Positions 1-64,000 of a DNA stretch of 64,000 nt are shown here, one piece after another. The notes beneath the pieces are model-generated. The model searched no databases. It worked only from the letters and a program-made list of their open reading frames with translations, and was not told the DNA's origin. Numbering within the stretch: position 1 is the stretch's first letter; each line of letters starts with the position of its first letter. A program made the position numbers and the translations under genes. This DNA comes from a virus, in IMG/VR virus record IMGVR_UViG_3300044641_010328, positions 26,979 to 90,978 of that record; one strand, written 5' to 3'.

Positions 1-1549
1 TCATTCCTGCAGCTGAGGCTGCATTTCGAAGCGCGCAGCGCACAACTCGAGCCGGATCGATGATTCCCATCTCAAGCATGTCTCCGTACTGCTCAGCATA
101 GGCGTTATATCCGAGACGATCGCTGCCTTCTAGCACACGTGCCAGGACAATATCAGGGACGCCTCCGCTATTCGCAACGATCTGACGAAGAGGCATGCAG
201 CAAGCGGTCCTGACAACATGCCGCCCAGCTGCCTCGGATCCCGTCAGGCTTCCGGATGAGAGCTTGACAGAGGCTCGAGATAGAGCGACGCCGCCGCCGG
301 GGACGATGCCCTCTTTCAGGGCTGCCTGAGTTGCATGTAGCGCGTCGTCAACTCGATCTCGGCGCTCCCTTAGCTCTGCCTCAGTCGCACCGCCGACTCG
401 GAGGACAGCAACACCGCCAGAAAGGAGAGCAAGCCTGCGCCGGCAGTGCTCGCGCTCATCAAGATCCGATGTCTCCTCAGCACGAGACCTGATCTCTGCC
501 ACCCTGTCTGCAAAAGTCTCAGTGTTGCCCTTTGCACCGACAAGTATCGTTTCGCCCTTGCTGATTGTGGCGCGTGTGCAAGATCCCAGGGAATCAAGCG
601 AAACGCTGCCGAGCGACTGGATATCAGCGCTGTGGAAGACTGATGTGCCAAGCAGGCTTGCAAGGTCCTGCGCAAAATCATATCTGCTCTCACCCAGGCC
701 GGGCAGCCTGATCGCGCAGACATTGAGGATGCCCTTCAGCTTGTTGACAACGAGGCCCTGGAGTGCCTCTCCGTCGACATCCTCACAAATGAGAAGCAGC
801 GCTCGCTTGGCAGCGAGGATCCGCTCGAGGAAAGGTGCAAGATCTCGCAAGGTATCAAGGCGCGCATTTAGGACGAGAACAACAGGCTTGTCAAGCTCGC
901 ACACCATCTTGTCCTGATTGGTGACAAAGTAGGGCGACAGGTAGCCTCTGTCAAGGCGTGCACCGGAGACCACACTGAGAGAGCTGTTGAATCCCTTTGC
1001 CTCCTCGACTGTGACAACACCGTCCTGCCCAACAGTCTCAATCGCGGATGCAATCAGTTGCCCAAGATCCGACTCGCCGTTCGCGGAAACTGTGGCAACC
1101 CTGAGCAGATCGTCCTTGCCGTTGACAGGAGAGGAGAGCCTGCTGACCTCCTCGAGCGCAATCTCAACAGCAGCATCGATCCCCTTCTTCAGGTCAGATG
1201 CAGAGTATCCTGCTGCAAGCATCTTGAGACCCTCAGCATAGATCGCCTGCGTGAGGACTGTTGCTGTCGTTGTGCCGTCACCCGCCTCCTCAGCAGTGCG
1301 AGAGGCGGCCTCCTTGATCATCTGCGCACCAAGGTTCGCAACCTTGTCAGACAGGTTGATCGCGCGCGCGACAGTGACTCCGTCCTTTGTTAGAATCGGA
1401 TGCTGTCCTTTCTGCTCAATGATGACATTTCTGCCACGCGGGCCCATCGTCACCTTGACTGCATCAGCAAGGACGTTGACGCCCTTCAGCAACCTGTCTC
1501 GAGTATCAGCATCGAAAATTACGAGCTTGTCTGTCTCTTCGCCGATCAT
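1..1549 (-). CDS. groEL: GroEL-type chaperonin (C-terminus beyond window)
   Basis: This is a 60-kDa-chaperonin homologue that folds proteins in an ATP-driven barrel. Translating from the ATG at 1549 gives an open frame to the window edge. Group I chaperonin signatures are visible in order: TMGPRGRN near the N-terminus, AGDGTTTATVL (ATP and magnesium binding), and near the end of the visible part EGIVPGGGVALSRA and VRCALRNAASAAG. The start overlaps the stop of the upstream 62-codon gene as ATGA, and AAAGGG lies just before it. T4 relies on host GroEL with its own cochaperonin gp31. This phage instead brings the large subunit, as known for some large phages. No GroES-like gene is seen in the window. 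The last part of the equatorial domain lies outside the window. Confidence 0.95.
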   Translation of the reverse strand, partial: MIGEETDKLVIFDADTRDRLLKGVNVLADAVKVTMGPRGRNVIIEQKGQHPILTKDGVTVARAINLSDKVANLGAQMIKEAASRTAEEAGDGTTTATVLTQAIYAEGLKMLAAGYSASDLKKGIDAAVEIALEEVSRLSSPVNGKDDLLRVATVSANGESDLGQLIASAIETVGQDGVVTVEEAKGFNSSLSVVSGARLDRGYLSPYFVTNQDKMVCELDKPVVLVLNARLDTLRDLAPFLERILAAKRALLLICEDVDGEALQGLVVNKLKGILNVCAIRLPGLGESRYDFAQDLASLLGTSVFHSADIQSLGSVSLDSLGSCTRATISKGETILVGAKGNTETFADRVAEIRSRAEETSDLDEREHCRRRLALLSGGVAVLRVGGATEAELRERRDRVDDALHATQAALKEGIVPGGGVALSRASVKLSSGSLTGSEAAGRHVVRTACCMPLRQIVANSGGVPDIVLARVLEGSDRLGYNAYAEQYGDMLEMGIIDPARVVRCALRNAASAAGM

Positions 1550-1734
1550 CCCTTTAGCACCTGTCGACCTGTGACCTCAGAGAGAATGCTCGGCTTCTCA
1601 ATGACGCGACGATTTCCGTTCGTGACATCCTCAGCCACAAAGAGATCGCCGACGCGCTTGGCGACCTCATTCTGTGTGATCACGCCGCTCTGGCGTAGTA
1701 GGGTCTGCTGTGAATCTGTTAGATATGTTTCCAT
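1546..1734 (-). CDS. small conserved-looking protein upstream of GroEL (62 aa)
   Basis: I do not recognise a function. The 62-residue product has a hydrophilic N-terminus followed by a segment VAKRVGDLFVAEDVTNGNRR that reads like a small beta-rich fold. Its stop codon overlaps the GroEL start (ATGA), so the two are probably translationally coupled. A GroES role is unlikely because the protein is too short and lacks the mobile-loop pattern. It is real rather than a shadow because it fills the gap between two genes exactly and is in phase with the coupling overlap. Confidence 0.65.
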   Translation of the reverse strand: METYLTDSQQTLLRQSGVITQNEVAKRVGDLFVAEDVTNGNRRVIEKPSILSEVTGRQVLKG

Positions 1735-1760
1735 GAGAAAATCATAGTCACCTTTTCGAT

Positions 1761-2561
1761 CTAGTAAATAACCTCAAATGTTTGAGCAAACTTCGGCCAT
1801 GCAGTGTCATTGATGACCGAGAAGAATCGCATGTCAAGAAAGCGAGACCTCAGAGCGCTCAGATCCTTGACCGGCTCCTTGAACTCGATCTCAGGCATGC
1901 TCACGATCTTGAAGCGAATGAGCTCAAGGTTGCGCGCATAGTCAGCACGATTTGTTCCCTCGTTCAGAAAGCTCTCGAGCTTGTCGGGATTTGCGAGCAT
2001 CTTCTCTGCTGCCTTATCTGTCATCTTTCCAACTGGAGGAACATTATCTGTCTTATCGCCTCGCAGCGCCTTCCAGGCGACGTAGTCGTAGGTGACACCT
2101 TCCGTGTATGTCTTCTTGATGGGATTGAAGAGCTTAACATTGGGCAGCGCTAGAAGCTGGATGAAGTCAGTATCTGTGGAGACAACGAAGCACTCATCGT
2201 CAGCGTGCGCATGGACAAGCGATGCGATGGTGTCATCACATTCCATGTCTGGGTGCTTGGCAAGGGTGATCGGCACGTGCTGGAGCATATCAATGATGAT
2301 GCGCTTCTGCCGACGAAACTCTGCCATCTCGTCCCACTTTGGAGTTCCGGGCTCAATCTGCCGGTTTGCCTTGTATTCACCGTCAAGCTGCTGACGATGG
2401 ATTGGCACGCCTTCCAGCACAAGATAGATCTTGTCGGGTGAGAGCTCCTCAATCAAGGGTCGAAGGCTCCGAAAGAAGGTGTAGATGATTCCATTCTCAC
2501 CCTTTGCACCGAATCGAGAGCGATGCATCAGGTTGTAGCCGTCAAGGAGCGCGATTCGCAT
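1761..2561 (-). CDS. 5'-3' exonuclease / flap endonuclease (first of two)
   Basis: This is a FEN/RNase H-type 5' nuclease of 266 residues. Family acidic clusters are visible: D7 in DGYNLMHRS, ECDDTIASL, STDTDFIQLL and RGDKTDNVPPVGKMTDKAA. The last has the helix-two-turn-helix motif that grips DNA, with a PPVG variant of the usual PGV-G-K. In T4 the homologous RNase H removes Okazaki primers. A second member of the family, of 318 residues, is encoded at 37222-38178 beside RecA and the helicase, so this copy may be specialised. It lies among small unknown genes near GroEL, away from the replication block. The D residues needed for two metals all appear present. Confidence 0.88.
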   Translation of the reverse strand: MRIALLDGYNLMHRSRFGAKGENGIIYTFFRSLRPLIEELSPDKIYLVLEGVPIHRQQLDGEYKANRQIEPGTPKWDEMAEFRRQKRIIIDMLQHVPITLAKHPDMECDDTIASLVHAHADDECFVVSTDTDFIQLLALPNVKLFNPIKKTYTEGVTYDYVAWKALRGDKTDNVPPVGKMTDKAAEKMLANPDKLESFLNEGTNRADYARNLELIRFKIVSMPEIEFKEPVKDLSALRSRFLDMRFFSVINDTAWPKFAQTFEVIY

Positions 2562-2579
2562 TTAGGTTTACCTCTTCCT

Positions 2580-2918
2580 CTATTCTACACCATCTTGGTC
2601 GTCTCGCACGGGATCGCGCGAGGCCGCTTCCTCATTGAGGGCGCGTGACATGCGAGACGCCTTCTCGATCATCGTGTCGATCGTCTTGATCGCGTTTTCA
2701 ATCATGTGCGTCCGAATATCCTGAACTGTCGTGAACACAGAAGCGTCGATGTCTGATAGGCTCACAGTGTTCCGGTCCTTTGTGGGAAGCGCAACCTTGT
2801 AGCTCACTTCCTCAGATCCTACTCTCTTCCTAACGATCTCCTCCTCAACGCGAGCAGGAAAAATCTTCATCTCATTGTTGCTCAAGAGGTAGATAATCTG
2901 TCCAACTTCATATTTCAT
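2580..2918 (-). CDS. hypothetical protein with SH3-like N-terminus (112 aa)
   Basis: Function unknown. The first 60 residues (VGQIIYLLSNNEMKIFPARV and onward) read as a small beta-barrel, possibly SH3/KOW-like. The rest is a charged helix ending in an acidic tail. The start is unusual: a terminator-like hairpin with a run of seven T ends directly at the ATG. The only plausible Shine-Dalgarno sequence, GGAG, lies inside the 3' arm of that hairpin, 7 bases before the start. Expression is therefore likely to depend on readthrough and on opening of the stem. Upstream is the 181-residue MRFNV protein gene; downstream is the exonuclease. Confidence 0.7.
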   Translation of the reverse strand: MKYEVGQIIYLLSNNEMKIFPARVEEEIVRKRVGSEEVSYKVALPTKDRNTVSLSDIDASVFTTVQDIRTHMIENAIKTIDTMIEKASRMSRALNEEAASRDPVRDDQDGVE

Positions 2919-2955
2919 AAAAAAACTCCAGCCTGCTAAGTCTAACAGGCTGGAG
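2919..2955 (-). terminator. intrinsic terminator overlapping the next gene's ribosome-binding site
   Basis: On the minus strand a perfect 10-bp stem (CTCCAGCCTG at 2955-2946 with CAGGCTGGAG at 2935-2926, loop 2945-2936) is followed by seven T at 2925-2919. The start codon of the next gene is at 2918. The GGAG at the end of the 3' arm is the apparent ribosome-binding site, so the hairpin can act as both terminator and translational block. Confidence 0.9.
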
Positions 2956-2980
2956 TAGATTTTTTAATATTATCTTCTAT

Positions 2981-3526
2981 TTAGCGCTTAAAACCAACTC
3001 CAAATCCGCCACGAGCAACCTGGCCGACGCGAGAAGCGCCTGGCTTGTTGGCGCCGTAGACCCAAGAGCCGCTCTTGTCCGACAATGCTCTTCTGATCTC
3101 GTCCTGGACAGTCTCGCGAACTGTGGCTTCCTCAAGGCGACGCTGACGCATGTCAACGAGCGCCTCCATGAGTGACATCTCATCAATCTCGTACATCTCG
3201 TCGTCGTCGATCATGCCACCCATCTCTTCCATGTGGTAGCCCTCGTCCTCGCCTTCCATGTAGTGGCCTTCGTACTCACCTTCCTCCATGTAGTAGCCCT
3301 CGTCCTCTTCCTCCATCTTTGGAGCAATGGGAGCAGCGCCTGGCTTTGCTGCGGGTGCGGGAGCCATCGGCTTCTTGGCAGCCATTGGGGGCATCGGAGG
3401 TGCCTTAGCGCCAGCAGCAGGAGCAGCAGGCTTTCCCATGGCGGGTGCGGCTGCCTCAGAAAGAAGGCCACCGGACGCAGCACCTAAGCCGGCAAGCTCA
3501 CAGATACGATCGACGTTAAAGCGCAT
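2981..3526 (-). CDS. Ala/Pro-rich protein with acidic Tyr/Met repeats (181 aa)
   Basis: No family recognised with confidence. The protein has an N-terminal MRFNVDRICELAGL segment, then an Ala/Pro/Lys-rich disordered linker (about residues 22-72). Next comes an acidic stretch of near-repeats (EGYYMEE, EGHYMEG, EGYHMEE, about 76-103), then a helical region (about 116-150) and a Gly/Arg-rich basic end. The low-complexity acidic repeats resemble scaffold or decoration proteins, but that is only an impression. The stop at 2981 is followed by a strong terminator, so the gene ends a transcription unit and may be expressed at a high level. Confidence 0.7.
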   Translation of the reverse strand: MRFNVDRICELAGLGAASGGLLSEAAAPAMGKPAAPAAGAKAPPMPPMAAKKPMAPAPAAKPGAAPIAPKMEEEDEGYYMEEGEYEGHYMEGEDEGYHMEEMGGMIDDDEMYEIDEMSLMEALVDMRQRRLEEATVRETVQDEIRRALSDKSGSWVYGANKPGASRVGQVARGGFGVGFKR

Positions 3527-3550
3527 AAAAACTCCTATGACATCGACTAT

Positions 3551-3892
3551 CTATCCATCAGCAGCAGTTTTTTCCGACTGCTTCATAATTTTTTCGCCTT
3601 TCTGCATCGCCTGCTCGAGAGGTTCGAGACCAAGGGCAGATCGAACAGCATCAAAAGAGGCAGGAGATAGAGATGACTTCAGCACTGCCATGTCTGCATA
3701 CTGGTGCATATCAAGCTGGAAGATAGGCAGCTGATCACCGTCAGGGCTTGTCTCAGACTCGTCTGTCTCTCTCGACTCAAGGATGTACAGAAGCTTTGGC
3801 ATCTCCTCTCCATCCGGAACGTGAATAAACGGGAATCGAGCAGAGACGCCGTTGTCGTCAAGCTCGTAAGAAATCTCAGGATACCAAGTCAT
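3551..3892 (-). CDS. hypothetical acidic protein (113 aa)
   Basis: I do not recognise this family. The N-terminal half looks like beta strands (MTWYPEISYELDDNGVSARF), followed by a helical C-terminus ending in a polar tail. It sits directly upstream of the MRFNV gene with a 24-base gap and follows the 289-residue gene after about 50 bases. It belongs to the run of small genes from 11.3 kb to 1.7 kb. The frame has no competing ORF with better features. Confidence 0.6.
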   Translation of the reverse strand: MTWYPEISYELDDNGVSARFPFIHVPDGEEMPKLLYILESRETDESETSPDGDQLPIFQLDMHQYADMAVLKSSLSPASFDAVRSALGLEPLEQAMQKGEKIMKQSEKTAADG

Positions 3893-3941
3893 TTTATTCC
3901 TAATGTATGATTCTTAGCATCAGAGGCACAAAGTAAAACGT

Positions 3942-4811
3942 CTACCTTGTTCCAGTTATTTCATTGATGTGAATCCGGGCGCGCTTTATCTCATCATCTT
4001 TTGATATTCTACTGAAGGTATCTTCGTAGACTTTTTGAAGTTTAGACTTCAATTGCTCATCATTTCTAATGCCCTTAGATTCAAGGATTTTTACATCATC
4101 GCCAAGGGCAGTCTGGATCATATCTGCGCAGTGAACTATTAGATAGGTGTAAGTAAACTTCTTCAGAGTTTCAGTTTTTCCTGCTTCTTGGCTAGTGTTT
4201 GTTATGAGGGTATCAAGGTCACCCTTGACGCTATCTGTGTACCCAGGAAAATTTGAAAAGAATTCATCATAGCTGTTTGCAACTAGAAGCTTATCTGTTT
4301 TTTCTTTGTAGTTTTGTTCAAGCTTTGAAAAAGAAGTTGCTAAATCGTCAGTGCTCGTAGCAAGATCCTTAGTTTGCAGAGCTCCTGATAGACTCCTCAT
4401 TTTCTTGTTGACTATTGCTACAACCTTTGTGTAAAAATCAGCAGCAGCATCTGTGGCATCTGATTTTTGTTTTTCATTCGCGCCCGAGTTTCCGCCGGAA
4501 AGCGCATATGCTGCTGCACCAACGCCCGCAACCGCACCAACTGCGCCCCTGGGTGCAGATGCCCATGCAGTTGAAACAGCCTTAACGAGGCCAGGTCCCC
4601 TTTTTACAGGAATTGCTGCGGAGCCTACTGTCCAAAGTGAAGTGATTCCTGCTTTTAAATTCTTGACAAAAGCTGTCTCTTCTTCGCCTGCTGGCTGTGG
4701 GGTTTCTATCTCTTTCCCGCCAATTATTTTTCTCTGAGTTCGAATCCAGGTTGCCTGTCCGACTTCCTCAAAAAGAAGCGACTGCCTAATATAGAATCTT
4801 AGGGCATTCAT
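3942..4811 (-). CDS. unknown protein with a central hydrophobic Gly/Ala segment (289 aa)
   Basis: Function unknown. Residues about 85-108 form a Gly/Ala-rich hydrophobic stretch (GAVGAVAGVGAAAYALSGG) that could be a single membrane helix or a membrane-active segment. The rest is mostly helical and charged. The base composition is lower in G+C than its neighbours, visible in its many AAA, TTT and TCT-type codons, which may mark a different origin. The start overlaps the stop of the 71-codon gene (ATGA), so it is in an operon with 4808-5213. An ejected internal or membrane-acting virion protein is possible but unproven. Confidence 0.65.
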   Translation of the reverse strand: MNALRFYIRQSLLFEEVGQATWIRTQRKIIGGKEIETPQPAGEEETAFVKNLKAGITSLWTVGSAAIPVKRGPGLVKAVSTAWASAPRGAVGAVAGVGAAAYALSGGNSGANEKQKSDATDAAADFYTKVVAIVNKKMRSLSGALQTKDLATSTDDLATSFSKLEQNYKEKTDKLLVANSYDEFFSNFPGYTDSVKGDLDTLITNTSQEAGKTETLKKFTYTYLIVHCADMIQTALGDDVKILESKGIRNDEQLKSKLQKVYEDTFSRISKDDEIKRARIHINEITGTR

Positions 4812-5023
4812 ATGTCATCCTCTGTGAGCACACCCACTCTCAATCCGTGTCTTGCTGCCCTTCTTTTGAGATCCCGAAGGCTCTCCATGGCACGAGATAT
4901 CGTGAACCTCTCCTTTCTCTCGAGCCTGCCAAGGTGCCCACGCACACCATCGAGGTCACCGAGGATCCGATCAAGCTCGTGAAGGTACTCAAGAGTCCCG
5001 TAATTTTCAGGTATCTTTGCCAT
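4808..5023 (-). CDS. small helical protein (71 aa)
   Basis: No family recognised. Seventy-one residues, very rich in Leu, Arg and Glu, predicted by eye to be two or three amphipathic helices (YLHELDRILGDLDGVRGHLG). Its 3' end overlaps the next gene by 4 bases and its 5' end overlaps the 68-codon gene by 17 bases, a typical compact phage operon arrangement. Confidence 0.6.
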   Translation of the reverse strand: MAKIPENYGTLEYLHELDRILGDLDGVRGHLGRLERKERFTISRAMESLRDLKRRAARHGLRVGVLTEDDI

Positions 5024-5213
5024 CAGAATCTAAGTATTCTGCAGCGGCACGTTTGAAGGCCGTGTCTGACGCATCACGAAAGAATCTTACGATCATTGAG
5101 TCGGTGACAGCACTCGCTGGAACAGAATGCTTCTTGGCAATGTGCTCCTCAAGCGCCTGAGTGACCTCAAGCTCCATATTTCCGCTAGGCGTTGATAGAT
5201 TTATTCTTCTCAT
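5007..5213 (-). CDS. small protein (68 aa)
   Basis: Function unknown. The N-terminus (MRRINLSTPSGNMELEVTQALEEHIAKKH) looks like a strand followed by helices. It ends with residues YLDSDGKDT. It overlaps the start of the 71-codon gene and begins 9 bases after the stop of the 235-codon gene, consistent with a coupled operon. Confidence 0.6.
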   Translation of the reverse strand: MRRINLSTPSGNMELEVTQALEEHIAKKHSVPASAVTDSMIVRFFRDASDTAFKRAAAEYLDSDGKDT

Positions 5214-5222
5214 GGAAGAAAT

Positions 5223-5930
5223 CTACGCCAGATTATTTCTCAGTAAATTACGGATCTTGGCACGATATGCCTCAGATACTGGGCTTCCTCCGCCTACCCT
5301 GATTGGGGGTGCTGTATCTTCTTCTGCGGATCCTGACGCCCCCTTTGGTGCGCTCGGAGCTGCAGCTGCCGGCGCCGGAGCAGCCTTCTTCTCTTGTCCA
5401 GGTGTCACAGTGGTCATGATGCCATACTGCTCAGGCTCTGCCGCCTGATCGCCTGTTGACTGCTGACGCATGATGGATCCAATGCTCCTCATCATGACAA
5501 CAAGCGCAGCCTTCTCAGCATGCTCAAGCCTGTCAAAGTATGTGCGAAGCTGCTCCTCGACAGCGCTGTCGCTTGAGCCCTTTCCACCGCGAATCTCCTT
5601 AATTGCATCAACTAGATCTCCAATCTCTGGATTGATCTGGTCAATTGACATCTCCTTGGGCGTGGGCGAGGTCTCAGCAGGTGTGGGTGCTGGCTTCTCC
5701 TCTGCAGGAGGAGGAGCGGCCGGAGCGGGAGAAGGGGGTGTCTTCTCGGGATCTTCCTCTGAGAGAGATGCCTTGCTCGCAGCGATCCGCTTGATCATTG
5801 AGGCTTGACGTCCAGCCTCTCCGGATCCAGCCTGGCTAACAGTCGCACGAGCGCTGTGGACACTTTCCTCAGCGAGCACCTTGAGAAATAGCTCAAGGTC
5901 GTTCTTCGTGTTCAGCTTGAATGTGCTCAC
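5223..5930 (-). CDS. Pro/Ala-rich putative virion-associated protein (235 aa)
   Basis: Function unknown. It starts with GTG at 5930, overlapping the stop of a 57-codon gene as GTGA. The N-terminal segment LELFLKVLAEESVHSARA resembles the N-terminus of the 790-residue protein nearby (LEQLLKVLAEERSFHTRD), which suggests a shared docking or targeting peptide. Residues about 60-95 and 180-205 are Pro/Ala/Glu-rich linkers. They flank a helical region with a Gly/Ser break (about 95-160), and the end is short and basic (AYRAKIRNLLRNNLA). The linker-helix-linker design is common in virion internal or scaffold proteins; that is inference only. Confidence 0.65.
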   Translation of the reverse strand: MSTFKLNTKNDLELFLKVLAEESVHSARATVSQAGSGEAGRQASMIKRIAASKASLSEEDPEKTPPSPAPAAPPPAEEKPAPTPAETSPTPKEMSIDQINPEIGDLVDAIKEIRGGKGSSDSAVEEQLRTYFDRLEHAEKAALVVMMRSIGSIMRQQSTGDQAAEPEQYGIMTTVTPGQEKKAAPAPAAAAPSAPKGASGSAEEDTAPPIRVGGGSPVSEAYRAKIRNLLRNNLA

Positions 5931-6100
5931 TTTCCGCTCCTGTAGACGATCCTGTTCTGCGGGAGCTCTCTGTAGAGCTTATTATATCTGCGCTGCGGAT
6001 GCTCTTCCTGCCCGTGGCCGTACTCCTCGAGAAGGCGTCGACTCTCTTCCTCGCGCTTGCAGATGTCATCTATGAACTTGTCAAACTTGAAATCCTGCAT
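5927..6100 (-). CDS. small highly charged protein (57 aa)
   Basis: A short gene fills the gap between 5930 and 6127. Translation from ATG at 6100 gives 57 residues starting MQDFKFDKFIDDICKREEE and ending YRSGK, with GGAG six bases before the start. Its stop overlaps the GTG start of the 235-codon gene (GTGA). The product is Arg/Glu-rich and probably helical. The overlap, the ribosome-binding site and a late-promoter-like ATAAATA just upstream all argue that it is real. Confidence 0.7.
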   Translation of the reverse strand: MQDFKFDKFIDDICKREEESRRLLEEYGHGQEEHPQRRYNKLYRELPQNRIVYRSGK

Positions 6101-6120
6101 GGGATTCTCCGATTAATCTT

Positions 6121-6128
6121 TATTTATT
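6121..6128 (-). promoter_or_regulatory. candidate T4-type late promoter (ATAAATA)
   Basis: The minus strand reads TAATAAATAAAG here, overlapping the double stop of the 105-codon gene and lying about 20 bases before the 57-codon gene start. It matches the T4-family late -10 element (NATAAATA). A similar GATAAATAAG precedes the tube gene. There is no experimental support. Confidence 0.4.
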
Positions 6129-6444
6129 ACGAACAAACGCTGATGATCAATCTTCCGCCTTCCGGTGATTGCTCCCATCCTGCCTGCTTTATTACGCCCC
6201 TGACAGATAGCTCTCCGCTCCCAATTGAGAGAACAGCATCGATGCCGAGGTAATTCTTGCAGATCCTGATGGCATCAGCTGGCTTTCCACGCGCCTGCAC
6301 GCGTAAATTTTTTCCATCAGAGATGAAAGAATCAAGATCGTACCGCGCTCCTGCAATCTCTATTGTACCAATATTCTCGTTTTCACCATCAATTTCTGTC
6401 TCGTCAATGATTCCAACGAGAGAATCGCTCAGGAAGAAGCTCAT
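6127..6444 (-). CDS. hypothetical protein (105 aa)
   Basis: Function unknown. Beta-rich by eye, with repeated short strands (GTIEIAGARYDLDSF, VLSIGSGELSVRGVI). Its N-terminus, MSFFLSDSLVGIIDE, is similar in pattern to that of the next gene upstream (MSFYFLNESLRGSVQD). The two 4-base-overlapping genes may therefore share a targeting segment or an origin. It ends with two consecutive TAA stops. Confidence 0.6.
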   Translation of the reverse strand: MSFFLSDSLVGIIDETEIDGENENIGTIEIAGARYDLDSFISDGKNLRVQARGKPADAIRICKNYLGIDAVLSIGSGELSVRGVIKQAGWEQSPEGGRLIISVCS

Positions 6445-6794
6445 TGTGCCATCACCACGAAGAGTGCGTCATCAAAGATGTTGTCACAGATCCTCGCAAT
6501 GTCAAGATCAAGCTGCGTAATGTCTTCAAGAAAGCTTGTGCGTGTCTCAACGATGACCACGTTTGATTCAATCCCGATCTTGATTGCGTGATTTCTAGTG
6601 TCAACGTCCTTTAAGACCTCAGATACAAAGTACCTCTGTTGACCAGGATCGTTAAATCTGTAGGCTCTTGCAAGTCGCCTCGGATTCTGAAGCTGTGCCC
6701 ATTCTGATTTATCAATTTTTACTGGCAAATCAGGCGCGTCAATAGAGTCTTGAACTGATCCTCTTAGCGACTCATTTAGAAAGTAGAAGCTCAT
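6441..6794 (-). CDS. pterin-4a-carbinolamine dehydratase-like fold protein (117 aa)
   Basis: The pattern of residues resembles the PCD/DCoH family: SEWAQLQNPRRLARAYRFND, then QQRYFVSEVLKDVDTRNHAIKI, then VVIVETRTSFLEDITQLDLDIARICDNIF. In active enzymes the helix end carries an HHP-type motif. Here it reads RNHAIKI, with one His and no Pro, so dehydratase activity is doubtful. A structural use of the fold seems more likely, given that the gene overlaps a probable virion gene on each side. The match is by eye and could be coincidental at this length. Confidence 0.45.
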   Translation of the reverse strand: MSFYFLNESLRGSVQDSIDAPDLPVKIDKSEWAQLQNPRRLARAYRFNDPGQQRYFVSEVLKDVDTRNHAIKIGIESNVVIVETRTSFLEDITQLDLDIARICDNIFDDALFVVMAQ

Positions 6795-9166
6795 TATGCC
6801 TCTGGTTGAGATTCTATCATGTCATATGCAAACTTGATAATTTCGTTGACATTTTTCTTAGTGGATGTTGCTGCCTTTACCTTCTTTCCCTTAGCATCCA
6901 GAGACTTCTTGAATGCCTCTGACATCGTCTCAAACTGAGCTTCCATTTCTAGTAAGAAGGCTTCTATGTTTTCATTAATTGCTGTCTCAACCTCGGGAGT
7001 TTCCATCTCGTCCTTTCTCGCGCGAGCTGCCAGGATCTTCTCTCCGACAATGTCGAATATTTCTTCTGGGTTTATAGAGCTAAATTTATCAAACGTGAGC
7101 TTCTCGCCTTTTTCAAGCTTACCCTGGGAAACAAGCGCCTTCTGAATGACTCCTCCGTACTTGCTTATCACATCAATGGATTCCTCATCGATGTAATTCA
7201 GTATCAGACGCTTTATCTGAGAAGGCGAGAGATCTCTCCTCCTAGCCATGATGTTATACTTTGTAGTGAGCTCAACAGTCCTAATTAGAGCGCGAAGCTG
7301 CTCATCAGACTCTTTTGTGAAAAGATACCTGACAGTTGATATCTCATCAAGCCCTAGCGTCTCGTATCTCTTCTCGTCAGCGCTGGTAAGATCTGGCTTT
7401 GTTACAAGGTTGAAGAGCTGTGCGATGTTAGGGACGACCTCGTTGATATCATCACCTGTGTCAGGGCTAGTGATAAGATTCTGGCAGGCTCTGACAATTA
7501 AGGATATCCATTCTTTCATTTCGACCAAGGACAAAAATTTCTTGTAATCTTCCAGTCCCATTGTCTGGTATGTCTCTTCAAAATCTGCCTCGGGATCATC
7601 TTCAACAACTCTCTGGAAAACAAGTTTCGCAATAGGAGTGAAAGCATTGTTGAAGAAGCTTTCAGCAAGAATCTCAGCAGCAGCGCCTGCGAAAGTCTTC
7701 GTCACGATCTCGCCTTCTTCAGTGCCCTCTATGTCCTCGAGATCTGGATCAAGGATGGAAGGCCTACCTCTTGCCATCAACCCAATCTTCTGATATCTGT
7801 CTCGCTCTATGTTCTTGGAGATCTGATTGATGGTTTCTTCTTGCTCATCTTTTGACATGCTGTTGAAGTCTGATGTGCTCTTTCCAAGCTTCTTTAGCTG
7901 CTTCTCGAATGCCGAAGGATCTTCGCTTTGCATTGCTTCTGCTTCTGCACGAGAAAACTGACTACCTAGATTAGCCTGAAGGGTCGCTGCTCTCTTCTTC
8001 TTGTCTTGAGCCTTCTCAGCAGCAGCATCGAGCTTTCTCTGCTCCTTTTCACCCCTCGCTGTCAAAGCTGCCAAGGCCTTGTCGTGCATGGCGCGGCGTG
8101 CTTTGTCAAATTCTGACCGAAACGCTGCTTCGTATTCCTGGTCATTAAATGGGAAATTTCTGAGAATATAGTAAACAGTATCCTCTGTGCGACCACCTGG
8201 ATATTCAGCTGTGACAGCAATTGGGCCACCCGTGTGAACAATTGGTATCCTGAGCTCCTTCGCTAGATCCGGTCTTGGCGGGCTTGCGAGATCTGTGAAT
8301 CTGACTCTCCTAACATGTGTTGGCTCATCCATGCCATCAAGCTTTGCCATCAATGACTCTATATCAATTCCGATCTTTGCATCTTCAAAATTCTTAGGAA
8401 GTCCTAGCCCGGACTTCTCAAAAACATCAAGAACTCTATTTGCATCTCCTGACACGATGTCTGCCATCTCGATCTTTGACTGATCTCTGATTTGACGCAT
8501 TGCAATCAGATCAGGTGCCATTGTCCACTTTTGACGCATCGCTTCAAGCTCATCGATCTCGTGAGACTTCAGCCTCTTCCCGCCGATTGAGACAATTGGT
8601 GACGAAGCAGCAGTCGCGCGCGCTGCTGTTTGTGCAAGCTTCTCTGCTTTTCTTTCGTCGCCCTTCTTCTTCGATCTTGGCTTTTTTGGACCCTCGTATC
8701 TATCTTTTGTTGGGCCAGAACGAAACCCAGTATCGGGCTTCTCATCAGAGTCAGAGTCTTCCTCGTCTCCAGCCGGTATAAGGCTTCTTAGGCTTGCCTC
8801 TTTGAGCACAATCGGTCTAAGAACTTCCATGAGATCTGTCTCACTCATGCCCTTGTATTGTTCGGGGGCCTTTGATTTGCGCACAAGGTCCTTAATTCGA
8901 GAATAGAAGTACTGGACCTTTCCAGGATCAACCTCCTGTGACATCTGTGCTGCTGCCTGAGAGAGCTGCCGCTTGTTTACCGGTAGAAAGTCAGGATCAC
9001 CTACGGGAACCTTGTCAGCTGATAGCTGAGAAGCCATCTGCGCATCTGGTAGCACAGGCCTATCAGTCCCGGCAATCTGTGTCTGGTCTCTGGTGTGAAA
9101 GCTTCTTTCTTCTGCCAGGACTTTTAGGAGCTGCTCAAGTGCTCGCTTCTTGACTACAACCTGCAT
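6794..9166 (-). CDS. large helical putative virion protein (790 aa)
   Basis: No family recognised. The product is long, highly charged and mostly alpha-helical. Its N-terminal segment (LEQLLKVLAEERSFHTRDQ) is shared with the 235-residue protein. There is a Lys/Arg/Asp-rich low-complexity stretch at about 133-190, and a Lys/Glu/Ala coiled-coil region at about 355-410. The C-terminus is helical with TSTKKNVNEIIKFAYDM. Size and position among small genes suggest an internal head, scaffold or injected protein. Nothing in the sequence shows a catalytic motif. Confidence 0.7.
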   Translation of the reverse strand: MQVVVKKRALEQLLKVLAEERSFHTRDQTQIAGTDRPVLPDAQMASQLSADKVPVGDPDFLPVNKRQLSQAAAQMSQEVDPGKVQYFYSRIKDLVRKSKAPEQYKGMSETDLMEVLRPIVLKEASLRSLIPAGDEEDSDSDEKPDTGFRSGPTKDRYEGPKKPRSKKKGDERKAEKLAQTAARATAASSPIVSIGGKRLKSHEIDELEAMRQKWTMAPDLIAMRQIRDQSKIEMADIVSGDANRVLDVFEKSGLGLPKNFEDAKIGIDIESLMAKLDGMDEPTHVRRVRFTDLASPPRPDLAKELRIPIVHTGGPIAVTAEYPGGRTEDTVYYILRNFPFNDQEYEAAFRSEFDKARRAMHDKALAALTARGEKEQRKLDAAAEKAQDKKKRAATLQANLGSQFSRAEAEAMQSEDPSAFEKQLKKLGKSTSDFNSMSKDEQEETINQISKNIERDRYQKIGLMARGRPSILDPDLEDIEGTEEGEIVTKTFAGAAAEILAESFFNNAFTPIAKLVFQRVVEDDPEADFEETYQTMGLEDYKKFLSLVEMKEWISLIVRACQNLITSPDTGDDINEVVPNIAQLFNLVTKPDLTSADEKRYETLGLDEISTVRYLFTKESDEQLRALIRTVELTTKYNIMARRRDLSPSQIKRLILNYIDEESIDVISKYGGVIQKALVSQGKLEKGEKLTFDKFSSINPEEIFDIVGEKILAARARKDEMETPEVETAINENIEAFLLEMEAQFETMSEAFKKSLDAKGKKVKAATSTKKNVNEIIKFAYDMIESQPEA

Positions 9167-9202
9167 ATTTTACACCCTTTGTGAGTAAATATATGCACAG
9201 AT

Positions 9203-9484
9203 TCAATTGGTGAAATCAGATCCTGCCTTTCTTGCAGAGAACTTTTGCGTTTTAGATCTCGCCTCTTCCTTGTCTGCTAGATCTCCAAGCGCCCTAATGA
9301 GATTTGCTTGGATGAGAGCAAGTGTTGCGAGTGCACGTGCAAAATCAGCAATCTTTGTCTCAGCTGATTCAATCTTACTGTGGATCTCTCTCTGATTTTC
9401 CTCAATCTTCTGAAGCCTATCGAGGATCAGATTGACACCTGTCAGGTCCATCAGGAGATGTTGCGCACGCTTTGTCAGATTCAT
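9203..9484 (-). CDS. small coiled-coil protein (93 aa)
   Basis: Function unknown. Residues about 18-70 (LILDRLQKIEENQREIHSKI and onward) have a heptad-like pattern of Leu/Ile and charged residues and should form a coiled coil. It is followed by a basic tail. The start overlaps the stop of the 101-codon gene by 4 bases. The 36-base gap downstream to the 790-residue gene holds its ribosome-binding region. Confidence 0.65.
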   Translation of the reverse strand: MNLTKRAQHLLMDLTGVNLILDRLQKIEENQREIHSKIESAETKIADFARALATLALIQANLIRALGDLADKEEARSKTQKFSARKAGSDFTN

Positions 9485-9786
9485 GAATTGTCTCTTAGAG
9501 GATTTTCTAACTCTAAGATATCATAGATCGCATCTGAATCTGTGTTATCAAGCTTCTTGATCTCTTTTTGCAATTTCTTCCTATTGACAGACTTCAAGAT
9601 CGCAATCATGTCCGGATGCCCAGTGCTGACAAGATGTGCAAATTCCTCAAATACTTCCTGCATACTCACTTTGTGCGTAAAGCAAGCAATTCTAAATCCT
9701 GCATGCGAGGAAGTTGAAAGGCTTACGTGAACTGACTTCTTTGTGGCAAAGTCTATTAGAGTCTTCTCTTTTTTTGTTCTTGCCAT
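9481..9786 (-). CDS. ribbon-helix-helix-like protein (101 aa)
   Basis: The segment KSVHVSLSTSSHAGFRIACFTHKVSMQEVFEEF (about 18-50) fits a ribbon-helix-helix DNA-binding fold: a short strand with alternating residues, a helix, a turn with Ser, and a second helix. The rest is a charged helical extension. Such proteins often bind operator DNA as dimers, so this could be a phage regulator, but it lies inside a run of putative virion genes. No operator repeat was recognised nearby. Confidence is moderate because short folds are easy to overcall. Confidence 0.5.
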   Translation of the reverse strand: MARTKKEKTLIDFATKKSVHVSLSTSSHAGFRIACFTHKVSMQEVFEEFAHLVSTGHPDMIAILKSVNRKKLQKEIKKLDNTDSDAIYDILELENPLRDNS

Positions 9787-9788
9787 TT

Positions 9789-10337
9789 TTATCCGCCGGC
9801 AGTCTTGACTCCTGCGCCTACAGAGATTGGAACATCGACCATGCGATCCTCTCCCTCAAGTCCAAAATCGTACTGCTGATCAAGGATATCGACCATCTGT
9901 TCAACGTAACTCTGCCCATAATTTTTCTTCAAAAACTCTGAGGCTCTTGATACAACGACCTCTTCGACCTGCAGAAGCGTTCTTGAATTCATCACAAGTC
10001 TTGCAATCTTTTTGGTGAACATGTCGATGTCTAGAGGAGGCTTCTCAACCACAGGCTCCTTTGGTGCTTCCTTTGGAGTCTCGCTTCCTGTTGCCGGAGG
10101 TGCGCTCTCTTCACCTGCACCCTCTTCATCCTGCTCAAGGAGGAATCGAAGAGACAGATTGTTGAGAGACTCAAACATCTCTTCTTTTTCTTCTCCCGCA
10201 TCAATTGATTCCTTCTCGTACCTGATTATGAGGGCATCTATCTGATCATCAACAGAGTCGGGTGCAGGATCAACCTCCTGCATCATTCCTTCGACTGGTG
10301 AGTCAAGATCATCCTGCTCATGTATGCGACTTCTCAT
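9789..10337 (-). CDS. acidic helical protein (182 aa)
   Basis: Function unknown. It has an acidic N-terminal half (DDLDSPVEGMMQEVDPAPDS) and a Glu/Pro-rich linker at about 72-100. A more folded helical C-terminal domain follows (about 103-165: DIDMFTKKIARLVMNSRTLL and on), ending in a Gly-rich tail. The start overlaps the end of the superoxide-dismutase-fold gene by 4 bases, so the two are likely co-expressed. Confidence 0.65.
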   Translation of the reverse strand: MRSRIHEQDDLDSPVEGMMQEVDPAPDSVDDQIDALIIRYEKESIDAGEEKEEMFESLNNLSLRFLLEQDEEGAGEESAPPATGSETPKEAPKEPVVEKPPLDIDMFTKKIARLVMNSRTLLQVEEVVVSRASEFLKKNYGQSYVEQMVDILDQQYDFGLEGEDRMVDVPISVGAGVKTAGG

Positions 10338-11032
10338 GGTGCTGTCCCCTTGAGAGCAAGTGCGATCTTCTCAGCTCTCTTTATTCTGTCCTCGATGACG
10401 CCCCAGTTGAGCTCCTTCATCATGGCATAAGTGTATGTCTTAACATCTGAGACATAATCCCTGTAATAGGCGTGTTGCCAGACATCCATGACAATGATGG
10501 GAATACAACCAACCGGAACACTTTGGCTGTGCAGATCGATGAAAGTGTTCATGTAGGTCTGCGTAAAGATGTTGAAATATGTGACTGCCCAACCGCAGCG
10601 TGCCGCAAGGCAGCATGCAATAAAATCAGTCTGCCACTTATCAAAGTCTCCAAAATCACGAGATAGCCTCATGTAGGAGAGCGTGTCCATGGAGATGTTG
10701 CTGGTAAGATCGCTGATGTTTGAGAAGTAAAGCTCGTGTAGGTAGACGCCATTCATGTTGTACGTCTCATCCTGCTTGAGAGATCTGAAAGCAGATCCGT
10801 TTGATTTGACATCTCCTCTATCGACTGTATCAAGCTCTGCGCTTATTCGATTGAAGGCCTCAAGATATCCCAGATATAGACCATTATGTGCCTTTTTTGT
10901 GGCAGCGCTCTGGAACTCTGTTGGCAGATTAAATGTCTTCTGCTGTGCAACCAGCGCCTCGTTGAGATTTTCCCTCTCTCCGAGGTGAAGAGACTCTGCA
11001 ATAACCTTGCTAATATCTGCGTTTTTGATCAT
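10334..11032 (-). CDS. Fe/Mn superoxide dismutase-fold protein, metal site incomplete (232 aa)
   Basis: The C-terminal part carries the family hallmark DVWQHAYYRDY (D183, H187), followed by a Tyr-rich helix ending KELNW, as in SodA/SodB. A central YLHELYFSNI (H99) matches the second conserved His region, and KKAHNGLYLGYLEAFN (residues 46-61) matches the N-terminal helix hairpin. In the bacterial enzymes the first metal ligand is a His five residues before the second His of KHHQTY. Counting here puts Ala44 at that place, so one of four ligands seems lost. The fold is well supported but dismutase activity is doubtful. The gene overlaps a putative virion gene, which suggests a structural or assembly role. 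Confidence 0.75.
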   Translation of the reverse strand: MIKNADISKVIAESLHLGERENLNEALVAQQKTFNLPTEFQSAATKKAHNGLYLGYLEAFNRISAELDTVDRGDVKSNGSAFRSLKQDETYNMNGVYLHELYFSNISDLTSNISMDTLSYMRLSRDFGDFDKWQTDFIACCLAARCGWAVTYFNIFTQTYMNTFIDLHSQSVPVGCIPIIVMDVWQHAYYRDYVSDVKTYTYAMMKELNWGVIEDRIKRAEKIALALKGTAP

Positions 11033-11033
11033 A

Positions 11034-11297
11034 CTAGAGTCCCTCGTAGTGTTTGAAGTCCTTCTGCGTGAGGACTATCTCGTTTCCGTCGCCGCTGTGC
11101 GCAATTATGCTAATCTTTCCCTTCAGTATGCGAACATCATCGACTGTGTACGTGAGGCCTGACTTCTTGTGGATGATCTTAAAACCGGGTGTGATTAGAA
11201 TCTTTTGGTTCTTTCCCTTTCCGACAGATACTTTCAGTGCTTCCTGAATGTATCTCTTCATCATATCCTGGATGTCATTTCCTGTGATTGTTCTCAT
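11034..11297 (-). CDS. small beta-rich protein (87 aa)
   Basis: Function unknown. The N-terminal 20 residues form a helix (GNDIQDMMKRYIQEALKVSV). The rest looks like a compact five-stranded barrel (ILITPGFKIIHKKSGLTYTV, then KISIIAHSGDGNEIVL). The start lies inside the end of the dCMP deaminase gene, overlapping by 23 bases. Confidence 0.65.
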   Translation of the reverse strand: MRTITGNDIQDMMKRYIQEALKVSVGKGKNQKILITPGFKIIHKKSGLTYTVDDVRILKGKISIIAHSGDGNEIVLTQKDFKHYEGL

Positions 11298-11763
11298 CAG
11301 CTGAATCCGCCATTATGTTATTTATCTTCCTTACACGAATTCCTGCCACATTAAGCAGCCCTATGCCACTAGAATCTCTATATTCATCTCTGTAGACGAC
11401 TTCTGAGATTCCTGCGTTGATTATTGCCTTTGCACACATCTTGCAGGGACTCATGCTAATATACATTATCTTCTTCTTCGGGTTGTTATAGTCAAGCTTA
11501 ATAAGAGCATTAACCTCAGCATGAATGAACCCAGACTCTCCTGGATCTGATGATTCACGAGTGTTTGGTCCGCCTGCGTGATCACCGTTATATCCTAGAG
11601 CAAGAAGCTGCGTGTTATCGCTTGTGACTATTATTGAAGCAACCTTGTGAACTGGATCATTTGACCTCTTCTCTATTGTTCCAATGACCTCAATCCAGAT
11701 TTGGTCCCAGGATGGTCGATGCTGGTAGGTGTGTCTGAGATCATCTAGAAAATCACTTGCCAT
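11275..11763 (-). CDS. cd: deoxycytidylate (dCMP) deaminase
   Basis: This enzyme deaminates dCMP to dUMP to feed thymidylate synthesis. Zinc-site residues are in place: HAE at 81-83 (His ligand and catalytic Glu) and SPCKMC at 105-110 (two Cys ligands). The length of 162 residues is close to other phage enzymes. T4 cd is the family prototype, and gene symbols are given by analogy. It overlaps the DHH phosphoesterase gene by 11 bases and sits at the end of a nucleotide cluster with thymidine kinase and the kinase/TS-like fusion. The product dUMP would be the substrate of ThyX. Confidence 0.93.
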   Translation of the reverse strand: MASDFLDDLRHTYQHRPSWDQIWIEVIGTIEKRSNDPVHKVASIIVTSDNTQLLALGYNGDHAGGPNTRESSDPGESGFIHAEVNALIKLDYNNPKKKIMYISMSPCKMCAKAIINAGISEVVYRDEYRDSSGIGLLNVAGIRVRKINNIMADSADENNHRK

Positions 11764-12604
11764 TGGCTTCTACCTTGCTATCAAAGATTGTCTCAATATT
11801 TGTGTGTGCAGGCAAAGCAAAGCCTGCAGCCTTGCGGTGACCGCCTCCTCCAAACCTCTTTGCAATTTCGCTTACATCGGAGTCTTCGTGATGTGCTCTC
11901 AGACTTACCTTTACCTGCTGCGTATCGTGATCATAGTACCAGATTACCGCGAAGTCGCACTTAGGAGAAAGTGCAGCACCAATCTCGGACATCCAGTGCG
12001 GAGAATTGACAACAAGAACATCCTTACCTCCCATCTTTCTAGGAGCAGCCTGCTTCGCGATCTTGGAGATCACGGTCTTCGAGTATGCGAGAATGTAGGC
12101 GCCGCGCTCCTGCGCACTGTCAACCGCCGAATCGTCGAGGTACTTGTCAAACTCCTCGAAGTCATACGGTACCATGTCAAATGCAGCGGAAAACTCCTTG
12201 CTGTACGGAATTTCCCAACGCCAAAGGTCTCGGTCCTCAATGAACTTAATGAGGCGCGGTGCTTCCTTGCCGGGATGGAAGAACTTCCAAGCAAGCATTG
12301 CTCCGCTGTGGTTCATGTCGAACCGAGTGCAAGTGACATCATGGAGCTCAACAACAGCAGACTTGTGGTGATCGATAATAAGAAGGTTCTTGGCTTCCTT
12401 CATCAGTCGTTTTGTTGTCCCGTTGTCATAGGAGAAGTCGAGAACAACGACATTCTTTCCAGAGACATCTGGAGGTTGCTCTCCGTGCTTTGCTGCGTGA
12501 TATTCAGCTCTATCTCCTAGCAGCTTCCAGGCTGAATATGCTGCACCAAATCCATCAGTGCAATTTGCATGGTAGATCACCAGATCGACGCTACCCGGAT
12601 CCAT
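11753..12604 (-). CDS. DHH/DHHA1 family phosphoesterase
   Basis: This is a manganese-dependent phosphoesterase of the RecJ/NrnA superfamily, 283 residues from the chosen start. Motifs are HANCTDGFGAAY (variant of the first Asp motif), VVVLDFS, IIDHHKSA (the DHH signature) and, near the end, RFGGGGHRKAAGF (DHHA1 substrate-binding motif). The compact size without RecJ extensions points to a nanoRNase or cyclic-dinucleotide/oligonucleotide phosphodiesterase rather than a long-DNA exonuclease. The ATG at 12604 is chosen because it overlaps the thymidine kinase stop as TGATG. An upstream extension would lie inside that gene. Possible jobs are recycling oligonucleotides during host DNA breakdown or degrading signalling nucleotides. 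Confidence 0.88.
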   Translation of the reverse strand: MDPGSVDLVIYHANCTDGFGAAYSAWKLLGDRAEYHAAKHGEQPPDVSGKNVVVLDFSYDNGTTKRLMKEAKNLLIIDHHKSAVVELHDVTCTRFDMNHSGAMLAWKFFHPGKEAPRLIKFIEDRDLWRWEIPYSKEFSAAFDMVPYDFEEFDKYLDDSAVDSAQERGAYILAYSKTVISKIAKQAAPRKMGGKDVLVVNSPHWMSEIGAALSPKCDFAVIWYYDHDTQQVKVSLRAHHEDSDVSEIAKRFGGGGHRKAAGFALPAHTNIETIFDSKVEANGK

Positions 12605-13161
12605 CAGAAATCCTGTACTCGATTGTGGTGATTCCAGCACCTTGGTGCGTATAGCTCAGATCCTCCCACAGCTATCTCCTCTAGGTTTTCAACCTTTCGA
12701 TCTGTGAAATATGCATCTGCTCCGCATGTCGTACAAACTGCAGAGCACTTCTCAACGTGTGTTGCCCAGGGTAGTATCTCCTTGATCTCAGGAAATACAT
12801 TGCACGAGGCAGACATCTCAATAGAGGCAACCACGACTGTGAACCCTGTCCTGTACAGAGAGATGAGCGCATCAGCAACGCCATCAATCATGAATGCTTC
12901 ATCAACTGCAATTACATCGGGTCGTGTCTCTTGTGCAGTCACAAATCTAAGAATATCCTCGCCATTTGATACATTTATTGCAGGAATCTTTCCGCCGTTG
13001 TGCGTGCAGATCTCGCTCTCTGTGTACCTGTCGTCAAGACGGGGCTTGAATGCGAGAATCTTTAAACCCTTGTACCTAAATCTATCGACAAGCGCGATGA
13101 GTCGCGTTGTCTTTGAACCCATCATTGGGCCTGTAAAGACATGAAAACTTGGGTTGATCAT
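12604..13161 (-). CDS. tk: thymidine kinase (type II, zinc-containing)
   Basis: It phosphorylates thymidine to TMP. From the ATG at 13161 the P-loop GPMMGSKT is at residues 11-18, the Walker B-like VIAVDEAFMI in the middle, and zinc-ribbon cysteines follow (CSAVCTTCGADAYFT). The C-terminus is slightly shortened relative to bacterial enzymes (185 residues). The chosen start overlaps the epimerase stop as ATGA; a longer frame would run into that gene. T4 also encodes tk. It is coupled to the epimerase upstream and the DHH phosphoesterase downstream. Confidence 0.92.
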   Translation of the reverse strand: MINPSFHVFTGPMMGSKTTRLIALVDRFRYKGLKILAFKPRLDDRYTESEICTHNGGKIPAINVSNGEDILRFVTAQETRPDVIAVDEAFMIDGVADALISLYRTGFTVVVASIEMSASCNVFPEIKEILPWATHVEKCSAVCTTCGADAYFTDRKVENLEEIAVGGSELYAPRCWNHHNRVQDF

Positions 13162-14153
13162 TTGAGCTTCCACCATTGAAGAGTCCTCTCTAGTCCATCC
13201 CAAAATGTGACCTTAGGTACATATCCAAAGTCACGTTGAGCAGCTCCATAATCACCTAGCGTGTGCATAACGTCTCCTTGTCGCCAGGGAGCATTAACAA
13301 CCTCAATATTCTTGAACTCACTCATAAGATGCTCAAGAATCTCCTTGTTTGATGTGCGCTGGCCACAGCAAACATTATACCTCTCACCCGTAAACTTTTT
13401 AAGTGAAAACGCTGCAAGCACGTTTGCATCGACGACGTTGTCAACGTAACAAAGATCTCTAGACTGTGTCCCGTCTCCGTCAGACCTCAAGGGCGTTCCA
13501 GCCGATATTGCATTGCACCATGCTGAAACCGCTGTCGAATAGGGTGAATCACCCATCTGTCCCGGTCCAAATACGTTAAAATACCGCAGAAGGACAACAT
13601 CGAGATCGTATAGCCTGCTGAATAGTGCTGAAAAGTCCTCTAGGCATGACTTCTGTAGTGCATAAGGAGACTTTGGACTCTTTGGTTCAGATTCAGACGT
13701 TGGCATGACGTCAGCGCCTCCGTACACTGAGGAGGAGGATGCAGCAACGACTCTTCGTACGTTTCCGACGCACGCCTTGATTAAGATGACATACTTCATA
13801 AGATTTTCATCAGTTGTCTCAACTGGGTGCTCAACAGAGTAAGACACGCGTGGGACGGCTGCCTGGTGAAAAACGACGTCATATTTCTTCTGATGGATCC
13901 TATCAAGCACAACAGGCGACGCAAAGTCATCCTCTATCACCCAGACCTGACTCGGATTTCTGCTATCAATCTGTGACTCGTAGATTGACACAAGATTTCC
14001 AATGAATGTCTTGACATCAAGTCCAGAAAAATTATCCAGACTTCCATTCACCATATTGTCAACCACGTCTACTGTGTGCCCATCAGCAACTAGACGCTTT
14101 ACGAGGTTTGAGCCAATGAATCCGGCTCCTCCCGTCACTAGAACATTTGCCAT
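13158..14153 (-). CDS. NAD-dependent sugar epimerase/dehydratase (extended SDR)
   Basis: An extended short-chain dehydrogenase of 331 residues. It has the NAD-binding GGAGFIG (8-14), an active-site Ser run with SSSSVYGG (about 139-146), and the YxxxK pair in SPYALQKS (Y164, K168). The C-terminal half resembles nucleotide-sugar epimerases of the GalE/WbpP group, with RYFNVFGPGQ and the NVCCGQRTS pattern. The substrate is probably a UDP- or other NDP-sugar. In a phage it could supply a sugar for glycosylating DNA or virion proteins, or alter the host surface. No glycosyltransferase is recognised in this window. It is embedded between thymidine kinase and the kinase/TS-like fusion gene. Confidence 0.9.
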   Translation of the reverse strand: MANVLVTGGAGFIGSNLVKRLVADGHTVDVVDNMVNGSLDNFSGLDVKTFIGNLVSIYESQIDSRNPSQVWVIEDDFASPVVLDRIHQKKYDVVFHQAAVPRVSYSVEHPVETTDENLMKYVILIKACVGNVRRVVAASSSSVYGGADVMPTSESEPKSPKSPYALQKSCLEDFSALFSRLYDLDVVLLRYFNVFGPGQMGDSPYSTAVSAWCNAISAGTPLRSDGDGTQSRDLCYVDNVVDANVLAAFSLKKFTGERYNVCCGQRTSNKEILEHLMSEFKNIEVVNAPWRQGDVMHTLGDYGAAQRDFGYVPKVTFWDGLERTLQWWKLK

Positions 14154-14186
14154 GATTTAGATTCTCCTGTGCTCCATTCTATCATG

Positions 14187-15059
14187 CTAAGGAACAATGT
14201 GTGCACAATTTAGGCACACTTTGACTCGAATATCTCTAGATTCAAGACCAATCAAATTCTGAGCCTTGAAACCAATGTGAATCAGCGCATCAAGATCTAT
14301 CTTCAGATTTTTTGGCACGTTGGTTGATCTGCACACAATGTCAAGGACATCATGCTCTGGTCTATGCATAAATCGAACGTATGATATGCAGCTTGAATTT
14401 GCTGTTACAAACCTACGGGATCCTGCTCCCTGACCCGACTCCATCTCTTTTATGATTCTGTCCATAAGATCATCATTTATCTGCCCGTAATATTCCTCTT
14501 CACCTGGCACTGAGAGTGCACCTGGTCCGAGGTTGTCAGACTGAGATGCAATCACCTCAAACTTCAAATCAAGAGATTCATTTCTCCCTGTGGCAGACAG
14601 CGCACTCTCAACATAGTTTGTCATCTTTTCTGTGCTTACAAACTCTCTGCTATGAACAATGTCGCGAACCGCCTCGGGATCTGGAATTCCCTTGCATGTA
14701 ATCACAGAAGGATGGTCTCTCAGCGCCAGTGATTGTGTGTTGAATGCCTCCCACGTGGTCCGTAGTGAACCAAGGTCGTGCATCTCATCGCCTCTGGCAG
14801 CAAACCGCGCTGTAACTGTGCTCCATTCGGGTGCAAGAAAGACGACAACATTATTCAAATCATCGAGAAACCTGTGAAGCTCGCCGGACTCGTGGCTGTT
14901 ATCACGGCCAAAGATCTTTGGATACACAGCACGACTGATGTGACCCCGATCTCGAATATCATACCTGAAGTTTGTAGACCTGTGAAGTTGTCCGTAGAAA
15001 GTTGACTTGCCCGAGAGATCACAGCCCTCAAGAACAATCTGCCTTGTTGGTAGCCTCAT
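14187..15059 (-). CDS. P-loop nucleotide kinase fused to thymidylate-synthase-like domain
   Basis: The N-terminal half (about 1-140) is a thymidylate/deoxynucleoside kinase-like P-loop protein with EGCDLSGKST at 11-20. The C-terminal part (about 185-290) shows the signature order of the thymidylate synthase/dNMP hydroxymethylase fold. C224 is in SCISYVRF (compare the catalytic CHxxxQF), RSTNVPKNL is at 244-252 (compare RSxDxxxGxPxN), and CAHIV is near the end (compare DAHIY). The N-terminal half of TS, with the phosphate-binding loop and part of the folate site, seems missing or replaced. If active, the fusion could couple base modification and phosphorylation. If not, the TS part may be regulatory. 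It overlaps the DnaE start region by 4 bases. Confidence 0.65.
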   Translation of the reverse strand: MRLPTRQIVLEGCDLSGKSTFYGQLHRSTNFRYDIRDRGHISRAVYPKIFGRDNSHESGELHRFLDDLNNVVVFLAPEWSTVTARFAARGDEMHDLGSLRTTWEAFNTQSLALRDHPSVITCKGIPDPEAVRDIVHSREFVSTEKMTNYVESALSATGRNESLDLKFEVIASQSDNLGPGALSVPGEEEYYGQINDDLMDRIIKEMESGQGAGSRRFVTANSSCISYVRFMHRPEHDVLDIVCRSTNVPKNLKIDLDALIHIGFKAQNLIGLESRDIRVKVCLNCAHIVP

Positions 15060-18000
15060 ACCTGAATCTTCCTCATCTTGTTATTGTTCGTGGAGAATCC
15101 CCAGTTCGGATCCTTGCTGACCTCTGCGATGTAGATCTCGTAGTGGTTAAGTGGCATCTCGCCCCAGATCCGGAGATTGACCGTCTGCATCTCATTATCG
15201 CACACCTGTGCCCGAATGAAACCTTTACCATTCTTGGTCTTCTTTACATTGAAGTCCTTCACCAGGAACCAGCAGATCCCCTTCTCATTGTCGCCAACCT
15301 CAGTGATCGGACCAACCTGTGCCTTCTTGATCTTGGCGATGATGTCCTCGGGGAACATCAGGTCCTCACGAGAGGTCGAGGTGAGATCGAAGTACATCTT
15401 CAGCTTCTCAGATCGAGTCCAATCCGGAAGATTCTCGTAGTTCTCAAACAGCTTCCAGAAGGTGACCTCAGGCTGCCGACCTTCCTTGATCAGCTTCTTC
15501 ATCTCGGTCTTGGTGTATCCGAACCGACCGCGCCTGAGGATGTCGTAGTTCTTTTCCTCAGTCAGGGTCGCCAAGAGCTGGCGGTGATTTGTCACCTTGC
15601 CGGACTTGAAGTCCTCCAGCGATCGAAGCGCCTCGACGCTGCAGAGCGAGGTGAGTGTGGTCTTGTTCACCTTTGAGTGCCTCCAGGCGCCGTCCTCAGT
15701 GTACAGCATGGACTCGATCGAGATGTAGGGGCGGTTGTCCATGATCTCGGCAACAGCCGTTTCGCCTACTCCCTTGATGGAGGACAGCGGCGGAACGAAG
15801 CCCTGCAGTTCGTGGCTGTACATCCAGACAAGACCCGAGCTATTGATGTCTGGTGGGTGGATCTTGAATCCCTGCTCCTTGATCTCAGTTGCAACCTTCG
15901 CAAGGCCTTCGGGATTAGAGTTCTCGGACTGGAGGCAGGTGGCAAGCCATTCCTCCTCGTAGTGCTTGTGAAGCCAGGCAGCGTAGTAGGAATCGACAGC
16001 ATACGATACGGAGTGAGACTTGTTGAAGCCATATGCAGAGAATGCCTCGATCGTCTCGTAGAGCTCTGTCGCATCCTTGACTGACATGCCGTTCAGGTTC
16101 ACCGCACCATCAACAAACCGCTTGCGAAGGTCCTCGCGCTCCTTGGCCTTCTTCTCATTCATGTCCAGAGACTTCTTGACCAGAGTCTTACGCATCTGAT
16201 CAGATTCACCGGGATTGAAGCCAGCAAGCTTCTGTGCCAGGAGCATGAACTGCTCCTGGTAGACGACGAATCCGTGTGTCGGCCCGAGGACGTCCTTCAG
16301 GATTGGATGCTTATAGGTTGCAAGCCCCTTGTTCTTGACCTCGACATACTTCTTGTGGACACCGGCAGCGAGTGGACCAGGACGATAGATCGCGGTGATG
16401 GCGGACAGGTCCTCGATCGAGGTGGGCTTCGCCTCGAGGCAGAACTTTCGAGCACCGCTGTTTGTGAACTGGAAGACCTGTGTGAATCGCCCCTCGTGAT
16501 AGACGTGCTTCCAGACGTCCTGGTCATCCATCTCGTTGTATCGAATGTTTAGATTCTTGTCGAAGAAGTCCTTGACCTGTGCGAAAGTCGGATCCTTGAT
16601 GCCATGCCGTGTCTGGAGGACCATTCGAATGCAGTCCTCAACCATCTTCAGAAGAGAGAGACCGAGGAAGTCGAACTTGAGGAAGCCGTTCTCCTCGAGA
16701 TGCCGGAAGTTCATACCTTCAGACCAGGGTGTCTGGATCTCACCGCGGACTGAGATGACCGGCATGTGATCCTCAAGCTTTGGGCAGATGAGGACGCCGC
16801 CTGCATGCCGGCCAATCGATCGTGTTTCCATGAAGAGAGACTGGACCTGCTCACAGAGCTCCGGATACTTCTCCATGAAGATCTTGTACTTTTCAGAGTA
16901 CTTCATGCAGTCAGCGTGAGACAGGACGTAGGTGCTCTTTTCCTCGTGGTCACCTAGTGCCCTGTGCATGACATCGTCCTGCAGCGGACCAGTGACCTCG
17001 TTCACCTCCTCGAACGGAATACCATGGAACTTTGCGATGTCCTTAATCAGGGACTTCAGCTTCAAGGTATTGAAGTTCGAGACCGGAACAACAGAGGCCT
17101 CTCCGAATAGCTTGCGTGCCTCATCGATTAGAACATCACGATCACCGACGTCAGTGTCGATGTCAGGCCACGCGACCTTGTGGCGACCGAGGAACCGCTC
17201 CCACAGGAGGTCGTACTTGATCGGATCAACCGATGTGATGCCGAGGACGTAGTTGACCAGAGATCCTGCACCCGATCCGCGACCAGGACCGATCAGCGTT
17301 CGATGCTGTGCACGGTCGAAGACGAAATAGAGAGTGAGGAAGTAGTTCTCGAACTTGAGATACTTGATGTCATCAAGCTCCATCTTCAGTCGTTCGACGT
17401 ATTCAGGTTTCGTGTGAAGACCGAGCTCAACAAGACCCTTCTTGCACATGTCAAGGAGCTGGTTGAAGGCAGTCTGCTCGGGCTTGTTAAAGCTCGGAAG
17501 CTTTGCAGAGGAATCGAAGGAGATCTCCTCACACTTTTCCCAGGCGATGTCATGAGTCCGCTCGATCGACTCCTTGACCAGAAGCTCAGTCCCCTTGTAG
17601 AAGTCGTGCTGGTCCTTGTGAGCAAGGTACTCATCCCACATCTGCTGTGCGTTCTTAGGATACAGCTCGCACTTGAGCTCCTCGAAGGCAGGCAGCGTCT
17701 GCTTCTGCATGTCATCAGAGCGGCCGCCCATACGGCCAAGCTTCTTGTAGAGCTCACGCGCCTGCCAGACGTTCGGGCTGTAGTAGTGAGAATCTGCGGT
17801 CGCGATCGTCTTGATGCCGGTGCGCTTCGACAGGTCAATCAGGTGCTTGTTGGTCGTGTGCTGGATGTCAAGCTTGTTGAACTGGAGCTCGAGGAAGAAG
17901 TTGTCGATTCCAACCGCATCGACAAATCGATCCGTGTGATTTTGGAGCTCACGCTGGATCTGCTCATGAGGCTTCTTCAGCGCCTCACCGCGAATCGAGG

Positions 18001-18613
18001 TCGAAGCAAGAAGGCCTCCGACACATGCAGTCGAGACCACAAGCCCTTCACCATGCTGCTTGAGCATGTTGTAATCGATGCGAGGAAACTTGTAGTAGCC
18101 CTCGACGTAGGACCGCTTGACAAGGTTGAACAGGTTCTTGAGCCCAGTTCGATTCTTGGCAAAGACGACCAGATGATACCGGCGCTTCCATTCATCTGCA
18201 TCATCAGAGTCAACAGACTTGGTCTCCTCCTCGTCCTCGACAACAAGGCCTCCGGTCACCTCCTCCTCAGCGAGGATGTCAATCTTCTCAGGCTTGCCTT
18301 CCTCGTTCTTTGCGCGTTTTGCCTCGAAGTGAGCAGCGCGCTTCTTTTCCCAATCAAGAAGAGATGGGACAAAGTAGAACTCGACGCCATAAAGCTGCCG
18401 GTACTTACGTCCCTTACCCTTCATTTTCCTAGAATAGGTGTGAGCGTGAGCGAGGCCGTTGCCGCTACCGTGGTCAGTCAGCGCCCATGCGTCCATGCCA
18501 TTATGGAGGACCCAGTCGATGTGCTTATCAGGATAGCCAAGTCCGTCATTGACGCTGAAACCTGAGTGCGCATGCAAACCGACAAAACGATTCGGTGGTT
18601 CGATGATGCTCAT
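15056..18613 (-). CDS. dnaE: DNA polymerase III alpha subunit (family C, DnaE type)
   Basis: A replicative polymerase of 1185 residues. It begins with a PHP domain (FVGLHAHSGFSVNDGLG, then ALTDHGSGNG). It continues with the family C palm: GPGRGSGAGSLVNYVLG near residue 440, the catalytic WPDIDTDVGDRD near 480, and FLKFDFLGL near 645, which contributes the third Asp. An HhH region and a C-terminal OB-like fold follow (about 1090-1185). The length is close to bacterial DnaE (about 1160). T4 and most of its relatives use a family B polymerase, so this is a notable replacement. It is followed, with a 4-base overlap, by the kinase/TS-like fusion, and is probably transcribed with the nucleotide genes. 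Confidence 0.96.
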   Translation of the reverse strand: MSIIEPPNRFVGLHAHSGFSVNDGLGYPDKHIDWVLHNGMDAWALTDHGSGNGLAHAHTYSRKMKGKGRKYRQLYGVEFYFVPSLLDWEKKRAAHFEAKRAKNEEGKPEKIDILAEEEVTGGLVVEDEEETKSVDSDDADEWKRRYHLVVFAKNRTGLKNLFNLVKRSYVEGYYKFPRIDYNMLKQHGEGLVVSTACVGGLLASTSIRGEALKKPHEQIQRELQNHTDRFVDAVGIDNFFLELQFNKLDIQHTTNKHLIDLSKRTGIKTIATADSHYYSPNVWQARELYKKLGRMGGRSDDMQKQTLPAFEELKCELYPKNAQQMWDEYLAHKDQHDFYKGTELLVKESIERTHDIAWEKCEEISFDSSAKLPSFNKPEQTAFNQLLDMCKKGLVELGLHTKPEYVERLKMELDDIKYLKFENYFLTLYFVFDRAQHRTLIGPGRGSGAGSLVNYVLGITSVDPIKYDLLWERFLGRHKVAWPDIDTDVGDRDVLIDEARKLFGEASVVPVSNFNTLKLKSLIKDIAKFHGIPFEEVNEVTGPLQDDVMHRALGDHEEKSTYVLSHADCMKYSEKYKIFMEKYPELCEQVQSLFMETRSIGRHAGGVLICPKLEDHMPVISVRGEIQTPWSEGMNFRHLEENGFLKFDFLGLSLLKMVEDCIRMVLQTRHGIKDPTFAQVKDFFDKNLNIRYNEMDDQDVWKHVYHEGRFTQVFQFTNSGARKFCLEAKPTSIEDLSAITAIYRPGPLAAGVHKKYVEVKNKGLATYKHPILKDVLGPTHGFVVYQEQFMLLAQKLAGFNPGESDQMRKTLVKKSLDMNEKKAKEREDLRKRFVDGAVNLNGMSVKDATELYETIEAFSAYGFNKSHSVSYAVDSYYAAWLHKHYEEEWLATCLQSENSNPEGLAKVATEIKEQGFKIHPPDINSSGLVWMYSHELQGFVPPLSSIKGVGETAVAEIMDNRPYISIESMLYTEDGAWRHSKVNKTTLTSLCSVEALRSLEDFKSGKVTNHRQLLATLTEEKNYDILRRGRFGYTKTEMKKLIKEGRQPEVTFWKLFENYENLPDWTRSEKLKMYFDLTSTSREDLMFPEDIIAKIKKAQVGPITEVGDNEKGICWFLVKDFNVKKTKNGKGFIRAQVCDNEMQTVNLRIWGEMPLNHYEIYIAEVSKDPNWGFSTNNNKMRKIQV

Positions 18614-18660
18614 TTGTTTTCTCTCGATTTATTGTATGTGTGCAGTAGCGAGAATACAAG

Positions 18661-19161
18661 CTAGTTGTCGAAAGCTATGACCATTCGGATCTTGTCAGAT
18701 AGATCCTGGTCTCCGACAATTTCTGCAAGGGTGCCTGTCCAGGCCATCTCCTTGCAATTATTGTCGGGACCCGGCAGAAGGATCCGAGACACTTCCATCT
18801 GTGGAACAGGAATCGTCTCGTGGTAGTTATCAGCAGCCCAGAGATCATCTGGATTTGTCTCCTCGCCATCTTCTTTTCTGTAGGAAAGAAAGAGATCACG
18901 ATTTGCCTGCCTAACTTCTGAAGGTGTTAGCCAGGTGTGGCTGTGAAGATCGCGGCCCCAGACATCAACGAGCTGCCTCCAGGCATTTGAGCAATCAGCC
19001 GGCACACCTCGTTCTGCAGTTTCTAGATTTCCAGCTGGATGCCTGACACCTGCAATGATTCCGAACCAGCTATAGCTTCTTGAGTCATTGATGTGCTCAA
19101 AGGCAATCCAGGGTCCGTCTGATGTCTTGAATTCCCAGAATCCGTGAATATCGCAACCCAC
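18661..19161 (-). CDS. conserved phage protein of the MGCDIH type (166 aa)
   Basis: The N-terminus MGCDIHGFWEFKTSDGPW, followed by RSYSWFGIIAGVR, is a pattern seen in many phage genomes for a family of unknown function. It starts with GTG at 19161, preceded by GGAG at a spacing of 7. A perfect TATAAT lies about 20 bases upstream of the start, so the gene probably opens a transcription unit that continues into dnaE. The C-terminal part is Asp/Glu-rich without known catalytic motifs. Confidence 0.75.
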   Translation of the reverse strand: MGCDIHGFWEFKTSDGPWIAFEHINDSRSYSWFGIIAGVRHPAGNLETAERGVPADCSNAWRQLVDVWGRDLHSHTWLTPSEVRQANRDLFLSYRKEDGEETNPDDLWAADNYHETIPVPQMEVSRILLPGPDNNCKEMAWTGTLAEIVGDQDLSDKIRMVIAFDN

Positions 19162-19181
19162 AGTGCATCTCCTATGACTCT

Positions 19182-19187
19182 ATTATA
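19182..19187 (-). promoter_or_regulatory. candidate sigma70-type -10 element (TATAAT)
   Basis: The minus strand reads GTGTTATAATAGAG, ending about 20 bases before the GTG start of the MGCDIH gene. The -10 hexamer is perfect but the -35 region (TCGTGC at 18-base spacing) is poor. The site lies right after the structured hairpin region, in one of the few real intergenic gaps, and could drive dnaE and the nucleotide genes early in infection. Confidence 0.5.
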
Positions 19188-19195
19188 ACACAAGC

Positions 19196-19250
19196 TCGGC
19201 CCGTCGCACGAGACCATGCGCGGGCCGATTGTTTTGTCGCCGACCGGCGA
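19196..19250 (-). other. two GC-rich hairpins in an intergenic gap
   Basis: Between the 193-codon gene and the TATAAT site there are two inverted repeats. TCGCC (19250-19246) pairs with GGCGA (19241-19237). TCGGCCCGCGCA (19228-19217) pairs with TGCG and CGGGCCGA (19208-19196) with a single unpaired A, giving about 12 bp. Neither is followed by a T run on the minus strand. The larger one is followed by TTGTTTT on the plus strand. It may be a processing site, a weak terminator or a structured leader element. Confidence 0.55.
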
Positions 19251-19262
19251 TTAGTGACTGCC

Positions 19263-19844
19263 TCAGCCCTCGTTCTTTCTAGTGGGCTTTCCCTTCACTG
19301 CCATGAGTGCGGCATTGACAACTGCATCAGGGTTGTCTGACCACTTTGCCATCTTCTTGAGCTCCTCGTAGGATGCTCCCTTTTCAATTGCCCTTGCCAT
19401 TGCTGTAGCTGCCTTGTATGTCTCACCGTGATACTTTCCCTTCACAACTCGGCCGTTCTTCTTCTTTCCCTCAAGCATTGGCATGTCCATATATCCTGTC
19501 ATTGATGACATTGCTGGCGGCATTTGTGGCGAGTTAAACTTGTGATACTCATACTTGAGATAATCATGCACAGTTCCCATCATTGAGTCAATGACAGCAA
19601 TCTTCTCCTGCACCCACTCAGGAAGATCATCGTAATCGTTGATCATGTCATGAAGCTCGTGCGCTTTCTGTCCAGTTGTGAACAGATTTGACTTGATCAT
19701 GCCGGTCTCTTCTCCCGGAGCATTATCATGAAAAACTCTGCCCTGTGTGGTTCCCATGTGATCTTGGGGCATCTGATCCATGCCCATCTCATGCATCTCT
19801 CTGAGAACCATCTTTCTGATCTTTAGTCTATCAATCGGTGACAT
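19263..19844 (-). CDS. Met-rich hypothetical protein (193 aa)
   Basis: Function unknown. A short helical N-terminus (RLKIRKMVLREMHEMGMDQM) is followed by a central segment KSNLFTTGQKAHELHDMIND, then LPEWVQEKIAVIDSMMGTVH (about 50-95). That segment has the look of a helical domain found in other phage proteins of unknown role. The C-terminal part is Lys/Ala-rich with KAATAMARAIEKGASYEELK. It is the last gene before a structured intergenic region and promoter-like site, so it probably ends a transcription unit. Confidence 0.65.
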   Translation of the reverse strand: MSPIDRLKIRKMVLREMHEMGMDQMPQDHMGTTQGRVFHDNAPGEETGMIKSNLFTTGQKAHELHDMINDYDDLPEWVQEKIAVIDSMMGTVHDYLKYEYHKFNSPQMPPAMSSMTGYMDMPMLEGKKKNGRVVKGKYHGETYKAATAMARAIEKGASYEELKKMAKWSDNPDAVVNAALMAVKGKPTRKNEG

Positions 19845-19893
19845 TGCTCGCCTCTGTGATCTAAATATACATCAGAGGCGAGCAATTTCTTAC

Positions 19894-20328
19894 TTATTCG
19901 ATGTGTCCGTAGTAGGGCTCGAAGAGGGGCTTCCCTTCTGCAATGGATCGCTGGAGATAGTCGCGCAGATCCTCATAGGAGGTTGTAACCTTAACGCCAG
20001 ATTGAGCTAGCATCAAATTGAAGTTGCCTGTGAGACCCTGCGCAAAGTAGACAATTGGAACGCCAGCGTTGTATGCCACACCTGCCTCAAAAATTGTGCC
20101 CATGTCCTTATCGCGCGTGTTGCAGAGAACAAAGTCAGCTGTTCGAATGTGATCAACATTTCCTTTGAATGTGTCCTTCTGAACCTGGAGAGAAGCTGTT
20201 GGGGGACAGATAAAGATCTTGCGCGGCGATGCAACATCAAGACCAAGATCTCCTAGCAAATTTTCCAGAGCCTCGACTTCCTCGAGCGCCTTAGGTGTGA
20301 ACCAGCCAGATGCGAGATATACCTTCAT
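19894..20328 (-). CDS. nucleoside 2-deoxyribosyltransferase family protein
   Basis: The enzyme family moves deoxyribose between bases or hydrolyses deoxynucleotides. From the ATG at 20328 (GAGG six bases before it) the 144-residue product begins MKVYLASGWF. It carries the family motif RDKDMGTIFEAGVAYNAGVP with D75 and the catalytic-type E81. Family members are near 150 residues. An extension of 11 codons to 20361 is rejected because it lacks a ribosome-binding site. The role could be salvage of deoxynucleosides or removal of unwanted dNMP during phage DNA synthesis. Confidence 0.85.
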   Translation of the reverse strand: MKVYLASGWFTPKALEEVEALENLLGDLGLDVASPRKIFICPPTASLQVQKDTFKGNVDHIRTADFVLCNTRDKDMGTIFEAGVAYNAGVPIVYFAQGLTGNFNLMLAQSGVKVTTSYEDLRDYLQRSIAEGKPLFEPYYGHIE

Positions 20329-20369
20329 TTTGAACCTCACATAAACAATAGTGGCGCACATCGTTGTTT

Positions 20370-21065
20370 TTAAGAAATTTGTCTCCTTTTTTGCGTCATC
20401 TCCCTTGCTTTTCTCATAACCTCTTCTCGAGATCCTGGGTGAATTCCAAGCACACGTCTGATGCTTTCAACGATCTGATCATCTGTAACATAGATCCACC
20501 CGTTTCTGCGGCAGATCTCTTTTATGATTTCAATCTTTTTATCCTCGGAAGCCTGCACCCAGAACCACTCAACAGAATTTTTTATGTTATGAATCTCATC
20601 CTCAAGGATCTTTGCTCGACGACGTAAAGATTCGGCAATCTTCAGATCATCAATTCCAATCTCAATATCAAGATCAACAGCAATCTCAATCAGAGTATCA
20701 CCATCAGCCTTGACAGATGCTGCTGTTGCACGCCTGTACGCTTTTTCTCTCTTGTCAATTTCTTTCTGAGAGAGGCCCATCTTGTCTGTCTTGTCAGGAT
20801 GTGTTTCAACAACAATCTTTCGAAACAGCTTTTTTAGGTCCGCATCTAGAGATTCTGATTTTTGATCACCAGGATCAGAAGGTGCACCTGGCGCTTCTTG
20901 CTGAGGTGGAGCCGGGGCTTGTGGCTGTGCGGTCGGGTCGACTCTGACATTTTTAAGAGATTCGAGCATCTCCCTCTTTCCGCGCTCAAACACGGATCGG
21001 TGATGCTCATTTTCCTCTCTAATATACCTGAAGAAGAGAGAGGCTCTGTTGAGCTCTCTATCCAT
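20370..21065 (-). CDS. J-domain (DnaJ-like) protein (231 aa)
   Basis: The segment ADLKKLFRKIVVETHPDKTD (about 75-94) contains the HPD tripeptide (H89-D91) at the end of a basic helix, followed by EKAYRRATAAS on the next helix, as in J-domains that stimulate DnaK. The N-terminal 40 residues are helical and a Pro/Gln-rich linker precedes the J-domain. The C-terminal region (about 115-231) is a long helical domain without zinc fingers. It would act as a co-chaperone of host DnaK. With GroEL at 1-1549 it indicates that the phage modifies host protein folding. It is in an operon with an apparent membrane protein. Confidence 0.8.
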   Translation of the reverse strand: MDRELNRASLFFRYIREENEHHRSVFERGKREMLESLKNVRVDPTAQPQAPAPPQQEAPGAPSDPGDQKSESLDADLKKLFRKIVVETHPDKTDKMGLSQKEIDKREKAYRRATAASVKADGDTLIEIAVDLDIEIGIDDLKIAESLRRRAKILEDEIHNIKNSVEWFWVQASEDKKIEIIKEICRRNGWIYVTDDQIVESIRRVLGIHPGSREEVMRKAREMTQKRRQIS

Positions 21066-21067
21066 GG

Positions 21068-21313
21068 CTACTTTTCTCTAAGCCAGATCAAAGATGACTT
21101 AAGGCTCTTGTAGAGAGTTACAGGCCACACGATATCAAGCTTAAATCCAGATGCAAGAATCTGTGCATGACTTTTGATATGGCTCTTTTGCTCTCTTGCC
21201 CTAACAATCTGAAATTCCTGGTGAAGATCTAGAATCTTTAGGCACCTTGAAATTAAAAAAAATAAGGCTACACAAGTGTAAGATGCTGCTACAATCCCTA
21301 GAGAATCAACCAT
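21068..21313 (-). CDS. small membrane protein (81 aa)
   Basis: Function unknown. Residues about 3-24 (DSLGIVAASYTCVALFFLIS) form one hydrophobic segment suitable for a membrane helix, followed by a basic cytoplasmic-type part. The gene lies between the J-domain gene and the 173-codon gene with an 8-base overlap upstream. A holin or spanin role cannot be claimed from one helix. Confidence 0.6.
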   Translation of the reverse strand: MVDSLGIVAASYTCVALFFLISRCLKILDLHQEFQIVRAREQKSHIKSHAQILASGFKLDIVWPVTLYKSLKSSLIWLREK

Positions 21314-21827
21314 TAAAACCTCCTGTTCTTAGGATCCTTCTTAGATCTTCAGCTGTAATCTTCTTGCCATTCATCTCGCCGATGAAATCAGAAGATTCTT
21401 GACGAGGCGCTCTAGCCTGTGGTCGCGGTTGCGTCTCTTTTGACTCCAGGATCTTCTTTGCAGGCTGCGCAGCTGTGGCTATAGACGCAGTTACACCCAC
21501 CTTCTTCTGGACAGGACGTGAGACAGACTCAGCTGTCACTTTCACAGATTCTTCAAAGAGTGCATCAAAAGAAAGCGGGCTAAAATATCTGTCATCGATC
21601 ATGACTTCTAGATTGGCACGATACGTTCCTTCTTTCAGCATGTTCTTCATGGATGGGATCTGGAATGAAACCTCGCCCTGTCCAGCCTGTTGGCCGCTAA
21701 AGGCATAAGAGAGGTTCTTTCCCTCAAAGACAAGCCTGTACTTGGGTGTTCCGGGCTTTGATCCTTCGATTGCAACGTTGAATCGAAGCTCATTATCCTG
21801 ATCGAGACTTAAAGAAATATCACTCAT
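21306..21827 (-). CDS. unknown protein, beta N-terminus and disordered linker (173 aa)
   Basis: Function unknown. The first 95 residues form an apparent beta-sandwich (RFNVAIEGSKPGTPKYRLVF, then YRANLEVMIDDRYFSPL). An Ala/Lys/Pro/Gln linker follows (about 100-145), and the protein ends in a helical peptide (KKITAEDLRRILRTGGFNG) that could bind a partner. The design resembles head-associated or scaffold proteins. It overlaps both neighbours by 8 bases. Confidence 0.65.
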   Translation of the reverse strand: MSDISLSLDQDNELRFNVAIEGSKPGTPKYRLVFEGKNLSYAFSGQQAGQGEVSFQIPSMKNMLKEGTYRANLEVMIDDRYFSPLSFDALFEESVKVTAESVSRPVQKKVGVTASIATAAQPAKKILESKETQPRPQARAPRQESSDFIGEMNGKKITAEDLRRILRTGGFNG

Positions 21828-22191
21828 CTGTTTCTCTTATTACTCTGTGCTCACCAATAACTATCTTAAAGGGATTGCTTTTCTTTGAAATCTTCTCGTT
21901 AAGGTCCGCTTTAATTCTGATCTTCTTTTCAAAGACGAGTCGTGTGATCTTATTGTAGAGCGGGTTAGAAAGGGGTGAATTGTTTACCTCTTGAAGCATG
22001 GCAGCAATCTTGTAGACGTCAATTCCATCATCAAATACGGGATCTGCTCCATCACCCCGAAGTGCCTCTCTGATGGACTCGACGATCTTGAAATACTGGA
22101 TTGCTCCTGCTGCAACCATGCCTGGCTCAGTTGCCTCTTCTTGACCCATTCCCATTGTAACAATGAGTGGGTTTCCTAGCGGACTAAGCAC
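21820..22191 (-). CDS. hypothetical protein (123 aa)
   Basis: Function unknown. The frame opens with GTG at 22191, overlapping the previous stop as TAGTG. A start at the internal ATG of MGMGQEEATEPG is also possible. The protein is helical (AIQYFKIVESIREALRGDG and on) with a basic, strand-rich C-terminus. Its position in a tight four-gene operon (20370-22676) supports its reality. Confidence 0.6.
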   Translation of the reverse strand: MLSPLGNPLIVTMGMGQEEATEPGMVAAGAIQYFKIVESIREALRGDGADPVFDDGIDVYKIAAMLQEVNNSPLSNPLYNKITRLVFEKKIRIKADLNEKISKKSNPFKIVIGEHRVIRETDE

Positions 22192-22676
22192 TATGAGGCT
22201 CTGTTTCGATCAAAGACAGAGAGATAGCTTGGATCGCTATTCTTGTCACGCAGGTTGAACCTGGCAACCTCAGTCAAATTGTCCGCTTTGTAAAAGACCA
22301 TCTGATAATTCTCGTGATCTATGTGCCATCTTCCTCCGAGCATGTCTCGGACAAAGACAAGATCTGTGCCTAGAGTGTTCTTTATATCCTGAATCTCTGG
22401 TGTCAAAGACACAGTAGAATTTGTGAAGTTCTGCTCTTCTGATGCATAGACAGTATCATCTCCCTGTCCTGTATCCCACAGTACAGTTCCATTGAACTGG
22501 TCTGGGAATGTGATGTTTGCACCATAGATTCCGGTCATCAGCCCGATTTCATAGATGCCCATAGAAGACCTCGAGCTGATCTCCACACCATTCACATCAA
22601 AAAGCGTGTATCCGACTGTCCCAAGCCCGGACCTTGTGATCCCAAAGTTTGCTGTCTTGACAAGTGTATTTGACAT
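22191..22676 (-). CDS. probable beta-rich virion protein (161 aa)
   Basis: Function unknown. Strand-rich sequence with NTLVKTANFGITRSGLGTVG at the start and many Gly/Asn/Thr residues, in the style of phage tail or decoration proteins. The C-terminal part (LVFVRDMLGGRWHIDHENYQ) resembles a small domain seen in other structural proteins, but I cannot name it. It sits just upstream of the 123-codon gene and shares its final base with that gene's start. Confidence 0.6.
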   Translation of the reverse strand: MSNTLVKTANFGITRSGLGTVGYTLFDVNGVEISSRSSMGIYEIGLMTGIYGANITFPDQFNGTVLWDTGQGDDTVYASEEQNFTNSTVSLTPEIQDIKNTLGTDLVFVRDMLGGRWHIDHENYQMVFYKADNLTEVARFNLRDKNSDPSYLSVFDRNRAS

Positions 22677-22684
22677 CTACTTTA

Positions 22685-23185
22685 TCACTCTTTTTCAGAA
22701 TTAGAATCTTCTGGCGCGTAATTCCTAACGTCCTTAACTCGAAGCGGCCTCTCACCGGGCTTTCTTTTTTCTTTCAGCGCTCCAGACTGCTGCATCTCCT
22801 GTACCTCTTTGGCTCGAGAAAGCTCAACATCAAAGGCACCCGGAACTCCTTTAAGAACGGTGCTGTGATACTCAAGTGCTTCAATAGACCCAGTGAGCTT
22901 ATTAATCTCAGCTACTATCTGCTGCGGGAGAGTCTGAAGCCTTTGGTCAACTGTCTTTATCTCTGATTCCAGGAAAGCAGCACGAGATCCCTCTGGAACC
23001 CTAGCAGCGCGTTCAAGAATTGATCCCATTGCAGCAGAGATCTGCTTGACAATATCAGAAACATGCTTTAGCTGTTCTCTTGAATTGTCTCTTTTGCTCA
23101 TCAGAGAAGCGTGCATGACATCGGCATCTTGCATCGACTTTGATAGACTTGCAATTAGAACATTTTTTATAATTTCTTCTTTCAT
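22685..23185 (-). CDS. helical coiled-coil protein (166 aa)
   Basis: Function unknown. Long amphipathic helices from residue 1 to about 120 (KEEIIKNVLIASLSKSMQDA; LQTLPQQIVAEINKLTGSIE) point to a coiled coil, with a charged, probably disordered end (KEKRKPGERPLRVKDVRN). It is the first gene after a strong terminator, and TATTTTTTC lies in its leader. Its own promoter should therefore lie between 23186 and 23243, but no clear one was seen. Confidence 0.6.
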   Translation of the reverse strand: MKEEIIKNVLIASLSKSMQDADVMHASLMSKRDNSREQLKHVSDIVKQISAAMGSILERAARVPEGSRAAFLESEIKTVDQRLQTLPQQIVAEINKLTGSIEALEYHSTVLKGVPGAFDVELSRAKEVQEMQQSGALKEKRKPGERPLRVKDVRNYAPEDSNSEKE

Positions 23186-23209
23186 GTCTAGATTCTATCT
23201 ATCTACAGA

Positions 23210-23243
23210 AAAAATAAAAGGGCCGCCCCTTGCGGGGCGGCCC
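23210..23243 (-). terminator. strong intrinsic terminator
   Basis: A perfect 10-bp GC-only stem (GGGCCGCCCC at 23243-23234 with GGGGCGGCCC at 23229-23220) closes a GCAA loop and is followed by TTTTATTTTTT. It lies 26 bases after the stop of the 549-codon virion gene and should end its transcript efficiently. Confidence 0.97.
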
Positions 23244-23268
23244 AGTGCAGGCTAAGCCGTGAGGCTAA

Positions 23269-24918
23269 TTAGCGGATGACTGCAGCAATGACGTCGCCAG
23301 CCTTGACTGGGAAGGCAAAGTCGAGGCGATCGCTTGCAACGACAACCGAGTAGTCGGAATCCTGCACCATGAGCATGCCGTTGACGTAGACGTCGAGACG
23401 GCCGGCAGCGGCAGCAGAATCGGCAAGACCATCGAAGCGACCAGCGGCGAGGCTGACCTGGAATGGGTATGCGCCACCGGAGGAGGCGACATCGCTTGCA
23501 ACGTTCTTGACTTCCTTGCCCTTGCCGCCGCCTGAGCCGGCTGCGAGGGTGTTGAGGGCTCCGACGATCGTCTCGGTGCTGCTGAAGGCGGCGATGAACG
23601 CAGCGCGATCACCGGCCTCAGCAACAGCGTACTGGCCGTCTGCACCGGAGAGCACGAGCTCGCCAGTGGTCATCAGCTTCAGATTGGCGCCGTCTGCGAG
23701 CAGGTCGTGGGCGATTCCAATGTTGAGGGCTGAGAACTCAGGTGCAGATGCAGTGTAGATCGCCTGTGGCAGTGCCCACACCGCGCCGCCGGCTGCATCA
23801 GCAGTGACGGAGAGGTGAGTGCCGCTGACGAAGTCGATCAGACCAGCAGAGACCATGGCCTTGCCACCGTCCGACCGCATGAGGCGGTTGGCGGTGAGGT
23901 TGCTGCCCGTTACGAGTGCAAAGGTGACGCTGTCAGTTGTTGCAACAGGCTGTCCGATTGCCACAGTGATGACTGCACCAGCTTCAGAGATCGTGACACC
24001 GGTTCCGGCTGCAAGGCGGCCTTCGATGGCATCGGCGAGATCCTGGTTAGCAACCTCAATGAGGTTACCGGAAGCATCAGCCCACACGAGTGCGGAGGTG
24101 AGATCGCCGGCCTGCAGGGTGTCAGCCATGAACTTGTCAGAGGCAACCCACTTGGTGTCTGCGTGGTTCCAAGAAAGGCTCTCGCCTGCCTCGGATCCAA
24201 GGAAGATACCAGCGCCGTCGAGTGATGCACCAGTTCCGCCCTCGGCGATAACAATGTTCTTGTCATCGACGGTGAGCGTGGTGGAGTTGACGGTTGTTGT
24301 GGTTCCGTTGACTGTGAGGTCACCAGCAATGACCACGTCCTTGCTGAACAGCGAACCAGAGACTGTGAGCGTGCCGGCGGCGAAGGTCATTCTGCCGTCG
24401 TCGATCAGGTTCTTGTTCGCGTCAACAAACGTTACGCGGGTTGCGGTGAGGTTGGTGCCCTTGAACTTGGGAGCAACGAGTGCAGAGTCGATGCCGTCGT
24501 ACTTGAGTCCCACATTGTCGACGAGCTTCTTGTCTGGTCCGTGGAAGACGAGGGCGCCATCTGTGGTGCTGAGGTTGAGGGCCTTGACAGTTCCGGCACG
24601 GGCTTCGCCAGTTACGACAACGTCGTATCCGAACGTTCCTGAGCCGACGACTGCGAGGTCCTTCTTGACACCAAGAGAAGCGGCACCAGAGGCGTCAAGG
24701 TGATCGGCGAGGTCGACGATCTGAACCTTGGCGTATTCTCCGGCAATTTCTTCCTTGTAGTCAGCGGCACCGATGATGTCCTTGACCTGGCCACGAAGGG
24801 CCTCGAGGTCAATGGCGAGTGAACCAAGTCCATCCTCGGACTTGATCTGCTCGGCACGCATCTTGGTGATTGAGCCCGAGGGCTGCAAGCTAAGGGCTGC
24901 GTAATCTTTATTTGCCAT
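23269..24918 (-). CDS. repetitive fibre/decoration-like virion protein (549 aa)
   Basis: An Ala/Gly/Ser/Thr/Val-rich protein of 549 residues. Repeated short strands and a segment TTTTVNSTTLTVDDKNIVIA (about 210-230) recur in virion fibres of marine myoviruses. A coiled-coil-like helix sits at about 28-60. The C-terminal YVNGMLMVQDSDYSVVV module (about 510-548) is also present twice in the 363-residue protein at 25345-26436. Codon choice is richer in G/C at the third position than in neighbours, and the gene has its own 5' leader with hairpins and a strong terminator, which together suggest very high expression. A tail fibre, neck fibre or capsid decoration protein are all possible. Confidence 0.75.
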   Translation of the reverse strand: MANKDYAALSLQPSGSITKMRAEQIKSEDGLGSLAIDLEALRGQVKDIIGAADYKEEIAGEYAKVQIVDLADHLDASGAASLGVKKDLAVVGSGTFGYDVVVTGEARAGTVKALNLSTTDGALVFHGPDKKLVDNVGLKYDGIDSALVAPKFKGTNLTATRVTFVDANKNLIDDGRMTFAAGTLTVSGSLFSKDVVIAGDLTVNGTTTTVNSTTLTVDDKNIVIAEGGTGASLDGAGIFLGSEAGESLSWNHADTKWVASDKFMADTLQAGDLTSALVWADASGNLIEVANQDLADAIEGRLAAGTGVTISEAGAVITVAIGQPVATTDSVTFALVTGSNLTANRLMRSDGGKAMVSAGLIDFVSGTHLSVTADAAGGAVWALPQAIYTASAPEFSALNIGIAHDLLADGANLKLMTTGELVLSGADGQYAVAEAGDRAAFIAAFSSTETIVGALNTLAAGSGGGKGKEVKNVASDVASSGGAYPFQVSLAAGRFDGLADSAAAAGRLDVYVNGMLMVQDSDYSVVVASDRLDFAFPVKAGDVIAAVIR

Positions 24919-24933
24919 TTTAGTTTCTCCAGT

Positions 24934-24967
24934 TGAGATTTTTGCTCAATGAGGAGACATTCCTCAT
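24934..24967 (-). promoter_or_regulatory. two small hairpins in the 5' leader of the 549-codon gene
   Basis: On the minus strand ATGAGGA (24967-24961) pairs with TCCTCAT (24955-24949) around a 5-base loop, and TTGAG (24950-24946) pairs with CTCAA (24938-24934). They end just before the ribosome-binding GGAG of the fibre-like gene. They may protect the mRNA 5' end. The 162-base gap 24919-25080 otherwise shows an A/T-rich stretch with no gene. Confidence 0.45.
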
Positions 24968-25080
24968 CTGAGTCCAAACTCTAACATAACTGGAACTAAA
25001 CTTGGCTTTTTGAGAGGGCCCAAATCTCTTATATTCTATGTATGCTTATCAAGAAAATTTATTCATAAATTCTAAAAAAA

Positions 25081-25299
25081 TTATCGTGAGTAAATCATCT
25101 TCTTTAGAGACTTCAAGTGAGCATCAAATGTGCAAAAATCTCCGTTAAAAAAATCCAGGACGTGAGAAGCACACTCACTCTTTGAATCATCAAACTTAAA
25201 GATGAATTTTCCGCTAGACTCAGAATTTGCACTAATGAGCTTTACACCCTTCATTTTCAGGTAAGCAGCTACGGGCAGCTCTGATGTTGTGTAAATCAT
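25081..25299 (-). CDS. DUF5659-like small protein (72 aa)
   Basis: The short product (MIYTTSELPVAAYLKMKGVK, then GKFIFKFDDSKSECASHVLD, then a helix ending KKMIYSR) matches my recollection of the DUF5659 pattern: an N-terminal Tt-x-L-x-x-AAyL-x-x-kG, a Phe-rich strand and a C-terminal helix. Its function is unknown. The A/T-rich codons differ from the fibre-like gene downstream. It lies alone between two fibre-like genes. Confidence 0.6.
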   Translation of the reverse strand: MIYTTSELPVAAYLKMKGVKLISANSESSGKFIFKFDDSKSECASHVLDFFNGDFCTFDAHLKSLKKMIYSR

Positions 25300-25344
25300 T
25301 TTTGATTATCTCTTTTTCTTAAATAGGCACGAGGAACATCAGAT

Positions 25345-26436
25345 CTACTCTGTATAGGAGTAAGTCGCTAAAAAAATATCATCATTTTCTATAGCACCAC
25401 TAGGTAGCTGTATTTGCCTATTTAAAATTGCATAATCAGTATTTTGTGTTAAAAGCTGACCATTTCTAAAAATCATCAAAGATTGAACAGGGTCTGGATC
25501 TTTTTCAATTTGGAGCGCAAGAGATCCTGAGACTGTTATAAAAGATGCAATCTCATTGAATGAGAACTTTTTGACTGAAACTGATCGTGTGTACATCGTG
25601 ATGATGACATCACTTGGATCGAGATCAATTTGTCCGAATAGAATATTTCTTCCTGAGACTATGTAGTCCTTTAGTGCACCTTGTGTTAGCAGCTGTCCGT
25701 TTAACCAGAGCATTACACTTGCAGAATTTGCAGGATCGAATGCCAGAGTGAATGTCTTATTCAATCCATCCATGGCGCCAGATGGAATCTCATTTAAGAC
25801 TAGCTCTGTAAGTAGTCCGGAAGAGCCATTTTTTCCAAAAGAAGAAGGATCTGCGGTTGACGATATTGTTATTTGACCGCTGGATCCGGTTGATAGCGAT
25901 ATTCCCGATCCTGCAATAAGGTAGGGAGATCCATCAGATAGAGCTGTAAGCGATCCGCTTAATCCTTCCAGCGCAATAACAGAGCCTGTAACTACTAGGC
26001 TGTTTCCAACCTCAACAGGAGACCCTCCAAAAATTCTTCCTTCAACATAAACATCGCCCCCAAAAAATACGGATGATGTAGATGAAAGACTTTCAACTGT
26101 GAGAATGGTACCAGAAGTGGAAACAGTAATACTGCCATCGGCTCCTGATGTGATCTCGATTCCATTCCCAGATCGTATAAACGGTGAGCCATCAGACAGT
26201 GCCTGGATTGAGCCCATCGCTCCAGACAAGAATGTCACGGGACCAGTAAATACCGATCCCGTGACAGAAGCAACTACGCTAAAATCATTCTTTACTACAA
26301 GCAGTTCACCAATCTGTTGGCGAACAATTCCGCCTTGCGTGTCGAGCTGCAGTTCATTCTTGAATGCACCACCAGTTCCCGAATAGACGAGAACTGGTGC
26401 AAGAAGGTGTTCATCTACAACTCTAACAGCGGGCAT
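25345..26436 (-). CDS. fibre-like virion protein with internal repeats (363 aa)
   Basis: A Ser/Gly/Thr/Val-rich beta protein. Two copies of a LSDGSPFIRSGNGIEI-type repeat occur (about 80-106 and 166-192). Two copies of a module with the pattern NGQLLTQ...DY and a terminal GD/SD-V-I strand occur at about 245-282 and 324-360. The latter module also ends the 549-residue protein. This architecture fits a fibre or decoration protein built of short repeats. No catalytic motif is seen. It is transcribed just after the ThyX-like gene with a 40-base gap. Confidence 0.7.
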   Translation of the reverse strand: MPAVRVVDEHLLAPVLVYSGTGGAFKNELQLDTQGGIVRQQIGELLVVKNDFSVVASVTGSVFTGPVTFLSGAMGSIQALSDGSPFIRSGNGIEITSGADGSITVSTSGTILTVESLSSTSSVFFGGDVYVEGRIFGGSPVEVGNSLVVTGSVIALEGLSGSLTALSDGSPYLIAGSGISLSTGSSGQITISSTADPSSFGKNGSSGLLTELVLNEIPSGAMDGLNKTFTLAFDPANSASVMLWLNGQLLTQGALKDYIVSGRNILFGQIDLDPSDVIITMYTRSVSVKKFSFNEIASFITVSGSLALQIEKDPDPVQSLMIFRNGQLLTQNTDYAILNRQIQLPSGAIENDDIFLATYSYTE

Positions 26437-26476
26437 CTTTCATTCCAGATAGAATAATAAAGCGCCCGCAGAATTC

Positions 26477-27427
26477 TTAAAAATCTCTACGAGCCTTGTA
26501 ATTACTCACAATCTCGTCAATCTCTCCTAGAATCTCATTCCAGAGCGTCCGGAAGTGTGGGACACCGCCATCTGTTCCGTTCATGTCATCTCGTGTGGCC
26601 TGGTAGATCGTGTCATTCGGGTGGTAGGTGAGGTGCTTCTCGCTGTCCTCGTCAGGCCAGTAGAGGTTGGTACCTGTTCCATTGCGGAATGTCTTGATGT
26701 AGTGCCATGCAGGCTCGCGAAGATTGATCGCAACATGAGCCTCGGGGAAGACGCGGAGGATCTCACGTGCCATGAGTGCCGCAAGCATGTTATCCTCCTC
26801 AGGCTGGATCTGCTTGTCCTGACGCTGCTTAATGAACATGAAAGCATCGCGGATGTTCATGCGCATGTAGTAGAACGTCTCGAGGCACTTCGGGAGGATA
26901 TGACGAGCGTCCATGAGAGAGATCTTCTTGGAGTCGACCATGTCAACATAGAGCGCCTTTGCATCCTCTACGTGATTCTTCCAGCGCTCATAGAACTCAG
27001 GGCTATTCTGGATCGAGCCTGGAACTAGGCTGCGCTCGTGAGAGAGCCAGCGATCACCTGTGCACTGCGCCGCAAAAGATCCGGCACGATGACGAATGAG
27101 ATGAGTTACTGTCTGAGTATCGATTCCACCCACAAGGAAGGTGAGACCGATTAGCTCCATTGCTGCAGGAAGGGCACGACCCGCAAAGACGTCCTCCATG
27201 GTCTTTGAGAGATCTGCTTCAGAAGCCTCAGCATAGGGAACATGCTTATCAGCCCACGTGGACTTAACGAAACAATAAACTGCCTGTCGGATCGTCTTTG
27301 GATCAGGGCTGTCGACAAGCTCGAGCTTAAGCGCATCGAGGCTATTTACGAACTTGGTTGTAGGCCGCTCGTCGAAACGAATTGCCATGGGAAGGTTAAT
27401 GGGCTGTAGATCTAGATTTTGTGGCAT
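26477..27427 (-). CDS. divergent ThyX-superfamily protein (second ThyX)
   Basis: A 316-residue relative of FAD-dependent thymidylate synthase. The signature region is HLIRHRAGSFAAQCTGDRW (109-127), which keeps the RHR and Ser of the ThyX motif (RHRxxSxNExSxRY) but replaces the NE/RY part with QC and DRW. The long helical C-terminal half (LMDARHILPKCLETFYYMRM and DAFMFIKQRQDKQIQPEEDN) is also in the ThyX pattern. It is about 100 residues longer than the other ThyX here (30841-31473). A dUMP-modifying activity other than plain methylation is possible but unproven. It lies directly downstream of the MazG-HAD fusion gene. Confidence 0.75.
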   Translation of the reverse strand: MPQNLDLQPINLPMAIRFDERPTTKFVNSLDALKLELVDSPDPKTIRQAVYCFVKSTWADKHVPYAEASEADLSKTMEDVFAGRALPAAMELIGLTFLVGGIDTQTVTHLIRHRAGSFAAQCTGDRWLSHERSLVPGSIQNSPEFYERWKNHVEDAKALYVDMVDSKKISLMDARHILPKCLETFYYMRMNIRDAFMFIKQRQDKQIQPEEDNMLAALMAREILRVFPEAHVAINLREPAWHYIKTFRNGTGTNLYWPDEDSEKHLTYHPNDTIYQATRDDMNGTDGGVPHFRTLWNEILGEIDEIVSNYKARRDF

Positions 27428-27436
27428 TAATTTCTC

Positions 27437-28354
27437 CTATCGAAGATTATCGATGATTTTGGTCAAGTTTTCAACTAGAATCACGCCTTCTTGCCGCTGG
27501 AGTGATTTATTGTAAGGCTGAATTGGGCTAAATGTCCGAAGTCCATGAGAGGCAAACTCTGCTGCATGCTTTGGCGAGTCATCTACACAGAAGGCAACGT
27601 GTCCTGCAAACTTTGACTGGATGATCCAGAGGAACTTCTCTCCGCTGAAGGCTACATCATCAAAGTAGAGACCCGAGCTGTGAAGCCATCGTGCTGTGTC
27701 AAAGAGGCAGAGAGGATTGTCTGCAGGGCGTGCTGTCAGGATCTGGACCCAATACCCAAGTCGCTGTAGCTCATGCGTGAATTCGGCTGCATCACTGACA
27801 GCCGGAATGTCGCGAAGCTTGCGCTCTGCTATGAACTCCTTGAAGAGGCGCTCTGTGTTATGCCCTAGATCTTGAGCAGCTGATGCAGCATAGTACTCTG
27901 GACAGTCATACGAAATCACTGCTCCCTTCGTCTCAGCAAGCCACTCAAAGAACGAGCGTCTGAACTCTGCAAGCACATCATCCATGTCAAGGATTGCTAC
28001 TGGACGACCATCCCAAGACTTCTTAGACAGGTTATGCCTGAAGTGAAGGTAAGCATCCTTGTCCTCGAAGGCATCAACAAGCTCTTTCTCATTGATGTCC
28101 CAGACATTCATGATTGCCATCAGATATCTGATCACATCAATGCTCTCATACAAGATCTTTGTCCGGTCTGGCATCTTGCGATCCATTCGGTGATCTTTGA
28201 AATTGATTGATGATACAAGATCTGAGATCTCAGAATGCAATTCAAGAGCAAATGATTTTGTCATCTGCTCTTTCTCTACGTCTGTGAATGTCTTGCTATC
28301 GAAGAAAAGATTAGAGAATGCACGCTGACGATGCAGCATCTCTTTTAGGGTCAC
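27437..28354 (-). CDS. MazG/dUTPase-like domain fused to HAD phosphatase
   Basis: Two domains in one 305-residue protein, starting with GTG. The N-terminal part (about 1-110) has the metal-binding pattern of all-alpha NTP pyrophosphatases: ELHSEISD (38-45) and ESIDVIRYLM (70-79). The C-terminal part (about 118-305) is a haloacid-dehalogenase phosphatase with DMDDVLAEF (D123, D125), LTARP (motif II) and CVDDSPKHA (motif IV), similar to 5'-nucleotidases. Together they could turn a dNTP into dNMP and then nucleoside, removing an unwanted nucleotide from the pool. Adjacent are another MazG-like gene and the divergent ThyX. Confidence 0.85.
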   Translation of the reverse strand: MTLKEMLHRQRAFSNLFFDSKTFTDVEKEQMTKSFALELHSEISDLVSSINFKDHRMDRKMPDRTKILYESIDVIRYLMAIMNVWDINEKELVDAFEDKDAYLHFRHNLSKKSWDGRPVAILDMDDVLAEFRRSFFEWLAETKGAVISYDCPEYYAASAAQDLGHNTERLFKEFIAERKLRDIPAVSDAAEFTHELQRLGYWVQILTARPADNPLCLFDTARWLHSSGLYFDDVAFSGEKFLWIIQSKFAGHVAFCVDDSPKHAAEFASHGLRTFSPIQPYNKSLQRQEGVILVENLTKIIDNLR

Positions 28355-28363
28355 GTTAGTCCT

Positions 28364-28735
28364 CTAGTATTTACTCTTAATCCTATCGTGAATGATCCTA
28401 TCTTTATTAACGTACGCCTCAAAAAGCTCATCAGGCGTAACTCCCATAATAATCAGAAGAGAGAGGAAGTAGTTAAAAGAGTCAACCATCTCCTCCTTGA
28501 ATGCGGCTCGATCAAAATCGCGAATCTCTGTCTGTCGATGAGACTTTGCGTTCTTTAGCTCTTGCACTGCCTCAAAGACCTCTTCGACACCACGAAGTGC
28601 AAGATCTCTGAGATGTTGCTGTGTAGCCTTGTTTGTCAGATCGACAGGCATCTCTGGATAGACATCTGGGACCTGCTTCTGCAAGGCTGTCATGAAGTCC
28701 TTGCGAAGTTCAAACATTTGATCGAGCTTGTCCAA
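28364..28735 (-). CDS. dimeric dUTPase-like / MazG-type nucleotide pyrophosphatase
   Basis: A 123-residue all-alpha protein with GVEEVFEAVQELKNAKSHRQ (E51, E52, E55) and FKEEMVDSFNYFLSLLI (E82, D85). This is the metal-binding arrangement of dimeric dUTPases and MazG enzymes, and it ends with a helix containing the YVNKDRIIHDR pattern typical of that family. It would hydrolyse dUTP (or dCTP) to the monophosphate and supply dUMP for the ThyX enzymes while keeping uracil out of DNA. The gene lies 9 bases upstream of the MazG-HAD fusion start. Confidence 0.85.
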   Translation of the reverse strand: MDKLDQMFELRKDFMTALQKQVPDVYPEMPVDLTNKATQQHLRDLALRGVEEVFEAVQELKNAKSHRQTEIRDFDRAAFKEEMVDSFNYFLSLLIIMGVTPDELFEAYVNKDRIIHDRIKSKY

Positions 28736-28736
28736 T

Positions 28737-28976
28737 TTAGTCCTCTAGAGACTCAGGTGGAGACATTGCGGCAATTGCAGCAATCATTCGGTTAAGGCTC
28801 TCATCAAATTTGCTGAGATAGGCGGGATCAGGAGAAAGCTGCTCTCGCTCATCGACAACCAGGCGAATCGTCCTGAGGTTGTCAACGATGTCAGTGCCTG
28901 ATAGAATCGCGATCTGAAGAAGTCGTGCAATCTGTGAGATTGTGTCATCTGATAGTCCATAAGTCGTTGTTGCCAT
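28737..28976 (-). CDS. small helical protein (79 aa)
   Basis: Function unknown. The N-terminal segment YGLSDDTISQIARLLQIAIL is followed by SGTDIVDNLRTIRLVVDERE and then a helix. The sequence is regular and well conserved in feel, and it sits tightly between the Nei-like glycosylase and the dUTPase-like gene (gaps of 9 and 1 bases). This suggests co-expression with nucleotide and repair enzymes. No catalytic motif is seen. Confidence 0.65.
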   Translation of the reverse strand: MATTTYGLSDDTISQIARLLQIAILSGTDIVDNLRTIRLVVDEREQLSPDPAYLSKFDESLNRMIAAIAAMSPPESLED

Positions 28977-28985
28977 TTGTTTTCC

Positions 28986-29789
28986 TTATTTCTGAATTTC
29001 TGGGATCCAAAAGGTAGTCCGTCCGTCCTTCGTCGTCTCTCTCTTTACCTCTCTACCTTCTGGATCCTTGGGCTGATTGTAGACTGCAAAGCGGCGACTG
29101 TAATCTCCCTTTTGTCCATCAAAACCTGAAAATGTGTAGATGGTGGCGCCACCAGTCTCATATGACTTCCTAATAACATTCTTAATCACAGAATTGAGTG
29201 TTTTCAACTCATCTTCAGATAAGGTGTTAGTTTCTCTATGGGGACTGAGTCTGCTAAAATACAAGCATTCAGACTTTAGATAGTTTCCTACTCCGCTAAT
29301 TACAGACTGATCCATAAGAACTTCTGCTAGCGTTCTATTCTTCTTCTTAATAGATCTAATAAAGACAGCGTCTGATACATCTTCAGCAAGCATATCTGGA
29401 CCTAAAGTCTTCAGCTTCGCTGCCAGCGAATCTTTTTTGTCAATTAGTTTTAATGTGCCGAAGTTTCTCATATCATTGAAGTAGATCTCTCCTCCGTCGT
29501 CCAAATCAAACTGAATCCTGCTGTGCTTTCTCTCAACAGCTGACCAGCTTCCAGTCATTCCTAAAGTGTTGAAAATATGCATCCCATTGTCAAGACTGAT
29601 GTAGATGAATTTTCCCTTACAGCCAACTTCAGAAACTTTGACATTCAGAAAATGATTCAGACTTTCCCATCCTTCAGGATTCTTCTTTGTGTAGCGTCCT
29701 GATAGAATTCTCATATCAGAAATCTTCTTGTTCAAGATTCTTTCACGAATCCCGTCAGATACAACTTTTACCTCTGGGCCCTCTGGCAC
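28986..29789 (-). CDS. Fpg/Nei family DNA glycosylase (zincless finger)
   Basis: A base-excision enzyme of 267 residues. The catalytic N-terminus MPEGPEVKVV (P2, E3), the lysine region GCKGKFIYISL (K60), and the helix-two-turn-helix SGVGNYLKSECLYFSRLSP are all present. The C-terminal finger lacks the four zinc cysteines. It reads VYNQPKDPEGREVKRE then DGRTTFWIPEIQK, with the conserved Arg and the GRTT-W-P-Q pattern of NEIL-type zincless fingers. It would remove oxidised bases and cut the strand. The next gene upstream encodes an MBD4-like glycosylase, so two repair glycosylases are paired. Confidence 0.93.
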   Translation of the reverse strand: MPEGPEVKVVSDGIRERILNKKISDMRILSGRYTKKNPEGWESLNHFLNVKVSEVGCKGKFIYISLDNGMHIFNTLGMTGSWSAVERKHSRIQFDLDDGGEIYFNDMRNFGTLKLIDKKDSLAAKLKTLGPDMLAEDVSDAVFIRSIKKKNRTLAEVLMDQSVISGVGNYLKSECLYFSRLSPHRETNTLSEDELKTLNSVIKNVIRKSYETGGATIYTFSGFDGQKGDYSRRFAVYNQPKDPEGREVKRETTKDGRTTFWIPEIQK

Positions 29790-29803
29790 GTAACCTCCTA
29801 ATT

Positions 29804-30226
29804 TTATTGACTATTTACCCATCGCCAGTAATTCTTCAGCGCACCGTCCTTGGGCTCTGGAATCTTTGACCACGCATGATTACAGAAGATCTTGTATGCT
29901 GCAGCAGCGTAATCTCCGATCCCATACAGATCTTTCGGATCTCTCTTATCCCACGTCAGATAGTCCTGTGACATCTTGACAAGAGTCTTGCTTCTCCGAT
30001 CTCCGAGACCAAGATCCTTGATTAGATCTCTGACTTCTTCAGTGCTTGCATTCGCAGCGTCCTTTGCAGTTGGCCACCGATCAAAGAACTGCCACATAAG
30101 TGGTTCAGCTTCGACACGCTTTGTCAGATTGCAGAAAATACAAACAACAAAAACACGCCAAGGATCATCCTGGACGTGTTCTTGAATGAGGTTGTAGGGT
30201 GAACGCGGTGCGTGCATACCATACAA
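29804..30226 (-). CDS. MBD4-like HhH-GPD DNA glycosylase
   Basis: The 140-residue protein closely resembles the glycosylase domain of eukaryotic MBD4: APRSPYNLIQEHVQDDPWRV at the start, then VVCIFCNLTKR, LIKDLGLGDRRSKTL, the hairpin LYGIGDYAAAAYKIFC (100-115) and the end PEPKDGALKNYWRW. The end carries the catalytic Asp (D127, matching D560 of MBD4). MBD4 removes T, U or 5-hydroxymethyluracil opposite G. Here it may protect the phage from deamination of C or of a modified base. No ribosome-binding site is seen before the first ATG; starts at 30226 or 30217 are both possible. Confidence 0.88.
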   Translation of the reverse strand: MYGMHAPRSPYNLIQEHVQDDPWRVFVVCIFCNLTKRVEAEPLMWQFFDRWPTAKDAANASTEEVRDLIKDLGLGDRRSKTLVKMSQDYLTWDKRDPKDLYGIGDYAAAAYKIFCNHAWSKIPEPKDGALKNYWRWVNSQ

Positions 30227-30277
30227 TAAAGCAAAAATAAACGTTTTACAAGTCGAGACTCGCTAGACGCTCTTAGA

Positions 30278-30535
30278 TCACTTCTTTAAAAGTGTTCCTG
30301 CCCATTTTGGTGCTTGTCCAACGTAAACCTTGAGAGCGTACTTATGAGCTTGACGTCTACCTTGATCTTTCTCTTTCATCGCATGATGCACAACAGAGCT
30401 GTAGATTGACTTGAATCGACGATGCTCTTTGTCAATATCATCTTCATTTCTGTCTGATTTTTCAAGCAGAACTCTAAAGAATCTTATCACTCTGCTTGTG
30501 ATCTTATCAGGCTTTGGCGCGTACTTCGATGGCAT
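30278..30535 (-). CDS. small basic protein (85 aa)
   Basis: Function unknown. Rich in Lys and Arg (YAPKPDKITSRVIRFFRVLL; AHKYALKVYVGQAPKWAG) and apparently helical, so nucleic-acid binding is possible. It lies between the exported WXXGXW protein and the MBD4-like glycosylase, in an A/T-rich context. Confidence 0.6.
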   Translation of the reverse strand: MPSKYAPKPDKITSRVIRFFRVLLEKSDRNEDDIDKEHRRFKSIYSSVVHHAMKEKDQGRRQAHKYALKVYVGQAPKWAGTLLKK

Positions 30536-30544
30536 AAATCCTAA

Positions 30545-30799
30545 CTATCGATGCCTGCCGCAGTGAATGTGTCCATCTCTGTGTCGGTGGCAATCTCTAG
30601 CTGGAGCAGGCGGAGATACGTGACGAATTTGTGCTGGAGCCCATCGTCCTGGAACCCAGTATCCCCATCGATCATAGTGACCTGGCACCCAGCGCGAGGC
30701 TGGAGCTGTGTACACGACAACCTGAGCGTAATGTGCCGGTGGATGCTCAACAGGGTGAGCGTGTGCCATGCAAGCAAAGAGAAGTCCAACTAAAAACAT
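30545..30799 (-). CDS. exported WXXGXW-repeat protein (84 aa)
   Basis: The N-terminus (MFLVGLLFACMAHAHP) looks like a Sec signal peptide with cleavage near AHA. The mature part contains two aromatic Pro-Gly repeats, RWVPGHYDRWGYWVPGRW, as in periplasmic proteins with WXXGXW/YXWV repeats of Proteobacteria, then a His/Arg-rich end (RHRDGHIHCGRHR) that could bind metal. The frame is preferred over the overlapping frame at 30541-30789 because of the signal peptide and repeats. A small exported protein in a phage could modify the envelope during infection or affect superinfection. It may be host-derived. Confidence 0.75.
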   Translation of the reverse strand: MFLVGLLFACMAHAHPVEHPPAHYAQVVVYTAPASRWVPGHYDRWGYWVPGRWAPAQIRHVSPPAPARDCHRHRDGHIHCGRHR

Positions 30800-30840
30800 T
30801 TTGCCTCCTAATATTAATACCGGCTAAGCCAGCAAAATAT

Positions 30841-31473
30841 TCAATAGCCAAATGCTTCAATTGTGTCTCGGAATGGGTTTCCTGGAATTTCTTTGACCTG
30901 ACTTAGCATGTCCTCTGCAAGCCAGCAAATCTCTCTCTGTGCATCTGGCTTCAATCGAAGCCCAAGAAAATGCGAGAATGATCGCCAGTTGAACATAACG
31001 TCCATTGTGATCTGATTTCCATATGGAAGGTAGAAACGTGCAGATTCCTTTGCTCGCTTCCTGCTCATTCCGCCATCAACAAGGCGCCTGAGTGTGTCAT
31101 GATATCGCATGATTGCGTCTTCCATGAAGGCAATGTACCGAGACTGCTCTTCCAGGGGCCAATCTTTGGGAAGATAGTACTTGTCATCCTTCAGCTCCTT
31201 GTACCTCGCTGACTCAGCATTGATTGAGACGCCAATTCTATGCTTTAGTAGCTGAATGTGCGTTGCACAGTCGACAGTTGCGAGAAAGTGCAAAGAGCTT
31301 TTCTCAAATGGCGTCTCGTGACCATTTTCAGCCAGCATCCTTAGAAGCGCCGGAATTCTTTCATGCTTTTCAGGTGTAAGATCTCGGCTTGTGCTTGTCC
31401 ACGCTGATAGCGCATGAACATCATCGCCGCCGTACCACCCGACTAGCTCAACCTTGTTTTCTTGAAATGACAC
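30841..31473 (-). CDS. thyX: FAD-dependent thymidylate synthase ThyX
   Basis: Makes dTMP from dUMP with methylene-tetrahydrofolate and FADH2. The ThyX motif reads KHRIGVSINAESARY (77-91), matching RHRxxSxNExSxRY apart from the first Arg, which is Lys. The helical C-terminus RAKESARFYLPYGNQITMDV contains the substrate-binding R and YG/N residues. The length of 210 residues is normal. The gene is followed by the WXXGXW protein and preceded with overlap by the DUF2061 gene. The phage carries no complete ThyA in this window, only a TS-like domain at 14187-15059. Confidence 0.95.
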   Translation of the reverse strand: MSFQENKVELVGWYGGDDVHALSAWTSTSRDLTPEKHERIPALLRMLAENGHETPFEKSSLHFLATVDCATHIQLLKHRIGVSINAESARYKELKDDKYYLPKDWPLEEQSRYIAFMEDAIMRYHDTLRRLVDGGMSRKRAKESARFYLPYGNQITMDVMFNWRSFSHFLGLRLKPDAQREICWLAEDMLSQVKEIPGNPFRDTIEAFGY

Positions 31474-31678
31474 TTCTAATCCTCTCTCTAATGTTTTTAT
31501 CCCAGATTAGCTCAAAGATCCATTGCAAAAACGTGAGTGACAAACCTGACACAAGCACCATGGTTGAAGAAACCAAAATGTCGCCGGTAAACAGATAAGT
31601 CACCCATGTTCCAAATAGCATTGAGAATGCACGCCACACAGCTGTCTTGATGAGGAGCTCAATACTATTTGAATCCAT
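31448..31678 (-). CDS. DUF2061-like membrane protein (76 aa)
   Basis: The 76-residue product starting MDSNSIELLIKTAVWRAFS has two membrane-spanning segments (about 12-30 and 35-55) and ends with a basic cytoplasmic tail. The pattern KT-x-WR ... TYLFTGD ... FELIWDKN resembles DUF2061, a small membrane family of unknown role. The ATG at 31678 overlaps the glutamine synthetase stop as TGATG, which decides the start over a longer upstream frame. Confidence 0.7.
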   Translation of the reverse strand: MDSNSIELLIKTAVWRAFSMLFGTWVTYLFTGDILVSSTMVLVSGLSLTFLQWIFELIWDKNIRERIRSVISRKQG

Positions 31679-32694
31679 CAAGATGCTTCCAGGAGCAGCC
31701 TTGTCACTGTGTAAGGATCCATGTTGGCACATGGACGTCTATCTTCGAAATATCCGCATCCTGCCTTTGAAACGTGAAGCGGGATTCTAATAGAAGCACC
31801 TCGATCGGAAACACCGCACCTAAATTCCTTGTAAGAGCATGTCTCGTGTTGTCCTGTTAGGCGCTGCTCAATTCCGTGGCCATAATACGGAATATAGTCG
31901 TCATGCAATCGCCGGAGTATGCTTAGAATTCGATCGATCTCTGCCATTCCTCCTTCCTCATCGCGCGTTGCGGCTGTTGACCAGTTTGTGTGAGCGCCTG
32001 CTCCATTGAGCTCGCGAACAGGCTTTGGATCTAGCTTGGCATTTATTCCGTAGTCCTCTCCTATCCGGTAGAGGAGCCACCTTGCAAGCCACAGATGGTC
32101 AGACACGACAACGGGATCACCTGTTCCAATCTGGAACTCCCATTGACCAGGCATAACCTCAGCATTGACACCGCAAATCATGAGCTCAGCATCCATGCAG
32201 GCTTTCATGTGCGCCTCTACGAGATCTCTTCCGCACACCTCGTCAGCGCCTACACCGCAGTAGTAGGGCCCCTGCTGTGGTGGGTAACCTCCCGTAGGCC
32301 ATCCTAGTGGAGTTCCACCTCTAAAAAGTGTATACTCCTGTTCAATTCCGCATAATGGAATCTTTGATCCCTTTCGCTCCATTAGCCTGACCAGGTGATG
32401 TCGTGTGTTAGTTCGATGGGGAGTTCCGTCTGCATTGTAGACTTCACACAGAACTAGAATTGCAGGCCTTTCCTTTGATCGAATTGGATCCTTACAGAAT
32501 GAGACAGGAAATAGAATGCAATCACTCTTGTCACCGGGAGCCTGTCCTGTCGATGATCCATCAAATGTCCACTGTGGAACATCAGATATTGATAGCTTTT
32601 CTCCTGAAAATGGAAAAATCTTGGTCTTGCTTCTTAGCTTGGACGTGGGTGTAGTCCCGTCTATCCAGATGTACTCTGCGATTATGTTTACCAT
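31678..32694 (-). CDS. glnII: glutamine synthetase, GSII (eukaryotic/rhizobial) type
   Basis: Catalyses ATP-dependent amidation of glutamate. The 338-residue length and motifs are those of GSII: WTFDGSSTGQAPGDKSD, GIEQEYTLF, CGVNAEVMPGQWEFQIG, RELNGAGAHTNWST, CSYKEFRCGVSDRGASIRIP and the final FEDRRPCANMDPYTV. Metal and glutamate-binding Glu residues are all present, so it should be active. GSII is found in rhizobia, some actinomycetes and eukaryotes, and is rarely reported in phages. It could raise glutamine supply for nucleotide synthesis. It is coupled to the DUF2061 gene (TGATG) and follows the ClpP gene by 7 bases, inside the phage gene order, so it is not a contaminant. Confidence 0.97.
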   Translation of the reverse strand: MVNIIAEYIWIDGTTPTSKLRSKTKIFPFSGEKLSISDVPQWTFDGSSTGQAPGDKSDCILFPVSFCKDPIRSKERPAILVLCEVYNADGTPHRTNTRHHLVRLMERKGSKIPLCGIEQEYTLFRGGTPLGWPTGGYPPQQGPYYCGVGADEVCGRDLVEAHMKACMDAELMICGVNAEVMPGQWEFQIGTGDPVVVSDHLWLARWLLYRIGEDYGINAKLDPKPVRELNGAGAHTNWSTAATRDEEGGMAEIDRILSILRRLHDDYIPYYGHGIEQRLTGQHETCSYKEFRCGVSDRGASIRIPLHVSKAGCGYFEDRRPCANMDPYTVTRLLLEAS

Positions 32695-32701
32695 TTTTCA
32701 C

Positions 32702-33304
32702 CTATTCAAACTTGTACTTCACATCAACATTGATCTTCATGTCTGGAAGTCGAACATGATTTGCTAGACCGTGACTTAGCGCTTCATTTGCATCAAGATA
32801 CCAGTCAGCATGGCTCTTTTCATGAATAATGTTGAGGAAATATTCGGGCTCCTTTCCGCAGTTGGCTGCCATCATTCGATATACTTTCTGATTTAGGCGC
32901 TCTGCCTCCTTTGAGTCAGCCTTGATATCCTCAATCTTTCCAATGGCGCCAGATGAAACATCGTGAATCATGATGGTGGCATCGGGATCCATAAACCTAT
33001 ATCCCTGTGTCCCAAAGGAAAACAGGATAGCGCCACAGCTCATTGCCTTGCCTTCAACAATTGTTGCAACAGCTGTCCGGGACGACTTGATATTCCCAAT
33101 CATTGACATGAGAGAATAGACCTGGCCGCCATAAGAATCAATGATGATTGGAATGACAGGCTGACCTGTTGACTGTGCCAAGGACATCTGCTGTGCAAAT
33201 TCCTTGGCGGAGTCTTCATCGAACTTATTGACCCGAATTACAACAGGGCTGGATCGAAGCTCAATTTCCTTGACGAGGGGAGACACACACGTGATTATGT
33301 TCAT
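32702..33304 (-). CDS. clpP: ClpP-like serine protease
   Basis: A 200-residue ClpP-family serine protease. The catalytic triad can be read: S89 in EGKAMSCGAILF, H114 in TIMIHDVSSG, D171 in WYLDANEALSHGLAN. The substrate-groove Gly-rich loop IIDSYGGQVYSLMSM is also present. Substitutions around the Ser (MSCG for ASMG) show that it is a divergent phage version. It may assist prohead processing or act with a host ATPase to change host protein turnover. No Clp ATPase is seen here. It lies between the class II RNR and glutamine synthetase genes. Confidence 0.9.
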   Translation of the reverse strand: MNIITCVSPLVKEIELRSSPVVIRVNKFDEDSAKEFAQQMSLAQSTGQPVIPIIIDSYGGQVYSLMSMIGNIKSSRTAVATIVEGKAMSCGAILFSFGTQGYRFMDPDATIMIHDVSSGAIGKIEDIKADSKEAERLNQKVYRMMAANCGKEPEYFLNIIHEKSHADWYLDANEALSHGLANHVRLPDMKINVDVKYKFE

Positions 33305-33339
33305 GGATACAAAGATACCACGTGTGTGGCTGTTTTATC

Positions 33340-35826
33340 CTACCCGCACTTGGAGTATGAGCAATTCTTGCAAGAAAGGCATCCTTCCTGGTACACGAGC
33401 TCGGTATTTCCACATTGCGGACAGCCTTTCTCTGAGGATGCTGTTCCATCCTTGATGTAACCCTTTAGAACCCGGGCAATGACCCGAGCAAAGGAGAACA
33501 TGTCGCTGCTCTTGTCCTTCTGTAGCTGCTCAACAACGTAATGAAGAGGAACCTCATGGCGTAGAGCAAGAGATACAGTCCGAGAAAAAGCGCCTTGTGT
33601 TGGATTATTGAAGAGGTTGATGATGTCCTTGAAAACAAGATTTTCATCATCTCCAACAGGAACATGAAGATTGTACGTTGTTATTCCGTCACGCTTCCCG
33701 TTCTTTATGAGCATGCCTGACTTGTACTTCTTTGGGATTTCAATATTCTCAGGAATCCCGCAGAATACCTCGTAAGGCTTTCCGTCGTTGAGCCCTACAA
33801 GAACAAGCCAGGATTCAGAGATATCTCCGTTCCTAACATTGGCACGGTGAATATCGCACGGCAATGACTTTGAACGCTTTGGAATAAGCCTGCCGTCTTC
33901 CGGCTTCTTCTCCTTCTTTGGCTCATCAGCAGCTACAAGAACTCCTGTTCGACATCCGTCCCTGTATACCGTGAACCCCTTGCAACCGGACTTCCACGCC
34001 TGAAGGTAGACATCGTTGACTGTCTCACGAGTCGCAGAGTTCGGGAGGTTGCAGGTCTTGGAGATCGAGTGATCGATCCACTCCTGCGCAACTGCCTGGA
34101 TCTCTACGGACTTCATCCAGTCGATGTCATTGGCAGTTCCGCCCCAGTATGGGCTCTCCTTCGGGTCAGTCTTGCCTGTGACGTCCATCCACTTCTTGAA
34201 CCAGTGGTGATAGACCGTGTACTCCTGCCACTTGTCTCCCAAGGGATCCACGAAGTCAACTCTGGATGTGAGGTCGCCCTGCGTGATCTTGCGGCGGCGC
34301 TTGTAGGAGAGGAGGAAGGCGGGCTCGATGCCGGATGTCGTACGGGTAAGACAAGAGACAGAACCGACCGGAGCGGTGGTGGTGAGGGCGATGTTACGAC
34401 GACCTGTTTCCTTCCACATCTTGGTGTAATCACCATTGCAAGAGGTGATCACCTTCTTCAGGTAGACGTGGTCCTTCTCCTTCTCGTAGTCCCACACAGG
34501 GAATGCTCCGCGCTCTTTCGCCATGATGAGAGAGGATCGGTGAGCACCAACTGCGAGCGCCTTATAGATCTCTCTGGTGATGTCGATGGAACAGTTATCA
34601 CCATAGCGTGCATTGAGAGCCGCGATTGCATCTCCAAGCCCTGTCACTCCGAGGCCTGTGCGACGACCGTTAGTCCCTGCAGCTCGAATCTTTTCCCACA
34701 AGTCCCGCTCGATCTGCTTCACATGCTTTGGCTGTGGATCTTTCTCAATCTTCTCAAGAATGCGATCAACGCACTCAACTTCAAGATCGACAAGGTCATC
34801 CATCAGCCGCTGCGCCTTCATCACGACTGTGTTGAAACGATCGAAGTCAAAACGAGCATTATCAGTGAAGGGATCCTTCACGAAAGAAGTGAGATTGACG
34901 ACCATGAGACGACATGAATCGTATGGACTGAGGGGAATCTCACCGCAAGGGTTCGTGGAGATTGTCTTGTAACCGACATCGCGGTAGCAATCGACGATAC
35001 CATGATTGACCACTGTATCCCAAAAGAGGGCACCGGGTTCTGCAGAGGCCCAAGCAGCATCGACGAACTTGTCCCATACCTGCTTCGCGTCGATCATCTT
35101 CACAATTTCAGCGTCTTCTGGGTGAGCCTCGACTGGCCACCGAAGGCAGAAGCCAACGTTGCTCTCGACCGCCTGCATGAATTCGTCGGTGAACCGGATC
35201 GAGATGTTGGCACCTGTGACCTTCTTCAGGTCGCGCTTGATGTCGATGAATGTCTCGATCTCCGGGTGGCGACAGTCAATGGTGAGCATGAGTGCGCCAC
35301 GACGTCCACCCTGCGCCACCTCGCGCGTGGAATTGGAGAACCTCTCCATGAAAACACCAATACCGTCCGTGGTCCGAGCAGCATTGGACGTAGGCTGCCC
35401 CTTCGGGCGTATGGTTGAGATGTCAAACCCGACCCCTCCGCGCCGCTTCATGATCTGGACCTGCTCCTGATCTGTGAAGAGAATACCTGCGTAGCTATCA
35501 TGGGGCTGGTCAACCACAAAGCAGTTTGAGAGAGACTGCAGCTGATGTGGATTTCCGATTCCTGACATCGGTGACCCCTGCGGAACTACATCAGCAAAGT
35601 TCTTGAGCAGGCTGTAAATTTCTTCCTCGCTCATCGGATTTGGATACTTTGCCTCAATTCTTGCAAACTCGCTTGCAAGACGACGGTGCATCATGTCAGG
35701 GTTTGTTTCTAAAAGATGATCACCATCCCTTAGAGCGTATTTCATAAAAACATCGGGTGCTAGCTCATCACCTTCGAAGTACTCGTTTGTCTCTCGAAGG
35801 GCCCGATCTTTGACTGACTCAGACAT
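33340..35826 (-). CDS. nrdJ: class II (B12-dependent) ribonucleotide reductase
   Basis: Reduces ribonucleotides to deoxyribonucleotides using adenosylcobalamin. The 828-residue protein contains SLSNCFVV (C102, redox Cys), RGGVGFDISTIRPKG, the active-site loop STNPCGEIPLS, TGRRNIALTTTAPVGSVSCL and a C-terminal zinc-ribbon-like thioredoxin-accepting tail CPQCG...CLSCKNC. There is no NrdB-type radical subunit nearby, as expected for class II. A perfect TATAAT lies about 20 bases upstream of the ATG. Class II RNR is common in phages of marine alphaproteobacteria. The enzyme needs cobalamin from the host. Confidence 0.97.
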   Translation of the reverse strand: MSESVKDRALRETNEYFEGDELAPDVFMKYALRDGDHLLETNPDMMHRRLASEFARIEAKYPNPMSEEEIYSLLKNFADVVPQGSPMSGIGNPHQLQSLSNCFVVDQPHDSYAGILFTDQEQVQIMKRRGGVGFDISTIRPKGQPTSNAARTTDGIGVFMERFSNSTREVAQGGRRGALMLTIDCRHPEIETFIDIKRDLKKVTGANISIRFTDEFMQAVESNVGFCLRWPVEAHPEDAEIVKMIDAKQVWDKFVDAAWASAEPGALFWDTVVNHGIVDCYRDVGYKTISTNPCGEIPLSPYDSCRLMVVNLTSFVKDPFTDNARFDFDRFNTVVMKAQRLMDDLVDLEVECVDRILEKIEKDPQPKHVKQIERDLWEKIRAAGTNGRRTGLGVTGLGDAIAALNARYGDNCSIDITREIYKALAVGAHRSSLIMAKERGAFPVWDYEKEKDHVYLKKVITSCNGDYTKMWKETGRRNIALTTTAPVGSVSCLTRTTSGIEPAFLLSYKRRRKITQGDLTSRVDFVDPLGDKWQEYTVYHHWFKKWMDVTGKTDPKESPYWGGTANDIDWMKSVEIQAVAQEWIDHSISKTCNLPNSATRETVNDVYLQAWKSGCKGFTVYRDGCRTGVLVAADEPKKEKKPEDGRLIPKRSKSLPCDIHRANVRNGDISESWLVLVGLNDGKPYEVFCGIPENIEIPKKYKSGMLIKNGKRDGITTYNLHVPVGDDENLVFKDIINLFNNPTQGAFSRTVSLALRHEVPLHYVVEQLQKDKSSDMFSFARVIARVLKGYIKDGTASSEKGCPQCGNTELVYQEGCLSCKNCSYSKCG

Positions 35827-35845
35827 TTACAGCTCCTTGGGAATC

Positions 35846-35851
35846 ATTATA
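35846..35851 (-). promoter_or_regulatory. candidate sigma70-type -10 element for nrdJ (TATAAT)
   Basis: The minus strand reads CGGGTATAATGATT in the 31-base gap between the helicase stop and nrdJ start, with AGGAG just before the nrdJ ATG. There is no good -35. A promoter here could express RNR and the metabolic genes downstream. Confidence 0.45.
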
Positions 35852-35857
35852 CCCGAA

Positions 35858-37225
35858 CTACTTACCGTTAATCTCTTTCCACTTCTCTTTAAGAAGAGTT
35901 TTCATTGATGTTCCATCTGCCTTAACCACGTCGTTGAGTGACATCTCATCCGCGTTGAGCAGCGTGAACTTTGACATGGAAGTATCTATCTGCATGGGAA
36001 ACAACATTCCGTCACGGCCTGCTCGATTCTTGGCAACAAAGATGCGACCAGTACCGGTTGATTTTTCATTTGGCTTTCGAGAGATGGAAAGAACAACGTC
36101 AGCAACCATCGCTTTGCCATATGCTTCAGACATGTTTTCGAGACCGACGATGTCTGCGTTAGAGGCGTCTCGATTTGCCTGTGATGCAGTCCAGATTGGA
36201 ATGCTCATCTCCATGGACATGTTTCGAAGCTCTTCATAGACAAGCTTTAGCTCATGTCGTAGAGAATCAAAGCTCCTAGATGACTTCATGATATCTGCAT
36301 AGTCAATGATCACAACACTCGGTACAAATCCCTTGAGAAGAAGCTTTTCTATATGATTACGCAGAGTCTGAACTGACGGAGTACCAGTAGGATACTCCTT
36401 AATAATAAGCCTTCCGAGTTGCGTATCCTTGTAGAAGTCAAGCACCTCTTGCTTGCGATCGATCACTTCATTGCTTGGAATGCTGCAGAGGTTAGAATCA
36501 TATCGAAGTCCGACTGCGGACTCTGTGAGCTCAAAGGTGTAATGCACCACATTCTTGCCGACTCGCAAAGCTTCTGCACCCATCTGGACCAGGAAGTGAG
36601 ACTTTCCAACCCCGGTCGGTGCAACGACAACTCCGAGCTCTCCTCTTCCAAGACCACCATTCAGAATGTCAGGCGCATCGATCTGAAGCAATCCAGTCGG
36701 GCATACCTGTCTACGTGTTCTAACAAATCTTGCCTCGATGTCCTCGAAGAAGTCATGTCCGACGGATGCAGGAGTTCCGGCGGCCAGAGCATCTTTCATC
36801 AGCCCGACAACAGAGTCAAGATTATCAGTTGCGATCATCTCAACAGCCTTCTCAAGGGCCTCTTTCATCGCCTGCTTCTTGCAGAAATCAAGAGACTTAT
36901 CCTTGACATACTGCAGATCGCCAATGTTTGGATTGGTTCTGACTCGCTGTAAGAAGTCAATGATCTGATCCCGGAGGATCGTGTCCTTTCCTTCCCGCAG
37001 ATCATCCTTGATGATCGTGACAAGCAAGGGAAGTGTAGGAAAGTCCTTGTACTTCTGGTGATAAGAGAAGTAAGACTTGCAGAGATACTGCAGGTATTTG
37101 AGATCAAAGTACTCGGGAGTCATGATCTCAATCATCTGCATTGCCCAGGATCGATCAGTCAGGAATGCCTGAAAGATCTTTTCCTGAAACTGCTTGCCAT
37201 AGTGGCTAAAAAATGCTTCGCTCAT
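35858..37225 (-). CDS. replicative DNA helicase (DnaB/gp41 type)
   Basis: A hexameric helicase of 455 residues. An N-terminal helical domain (about 1-150) is followed by the RecA-like core: Walker A APTGVGKS (212-219), TFELTESAVGLRYDS, Walker B VVIIDYADIMK, the WTASQANRD motif and the arginine-finger region KNRAGRDGMLFPMQ. The size matches T4 gp41 and bacterial DnaB. The start overlaps the exonuclease stop by 4 bases. No primase or helicase loader is recognised in the window; they may lie elsewhere. Confidence 0.95.
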   Translation of the reverse strand: MSEAFFSHYGKQFQEKIFQAFLTDRSWAMQMIEIMTPEYFDLKYLQYLCKSYFSYHQKYKDFPTLPLLVTIIKDDLREGKDTILRDQIIDFLQRVRTNPNIGDLQYVKDKSLDFCKKQAMKEALEKAVEMIATDNLDSVVGLMKDALAAGTPASVGHDFFEDIEARFVRTRRQVCPTGLLQIDAPDILNGGLGRGELGVVVAPTGVGKSHFLVQMGAEALRVGKNVVHYTFELTESAVGLRYDSNLCSIPSNEVIDRKQEVLDFYKDTQLGRLIIKEYPTGTPSVQTLRNHIEKLLLKGFVPSVVIIDYADIMKSSRSFDSLRHELKLVYEELRNMSMEMSIPIWTASQANRDASNADIVGLENMSEAYGKAMVADVVLSISRKPNEKSTGTGRIFVAKNRAGRDGMLFPMQIDTSMSKFTLLNADEMSLNDVVKADGTSMKTLLKEKWKEINGK

Positions 37226-38178
37226 TCGGCACCAATGTGATTCATTGAATAGAACATGTTGTCAATGTCAAAATTTCTAATTCCAATTGATTGTGCTTCC
37301 CGCATGAATCCTATCTTATCACGCCGAGGGGCCCATTTTTCATTCGTAAACTTAATCTTTTCGATCTGTTGCGGAGGTATCGAGGATGAATCAAGGTAGA
37401 CAAGCTTCCAGTTTCGCCTGATTAGATCCTCTGATTCGCAGATCGAGTCAAAGATCTTCACCTTGCCAGTCCTTCGCTGGTCTGACAAAGAGATGAAATC
37501 ATCAACCAGCACATCTCCGGGAGCACCTAGCTCTGGAAATCTCTTTGCCAGTGTCTTGAATCCAACGCCCTGGACGCCAGGAATGTTGTCTGAGTCATCT
37601 CCGCAGACAGACTTTGCGAGTGCAAAGTTATTCGGATGTATGCTAAATTTGGATATCACCTCATCCGTGTCCACGATCTTCTTCCATGTCGGCGAGTAGA
37701 TGATTGAGTTATCACGGATGAGTTGATAGTAATCTTTGTCAGCAGACAAGATGATATGCAGACATTCCGGGTGCATATAGCGACAGATGTACGCAATAAC
37801 GTCGTCTGCTTCACAATCCTGCCCATACATCTGTACGATAGGCAGGTGATTTAGCAGCTTCACTATTGCGACAATCTGGCTATTGCGATCAGACACAGTC
37901 TGAGGAATGTCATCCTCGTAATACCTGTTTAGTTTCTCTGGTCTTCGGTGAGACTTATAGCCTGGATAGAGGGAACGTCTGCTTGCAGATCCTCCGCTTT
38001 CCCAGACGACATAGATCCGCTTGGGTCTAAATCTTGTGCTAAGAGATCGAAGCTCTCCTAAAAACCCGACAACACCACCCAGGTGATTACCGTTCACACC
38101 CATTGCTGGGTGTGCAACGAAGTGACGAGTAAAAAGGTTGAGAGCATCGACCATTAAGATCGACGCCTCTCCTTTCAT
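37222..38178 (-). CDS. 5'-3' exonuclease / RNase H-like flap nuclease (second of two)
   Basis: A FEN-family nuclease of 318 residues with D11 (VDALNLFTR), CEADDVIAYI, LSADKDYYQLI and CGDDSDNIPGVQGVGFKTLA, so the metal-binding acidic residues and the helix-two-turn-helix are intact. Size and position beside helicase, RecA and ssDNA-binding protein fit the T4 RNase H (rnh) role of Okazaki primer removal. The start overlaps the RecA stop as ATGA. The paralog at 1761-2561 is shorter and more diverged. Confidence 0.92.
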   Translation of the reverse strand: MKGEASILMVDALNLFTRHFVAHPAMGVNGNHLGGVVGFLGELRSLSTRFRPKRIYVVWESGGSASRRSLYPGYKSHRRPEKLNRYYEDDIPQTVSDRNSQIVAIVKLLNHLPIVQMYGQDCEADDVIAYICRYMHPECLHIILSADKDYYQLIRDNSIIYSPTWKKIVDTDEVISKFSIHPNNFALAKSVCGDDSDNIPGVQGVGFKTLAKRFPELGAPGDVLVDDFISLSDQRRTGKVKIFDSICESEDLIRRNWKLVYLDSSSIPPQQIEKIKFTNEKWAPRRDKIGFMREAQSIGIRNFDIDNMFYSMNHIGAE

Positions 38179-39329
38179 TCGTCTGCTGTCTCCTCAGGAT
38201 CATCAGATCCTGCGATCTCTTCTCCTGTTCGGGTCAGAACGACATCAATCAGAGATTCAAGGTATGTCTTGTAATCTGGGTTCTCTAGCAGCTCATTGAA
38301 CTCTGCCTTGTGGAACTTCTTTTCAATGATTACCTTCCCGTCAAGATCTTTGACTGAGAATGTCTTCCAGGCTGTTGCGCCCTCGACACAGACGACCTTT
38401 CCGTCGATGGTTCTCTCACCTGCATCTCGAAGTACGTCAAAGACCTCCTCGTGCTCCACAATTCCCTTTCCAAAATGAATCTGGAAATTAGCCATTCGGA
38501 AGGGAGGTGCGACCTTGTTCTTGACAGTCTTCGCTGAGACGTTGATGCCGATAATATCGCCGTTCTTGTTCTGAATCTGCTGACCTGCACCTAGCTTGAT
38601 TCGGACTGACGCGTGGAACGGGATAGCCATTCCTCCTGGTACAGTCGTTGGATCTCCGTGAAGGACACCAATCTTTGTACGCGTCTGATTTAGACAGACC
38701 ATGAGAACTGACTGATCGCCAATGACACCCGTGATCTTGCGCATACCCTTTGAGATCGCTCGGGCCTGAAGTCCGATGCTCTCCTTGTCGTAGTCTCCAA
38801 GGAGCTCAGCCTTTGGAGACGAAGCTGCGACTGAGTCCCAGATGATTGTGATCGGAACGTCTTTCTGCATCGCCTTCGCCTTGACAATCGTCTTCTCAGC
38901 AACGTCAAACACCTCCTCAGTGCAGTGTGTATCGACATAGACAAATCGCTTTGATACGTCTACTCCGAGTGCACCAAGATTCTCAACAGACGTTGCATTC
39001 TCAGTGTCGATGTACACAACGATGCCTCCCATCTTTTGAGTGGAACGAGCAATCTGTGTCGCGATGTGACTCTTTCCGATCGAGGGTGGGCCGAAGATCT
39101 CCACGATTCGACCCTCGGGCAGGCCTCCGTTGAACCTGTTTGAGACAATGTAGTCTAGAAGCGTTGAACCAGTTGAGATCCAGCGCTTGACATGCGTAGG
39201 AGACTCATCTTCGGACAGATTGTAAGCAATTCGAGATCCGTGTTCCTTGTTCAGCGATGAGATTAGCTCTGAGGTAAAATCTCCAGAAGCGTCCTCTCCC
39301 CTTCCCTTTTCCTTTGAGATTCTTGCCAT
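38175..39329 (-). CDS. RecA/UvsX-like recombinase
   Basis: A strand-exchange protein of about 384 residues. It has Walker A FGPPSIGKSH (79-89), VVYIDTENATSVENLGALG, Walker B VPITIIWDSVAA, and an L2-like region SVLMVCLNQTRTKIGVLHGD with TTVPGGMAIPFHAS. It is closer in layout to bacterial RecA than to short UvsX, with an acidic C-terminus. The ATG at 39329 is preceded by AAGGAG at good spacing and replaces a longer frame beginning at 39365. In T4 the UvsX protein acts with gp32 in recombination-dependent replication. Here the gene follows the ssDNA-binding protein gene. Confidence 0.95.
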   Translation of the reverse strand: MARISKEKGRGEDASGDFTSELISSLNKEHGSRIAYNLSEDESPTHVKRWISTGSTLLDYIVSNRFNGGLPEGRIVEIFGPPSIGKSHIATQIARSTQKMGGIVVYIDTENATSVENLGALGVDVSKRFVYVDTHCTEEVFDVAEKTIVKAKAMQKDVPITIIWDSVAASSPKAELLGDYDKESIGLQARAISKGMRKITGVIGDQSVLMVCLNQTRTKIGVLHGDPTTVPGGMAIPFHASVRIKLGAGQQIQNKNGDIIGINVSAKTVKNKVAPPFRMANFQIHFGKGIVEHEEVFDVLRDAGERTIDGKVVCVEGATAWKTFSVKDLDGKVIIEKKFHKAEFNELLENPDYKTYLESLIDVVLTRTGEEIAGSDDPEETADE

Positions 39330-39351
39330 TTTTTCTCCTTTATAAACAGTA

Positions 39352-39384
39352 CGGGCCCGGAGCATGATTTATACCCCGAGCCCG
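39352..39384 (-). terminator. hairpin between ssDNA-binding protein and RecA genes
   Basis: CGGGCTCGG (39384-39376) pairs with CCGGGCCCG (39360-39352), nine base pairs with one G-U, around a 15-base loop that contains TATAAAT (39373-39367). No T run follows, so it is a weak terminator or a 3' mRNA-stabilising element rather than a full stop. It would allow higher ssDNA-binding protein than RecA levels. Confidence 0.5.
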
Positions 39385-39392
39385 AAGAACTA

Positions 39393-40211
39393 TCAAGAGT
39401 CGATTAGATCATTGAAAGCATCATCAAGTGACTTGAAAGTCTTCTTGGATGTATTTGCAGGCGTCTTGGCCGGAGGAGGAGAATCATCCTCATCAGCAAC
39501 TGCAGCAACCTTGCTATCAGATCCGCCGCGCTGCGTGCCATCAGACTCAGTCGGCATGCCACCCTCAACCCAGTCATTCACGATCTTCGAGAGCTCATCG
39601 TAAGACTTGAGTTCAAACATCTTGTTGACGTCTGGGATGTTGTCAATCCACTGCTTTGCAGTGGCTGTATTAGGAGCAAGAGTGCTAGCCTTGCCGCGAG
39701 GCATCACCTCAGTCTCAGCAAACTTCTTGCCCTGCGGCTTGTAGCACTTGACCTTCACATCGCGACCGCTCTCGGGATCGGTGATGTCACCGTAATCCTC
39801 GTCGAGCATGATGCCGAGAAGCGCCTGGTAGACCTGCTTTCCGAAGCCCCAGATCTGGACGCCCTTGTCCTCCTCGCCGCGTACCACGACAGCAGCATAG
39901 CAGCGCATCTTCGGGTAGAGCTTCTTGGCAAGCTCGTAGGAATCCTTGGTGCCCTCAGCACGGAGCTTTGTGATTAGCTCCTGGATCGGATCAGGCTTAC
40001 CGAACTGGTTCGGTGTAAGAAGGCCTGGGTTGTTGCCGATGTTGTAATAGAACCAGAGCTCCTTGAAGGGCTGGCCGTCGTTGTTTGGGAAGGAGAGAAG
40101 TCGAACAGTGTACTCTTCTCCTTCCTTCGGCTTCCAGGAGGTAGAGGACTTCTTCGTGTTTCCAGAAAGGTTGTCGAGACGCTTGCGAATAGCGTCGAAG
40201 TTAATTGCCAT
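39393..40211 (-). CDS. single-stranded DNA-binding protein (gp32-like)
   Basis: A 272-residue relative of T4 gp32. It starts with the basic N-terminal cooperativity segment FDAIRKRLDNLSGNTKKSS. The OB-type core contains YTVRLLSFPNNDGQPFKELW and LYPKMRCYAAVVVRGEED, then GKQVYQALLGIMLDEDYGDI and VKCYKPQGKKFAETEVMPR. The end is an acidic tail (DDSPPPAKT ... FNDLIDS) that in gp32 contacts other replication proteins. The zinc-binding residues of T4 gp32 are not evident. It is preceded by a 115-base gap and followed by a hairpin. Confidence 0.92.
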   Translation of the reverse strand: MAINFDAIRKRLDNLSGNTKKSSTSWKPKEGEEYTVRLLSFPNNDGQPFKELWFYYNIGNNPGLLTPNQFGKPDPIQELITKLRAEGTKDSYELAKKLYPKMRCYAAVVVRGEEDKGVQIWGFGKQVYQALLGIMLDEDYGDITDPESGRDVKVKCYKPQGKKFAETEVMPRGKASTLAPNTATAKQWIDNIPDVNKMFELKSYDELSKIVNDWVEGGMPTESDGTQRGGSDSKVAAVADEDDSPPPAKTPANTSKKTFKSLDDAFNDLIDS

Positions 40212-40290
40212 TTTTTCTTTCCTTTAATGTTTAATGTGCAACTTACAAATTTTAAGTCTCTAGAGAATTCTAGTGGCTTGTCGTTGTAAG

Positions 40291-40318
40291 CTCACACCCC
40301 AATCATAGACTGGGGAGC
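40291..40318 (-). other. weak hairpin after the 450-codon gene
   Basis: CCCCA (40301-40297) and TGGGG (40315-40311), with outer CTC/GAG pairs, form an interrupted stem just after the stop at 40327. There is no following T run. The 115-base gap 40212-40326 otherwise holds the leader of the ssDNA-binding protein gene (AAAGGAAAG before the ATG) and the palindrome-like CTAGAATTCTCTAG. No clear promoter was found. Confidence 0.35.
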
Positions 40319-40326
40319 GAGAGTTT

Positions 40327-41679
40327 TCATGGTTTTGGCTTAGAATTTTTTACTGGATCAACCAGGTATTCACTTCCGGCAGCCTTTGCCATGGTAGAGT
40401 AAAATTTCTTTGGATCCTTGGGACCTTGCATGGGACCAGTGTATCCTGCAACACCGGCTGTCGTGCTCATCTCGTTAGCACGAAGCTTCTTGCGACGCTT
40501 GCGCTCAGCAAGAACGTCTGGGAACGGAGCTGCGGAGACCCCAACCATGTAAGAGGATATGGAAGTGTGAGCAAGCGCAAGGTTTCCAATGAAATTTGAA
40601 ACCAAGTTCATCTTTCCAAGCGTCTCCTCAGTGAGACCAAAAAGCTTTCCAAGAGACCTCAGAGTCTCCTCAGCTTCCCTGATTGCCTGGTTATACTGCG
40701 ATGAGAATGTCATAAGCGCATCGACTATCTTCTCGCCTGTCGGGTCAGCACTGGGCCCAAGCCCTGAGATTGTAACTAGCGCAACGTCTATAACAGTGTC
40801 AACCAGCGCTAGTCCCGGGACTAGATCCAGCGGGATGCTCGTGATAAGATTCGACAGGAAGCTATAGCACTTCATTGCAATCTTTATTGTCATATCCTGG
40901 ATAACAGCCCTGTCAGCATTTGATGGAATGCTCAGAGCCTCAAACTTTGCTTCATTTTTTGCAGGATCCTCAAGCATGTCAATATCAGCACCAAGCTTAT
41001 TGAACATACCTGTTAGCGTGGCAGCAGACTCTTCTATGTTCTTAAAATCTTGAAATGCGTGATACCCGTAGTAGACGTCTCCAGCAGTTCTGACAAACGG
41101 AGCGATTACGCTCAATCCTGTCATTACCTTGCTCATGAAGCCGTCCTGCTTCTCTTCTTCCGGAGGCGCTGTGAGAACCGGGCTGTCTGTAGAGACCTGG
41201 GCTCCAATAGCCGCAAGCTTTTGACGAGTATCCTCGGATCCTCGCTTCAAGAAGTCAACAATGTCTGAGTTTGGTATGTTTTCAACAAACTCATTGAGCA
41301 CCTTCTCATACAGACGAGCTCTCATGTGAATTTCATCATCATCTCCGCGTAGAGATTCTGATATTGGTGTTGTGTTTAGAAAGTGTCTCATGTTATTTAT
41401 CTTTCTAGGTAAATATCTTCTGTCTGATACTTTTTTATCCACAATTGCGTTGATGTTCACCTGATCATCAGGAAGCTCTTCATCGACATTGTGTCGTCCC
41501 ATTGAGATCGATGCCATCGTGTCTGCTGAGGTGCTCATGCCGCCGGTCGACCGAAAGGGCTTCGGGACGAAAGGTCTTGCAAGGCGCGAAAGCGAAGTAT
41601 CTGCACCACCAAATCCGCCTGCGGCTGATGGTGCAGTAAATCTTCCTGATCTTTGGGTTCCGTCTGGTTTTCTGCTCAC
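40327..41679 (-). CDS. unknown protein with hydrophobic helices (450 aa)
   Basis: Function unknown. The N-terminal 60 residues are Gly/Ser/Arg-rich and disordered. A helical region follows with YEKVLNEFVENIPNSDIVDF, then hydrophobic stretches at about 180-200 (KVMTGLSVIAPFVRTAGDVY) and 285-315 (SNLITSIPLDLVPGLALVDT), then a long helical domain and a basic end. It could be a virion protein that interacts with membrane during DNA ejection, but nothing decisive is seen. It lies between the HD-domain gene and the ssDNA-binding protein gene. Confidence 0.65.
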   Translation of the reverse strand: MSRKPDGTQRSGRFTAPSAAGGFGGADTSLSRLARPFVPKPFRSTGGMSTSADTMASISMGRHNVDEELPDDQVNINAIVDKKVSDRRYLPRKINNMRHFLNTTPISESLRGDDDEIHMRARLYEKVLNEFVENIPNSDIVDFLKRGSEDTRQKLAAIGAQVSTDSPVLTAPPEEEKQDGFMSKVMTGLSVIAPFVRTAGDVYYGYHAFQDFKNIEESAATLTGMFNKLGADIDMLEDPAKNEAKFEALSIPSNADRAVIQDMTIKIAMKCYSFLSNLITSIPLDLVPGLALVDTVIDVALVTISGLGPSADPTGEKIVDALMTFSSQYNQAIREAEETLRSLGKLFGLTEETLGKMNLVSNFIGNLALAHTSISSYMVGVSAAPFPDVLAERKRRKKLRANEMSTTAGVAGYTGPMQGPKDPKKFYSTMAKAAGSEYLVDPVKNSKPKP

Positions 41680-41683
41680 TTAT

Positions 41684-42280
41684 CTAATTATCACACGGCC
41701 CACAAACATCCTGCATACTAGTGATTCGTATTGCAGTCTGCAAGAGCGTCATGAGAGGTGACTCATTTCCGACATAGAACTTGTTCTCGTCGTACGCGCT
41801 TGACTGCGCAACAATTGCCATCCATTCATCCTGCGTAAGCGCCACACCCGCAGATTGCAGCATGTAGAGACCCCTGTGCGTGTGAGTCATGCGCTTGATG
41901 TCTGGGTTGTACACGTAATTGATACCCCTCTCAATGTGCCAGGAAGAAGTCTGTGGAAGGAAAAAGTCTCCTGTCTCATCCCCCATTCTTCCAATGTCAT
42001 GCAGCAGAGACACAATGATAACAGACTCAATTGAGATTTCTAGGCTCGAAAAAGCTGCCATGTTGCAAAGATCTCTTGCGTTTGCAAATGTCTGGAGGCT
42101 TCTCTTAACGAGTCCTCCCGGCGCAGCGGATCTCTTGTTAGATCGATCATGGCCTGGAGCGGTAGCAATTCTGTCGCCGTATTCGTCTAGAAATTTTTCA
42201 ATTCTATCCTTGCGACTTGACACCTTTAGCAGGATCTTTCTAAACTTCTCAAAATTTTCAATAATCTCTGATTCACTCAC
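41684..42280 (-). CDS. HD-domain protein, first metal His replaced (198 aa)
   Basis: An HD-superfamily fold: LLHDIGRMG (H94, D95) is the central HD pair, with HIERGINYVYN and QSSAYDENKF on following helices. In related phage HD proteins the first motif reads PGGLVDHSLRV. Here it is PGGLVKRSLQT (55-63), so the first metal-ligand His is Lys or Arg, and catalysis may be altered or lost. Typical substrates of the family are nucleotides. It starts with GTG at 42280 and overlaps the stop of the mini-polymerase gene by 8 bases. Confidence 0.75.
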   Translation of the reverse strand: MSESEIIENFEKFRKILLKVSSRKDRIEKFLDEYGDRIATAPGHDRSNKRSAAPGGLVKRSLQTFANARDLCNMAAFSSLEISIESVIIVSLLHDIGRMGDETGDFFLPQTSSWHIERGINYVYNPDIKRMTHTHRGLYMLQSAGVALTQDEWMAIVAQSSAYDENKFYVGNESPLMTLLQTAIRITSMQDVCGPCDN

Positions 42281-43406
42281 CGCTAAATCTCCTTATTTTT
42301 ACTGGAAGAAATTGATCAATTATTTTCACAAAAAGCCCATCTTTACACACCTTTTCAAGGTGAGACAAATAGCTGTTTTTGACATCAATTACGAGAGCAT
42401 CGTGAATCAGGTAGACGGGCTTTGCAAAATCCCGATCAACGCTGTCTAGCAGCCAGCTGAATCCATGACAAGCAACATCAACTGCTGATGATTGCACGTG
42501 GTGGCTTATTCTTGCGTTTGTGTCTCCTAGCGGACGTCCAAAAGCGTTTGCAAATGAGTCCATGCCCTTGAGCTTGTCATCTAGCTCTGCAACCCTTAAA
42601 AGCGCGCGAACCGACTGATATACAGATATCGCATCAGGAATGTCCTGATATCTCAAAGCAAAATTCCTTTGTGACATGCCGTAGATCGCAGCTAGGGTCG
42701 CCTCCTTGATCACGCTTCTTCCGACGCTTGCAGCACCCGATTTCGAAGATATCCACTCGTATGTGTCTCCTTGGCCAACGTTGAGGCCTGATATCCACGC
42801 GAGAACACGCGCTTCAAGCGCATTGAAATCGACCTCGACGAGAGTTCCATCATCCCATCTTGAAACAATATTTCGACGCAAATCCTTCTGGAGTGTTAAG
42901 ATCTTAGGTCCCGCAACAATGCTCATTCTTCCGGTAGATGAATGAGCATTGTCATACTCAGGCACCCTGACAAATCCCTTTTCATCAGGAATGAAATCAT
43001 GCGACACAAGCTCATCATTTGAGACTCTTCCCTGAACTAATCTGTCAATCAGGCCCTGCTGAACCTGGAAGTGAGTTAAAAAGTATTGTGTCCGTTCTTT
43101 TGTGAGAAAGTTGACTGTCGACTCAACTTGCTGCGTCAGGAACTTAGTGTAGTCTTTCTTTGAGAGTATTCTAGACCACGCAGGATTGTCTGTGTGCTTC
43201 ATCCAGAACGCAGCCTGTGGTACATCAGGGTGAAGAACAATCTGTTCTCCAGCAGCTTCTGACGCTGCTAGGACACATCCTTTTCTTACAGCTCTCGGTC
43301 GCAAGAACCAGTCGCAGTCATCTGCAGATCCAGTCTCAATTTTTTCATCGTGCCACACGAAGCTGGCAGTTGAACCTGTGATTCTTGAATCAAAAAATAT
43401 ACGCAC
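42273..43406 (-). CDS. compact family A (PolA-like) DNA polymerase (377 aa)
   Basis: Only 377 residues, but the palm and fingers motifs of Pol I are in the right order: STGRMSIVAGPKILTLQ (157-173), motif A LVEVDFNALEARVLAW (D193), motif B GRSVIKEATLAAIYGMS (R230, K234, Y242), SHHVQSSAVDVA (matching the IQGTAAD region), and motif C VYLIHDALVID (H335, D336, with Ala in place of Glu in HDE). Both catalytic Asp residues remain. No 3'-5' exonuclease domain fits in the short N-terminus. It is therefore probably an accessory or repair polymerase beside the DnaE at 15056-18613. It starts with GTG without a clear ribosome-binding site. Confidence 0.85.
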   Translation of the reverse strand: MRIFFDSRITGSTASFVWHDEKIETGSADDCDWFLRPRAVRKGCVLAASEAAGEQIVLHPDVPQAAFWMKHTDNPAWSRILSKKDYTKFLTQQVESTVNFLTKERTQYFLTHFQVQQGLIDRLVQGRVSNDELVSHDFIPDEKGFVRVPEYDNAHSSTGRMSIVAGPKILTLQKDLRRNIVSRWDDGTLVEVDFNALEARVLAWISGLNVGQGDTYEWISSKSGAASVGRSVIKEATLAAIYGMSQRNFALRYQDIPDAISVYQSVRALLRVAELDDKLKGMDSFANAFGRPLGDTNARISHHVQSSAVDVACHGFSWLLDSVDRDFAKPVYLIHDALVIDVKNSYLSHLEKVCKDGLFVKIIDQFLPVKIRRFSGE

Positions 43407-43437
43407 ACGTTATTATTCATGATTAAGAGCAGATTTA

Positions 43438-46188
43438 TCAACTGCCCGTAACTGTCTTCTTGAGCTCGTCTAGCTGTCTGGCAACTGATCTCATTGTTGC
43501 ATTGTTCGTAGGAATAAGAGTGGCTGAGGTTGTAAAAGATCCGGGACGAATGGAGTGAGATACACTCTGCACTGTGTATGAGTTGTCAAGCGTTGTCCCT
43601 GTCCCAAAGTCTACACAGTATGTCTGCCCTCTTGTGATGCAAGTATTTCCCGCCATGCTTAGCGTGATAGACGAAGGAATCACAAGAACATCATCGACCA
43701 GGTTTGCTGCTGAGCTGGCACCCGTGCTGGATCCCTGGGAGGAGTCCTGGAGGGCAGATAACAGATACCCCGAGCCTACATCAGACGCTGCTTGTGAACT
43801 ATATGATGCATTGGTCACCAGAGACCCTTCTGCCCCGATTAAGAGGTTTGGATATAGATTCATTGCAATCTGGCGTGCTACGTTCTTGTCCCTTAGAACA
43901 AGAGTTGCAAGATCTGGCGCACCTGGCTGTGTTTTTGATTTCTCAATAATTGTAAAAATGCTTGTGTCTACGTCACTTTCACTGAGCACCTTTGCAAATC
44001 CGTTCGAATTAATCATTGAAAAAATAATATTTCCAAGCTTATTGAAGCCGCCAGATCTATCATCGTAGATTACAATTCTTACTATCTTTTTGTCAAGAAT
44101 ATTGTTGCTTCTATCGTATGCATCAAGTGTATCAATTGTGCTTTTTACTCGAGGAGGAACAAACGCTGCATCAACGAAATTTATCTTCTTTCTCTTCAAT
44201 ATTCCTGAATTTCTAGCCTCGATCAGGGCCTCTGCATTTTTCATTGATTGGGCAATTGCCGCATCAAGCGCTTCAGAATCAGTCGATGTAGATTCGTTGA
44301 TGGTCTTGATAGCTTCATCCCGCTTTTGGAGAAGTGCAGCCATTCCAAAGAAATTTGATGCAGGATTGTTCACCTGCTTTAATATTGTCGAGAGTGCTGT
44401 CTCAGCGGAGGACCTTGCAGTGATGCCAGGTCCGTTTTTCTCCTTCTGAACAAGATCAGAAAGATATATTGGAAAATTTCCAATGTTCTCCTCAGCCATC
44501 TCACCGCACGCAGAGTTGAAGGAAAAGCAGTGTATCCGAACCTCTGCGACGTCAGGCTGACTAATCAATATTGGCTTAGCGACAAGCTGCGCTATTGCAT
44601 CATAAAGCGGAATGAGAGTCGGAGGAGATTCATTTGGAAAAGGCTCACCAAGTGCCGCGCTGACGTCACCCACAAATGCCCTAAGTGCTTCAGGAATGAA
44701 TACCTTGTGGTTGAACGTTCCAATACTACCGTACTCTGTTGCATCCGATTTGACAAAATTGACAGCAGCGCTTAACTCATCTGCGACTGCCTGGGGCTCT
44801 AGCTCTTGGACGTCTGTATTATTGAGCTTTCCTATAAGCTCGTTGAGTTTTGTTTGATCAATGATAGAATTTCTCGTAGAGATGCTCCTAATGTAATCAT
44901 ACAGGCTGTAGAAGTCCTCTGCCTTGACAAATCTGCTAGCAGAGGAAGCGTCAGATGTTGACATCTGAATTGTGGTGCCAACCCGAGTAAACTGCCTTGT
45001 TGATGAAGCATCATCAGTCCTTGATTTCTTTATGTTGATCAGCTGCTTGGCAAGCGTGAGCACCATTGCGTAAGGAACGAATCGACCGTTTGCAGACAAG
45101 ACCTTTGCAGACTTAGACACGAATGATCCCGTAGAAATCAAAGAGACAGAAATTGACATGCTGGTCGCGTCTCTCGTTGATAGCGAGACATTTTGTATTG
45201 CAAAGTTTTGAGTCACTCTCATCGCATTTAGGAGCTTCGCAAAAACGTTTCCGGTCATCTTATTGTTATCAGGATGCGACCATCCGTAGGTAATTCTAAA
45301 GTTTGTCGTGGGAAAAATCTCTGCAGACACAAGGGGCTCAATATCAGACAGCCTTGACCGATCATGAAGAATCATTTTGAGGTCAACTTTTGTCTGCGCA
45401 TAAAGGGAGCCTCCAACTCCCGTTTGCTGTATGTTTGCGCTCTCTATTGTCAAGAGAGGAACCAGCGGATCCAGTATTGTGACTCCTCTGTCGCTGATTG
45501 CGCTTGCAGCGTTCATGTTTGCTGTTGAATCAGCAAGCGTTTGGGGCATTGAAAATATTTCCATGCCCGCGACGTCAAATCCAAACTTTGTAGTCATGTC
45601 TGACGCGATGTATCCGCTCGTAATTCCTGCTGCCAGGCTAGACTCTACGCTCATGGGACGAAATCCCAAGAATCTCAGTGCGCTAAGCTGACCATTCCCA
45701 GCAGCGTCTTGTGGGTATGTAATTCTGACGTCAAAGTAGGGTGCACACAGGGACATCTCTATGGGCGGAATCATGCTGCAAAACAGCGCAGATATGTCTG
45801 TCAGAGAAGTGCTGTAGTCAACCTTTGATTGCGCTGCGTGCTGAACTAGTGAGATCGACTTTTTGCTCGCTCCTTCTCCATTTGCAGGTCTCATGCTAGA
45901 AAATGGATCAATTTTTTCCATTCTAAGCTTCGCATCTATGGTGCCTAGCGGACCCACGAGTGCCAGAGCTGTGTCGGCATCGGGAATTGGTTCTGAATTT
46001 CCAAGAAGCTTTTCGCAGACTCTGGCATCTTCAGTTGTTGATCCCCCAGCTGCCGCTGTGACAGCCACTTTTGCATCGAGCAAGTCCGACAGAGATGCAA
46101 ATGAAGCATAGGATAATATGCTATTTGCAGACTCTCTAAGCTCAGTATATGTTGAAATATTTTCTGGTAGTTGAGAAATTCCAGCCAT
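43438..46188 (-). CDS. large baseplate/hub-like structural protein (916 aa)
   Basis: A structural protein of 916 residues. A central part (about 270-345: TKVDLKMILHDRSRLSDIEP, then TTNFRITYGWSHP) resembles domains of other contractile-tail baseplate proteins. The C-terminus, with GNTCITRGQTYCVDFGTGTT followed by YTVQSVSHSIRPGSFTTSAT, has the look of a gp27/gpD-like hub barrel. Position directly after a LysM wedge protein and a 1205-residue tail protein supports a baseplate role. The precise T4 counterpart is not clear from sequence. The following gene is the mini-polymerase, so it closes the tail module. Confidence 0.7.
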   Translation of the reverse strand: MAGISQLPENISTYTELRESANSILSYASFASLSDLLDAKVAVTAAAGGSTTEDARVCEKLLGNSEPIPDADTALALVGPLGTIDAKLRMEKIDPFSSMRPANGEGASKKSISLVQHAAQSKVDYSTSLTDISALFCSMIPPIEMSLCAPYFDVRITYPQDAAGNGQLSALRFLGFRPMSVESSLAAGITSGYIASDMTTKFGFDVAGMEIFSMPQTLADSTANMNAASAISDRGVTILDPLVPLLTIESANIQQTGVGGSLYAQTKVDLKMILHDRSRLSDIEPLVSAEIFPTTNFRITYGWSHPDNNKMTGNVFAKLLNAMRVTQNFAIQNVSLSTRDATSMSISVSLISTGSFVSKSAKVLSANGRFVPYAMVLTLAKQLINIKKSRTDDASSTRQFTRVGTTIQMSTSDASSASRFVKAEDFYSLYDYIRSISTRNSIIDQTKLNELIGKLNNTDVQELEPQAVADELSAAVNFVKSDATEYGSIGTFNHKVFIPEALRAFVGDVSAALGEPFPNESPPTLIPLYDAIAQLVAKPILISQPDVAEVRIHCFSFNSACGEMAEENIGNFPIYLSDLVQKEKNGPGITARSSAETALSTILKQVNNPASNFFGMAALLQKRDEAIKTINESTSTDSEALDAAIAQSMKNAEALIEARNSGILKRKKINFVDAAFVPPRVKSTIDTLDAYDRSNNILDKKIVRIVIYDDRSGGFNKLGNIIFSMINSNGFAKVLSESDVDTSIFTIIEKSKTQPGAPDLATLVLRDKNVARQIAMNLYPNLLIGAEGSLVTNASYSSQAASDVGSGYLLSALQDSSQGSSTGASSAANLVDDVLVIPSSITLSMAGNTCITRGQTYCVDFGTGTTLDNSYTVQSVSHSIRPGSFTTSATLIPTNNATMRSVARQLDELKKTVTGS

Positions 46189-46193
46189 GCCCG

Positions 46194-46487
46194 CTACCTC
46201 AACAGTGAGTAGACCTGATTTAGGTCATTTGGAACTCTAAGGACTGTTCCCGCTGGGCACTGTGCTGCCCATCCAACACCAGATGCAGCTGCTATTACCC
46301 ACCAAAGAGTTGAATCTCCGTAGGTTGTTGCAGCTATGTGATCCAGCCGCTGCTTTTCTGAGAGAGTTAGCACATTGTATCCTATTTGATTATTTTGTGC
46401 GGCAAAATACAGTCTTGAAGAAATGTCGGTTGTCGCTATGCGAGTCCCGTCAAGCCTTCTCACAAATGCGTATCTACTTGTTGCCAT
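46194..46487 (-). CDS. gp53-like baseplate wedge protein with LysM motif (97 aa)
   Basis: The segment LSEKQRLDHIAATTYGDSTLWWVIAAAS (about 43-70) followed by CPAGTVLRVPND is the LysM-like pattern of T4 gp53 and related wedge proteins (rldhIa-x-x-yGdstlWWvIa...Gt-x-LriP). The length of 97 residues is short for gp53 but usual for LysM-only versions. It starts 3 bases after the stop of the 1205-codon gene, with AGGTG as ribosome-binding site overlapping that stop. Confidence 0.8.
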   Translation of the reverse strand: MATSRYAFVRRLDGTRIATTDISSRLYFAAQNNQIGYNVLTLSEKQRLDHIAATTYGDSTLWWVIAAASGVGWAAQCPAGTVLRVPNDLNQVYSLLR

Positions 46488-46490
46488 TCA

Positions 46491-49400
46491 TCACCTGCTA
46501 ATCTTTGGACCTGGTGCGACCGCTGTCTCTGCAACGGCGCCGCCGTCTTTGAAGAGGCGCCTGCTGATCATACCGCCATCTGGCATTGGACTTCCAGCAG
46601 TGTCATGCATAATTTGTCCAACGTTGTAGATTGGTGCACGATTGAAGCCGTTCGAGTCGAGACCAGGTGCAATATCGTGAATCGGGTTAAAAGTAATCTG
46701 AACTTTGCAAGCCATGGGCGCACGAGAGTTCCAGTCCATCTCCCACGCTGCTGTATCCATCCAGGTGAAGGTCATGTTCTTTATGACTCCAGCCAGCCCC
46801 TCACCCATTCTGTCCTCAAAGGCCTTTGTGATGGGGTTTAGATAGGGAGAAGTAAAAGTTCTTCCAATAGATCCTAAGAAATCTGCAAGAGGAAGATCAA
46901 CCGGGACATCCGCTTTGTCGGTAGCTGATGTCAAGATATTTGAAACAATGCTAGATGCCACGCCTGAAGCACCGCTTACCAGACCAAGAGATAGCAGCAT
47001 GCCAGGCATTGCAGCAATGTCTACAATTGATCCGGAATCAACGTAGAGATCTGCAGCAGAGACCTTACATTTGGAACCATTTATCTGATCTGACAGCGTG
47101 TAGTCATTTAGCTCTAGTTCGTAGACTGTTCCTGTTCTTCCCTCGTATCTCTCGATAGCGCGTACATTTATCGGGCGTCTGAGCCTAAGATTTTGAGTCT
47201 TGCCGTCGGGTCTAGTTACGATGTAAGGGGTTGATCGAGCCTTTAGAATAAGCTTGCTTCTAAGTCCGATGAACTCCCTATCAGCGCGAGAGGCATCCTC
47301 ATCAACCGACTCTTCTAGCAAGTACTTGTCCCGATTCTGGAAGAAGTTTTCTCTTTCTGTGTTTAGCAGCGGATTGACGAACCCATTTTTCAGATAATAT
47401 GCAGTAAGCTCTGCTCCAAAATCAGCAGCTGCCTGTGCAACCCCTGCAGCGAAAGGATCTTTGATCATAGAGATGTAGCTTGTCAACTCGAGCGGTGATG
47501 CAGTGTAGACCAGAAAAGGCAGAAGCCTTACGTCAAAGCTTGGCAATTTGCCGCCGGACGAGAGCTGAGTGGTGTTTGCAACGTTCTGGATGAATTGAGT
47601 TGCACCAGCAGCTAGATTATCTCCCGATGCTGGATATGAGGCACCAAAGGTATCATTTCCAACACCAAAAAGTTTAGCAAAATTATATCTGCTATAGTTC
47701 GTCTTCACAAGATCACCAACGCGCAACCTAACAACAGGAGTTCCTCCTGCTATCTGGCTAAACGGCTGTTCGAATCTGACAGTTTGTTTGCTTATTTTGC
47801 CAAACGGTGTCGAATCATCATTTGTCTGTGCTGTTCTGCCTCTTGTGTACTGCGGATATACAAGCGTCGTAAGCTTGTTGATCTTAAACCACATCTCATC
47901 AAAATCTTCTTTCGAGGTCGCGACGATGTTGAATGTGAGACCAATCGTCCTGGTTGTGCTAGAATAGTTCTGGACAGGATCTGCTCTACCGAATCCCTTT
48001 GTTTCAGTAAAATTGGCTGAAAATCCATCAGTAAGGCTTTCAAGGAAAGCGTGAAAAGCGACTATCTCATTTGTTCTGAGGTCTCTGAAATAGAAGGGCA
48101 CATACTCGGCAGAAAGCCTGTTCTCAATTATCCTTGCAACAATTGGAGGAATAACTCCTGAGTTTCTATTTATGCGCGCGTAGGTCTTGTCGTAGAGCGT
48201 AGATCCAAGCATTCCCTTGATGGGATTCGATCCCTTCTCAGCATCAAACATGTAATCAAGATCAAAGGTTGCTGCCATCGCCTCCACGGGCAATATGAAC
48301 AAGCTTGGCAGGCAGCTGTTTCTCCACGCGAGTGATGAATTGCTCAAAAGCCTACCATCACGTGACTTCATCTGCCTGGTCCCTGGCGCGTCTGGGTATT
48401 CATCCATTCCGTAAGGATTGGTGATTGAACCCGGGTCCTGCTCTGCCTCTGCTGTGGTAATTCCCTGAATGACCAAGCGCTGGTATCCGATCGATGCAAA
48501 CACATTGATGATCTTCACTGCCAGAGAGTCTTTCATGCTGAGAAGGCACGCAACAAAGTCAGACCCGTCGATCTCTGCGCCACTTCTGCCAATCGAGACA
48601 TTATTGAGAACTCTTGAGAATTCTGCCAGGCTTCTCAGTGCACTCTCAGATACAGCTCGCCAAAAACCCTGGCTCATTCCCATCGAAGAGCTAAAATAGG
48701 GTTTACCAAGATTTTTTGCAATATTCTCTATCTCTGATTTGTACTTTTCTGCCAGCTGCGGCGTGTCGTATTGAATTGGCTGGACTGATGTCTGTAGAGA
48801 TTTAAACCCAAAGCAAGAGTACAATCCCTCAGAAACACAGGACGTGTAGCTGTATATTCCGGTCTGGAACATGAAAGTCCTGATGAGGGCACGTGTCTTT
48901 GTCGTGACCTTGGACTTTACACTCGTTCCCATGTAATAGGGGCCTCGGAGCACGCTGTCATTGCTGACCTGAAGCTCCTGGATGTATGAATTTATGTTGA
49001 TTAGCTTGTTGTCAATGAATGAGCAAAGTCCTAGAATTGCTATTCCAGCCTGCAAGGACTGAATTCTCTCGCTTGCTGGCTTGCTCTGGCTTTCTCCAAA
49101 GGGCTGGTCTGGTGTGTGAGTGCTGCCACGCGTGCGTGAATATTCGGCCTCACTGGCTAGACGCTGCACCGCGTCGCCTCTTCCATCCAGGAAGCTGCTT
49201 CCGTCCGAATTCTCTGGTGCTCCAAAAGCGTCTCTAGCTCTAAAGGGCTCAACTGATGATTGCTGCTTATAGAGGCTAGGAAATCTTGCAAGCGTATTTG
49301 ATGTAACATCAGAAAATGCTTTTGATGGATCTTGTGCTTCACCCGGCGTCTCGGATTGATCCCAGCCGGCCGCCTTTAAGATCATGCTCCTTGCAATGTT

Positions 49401-64000: not shown

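Follow-up and report, generated by a model that had tools for sequence, protein, structure and literature searches.

Genes of the locus

A 64,000-nt window of viral DNA (positions 26,979-90,978 of IMGVR_UViG_3300044641_010328, a 90,978-bp virus contig) carries six minus-strand open reading frames between positions 26477 and 30226, with intergenic gaps of 1-14 nt. The gene for a canonical thymidylate synthase, ThyX1, adjoins this run. The original prediction described an operon-like stretch encoding an MBD4-like and a zincless Nei-like glycosylase, a 79-residue protein, a MazG/dUTPase-like protein, a MazG-HAD fusion and a second, divergent ThyX-like protein; all six open reading frames were found on this strand and span, and had been correctly named. 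The features relevant here are as follows.

11275..11763, minus strand: dCMP deaminase, which makes dUMP (Pfam dCMP_cyt_deam_1, 4e-19)
14187..15059, minus strand: P-loop protein, a dNMP-kinase look-alike by inspection (motif LEGCDLSGKST; no Pfam match)
15056..18613, minus strand: C-family DNA polymerase III alpha, named by inspection (PHP-type N-terminus)
19894..20361, minus strand: NDT, a nucleoside 2-deoxyribosyltransferase (Pfam Nuc_deoxyrib_tr, 4e-13, above cut-off); core of the putative module
26477..27427, minus strand: ThyX2, a divergent ThyX-fold flavoenzyme (Pfam Thy1, 71 bits, E 1.2e-19); core of the putative module
27437..28354, minus strand: MazG-HAD, a MazG/dUTPase_2-like domain fused to an NT5C-type HAD 5'-nucleotidase; core of the putative module
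28364..28735, minus strand: small MazG/dUTPase_2-like pyrophosphohydrolase (phrog_12184, 4e-19); lineage background
28737..28976, minus strand: 79-aa protein, u79, with a motif around TGTDIxDxxR; lineage core gene
28986..29789, minus strand: zincless Fpg/Nei-type DNA glycosylase (top PDB match mimivirus Nei1, E 3e-44); lineage background
29804..30226, minus strand: MBD4-type HhH-GPD glycosylase (E 7e-33 to MBD4 structures); lineage background
30841..31473, minus strand: ThyX1, a canonical phage thymidylate synthase of the KHR variant (NCBIfam thyX, 99.1 bits; cut-off 87.9)

The MBD4-type protein matches the catalytic domain of human and mouse MBD4 over its whole length, with the catalytic Asp aligned and kept and the flanking Tyr kept as well. 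Unlike MBD4, it is a protein of 140 aa without a methyl-CpG domain, and in the phage proteins Leu or Gln takes the place of the Arg of FLNRTS. The Nei-type protein begins with PEGPEV and has an H2TH domain and a zincless finger that lacks the zinc cysteines. The likeness of the small MazG to dUTPase_2/MazG is weak; this protein may supply dUMP. A structure search of BFVD with the u79 model (pLDDT 84) gave no significant match. In MazG-HAD, the N-terminus is weakly dUTPase_2/MazG-like and the C-terminus is an NT5C-type HAD domain (E 1.6e-5); its relatives carry the HAD motif DMDDV/DDSP.

Among the 12 viral loci closest to this one, nearly all keep the gene order HhH-Nei-u79-MazG-MazG-HAD-ThyX2; one of the 12 (L009) lacks both glycosylases. 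The set is thus syntenic in relatives and not a chance arrangement. Across these loci ThyX2 is the most conserved protein (77-94%), and MazG-HAD varies from 40 to 94%. Cultured phages gave zero nucleotide-level matches to the window sequence; ThyX2 is carried by a set of uncultured phages and, among cultured ones, by Geobacillus phage GR1.

ThyX2 and its active site

ThyX2 scores 46.8 bits with NCBIfam TIGR02170, under the curated cut-off of 87.9, and is marked by the motif RHRAGSFAAQCTGDRW and a conserved, family-specific C-terminal extension of ~80 aa. The ThyX fold is present: an AlphaFold model (pLDDT 86.5) aligns with 3hzg over 212 residues at Z 15.8, and comparisons with ThyX structures give Z 14-16 over ~200 residues. 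Within this fold ThyX2 is monophyletic and forms its own clade (UFBoot 100). The family has a wide distribution in viral metagenomes, GR1 contributes its single cultured member, and all finds so far are viral; two short peptide patterns searched in 85k prokaryote species genomes returned 26 matches, none of them a ThyX2 relative. Divergent ThyX proteins at ~25% identity, among them that of Xanthomonas phage XcP1, were ruled out as ThyX2 since their motifs differ.

Residues were mapped against the numbering of T. maritima ThyX. Besides the fold, ThyX2 shares the RHR motif (R78/H79/R80), Arg147, Asn163, Arg174 and Gln180 with ThyX of T. maritima (TM0449) and M. tuberculosis, and Glu58 is kept relative to the T. 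maritima enzyme; the RHR motif and Arg174 are invariant in ThyX2 (R112 H113 R114 and R202 in its own numbering). Unlike ThyX, it has His53 replaced by Leu, Glu86 by Ala and Ser88 by Cys, has lost Tyr91, and differs in its active-site loop (QCTGDR), its extension and its score under the NCBIfam cut-off. Four replacements, the three just named and His178 to Gln, are invariant, as is the loss of Tyr91. For example, the serine of RHRx7S (Ser88) is Cys and His53 is Leu in 28/28 ThyX2 sequences, and position 91 lacks Tyr. Use of the carbinolamine needs Ser88, Arg90 and Tyr91, and His53 is the folate-stacking residue (PMC8316439, PMC11940539); all four are retained in ThyX1. Judged from this mapping, the flavin- and nucleotide-binding residues of ThyX2 are retained and the catalytic and folate-side ones are replaced, changes that argue against plain thymidylate synthesis.

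The replacements could still allow a working thymidylate synthase that uses another donor. We regard it as rather unlikely that ThyX2 is such a second synthase, relying on another reductant or another one-carbon donor in a phage with ordinary DNA, and equally that MazG-HAD and NDT serve in this setting for pool cleaning or salvage, raising dTTP and removing dUTP. The retained fold and nucleotide and flavin residues would fit this explanation, as would the finding that roughly half of the long records with ThyX2 have no other thymidylate synthase. Moreover, nucleotide salvage is common among large phages. However, a canonical ThyX accompanies ThyX2 in 19/40 records, and ThyX2 is therefore often not the sole thymidylate synthase. 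In addition, residues reported to be strictly conserved and required for methylation (PMC8316439, PMC11940539) are replaced in every ThyX2, and a nucleoside-destroying NDT in 28/28 loci would be odd for mere dTTP supply. Even with dTMP as its product, this ThyX would work without three textbook residues, the serine and tyrosine of catalysis and the histidine that stacks on folate. ThyA (PF00303), the type to which the dUMP hydroxymethylase of hmU-type thymine replacement systems belongs, was found in 0/40 records, with control genomes positive.

Genes inherited with ThyX2

NDT accompanies ThyX2 in 28/28 dereplicated loci, mostly less than 100 nt away. In the window, tail-fibre-like genes lie between the two; in relatives, NDT directly adjoins ThyX2. 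The protein matches an N-deoxyribosyltransferase (PDB 6evs, E 2e-11) and keeps the conserved Glu in GT[IW]xEAG. This most faithful partner of ThyX2 was absent from the gene list of the original prediction.

Co-occurrence was examined in 25 phage records picked by ThyX1 alone, which are possibly incomplete and include related phages as non-independent samples. ThyX2-type enzymes, MazG-HAD and NDT occur in the identical 6/25 records and in 0/19 others (Fisher 5.6e-6 for each partner, without correction for phylogeny). Among records of at least 60 kb, NDT and MazG-HAD are present in 4/4 with and 0/11 without a ThyX2-type enzyme. The type of nucleotidase differs by lineage: it is an NT5C-type HAD here and a YfbR-type HD in GR1 and in three other loci (L060/L070/L084). 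In three records, another ThyX variant occupies the ThyX2 slot and is accompanied by dTMP-kinase-like and flavin-reductase-like genes and NDT. In many ThyX2 loci the polymerase III alpha gene is found downstream of NDT, and the P-loop kinase-like gene, which adjoins the polymerase gene, is near ThyX2 in 15 loci; its product is a candidate kinase for a modified dNMP.

The remaining genes of the run are distributed differently. In the same 25 records, the MBD4-like gene occurs in 5/6 ThyX2-type versus 9/19 ThyX2-negative records, Nei in 3/6 versus 8/19, the small MazG in 6/6 versus 13/19, and u79 in 6/6 versus 15/19 (Fisher p 0.18-1.0). Thus u79 is found in 21/25 records, whether ThyX2 is present or absent. 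Many ThyX2 loci, moreover, lack glycosylases (Nei 11/28; HhH 9/28 by cluster label, including L056, a false assignment). The glycosylases were rejected as members of the module on their pattern of presence and absence, and the small MazG and u79 because they are also found in ThyX2-negative relatives. The proposal of a nucleotide-pool system thus holds in part: a module around ThyX2 is conserved in many phages, but membership of u79, the small MazG and the two glycosylases in it is not supported, and the suggested tie between the glycosylases and a modified base is not borne out. It is accordingly very improbable that the entire run, glycosylases included, forms a single system for inserting and repairing a modified base; the genes do lie side by side and in conserved order in the closest relatives, but the glycosylases, small MazG and u79 are similarly frequent without ThyX2, and many ThyX2 loci do without glycosylases.

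A possible pyrimidine module and its counterparts

A rebuilt ThyX active site with a constant nucleoside-degrading partner suggests an unusual DNA letter that replaces thymine or cytosine. We give an even chance to the view that ThyX2, MazG-HAD and NDT are one module that supplies a non-canonical pyrimidine to the phage precursor pool. More tentatively, ThyX2 may be a virus-specific, ThyX-derived flavoenzyme making a 5-substituted dNMP that replaces T or C, coupled to a disposal line, an arrangement equivalent, for pyrimidines, to the 2-aminoadenine (Z) system; with the same reserve, the disposal line may consist of MazG-HAD, or MazG plus an HD nucleotidase, followed by NDT.

What was observed is the order of the genes, their co-inheritance, the changed residues and the fold; from these we infer the reactions, what they yield and its incorporation into DNA. 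Besides flavin, ThyX2 would bind a pyrimidine deoxynucleotide, with dUMP the likeliest and dCMP a possibility, and attach a one-carbon or some other group at C5. Given the rebuilt active-site loop and folate-side residues, the product would be a 5-substituted dNMP and not dTMP; 5-hydroxymethyl-dUMP is the simplest candidate. A dTMP-kinase-like enzyme may then carry the modified dNMP to the triphosphate for the C-family polymerase of the phage. MazG-HAD would convert the competing canonical pyrimidine from dNTP to dNMP and on to the nucleoside, and NDT would complete disposal by releasing the free base or exchanging it. ThyX1 would separately produce ordinary dTMP. If dTMP is both made by ThyX1 and destroyed, base replacement in the phage could be only partial, as in SP-15; otherwise, the target would have to be dCTP.

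With the other substrate, this best explanation becomes a variant in which ThyX2 acts on dCMP and a 5-substituted dCMP replaces cytosine, as with T4 gp42. MazG-type enzymes would then resemble the T4 gp56 dCTPase, ThyX1 would provide ordinary T, and the MBD4-type glycosylase would remove T or hydroxymethyl-U arising by deamination. We consider this variant improbable. ThyX1 and dCMP deaminase do occur in one genome, mirroring T4 td and cd, and T, U and hmU opposite G are substrates of MBD4. However, every ThyX2 keeps Arg174, the residue that activates N3 of uracil (PMC8316439), and the MBD4-like genes show no significant association with ThyX2.

If true, the module would represent a new route to a modified DNA pyrimidine, via a ThyX-type enzyme. 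The phage enzymes that have been characterised as makers of hydroxymethyl-pyrimidine nucleotides belong, to our knowledge, to the ThyA type. For a ThyX-type enzyme of this kind in phages, our literature search found only a proposal, for SP-15; it found no biochemistry or nucleoside analysis for any ThyX2 member, and a search for DNA-modification terms in the GR1 endolysin paper found no test of GR1 DNA. Bacillus phage SP-15, whose DNA has a hypermodified uracil, encodes two Thy1 proteins (gp9 and gp130), with an NDT (gp127) near the second, for which its authors proposed synthesis of hydroxymethyl-dUMP (PMC5977210). The present phage likewise has two Thy1-family proteins, and NDT is near the divergent one. 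Unlike in ThyX2 loci, the neighbour of gp130 is a FabG-like reductase. No similarity between gp130 and ThyX2 was detectable by BLASTP or hhalign, and homology of the two was rejected.

Other systems offer partial parallels. PolB, a UMP/dUMP methylase of Streptomyces cacaoi, has the ThyX fold (Z 14.8) with an altered substrate range; compared by fold and overall identity, it is only ~20% identical to ThyX2. Phages with 2-aminoadenine use an NDT-family enzyme, DmtZ, and dUTPase-like pyrophosphohydrolases, and their cassettes (PurZ with DatZ/MazZ or DutZ/DmtZ) likewise join an analogue synthase, a pyrophosphohydrolase and an NDT-family enzyme (PMC12884076). The analogy is functional only, since that is a purine system with PurZ and here the enzyme is a ThyX-fold pyrimidine enzyme. 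For mildiomycin, MilA and MilB combine a thymidylate-synthase-type enzyme and an NDT-superfamily N-glycosidase in one pathway (PMC5175136, PMC4081090), although MilA belongs to the TS family and not to ThyX, prefers CMP and serves secondary metabolism.

The gene run and its conservation

All six open reading frames that the original prediction had placed in one run, from a divergent ThyX to two base-excision glycosylases, are present on the minus strand of the virus record (90,978 bp), and domain searches concurred with the names given to all six. A canonical ThyX lies just upstream, and a nucleoside deoxyribosyltransferase (NDT) gene lies 6 kb from ThyX2, separated from it by tail-fibre-like genes.

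Genes considered (window coordinates)
26477-27427, minus: ThyX2, divergent Thy1-family protein (domain search)
27437-28354, minus: MazG-like/HAD fusion (MazG-HAD; domain search)
28364-28735, minus: small MazG/dUTPase_2-like protein (domain search)
28737-28976, minus: u79, 79-aa orphan
28986-29789, minus: zincless Fpg/Nei glycosylase (best structural relative, mimivirus Nei1)
29804-30226, minus: MBD4-type HhH-GPD glycosylase (domain search)
30841-31473, minus: ThyX1, canonical ThyX
19894-20361, minus: NDT

The gene set is conserved in relatives: of the 12 viral loci closest to the window, nearly all have it in the same order, and L009 lacks both glycosylases. ThyX2 is the best-conserved gene of the run.

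In u79, a core gene of the phage lineage, Q21, G27, D29, D32 and R35 are invariant across relatives, and a fold comparison gave no significant match. A phage glutamine synthetase-like protein (31678-32694), apparently short (338 aa), adjoins ThyX1 in some relatives. Two big proteins in tandem at 54011-59961 (960 and 1013 aa) are tail-sheath-like by inspection only.

Sequence, fold and distribution of ThyX2

ThyX2 differs from ordinary ThyX. It scored 46.8 bits with the NCBIfam ThyX model (cut-off, 87.9), versus 99.1 for ThyX1, and formed a separate clade (UFBoot 100) in a tree with few taxa and long branches. Its predicted model (pLDDT 86.5) matched ThyX structures with Z near 15. The motif RHRxx[ST]xxAQCTGDR was found in every member read, an invariance that is partly a product of the search patterns used to collect them; it also occurs in loci reached by other routes, including three via ThyX1.

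Residues were mapped on T. maritima ThyX, using what we take to be its sequence, which agrees with the chain aligned in this analysis. In that numbering, ThyX2 retains the flavin/nucleotide residues R78, H79, R80, E58, R147, N163, R174 and Q180, carries the invariant replacements His53 to Leu, Glu86 to Ala, Ser88 to Cys and His178 to Gln, and has lost Tyr91. The alignment requires an insertion after Cys122 of ThyX2, so the exact position of the loop that follows is uncertain. ThyX itself relies on Ser88, Arg90 and Tyr91 to use its flavin carbinolamine, and its His53 is stacked against folate (PMC8316439, PMC11940539).

A profile search found ThyX2 relatives in 148 viral stretches, from which 80 loci were retained; a pattern search of limited scope in prokaryote genomes did not find ThyX2. 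The one cultured phage with ThyX2, Geobacillus phage GR1 (46% identity over 98%), has a nitroreductase adjoining it, and also encodes an NDT, a YfbR-type 5'-deoxynucleotidase, a thymidylate-kinase-like protein, a PHP/C-family polymerase and a dUTPase_2 protein.

Genes that travel with ThyX2

The most faithful partner of ThyX2 is NDT, whose closest solved relative is a nucleoside N-deoxyribosyltransferase. When the neighbours of 81 ThyX2 loci were listed and the loci dereplicated at 85% identity, NDT was present in all 28 that remained, mostly directly downstream (as in L008 and L010, two of the compared viral loci), and a nucleotidase-type gene (MazG-HAD, HD or HAD) in 24. Nei occurred in 11 of the 28 and the HhH label in nine, one of them falsely assigned.

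An independent sample comprised 25 long records picked by ThyX1 alone, some of them fragments. ThyX2-type enzymes, NDT and MazG-HAD occurred in the same six records and each in none of the other 19; the linkage held when only records of 60 kb or longer were counted (4/4 vs 0/11). The p-values of this sample ignore shared ancestry. No significant link to ThyX2-type enzymes was seen for the MBD4-like gene (5/6 positive vs 9/19 negative records), Nei (3/6 vs 8/19, one weak partial match uncounted), small MazG (6/6 vs 13/19) or u79 (6/6 vs 15/19). The original prediction had suggested that the genes of the run could form a single pyrimidine system. That is half right: a module for pyrimidine nucleotides, built around an altered ThyX, is conserved, but by presence and absence in these records the glycosylases fall outside it and are background repair genes of the phage lineage.

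Three of the six positive records carry a remote ThyX2-type variant, 'ThyX3' (20-22% identity), so that the slot, not one sequence alone, is linked to NDT and MazG-HAD. ThyX3 has RGR in place of RHR (motif FTRGRVGWAYCVTSQ) and stands in for ThyX2 in the cassettes L174:2254-5145, L175:3308-6208 and L176:3862-5910, flanked by MazG-HAD on one side and, on the other, by a dTMP-kinase-like gene, a gene whose product resembles an NAD(P)H-flavin reductase by inspection, and NDT. The NDT of L175 and L176 is 90% identical to that of the window.

ThyX1 also varies. That of the window has KHR for RHR and one additional residue before the serine, still scoring above the ThyX cut-off, and that of L012:4544-5173 has KSR. 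Partial copies of ThyX1 appear twice in L007:2871-4455 and L011:81-2505, possibly reflecting an intron, a homing-endonuclease insertion or a partial duplication.

A precursor-level reading

On the simplest interpretation, ThyX2, MazG-HAD and NDT form a module acting at the precursor level, in which ThyX2 would make a 5-substituted pyrimidine dNMP, MazG-HAD would take a dNTP to the nucleoside, and NDT would then break the nucleoside apart. The chances that ThyX2 makes an altered product appear evenly balanced. Its substrate may be dUMP or dCMP, between which sequence cannot decide, the invariant Arg174 slightly favouring uracil. On this reading the phage DNA may contain a modified base; since ThyX1 is present, it would replace T partially, or replace C.

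The proposed module mirrors the disposal of the canonical competitor in 2-aminoadenine phages, where an NDT-family enzyme and dUTPase-like pyrophosphohydrolases clear it (PMC12884076). It also resembles SP-15, which has two Thy1 proteins, the second lying near an NDT and proposed by the authors to make hydroxymethyl-dUMP (PMC5977210). However, SP-15 gp130 and ThyX2 showed no detectable relatedness, and SP-15 is therefore an analogy rather than a member. In SP-15 (L089:230-3411) and Xanthomonas phage XcP1 (L090:5860-8401), a FabG-like short-chain dehydrogenase is encoded close to a divergent Thy1 protein, possibly another pyrimidine-modification pairing.
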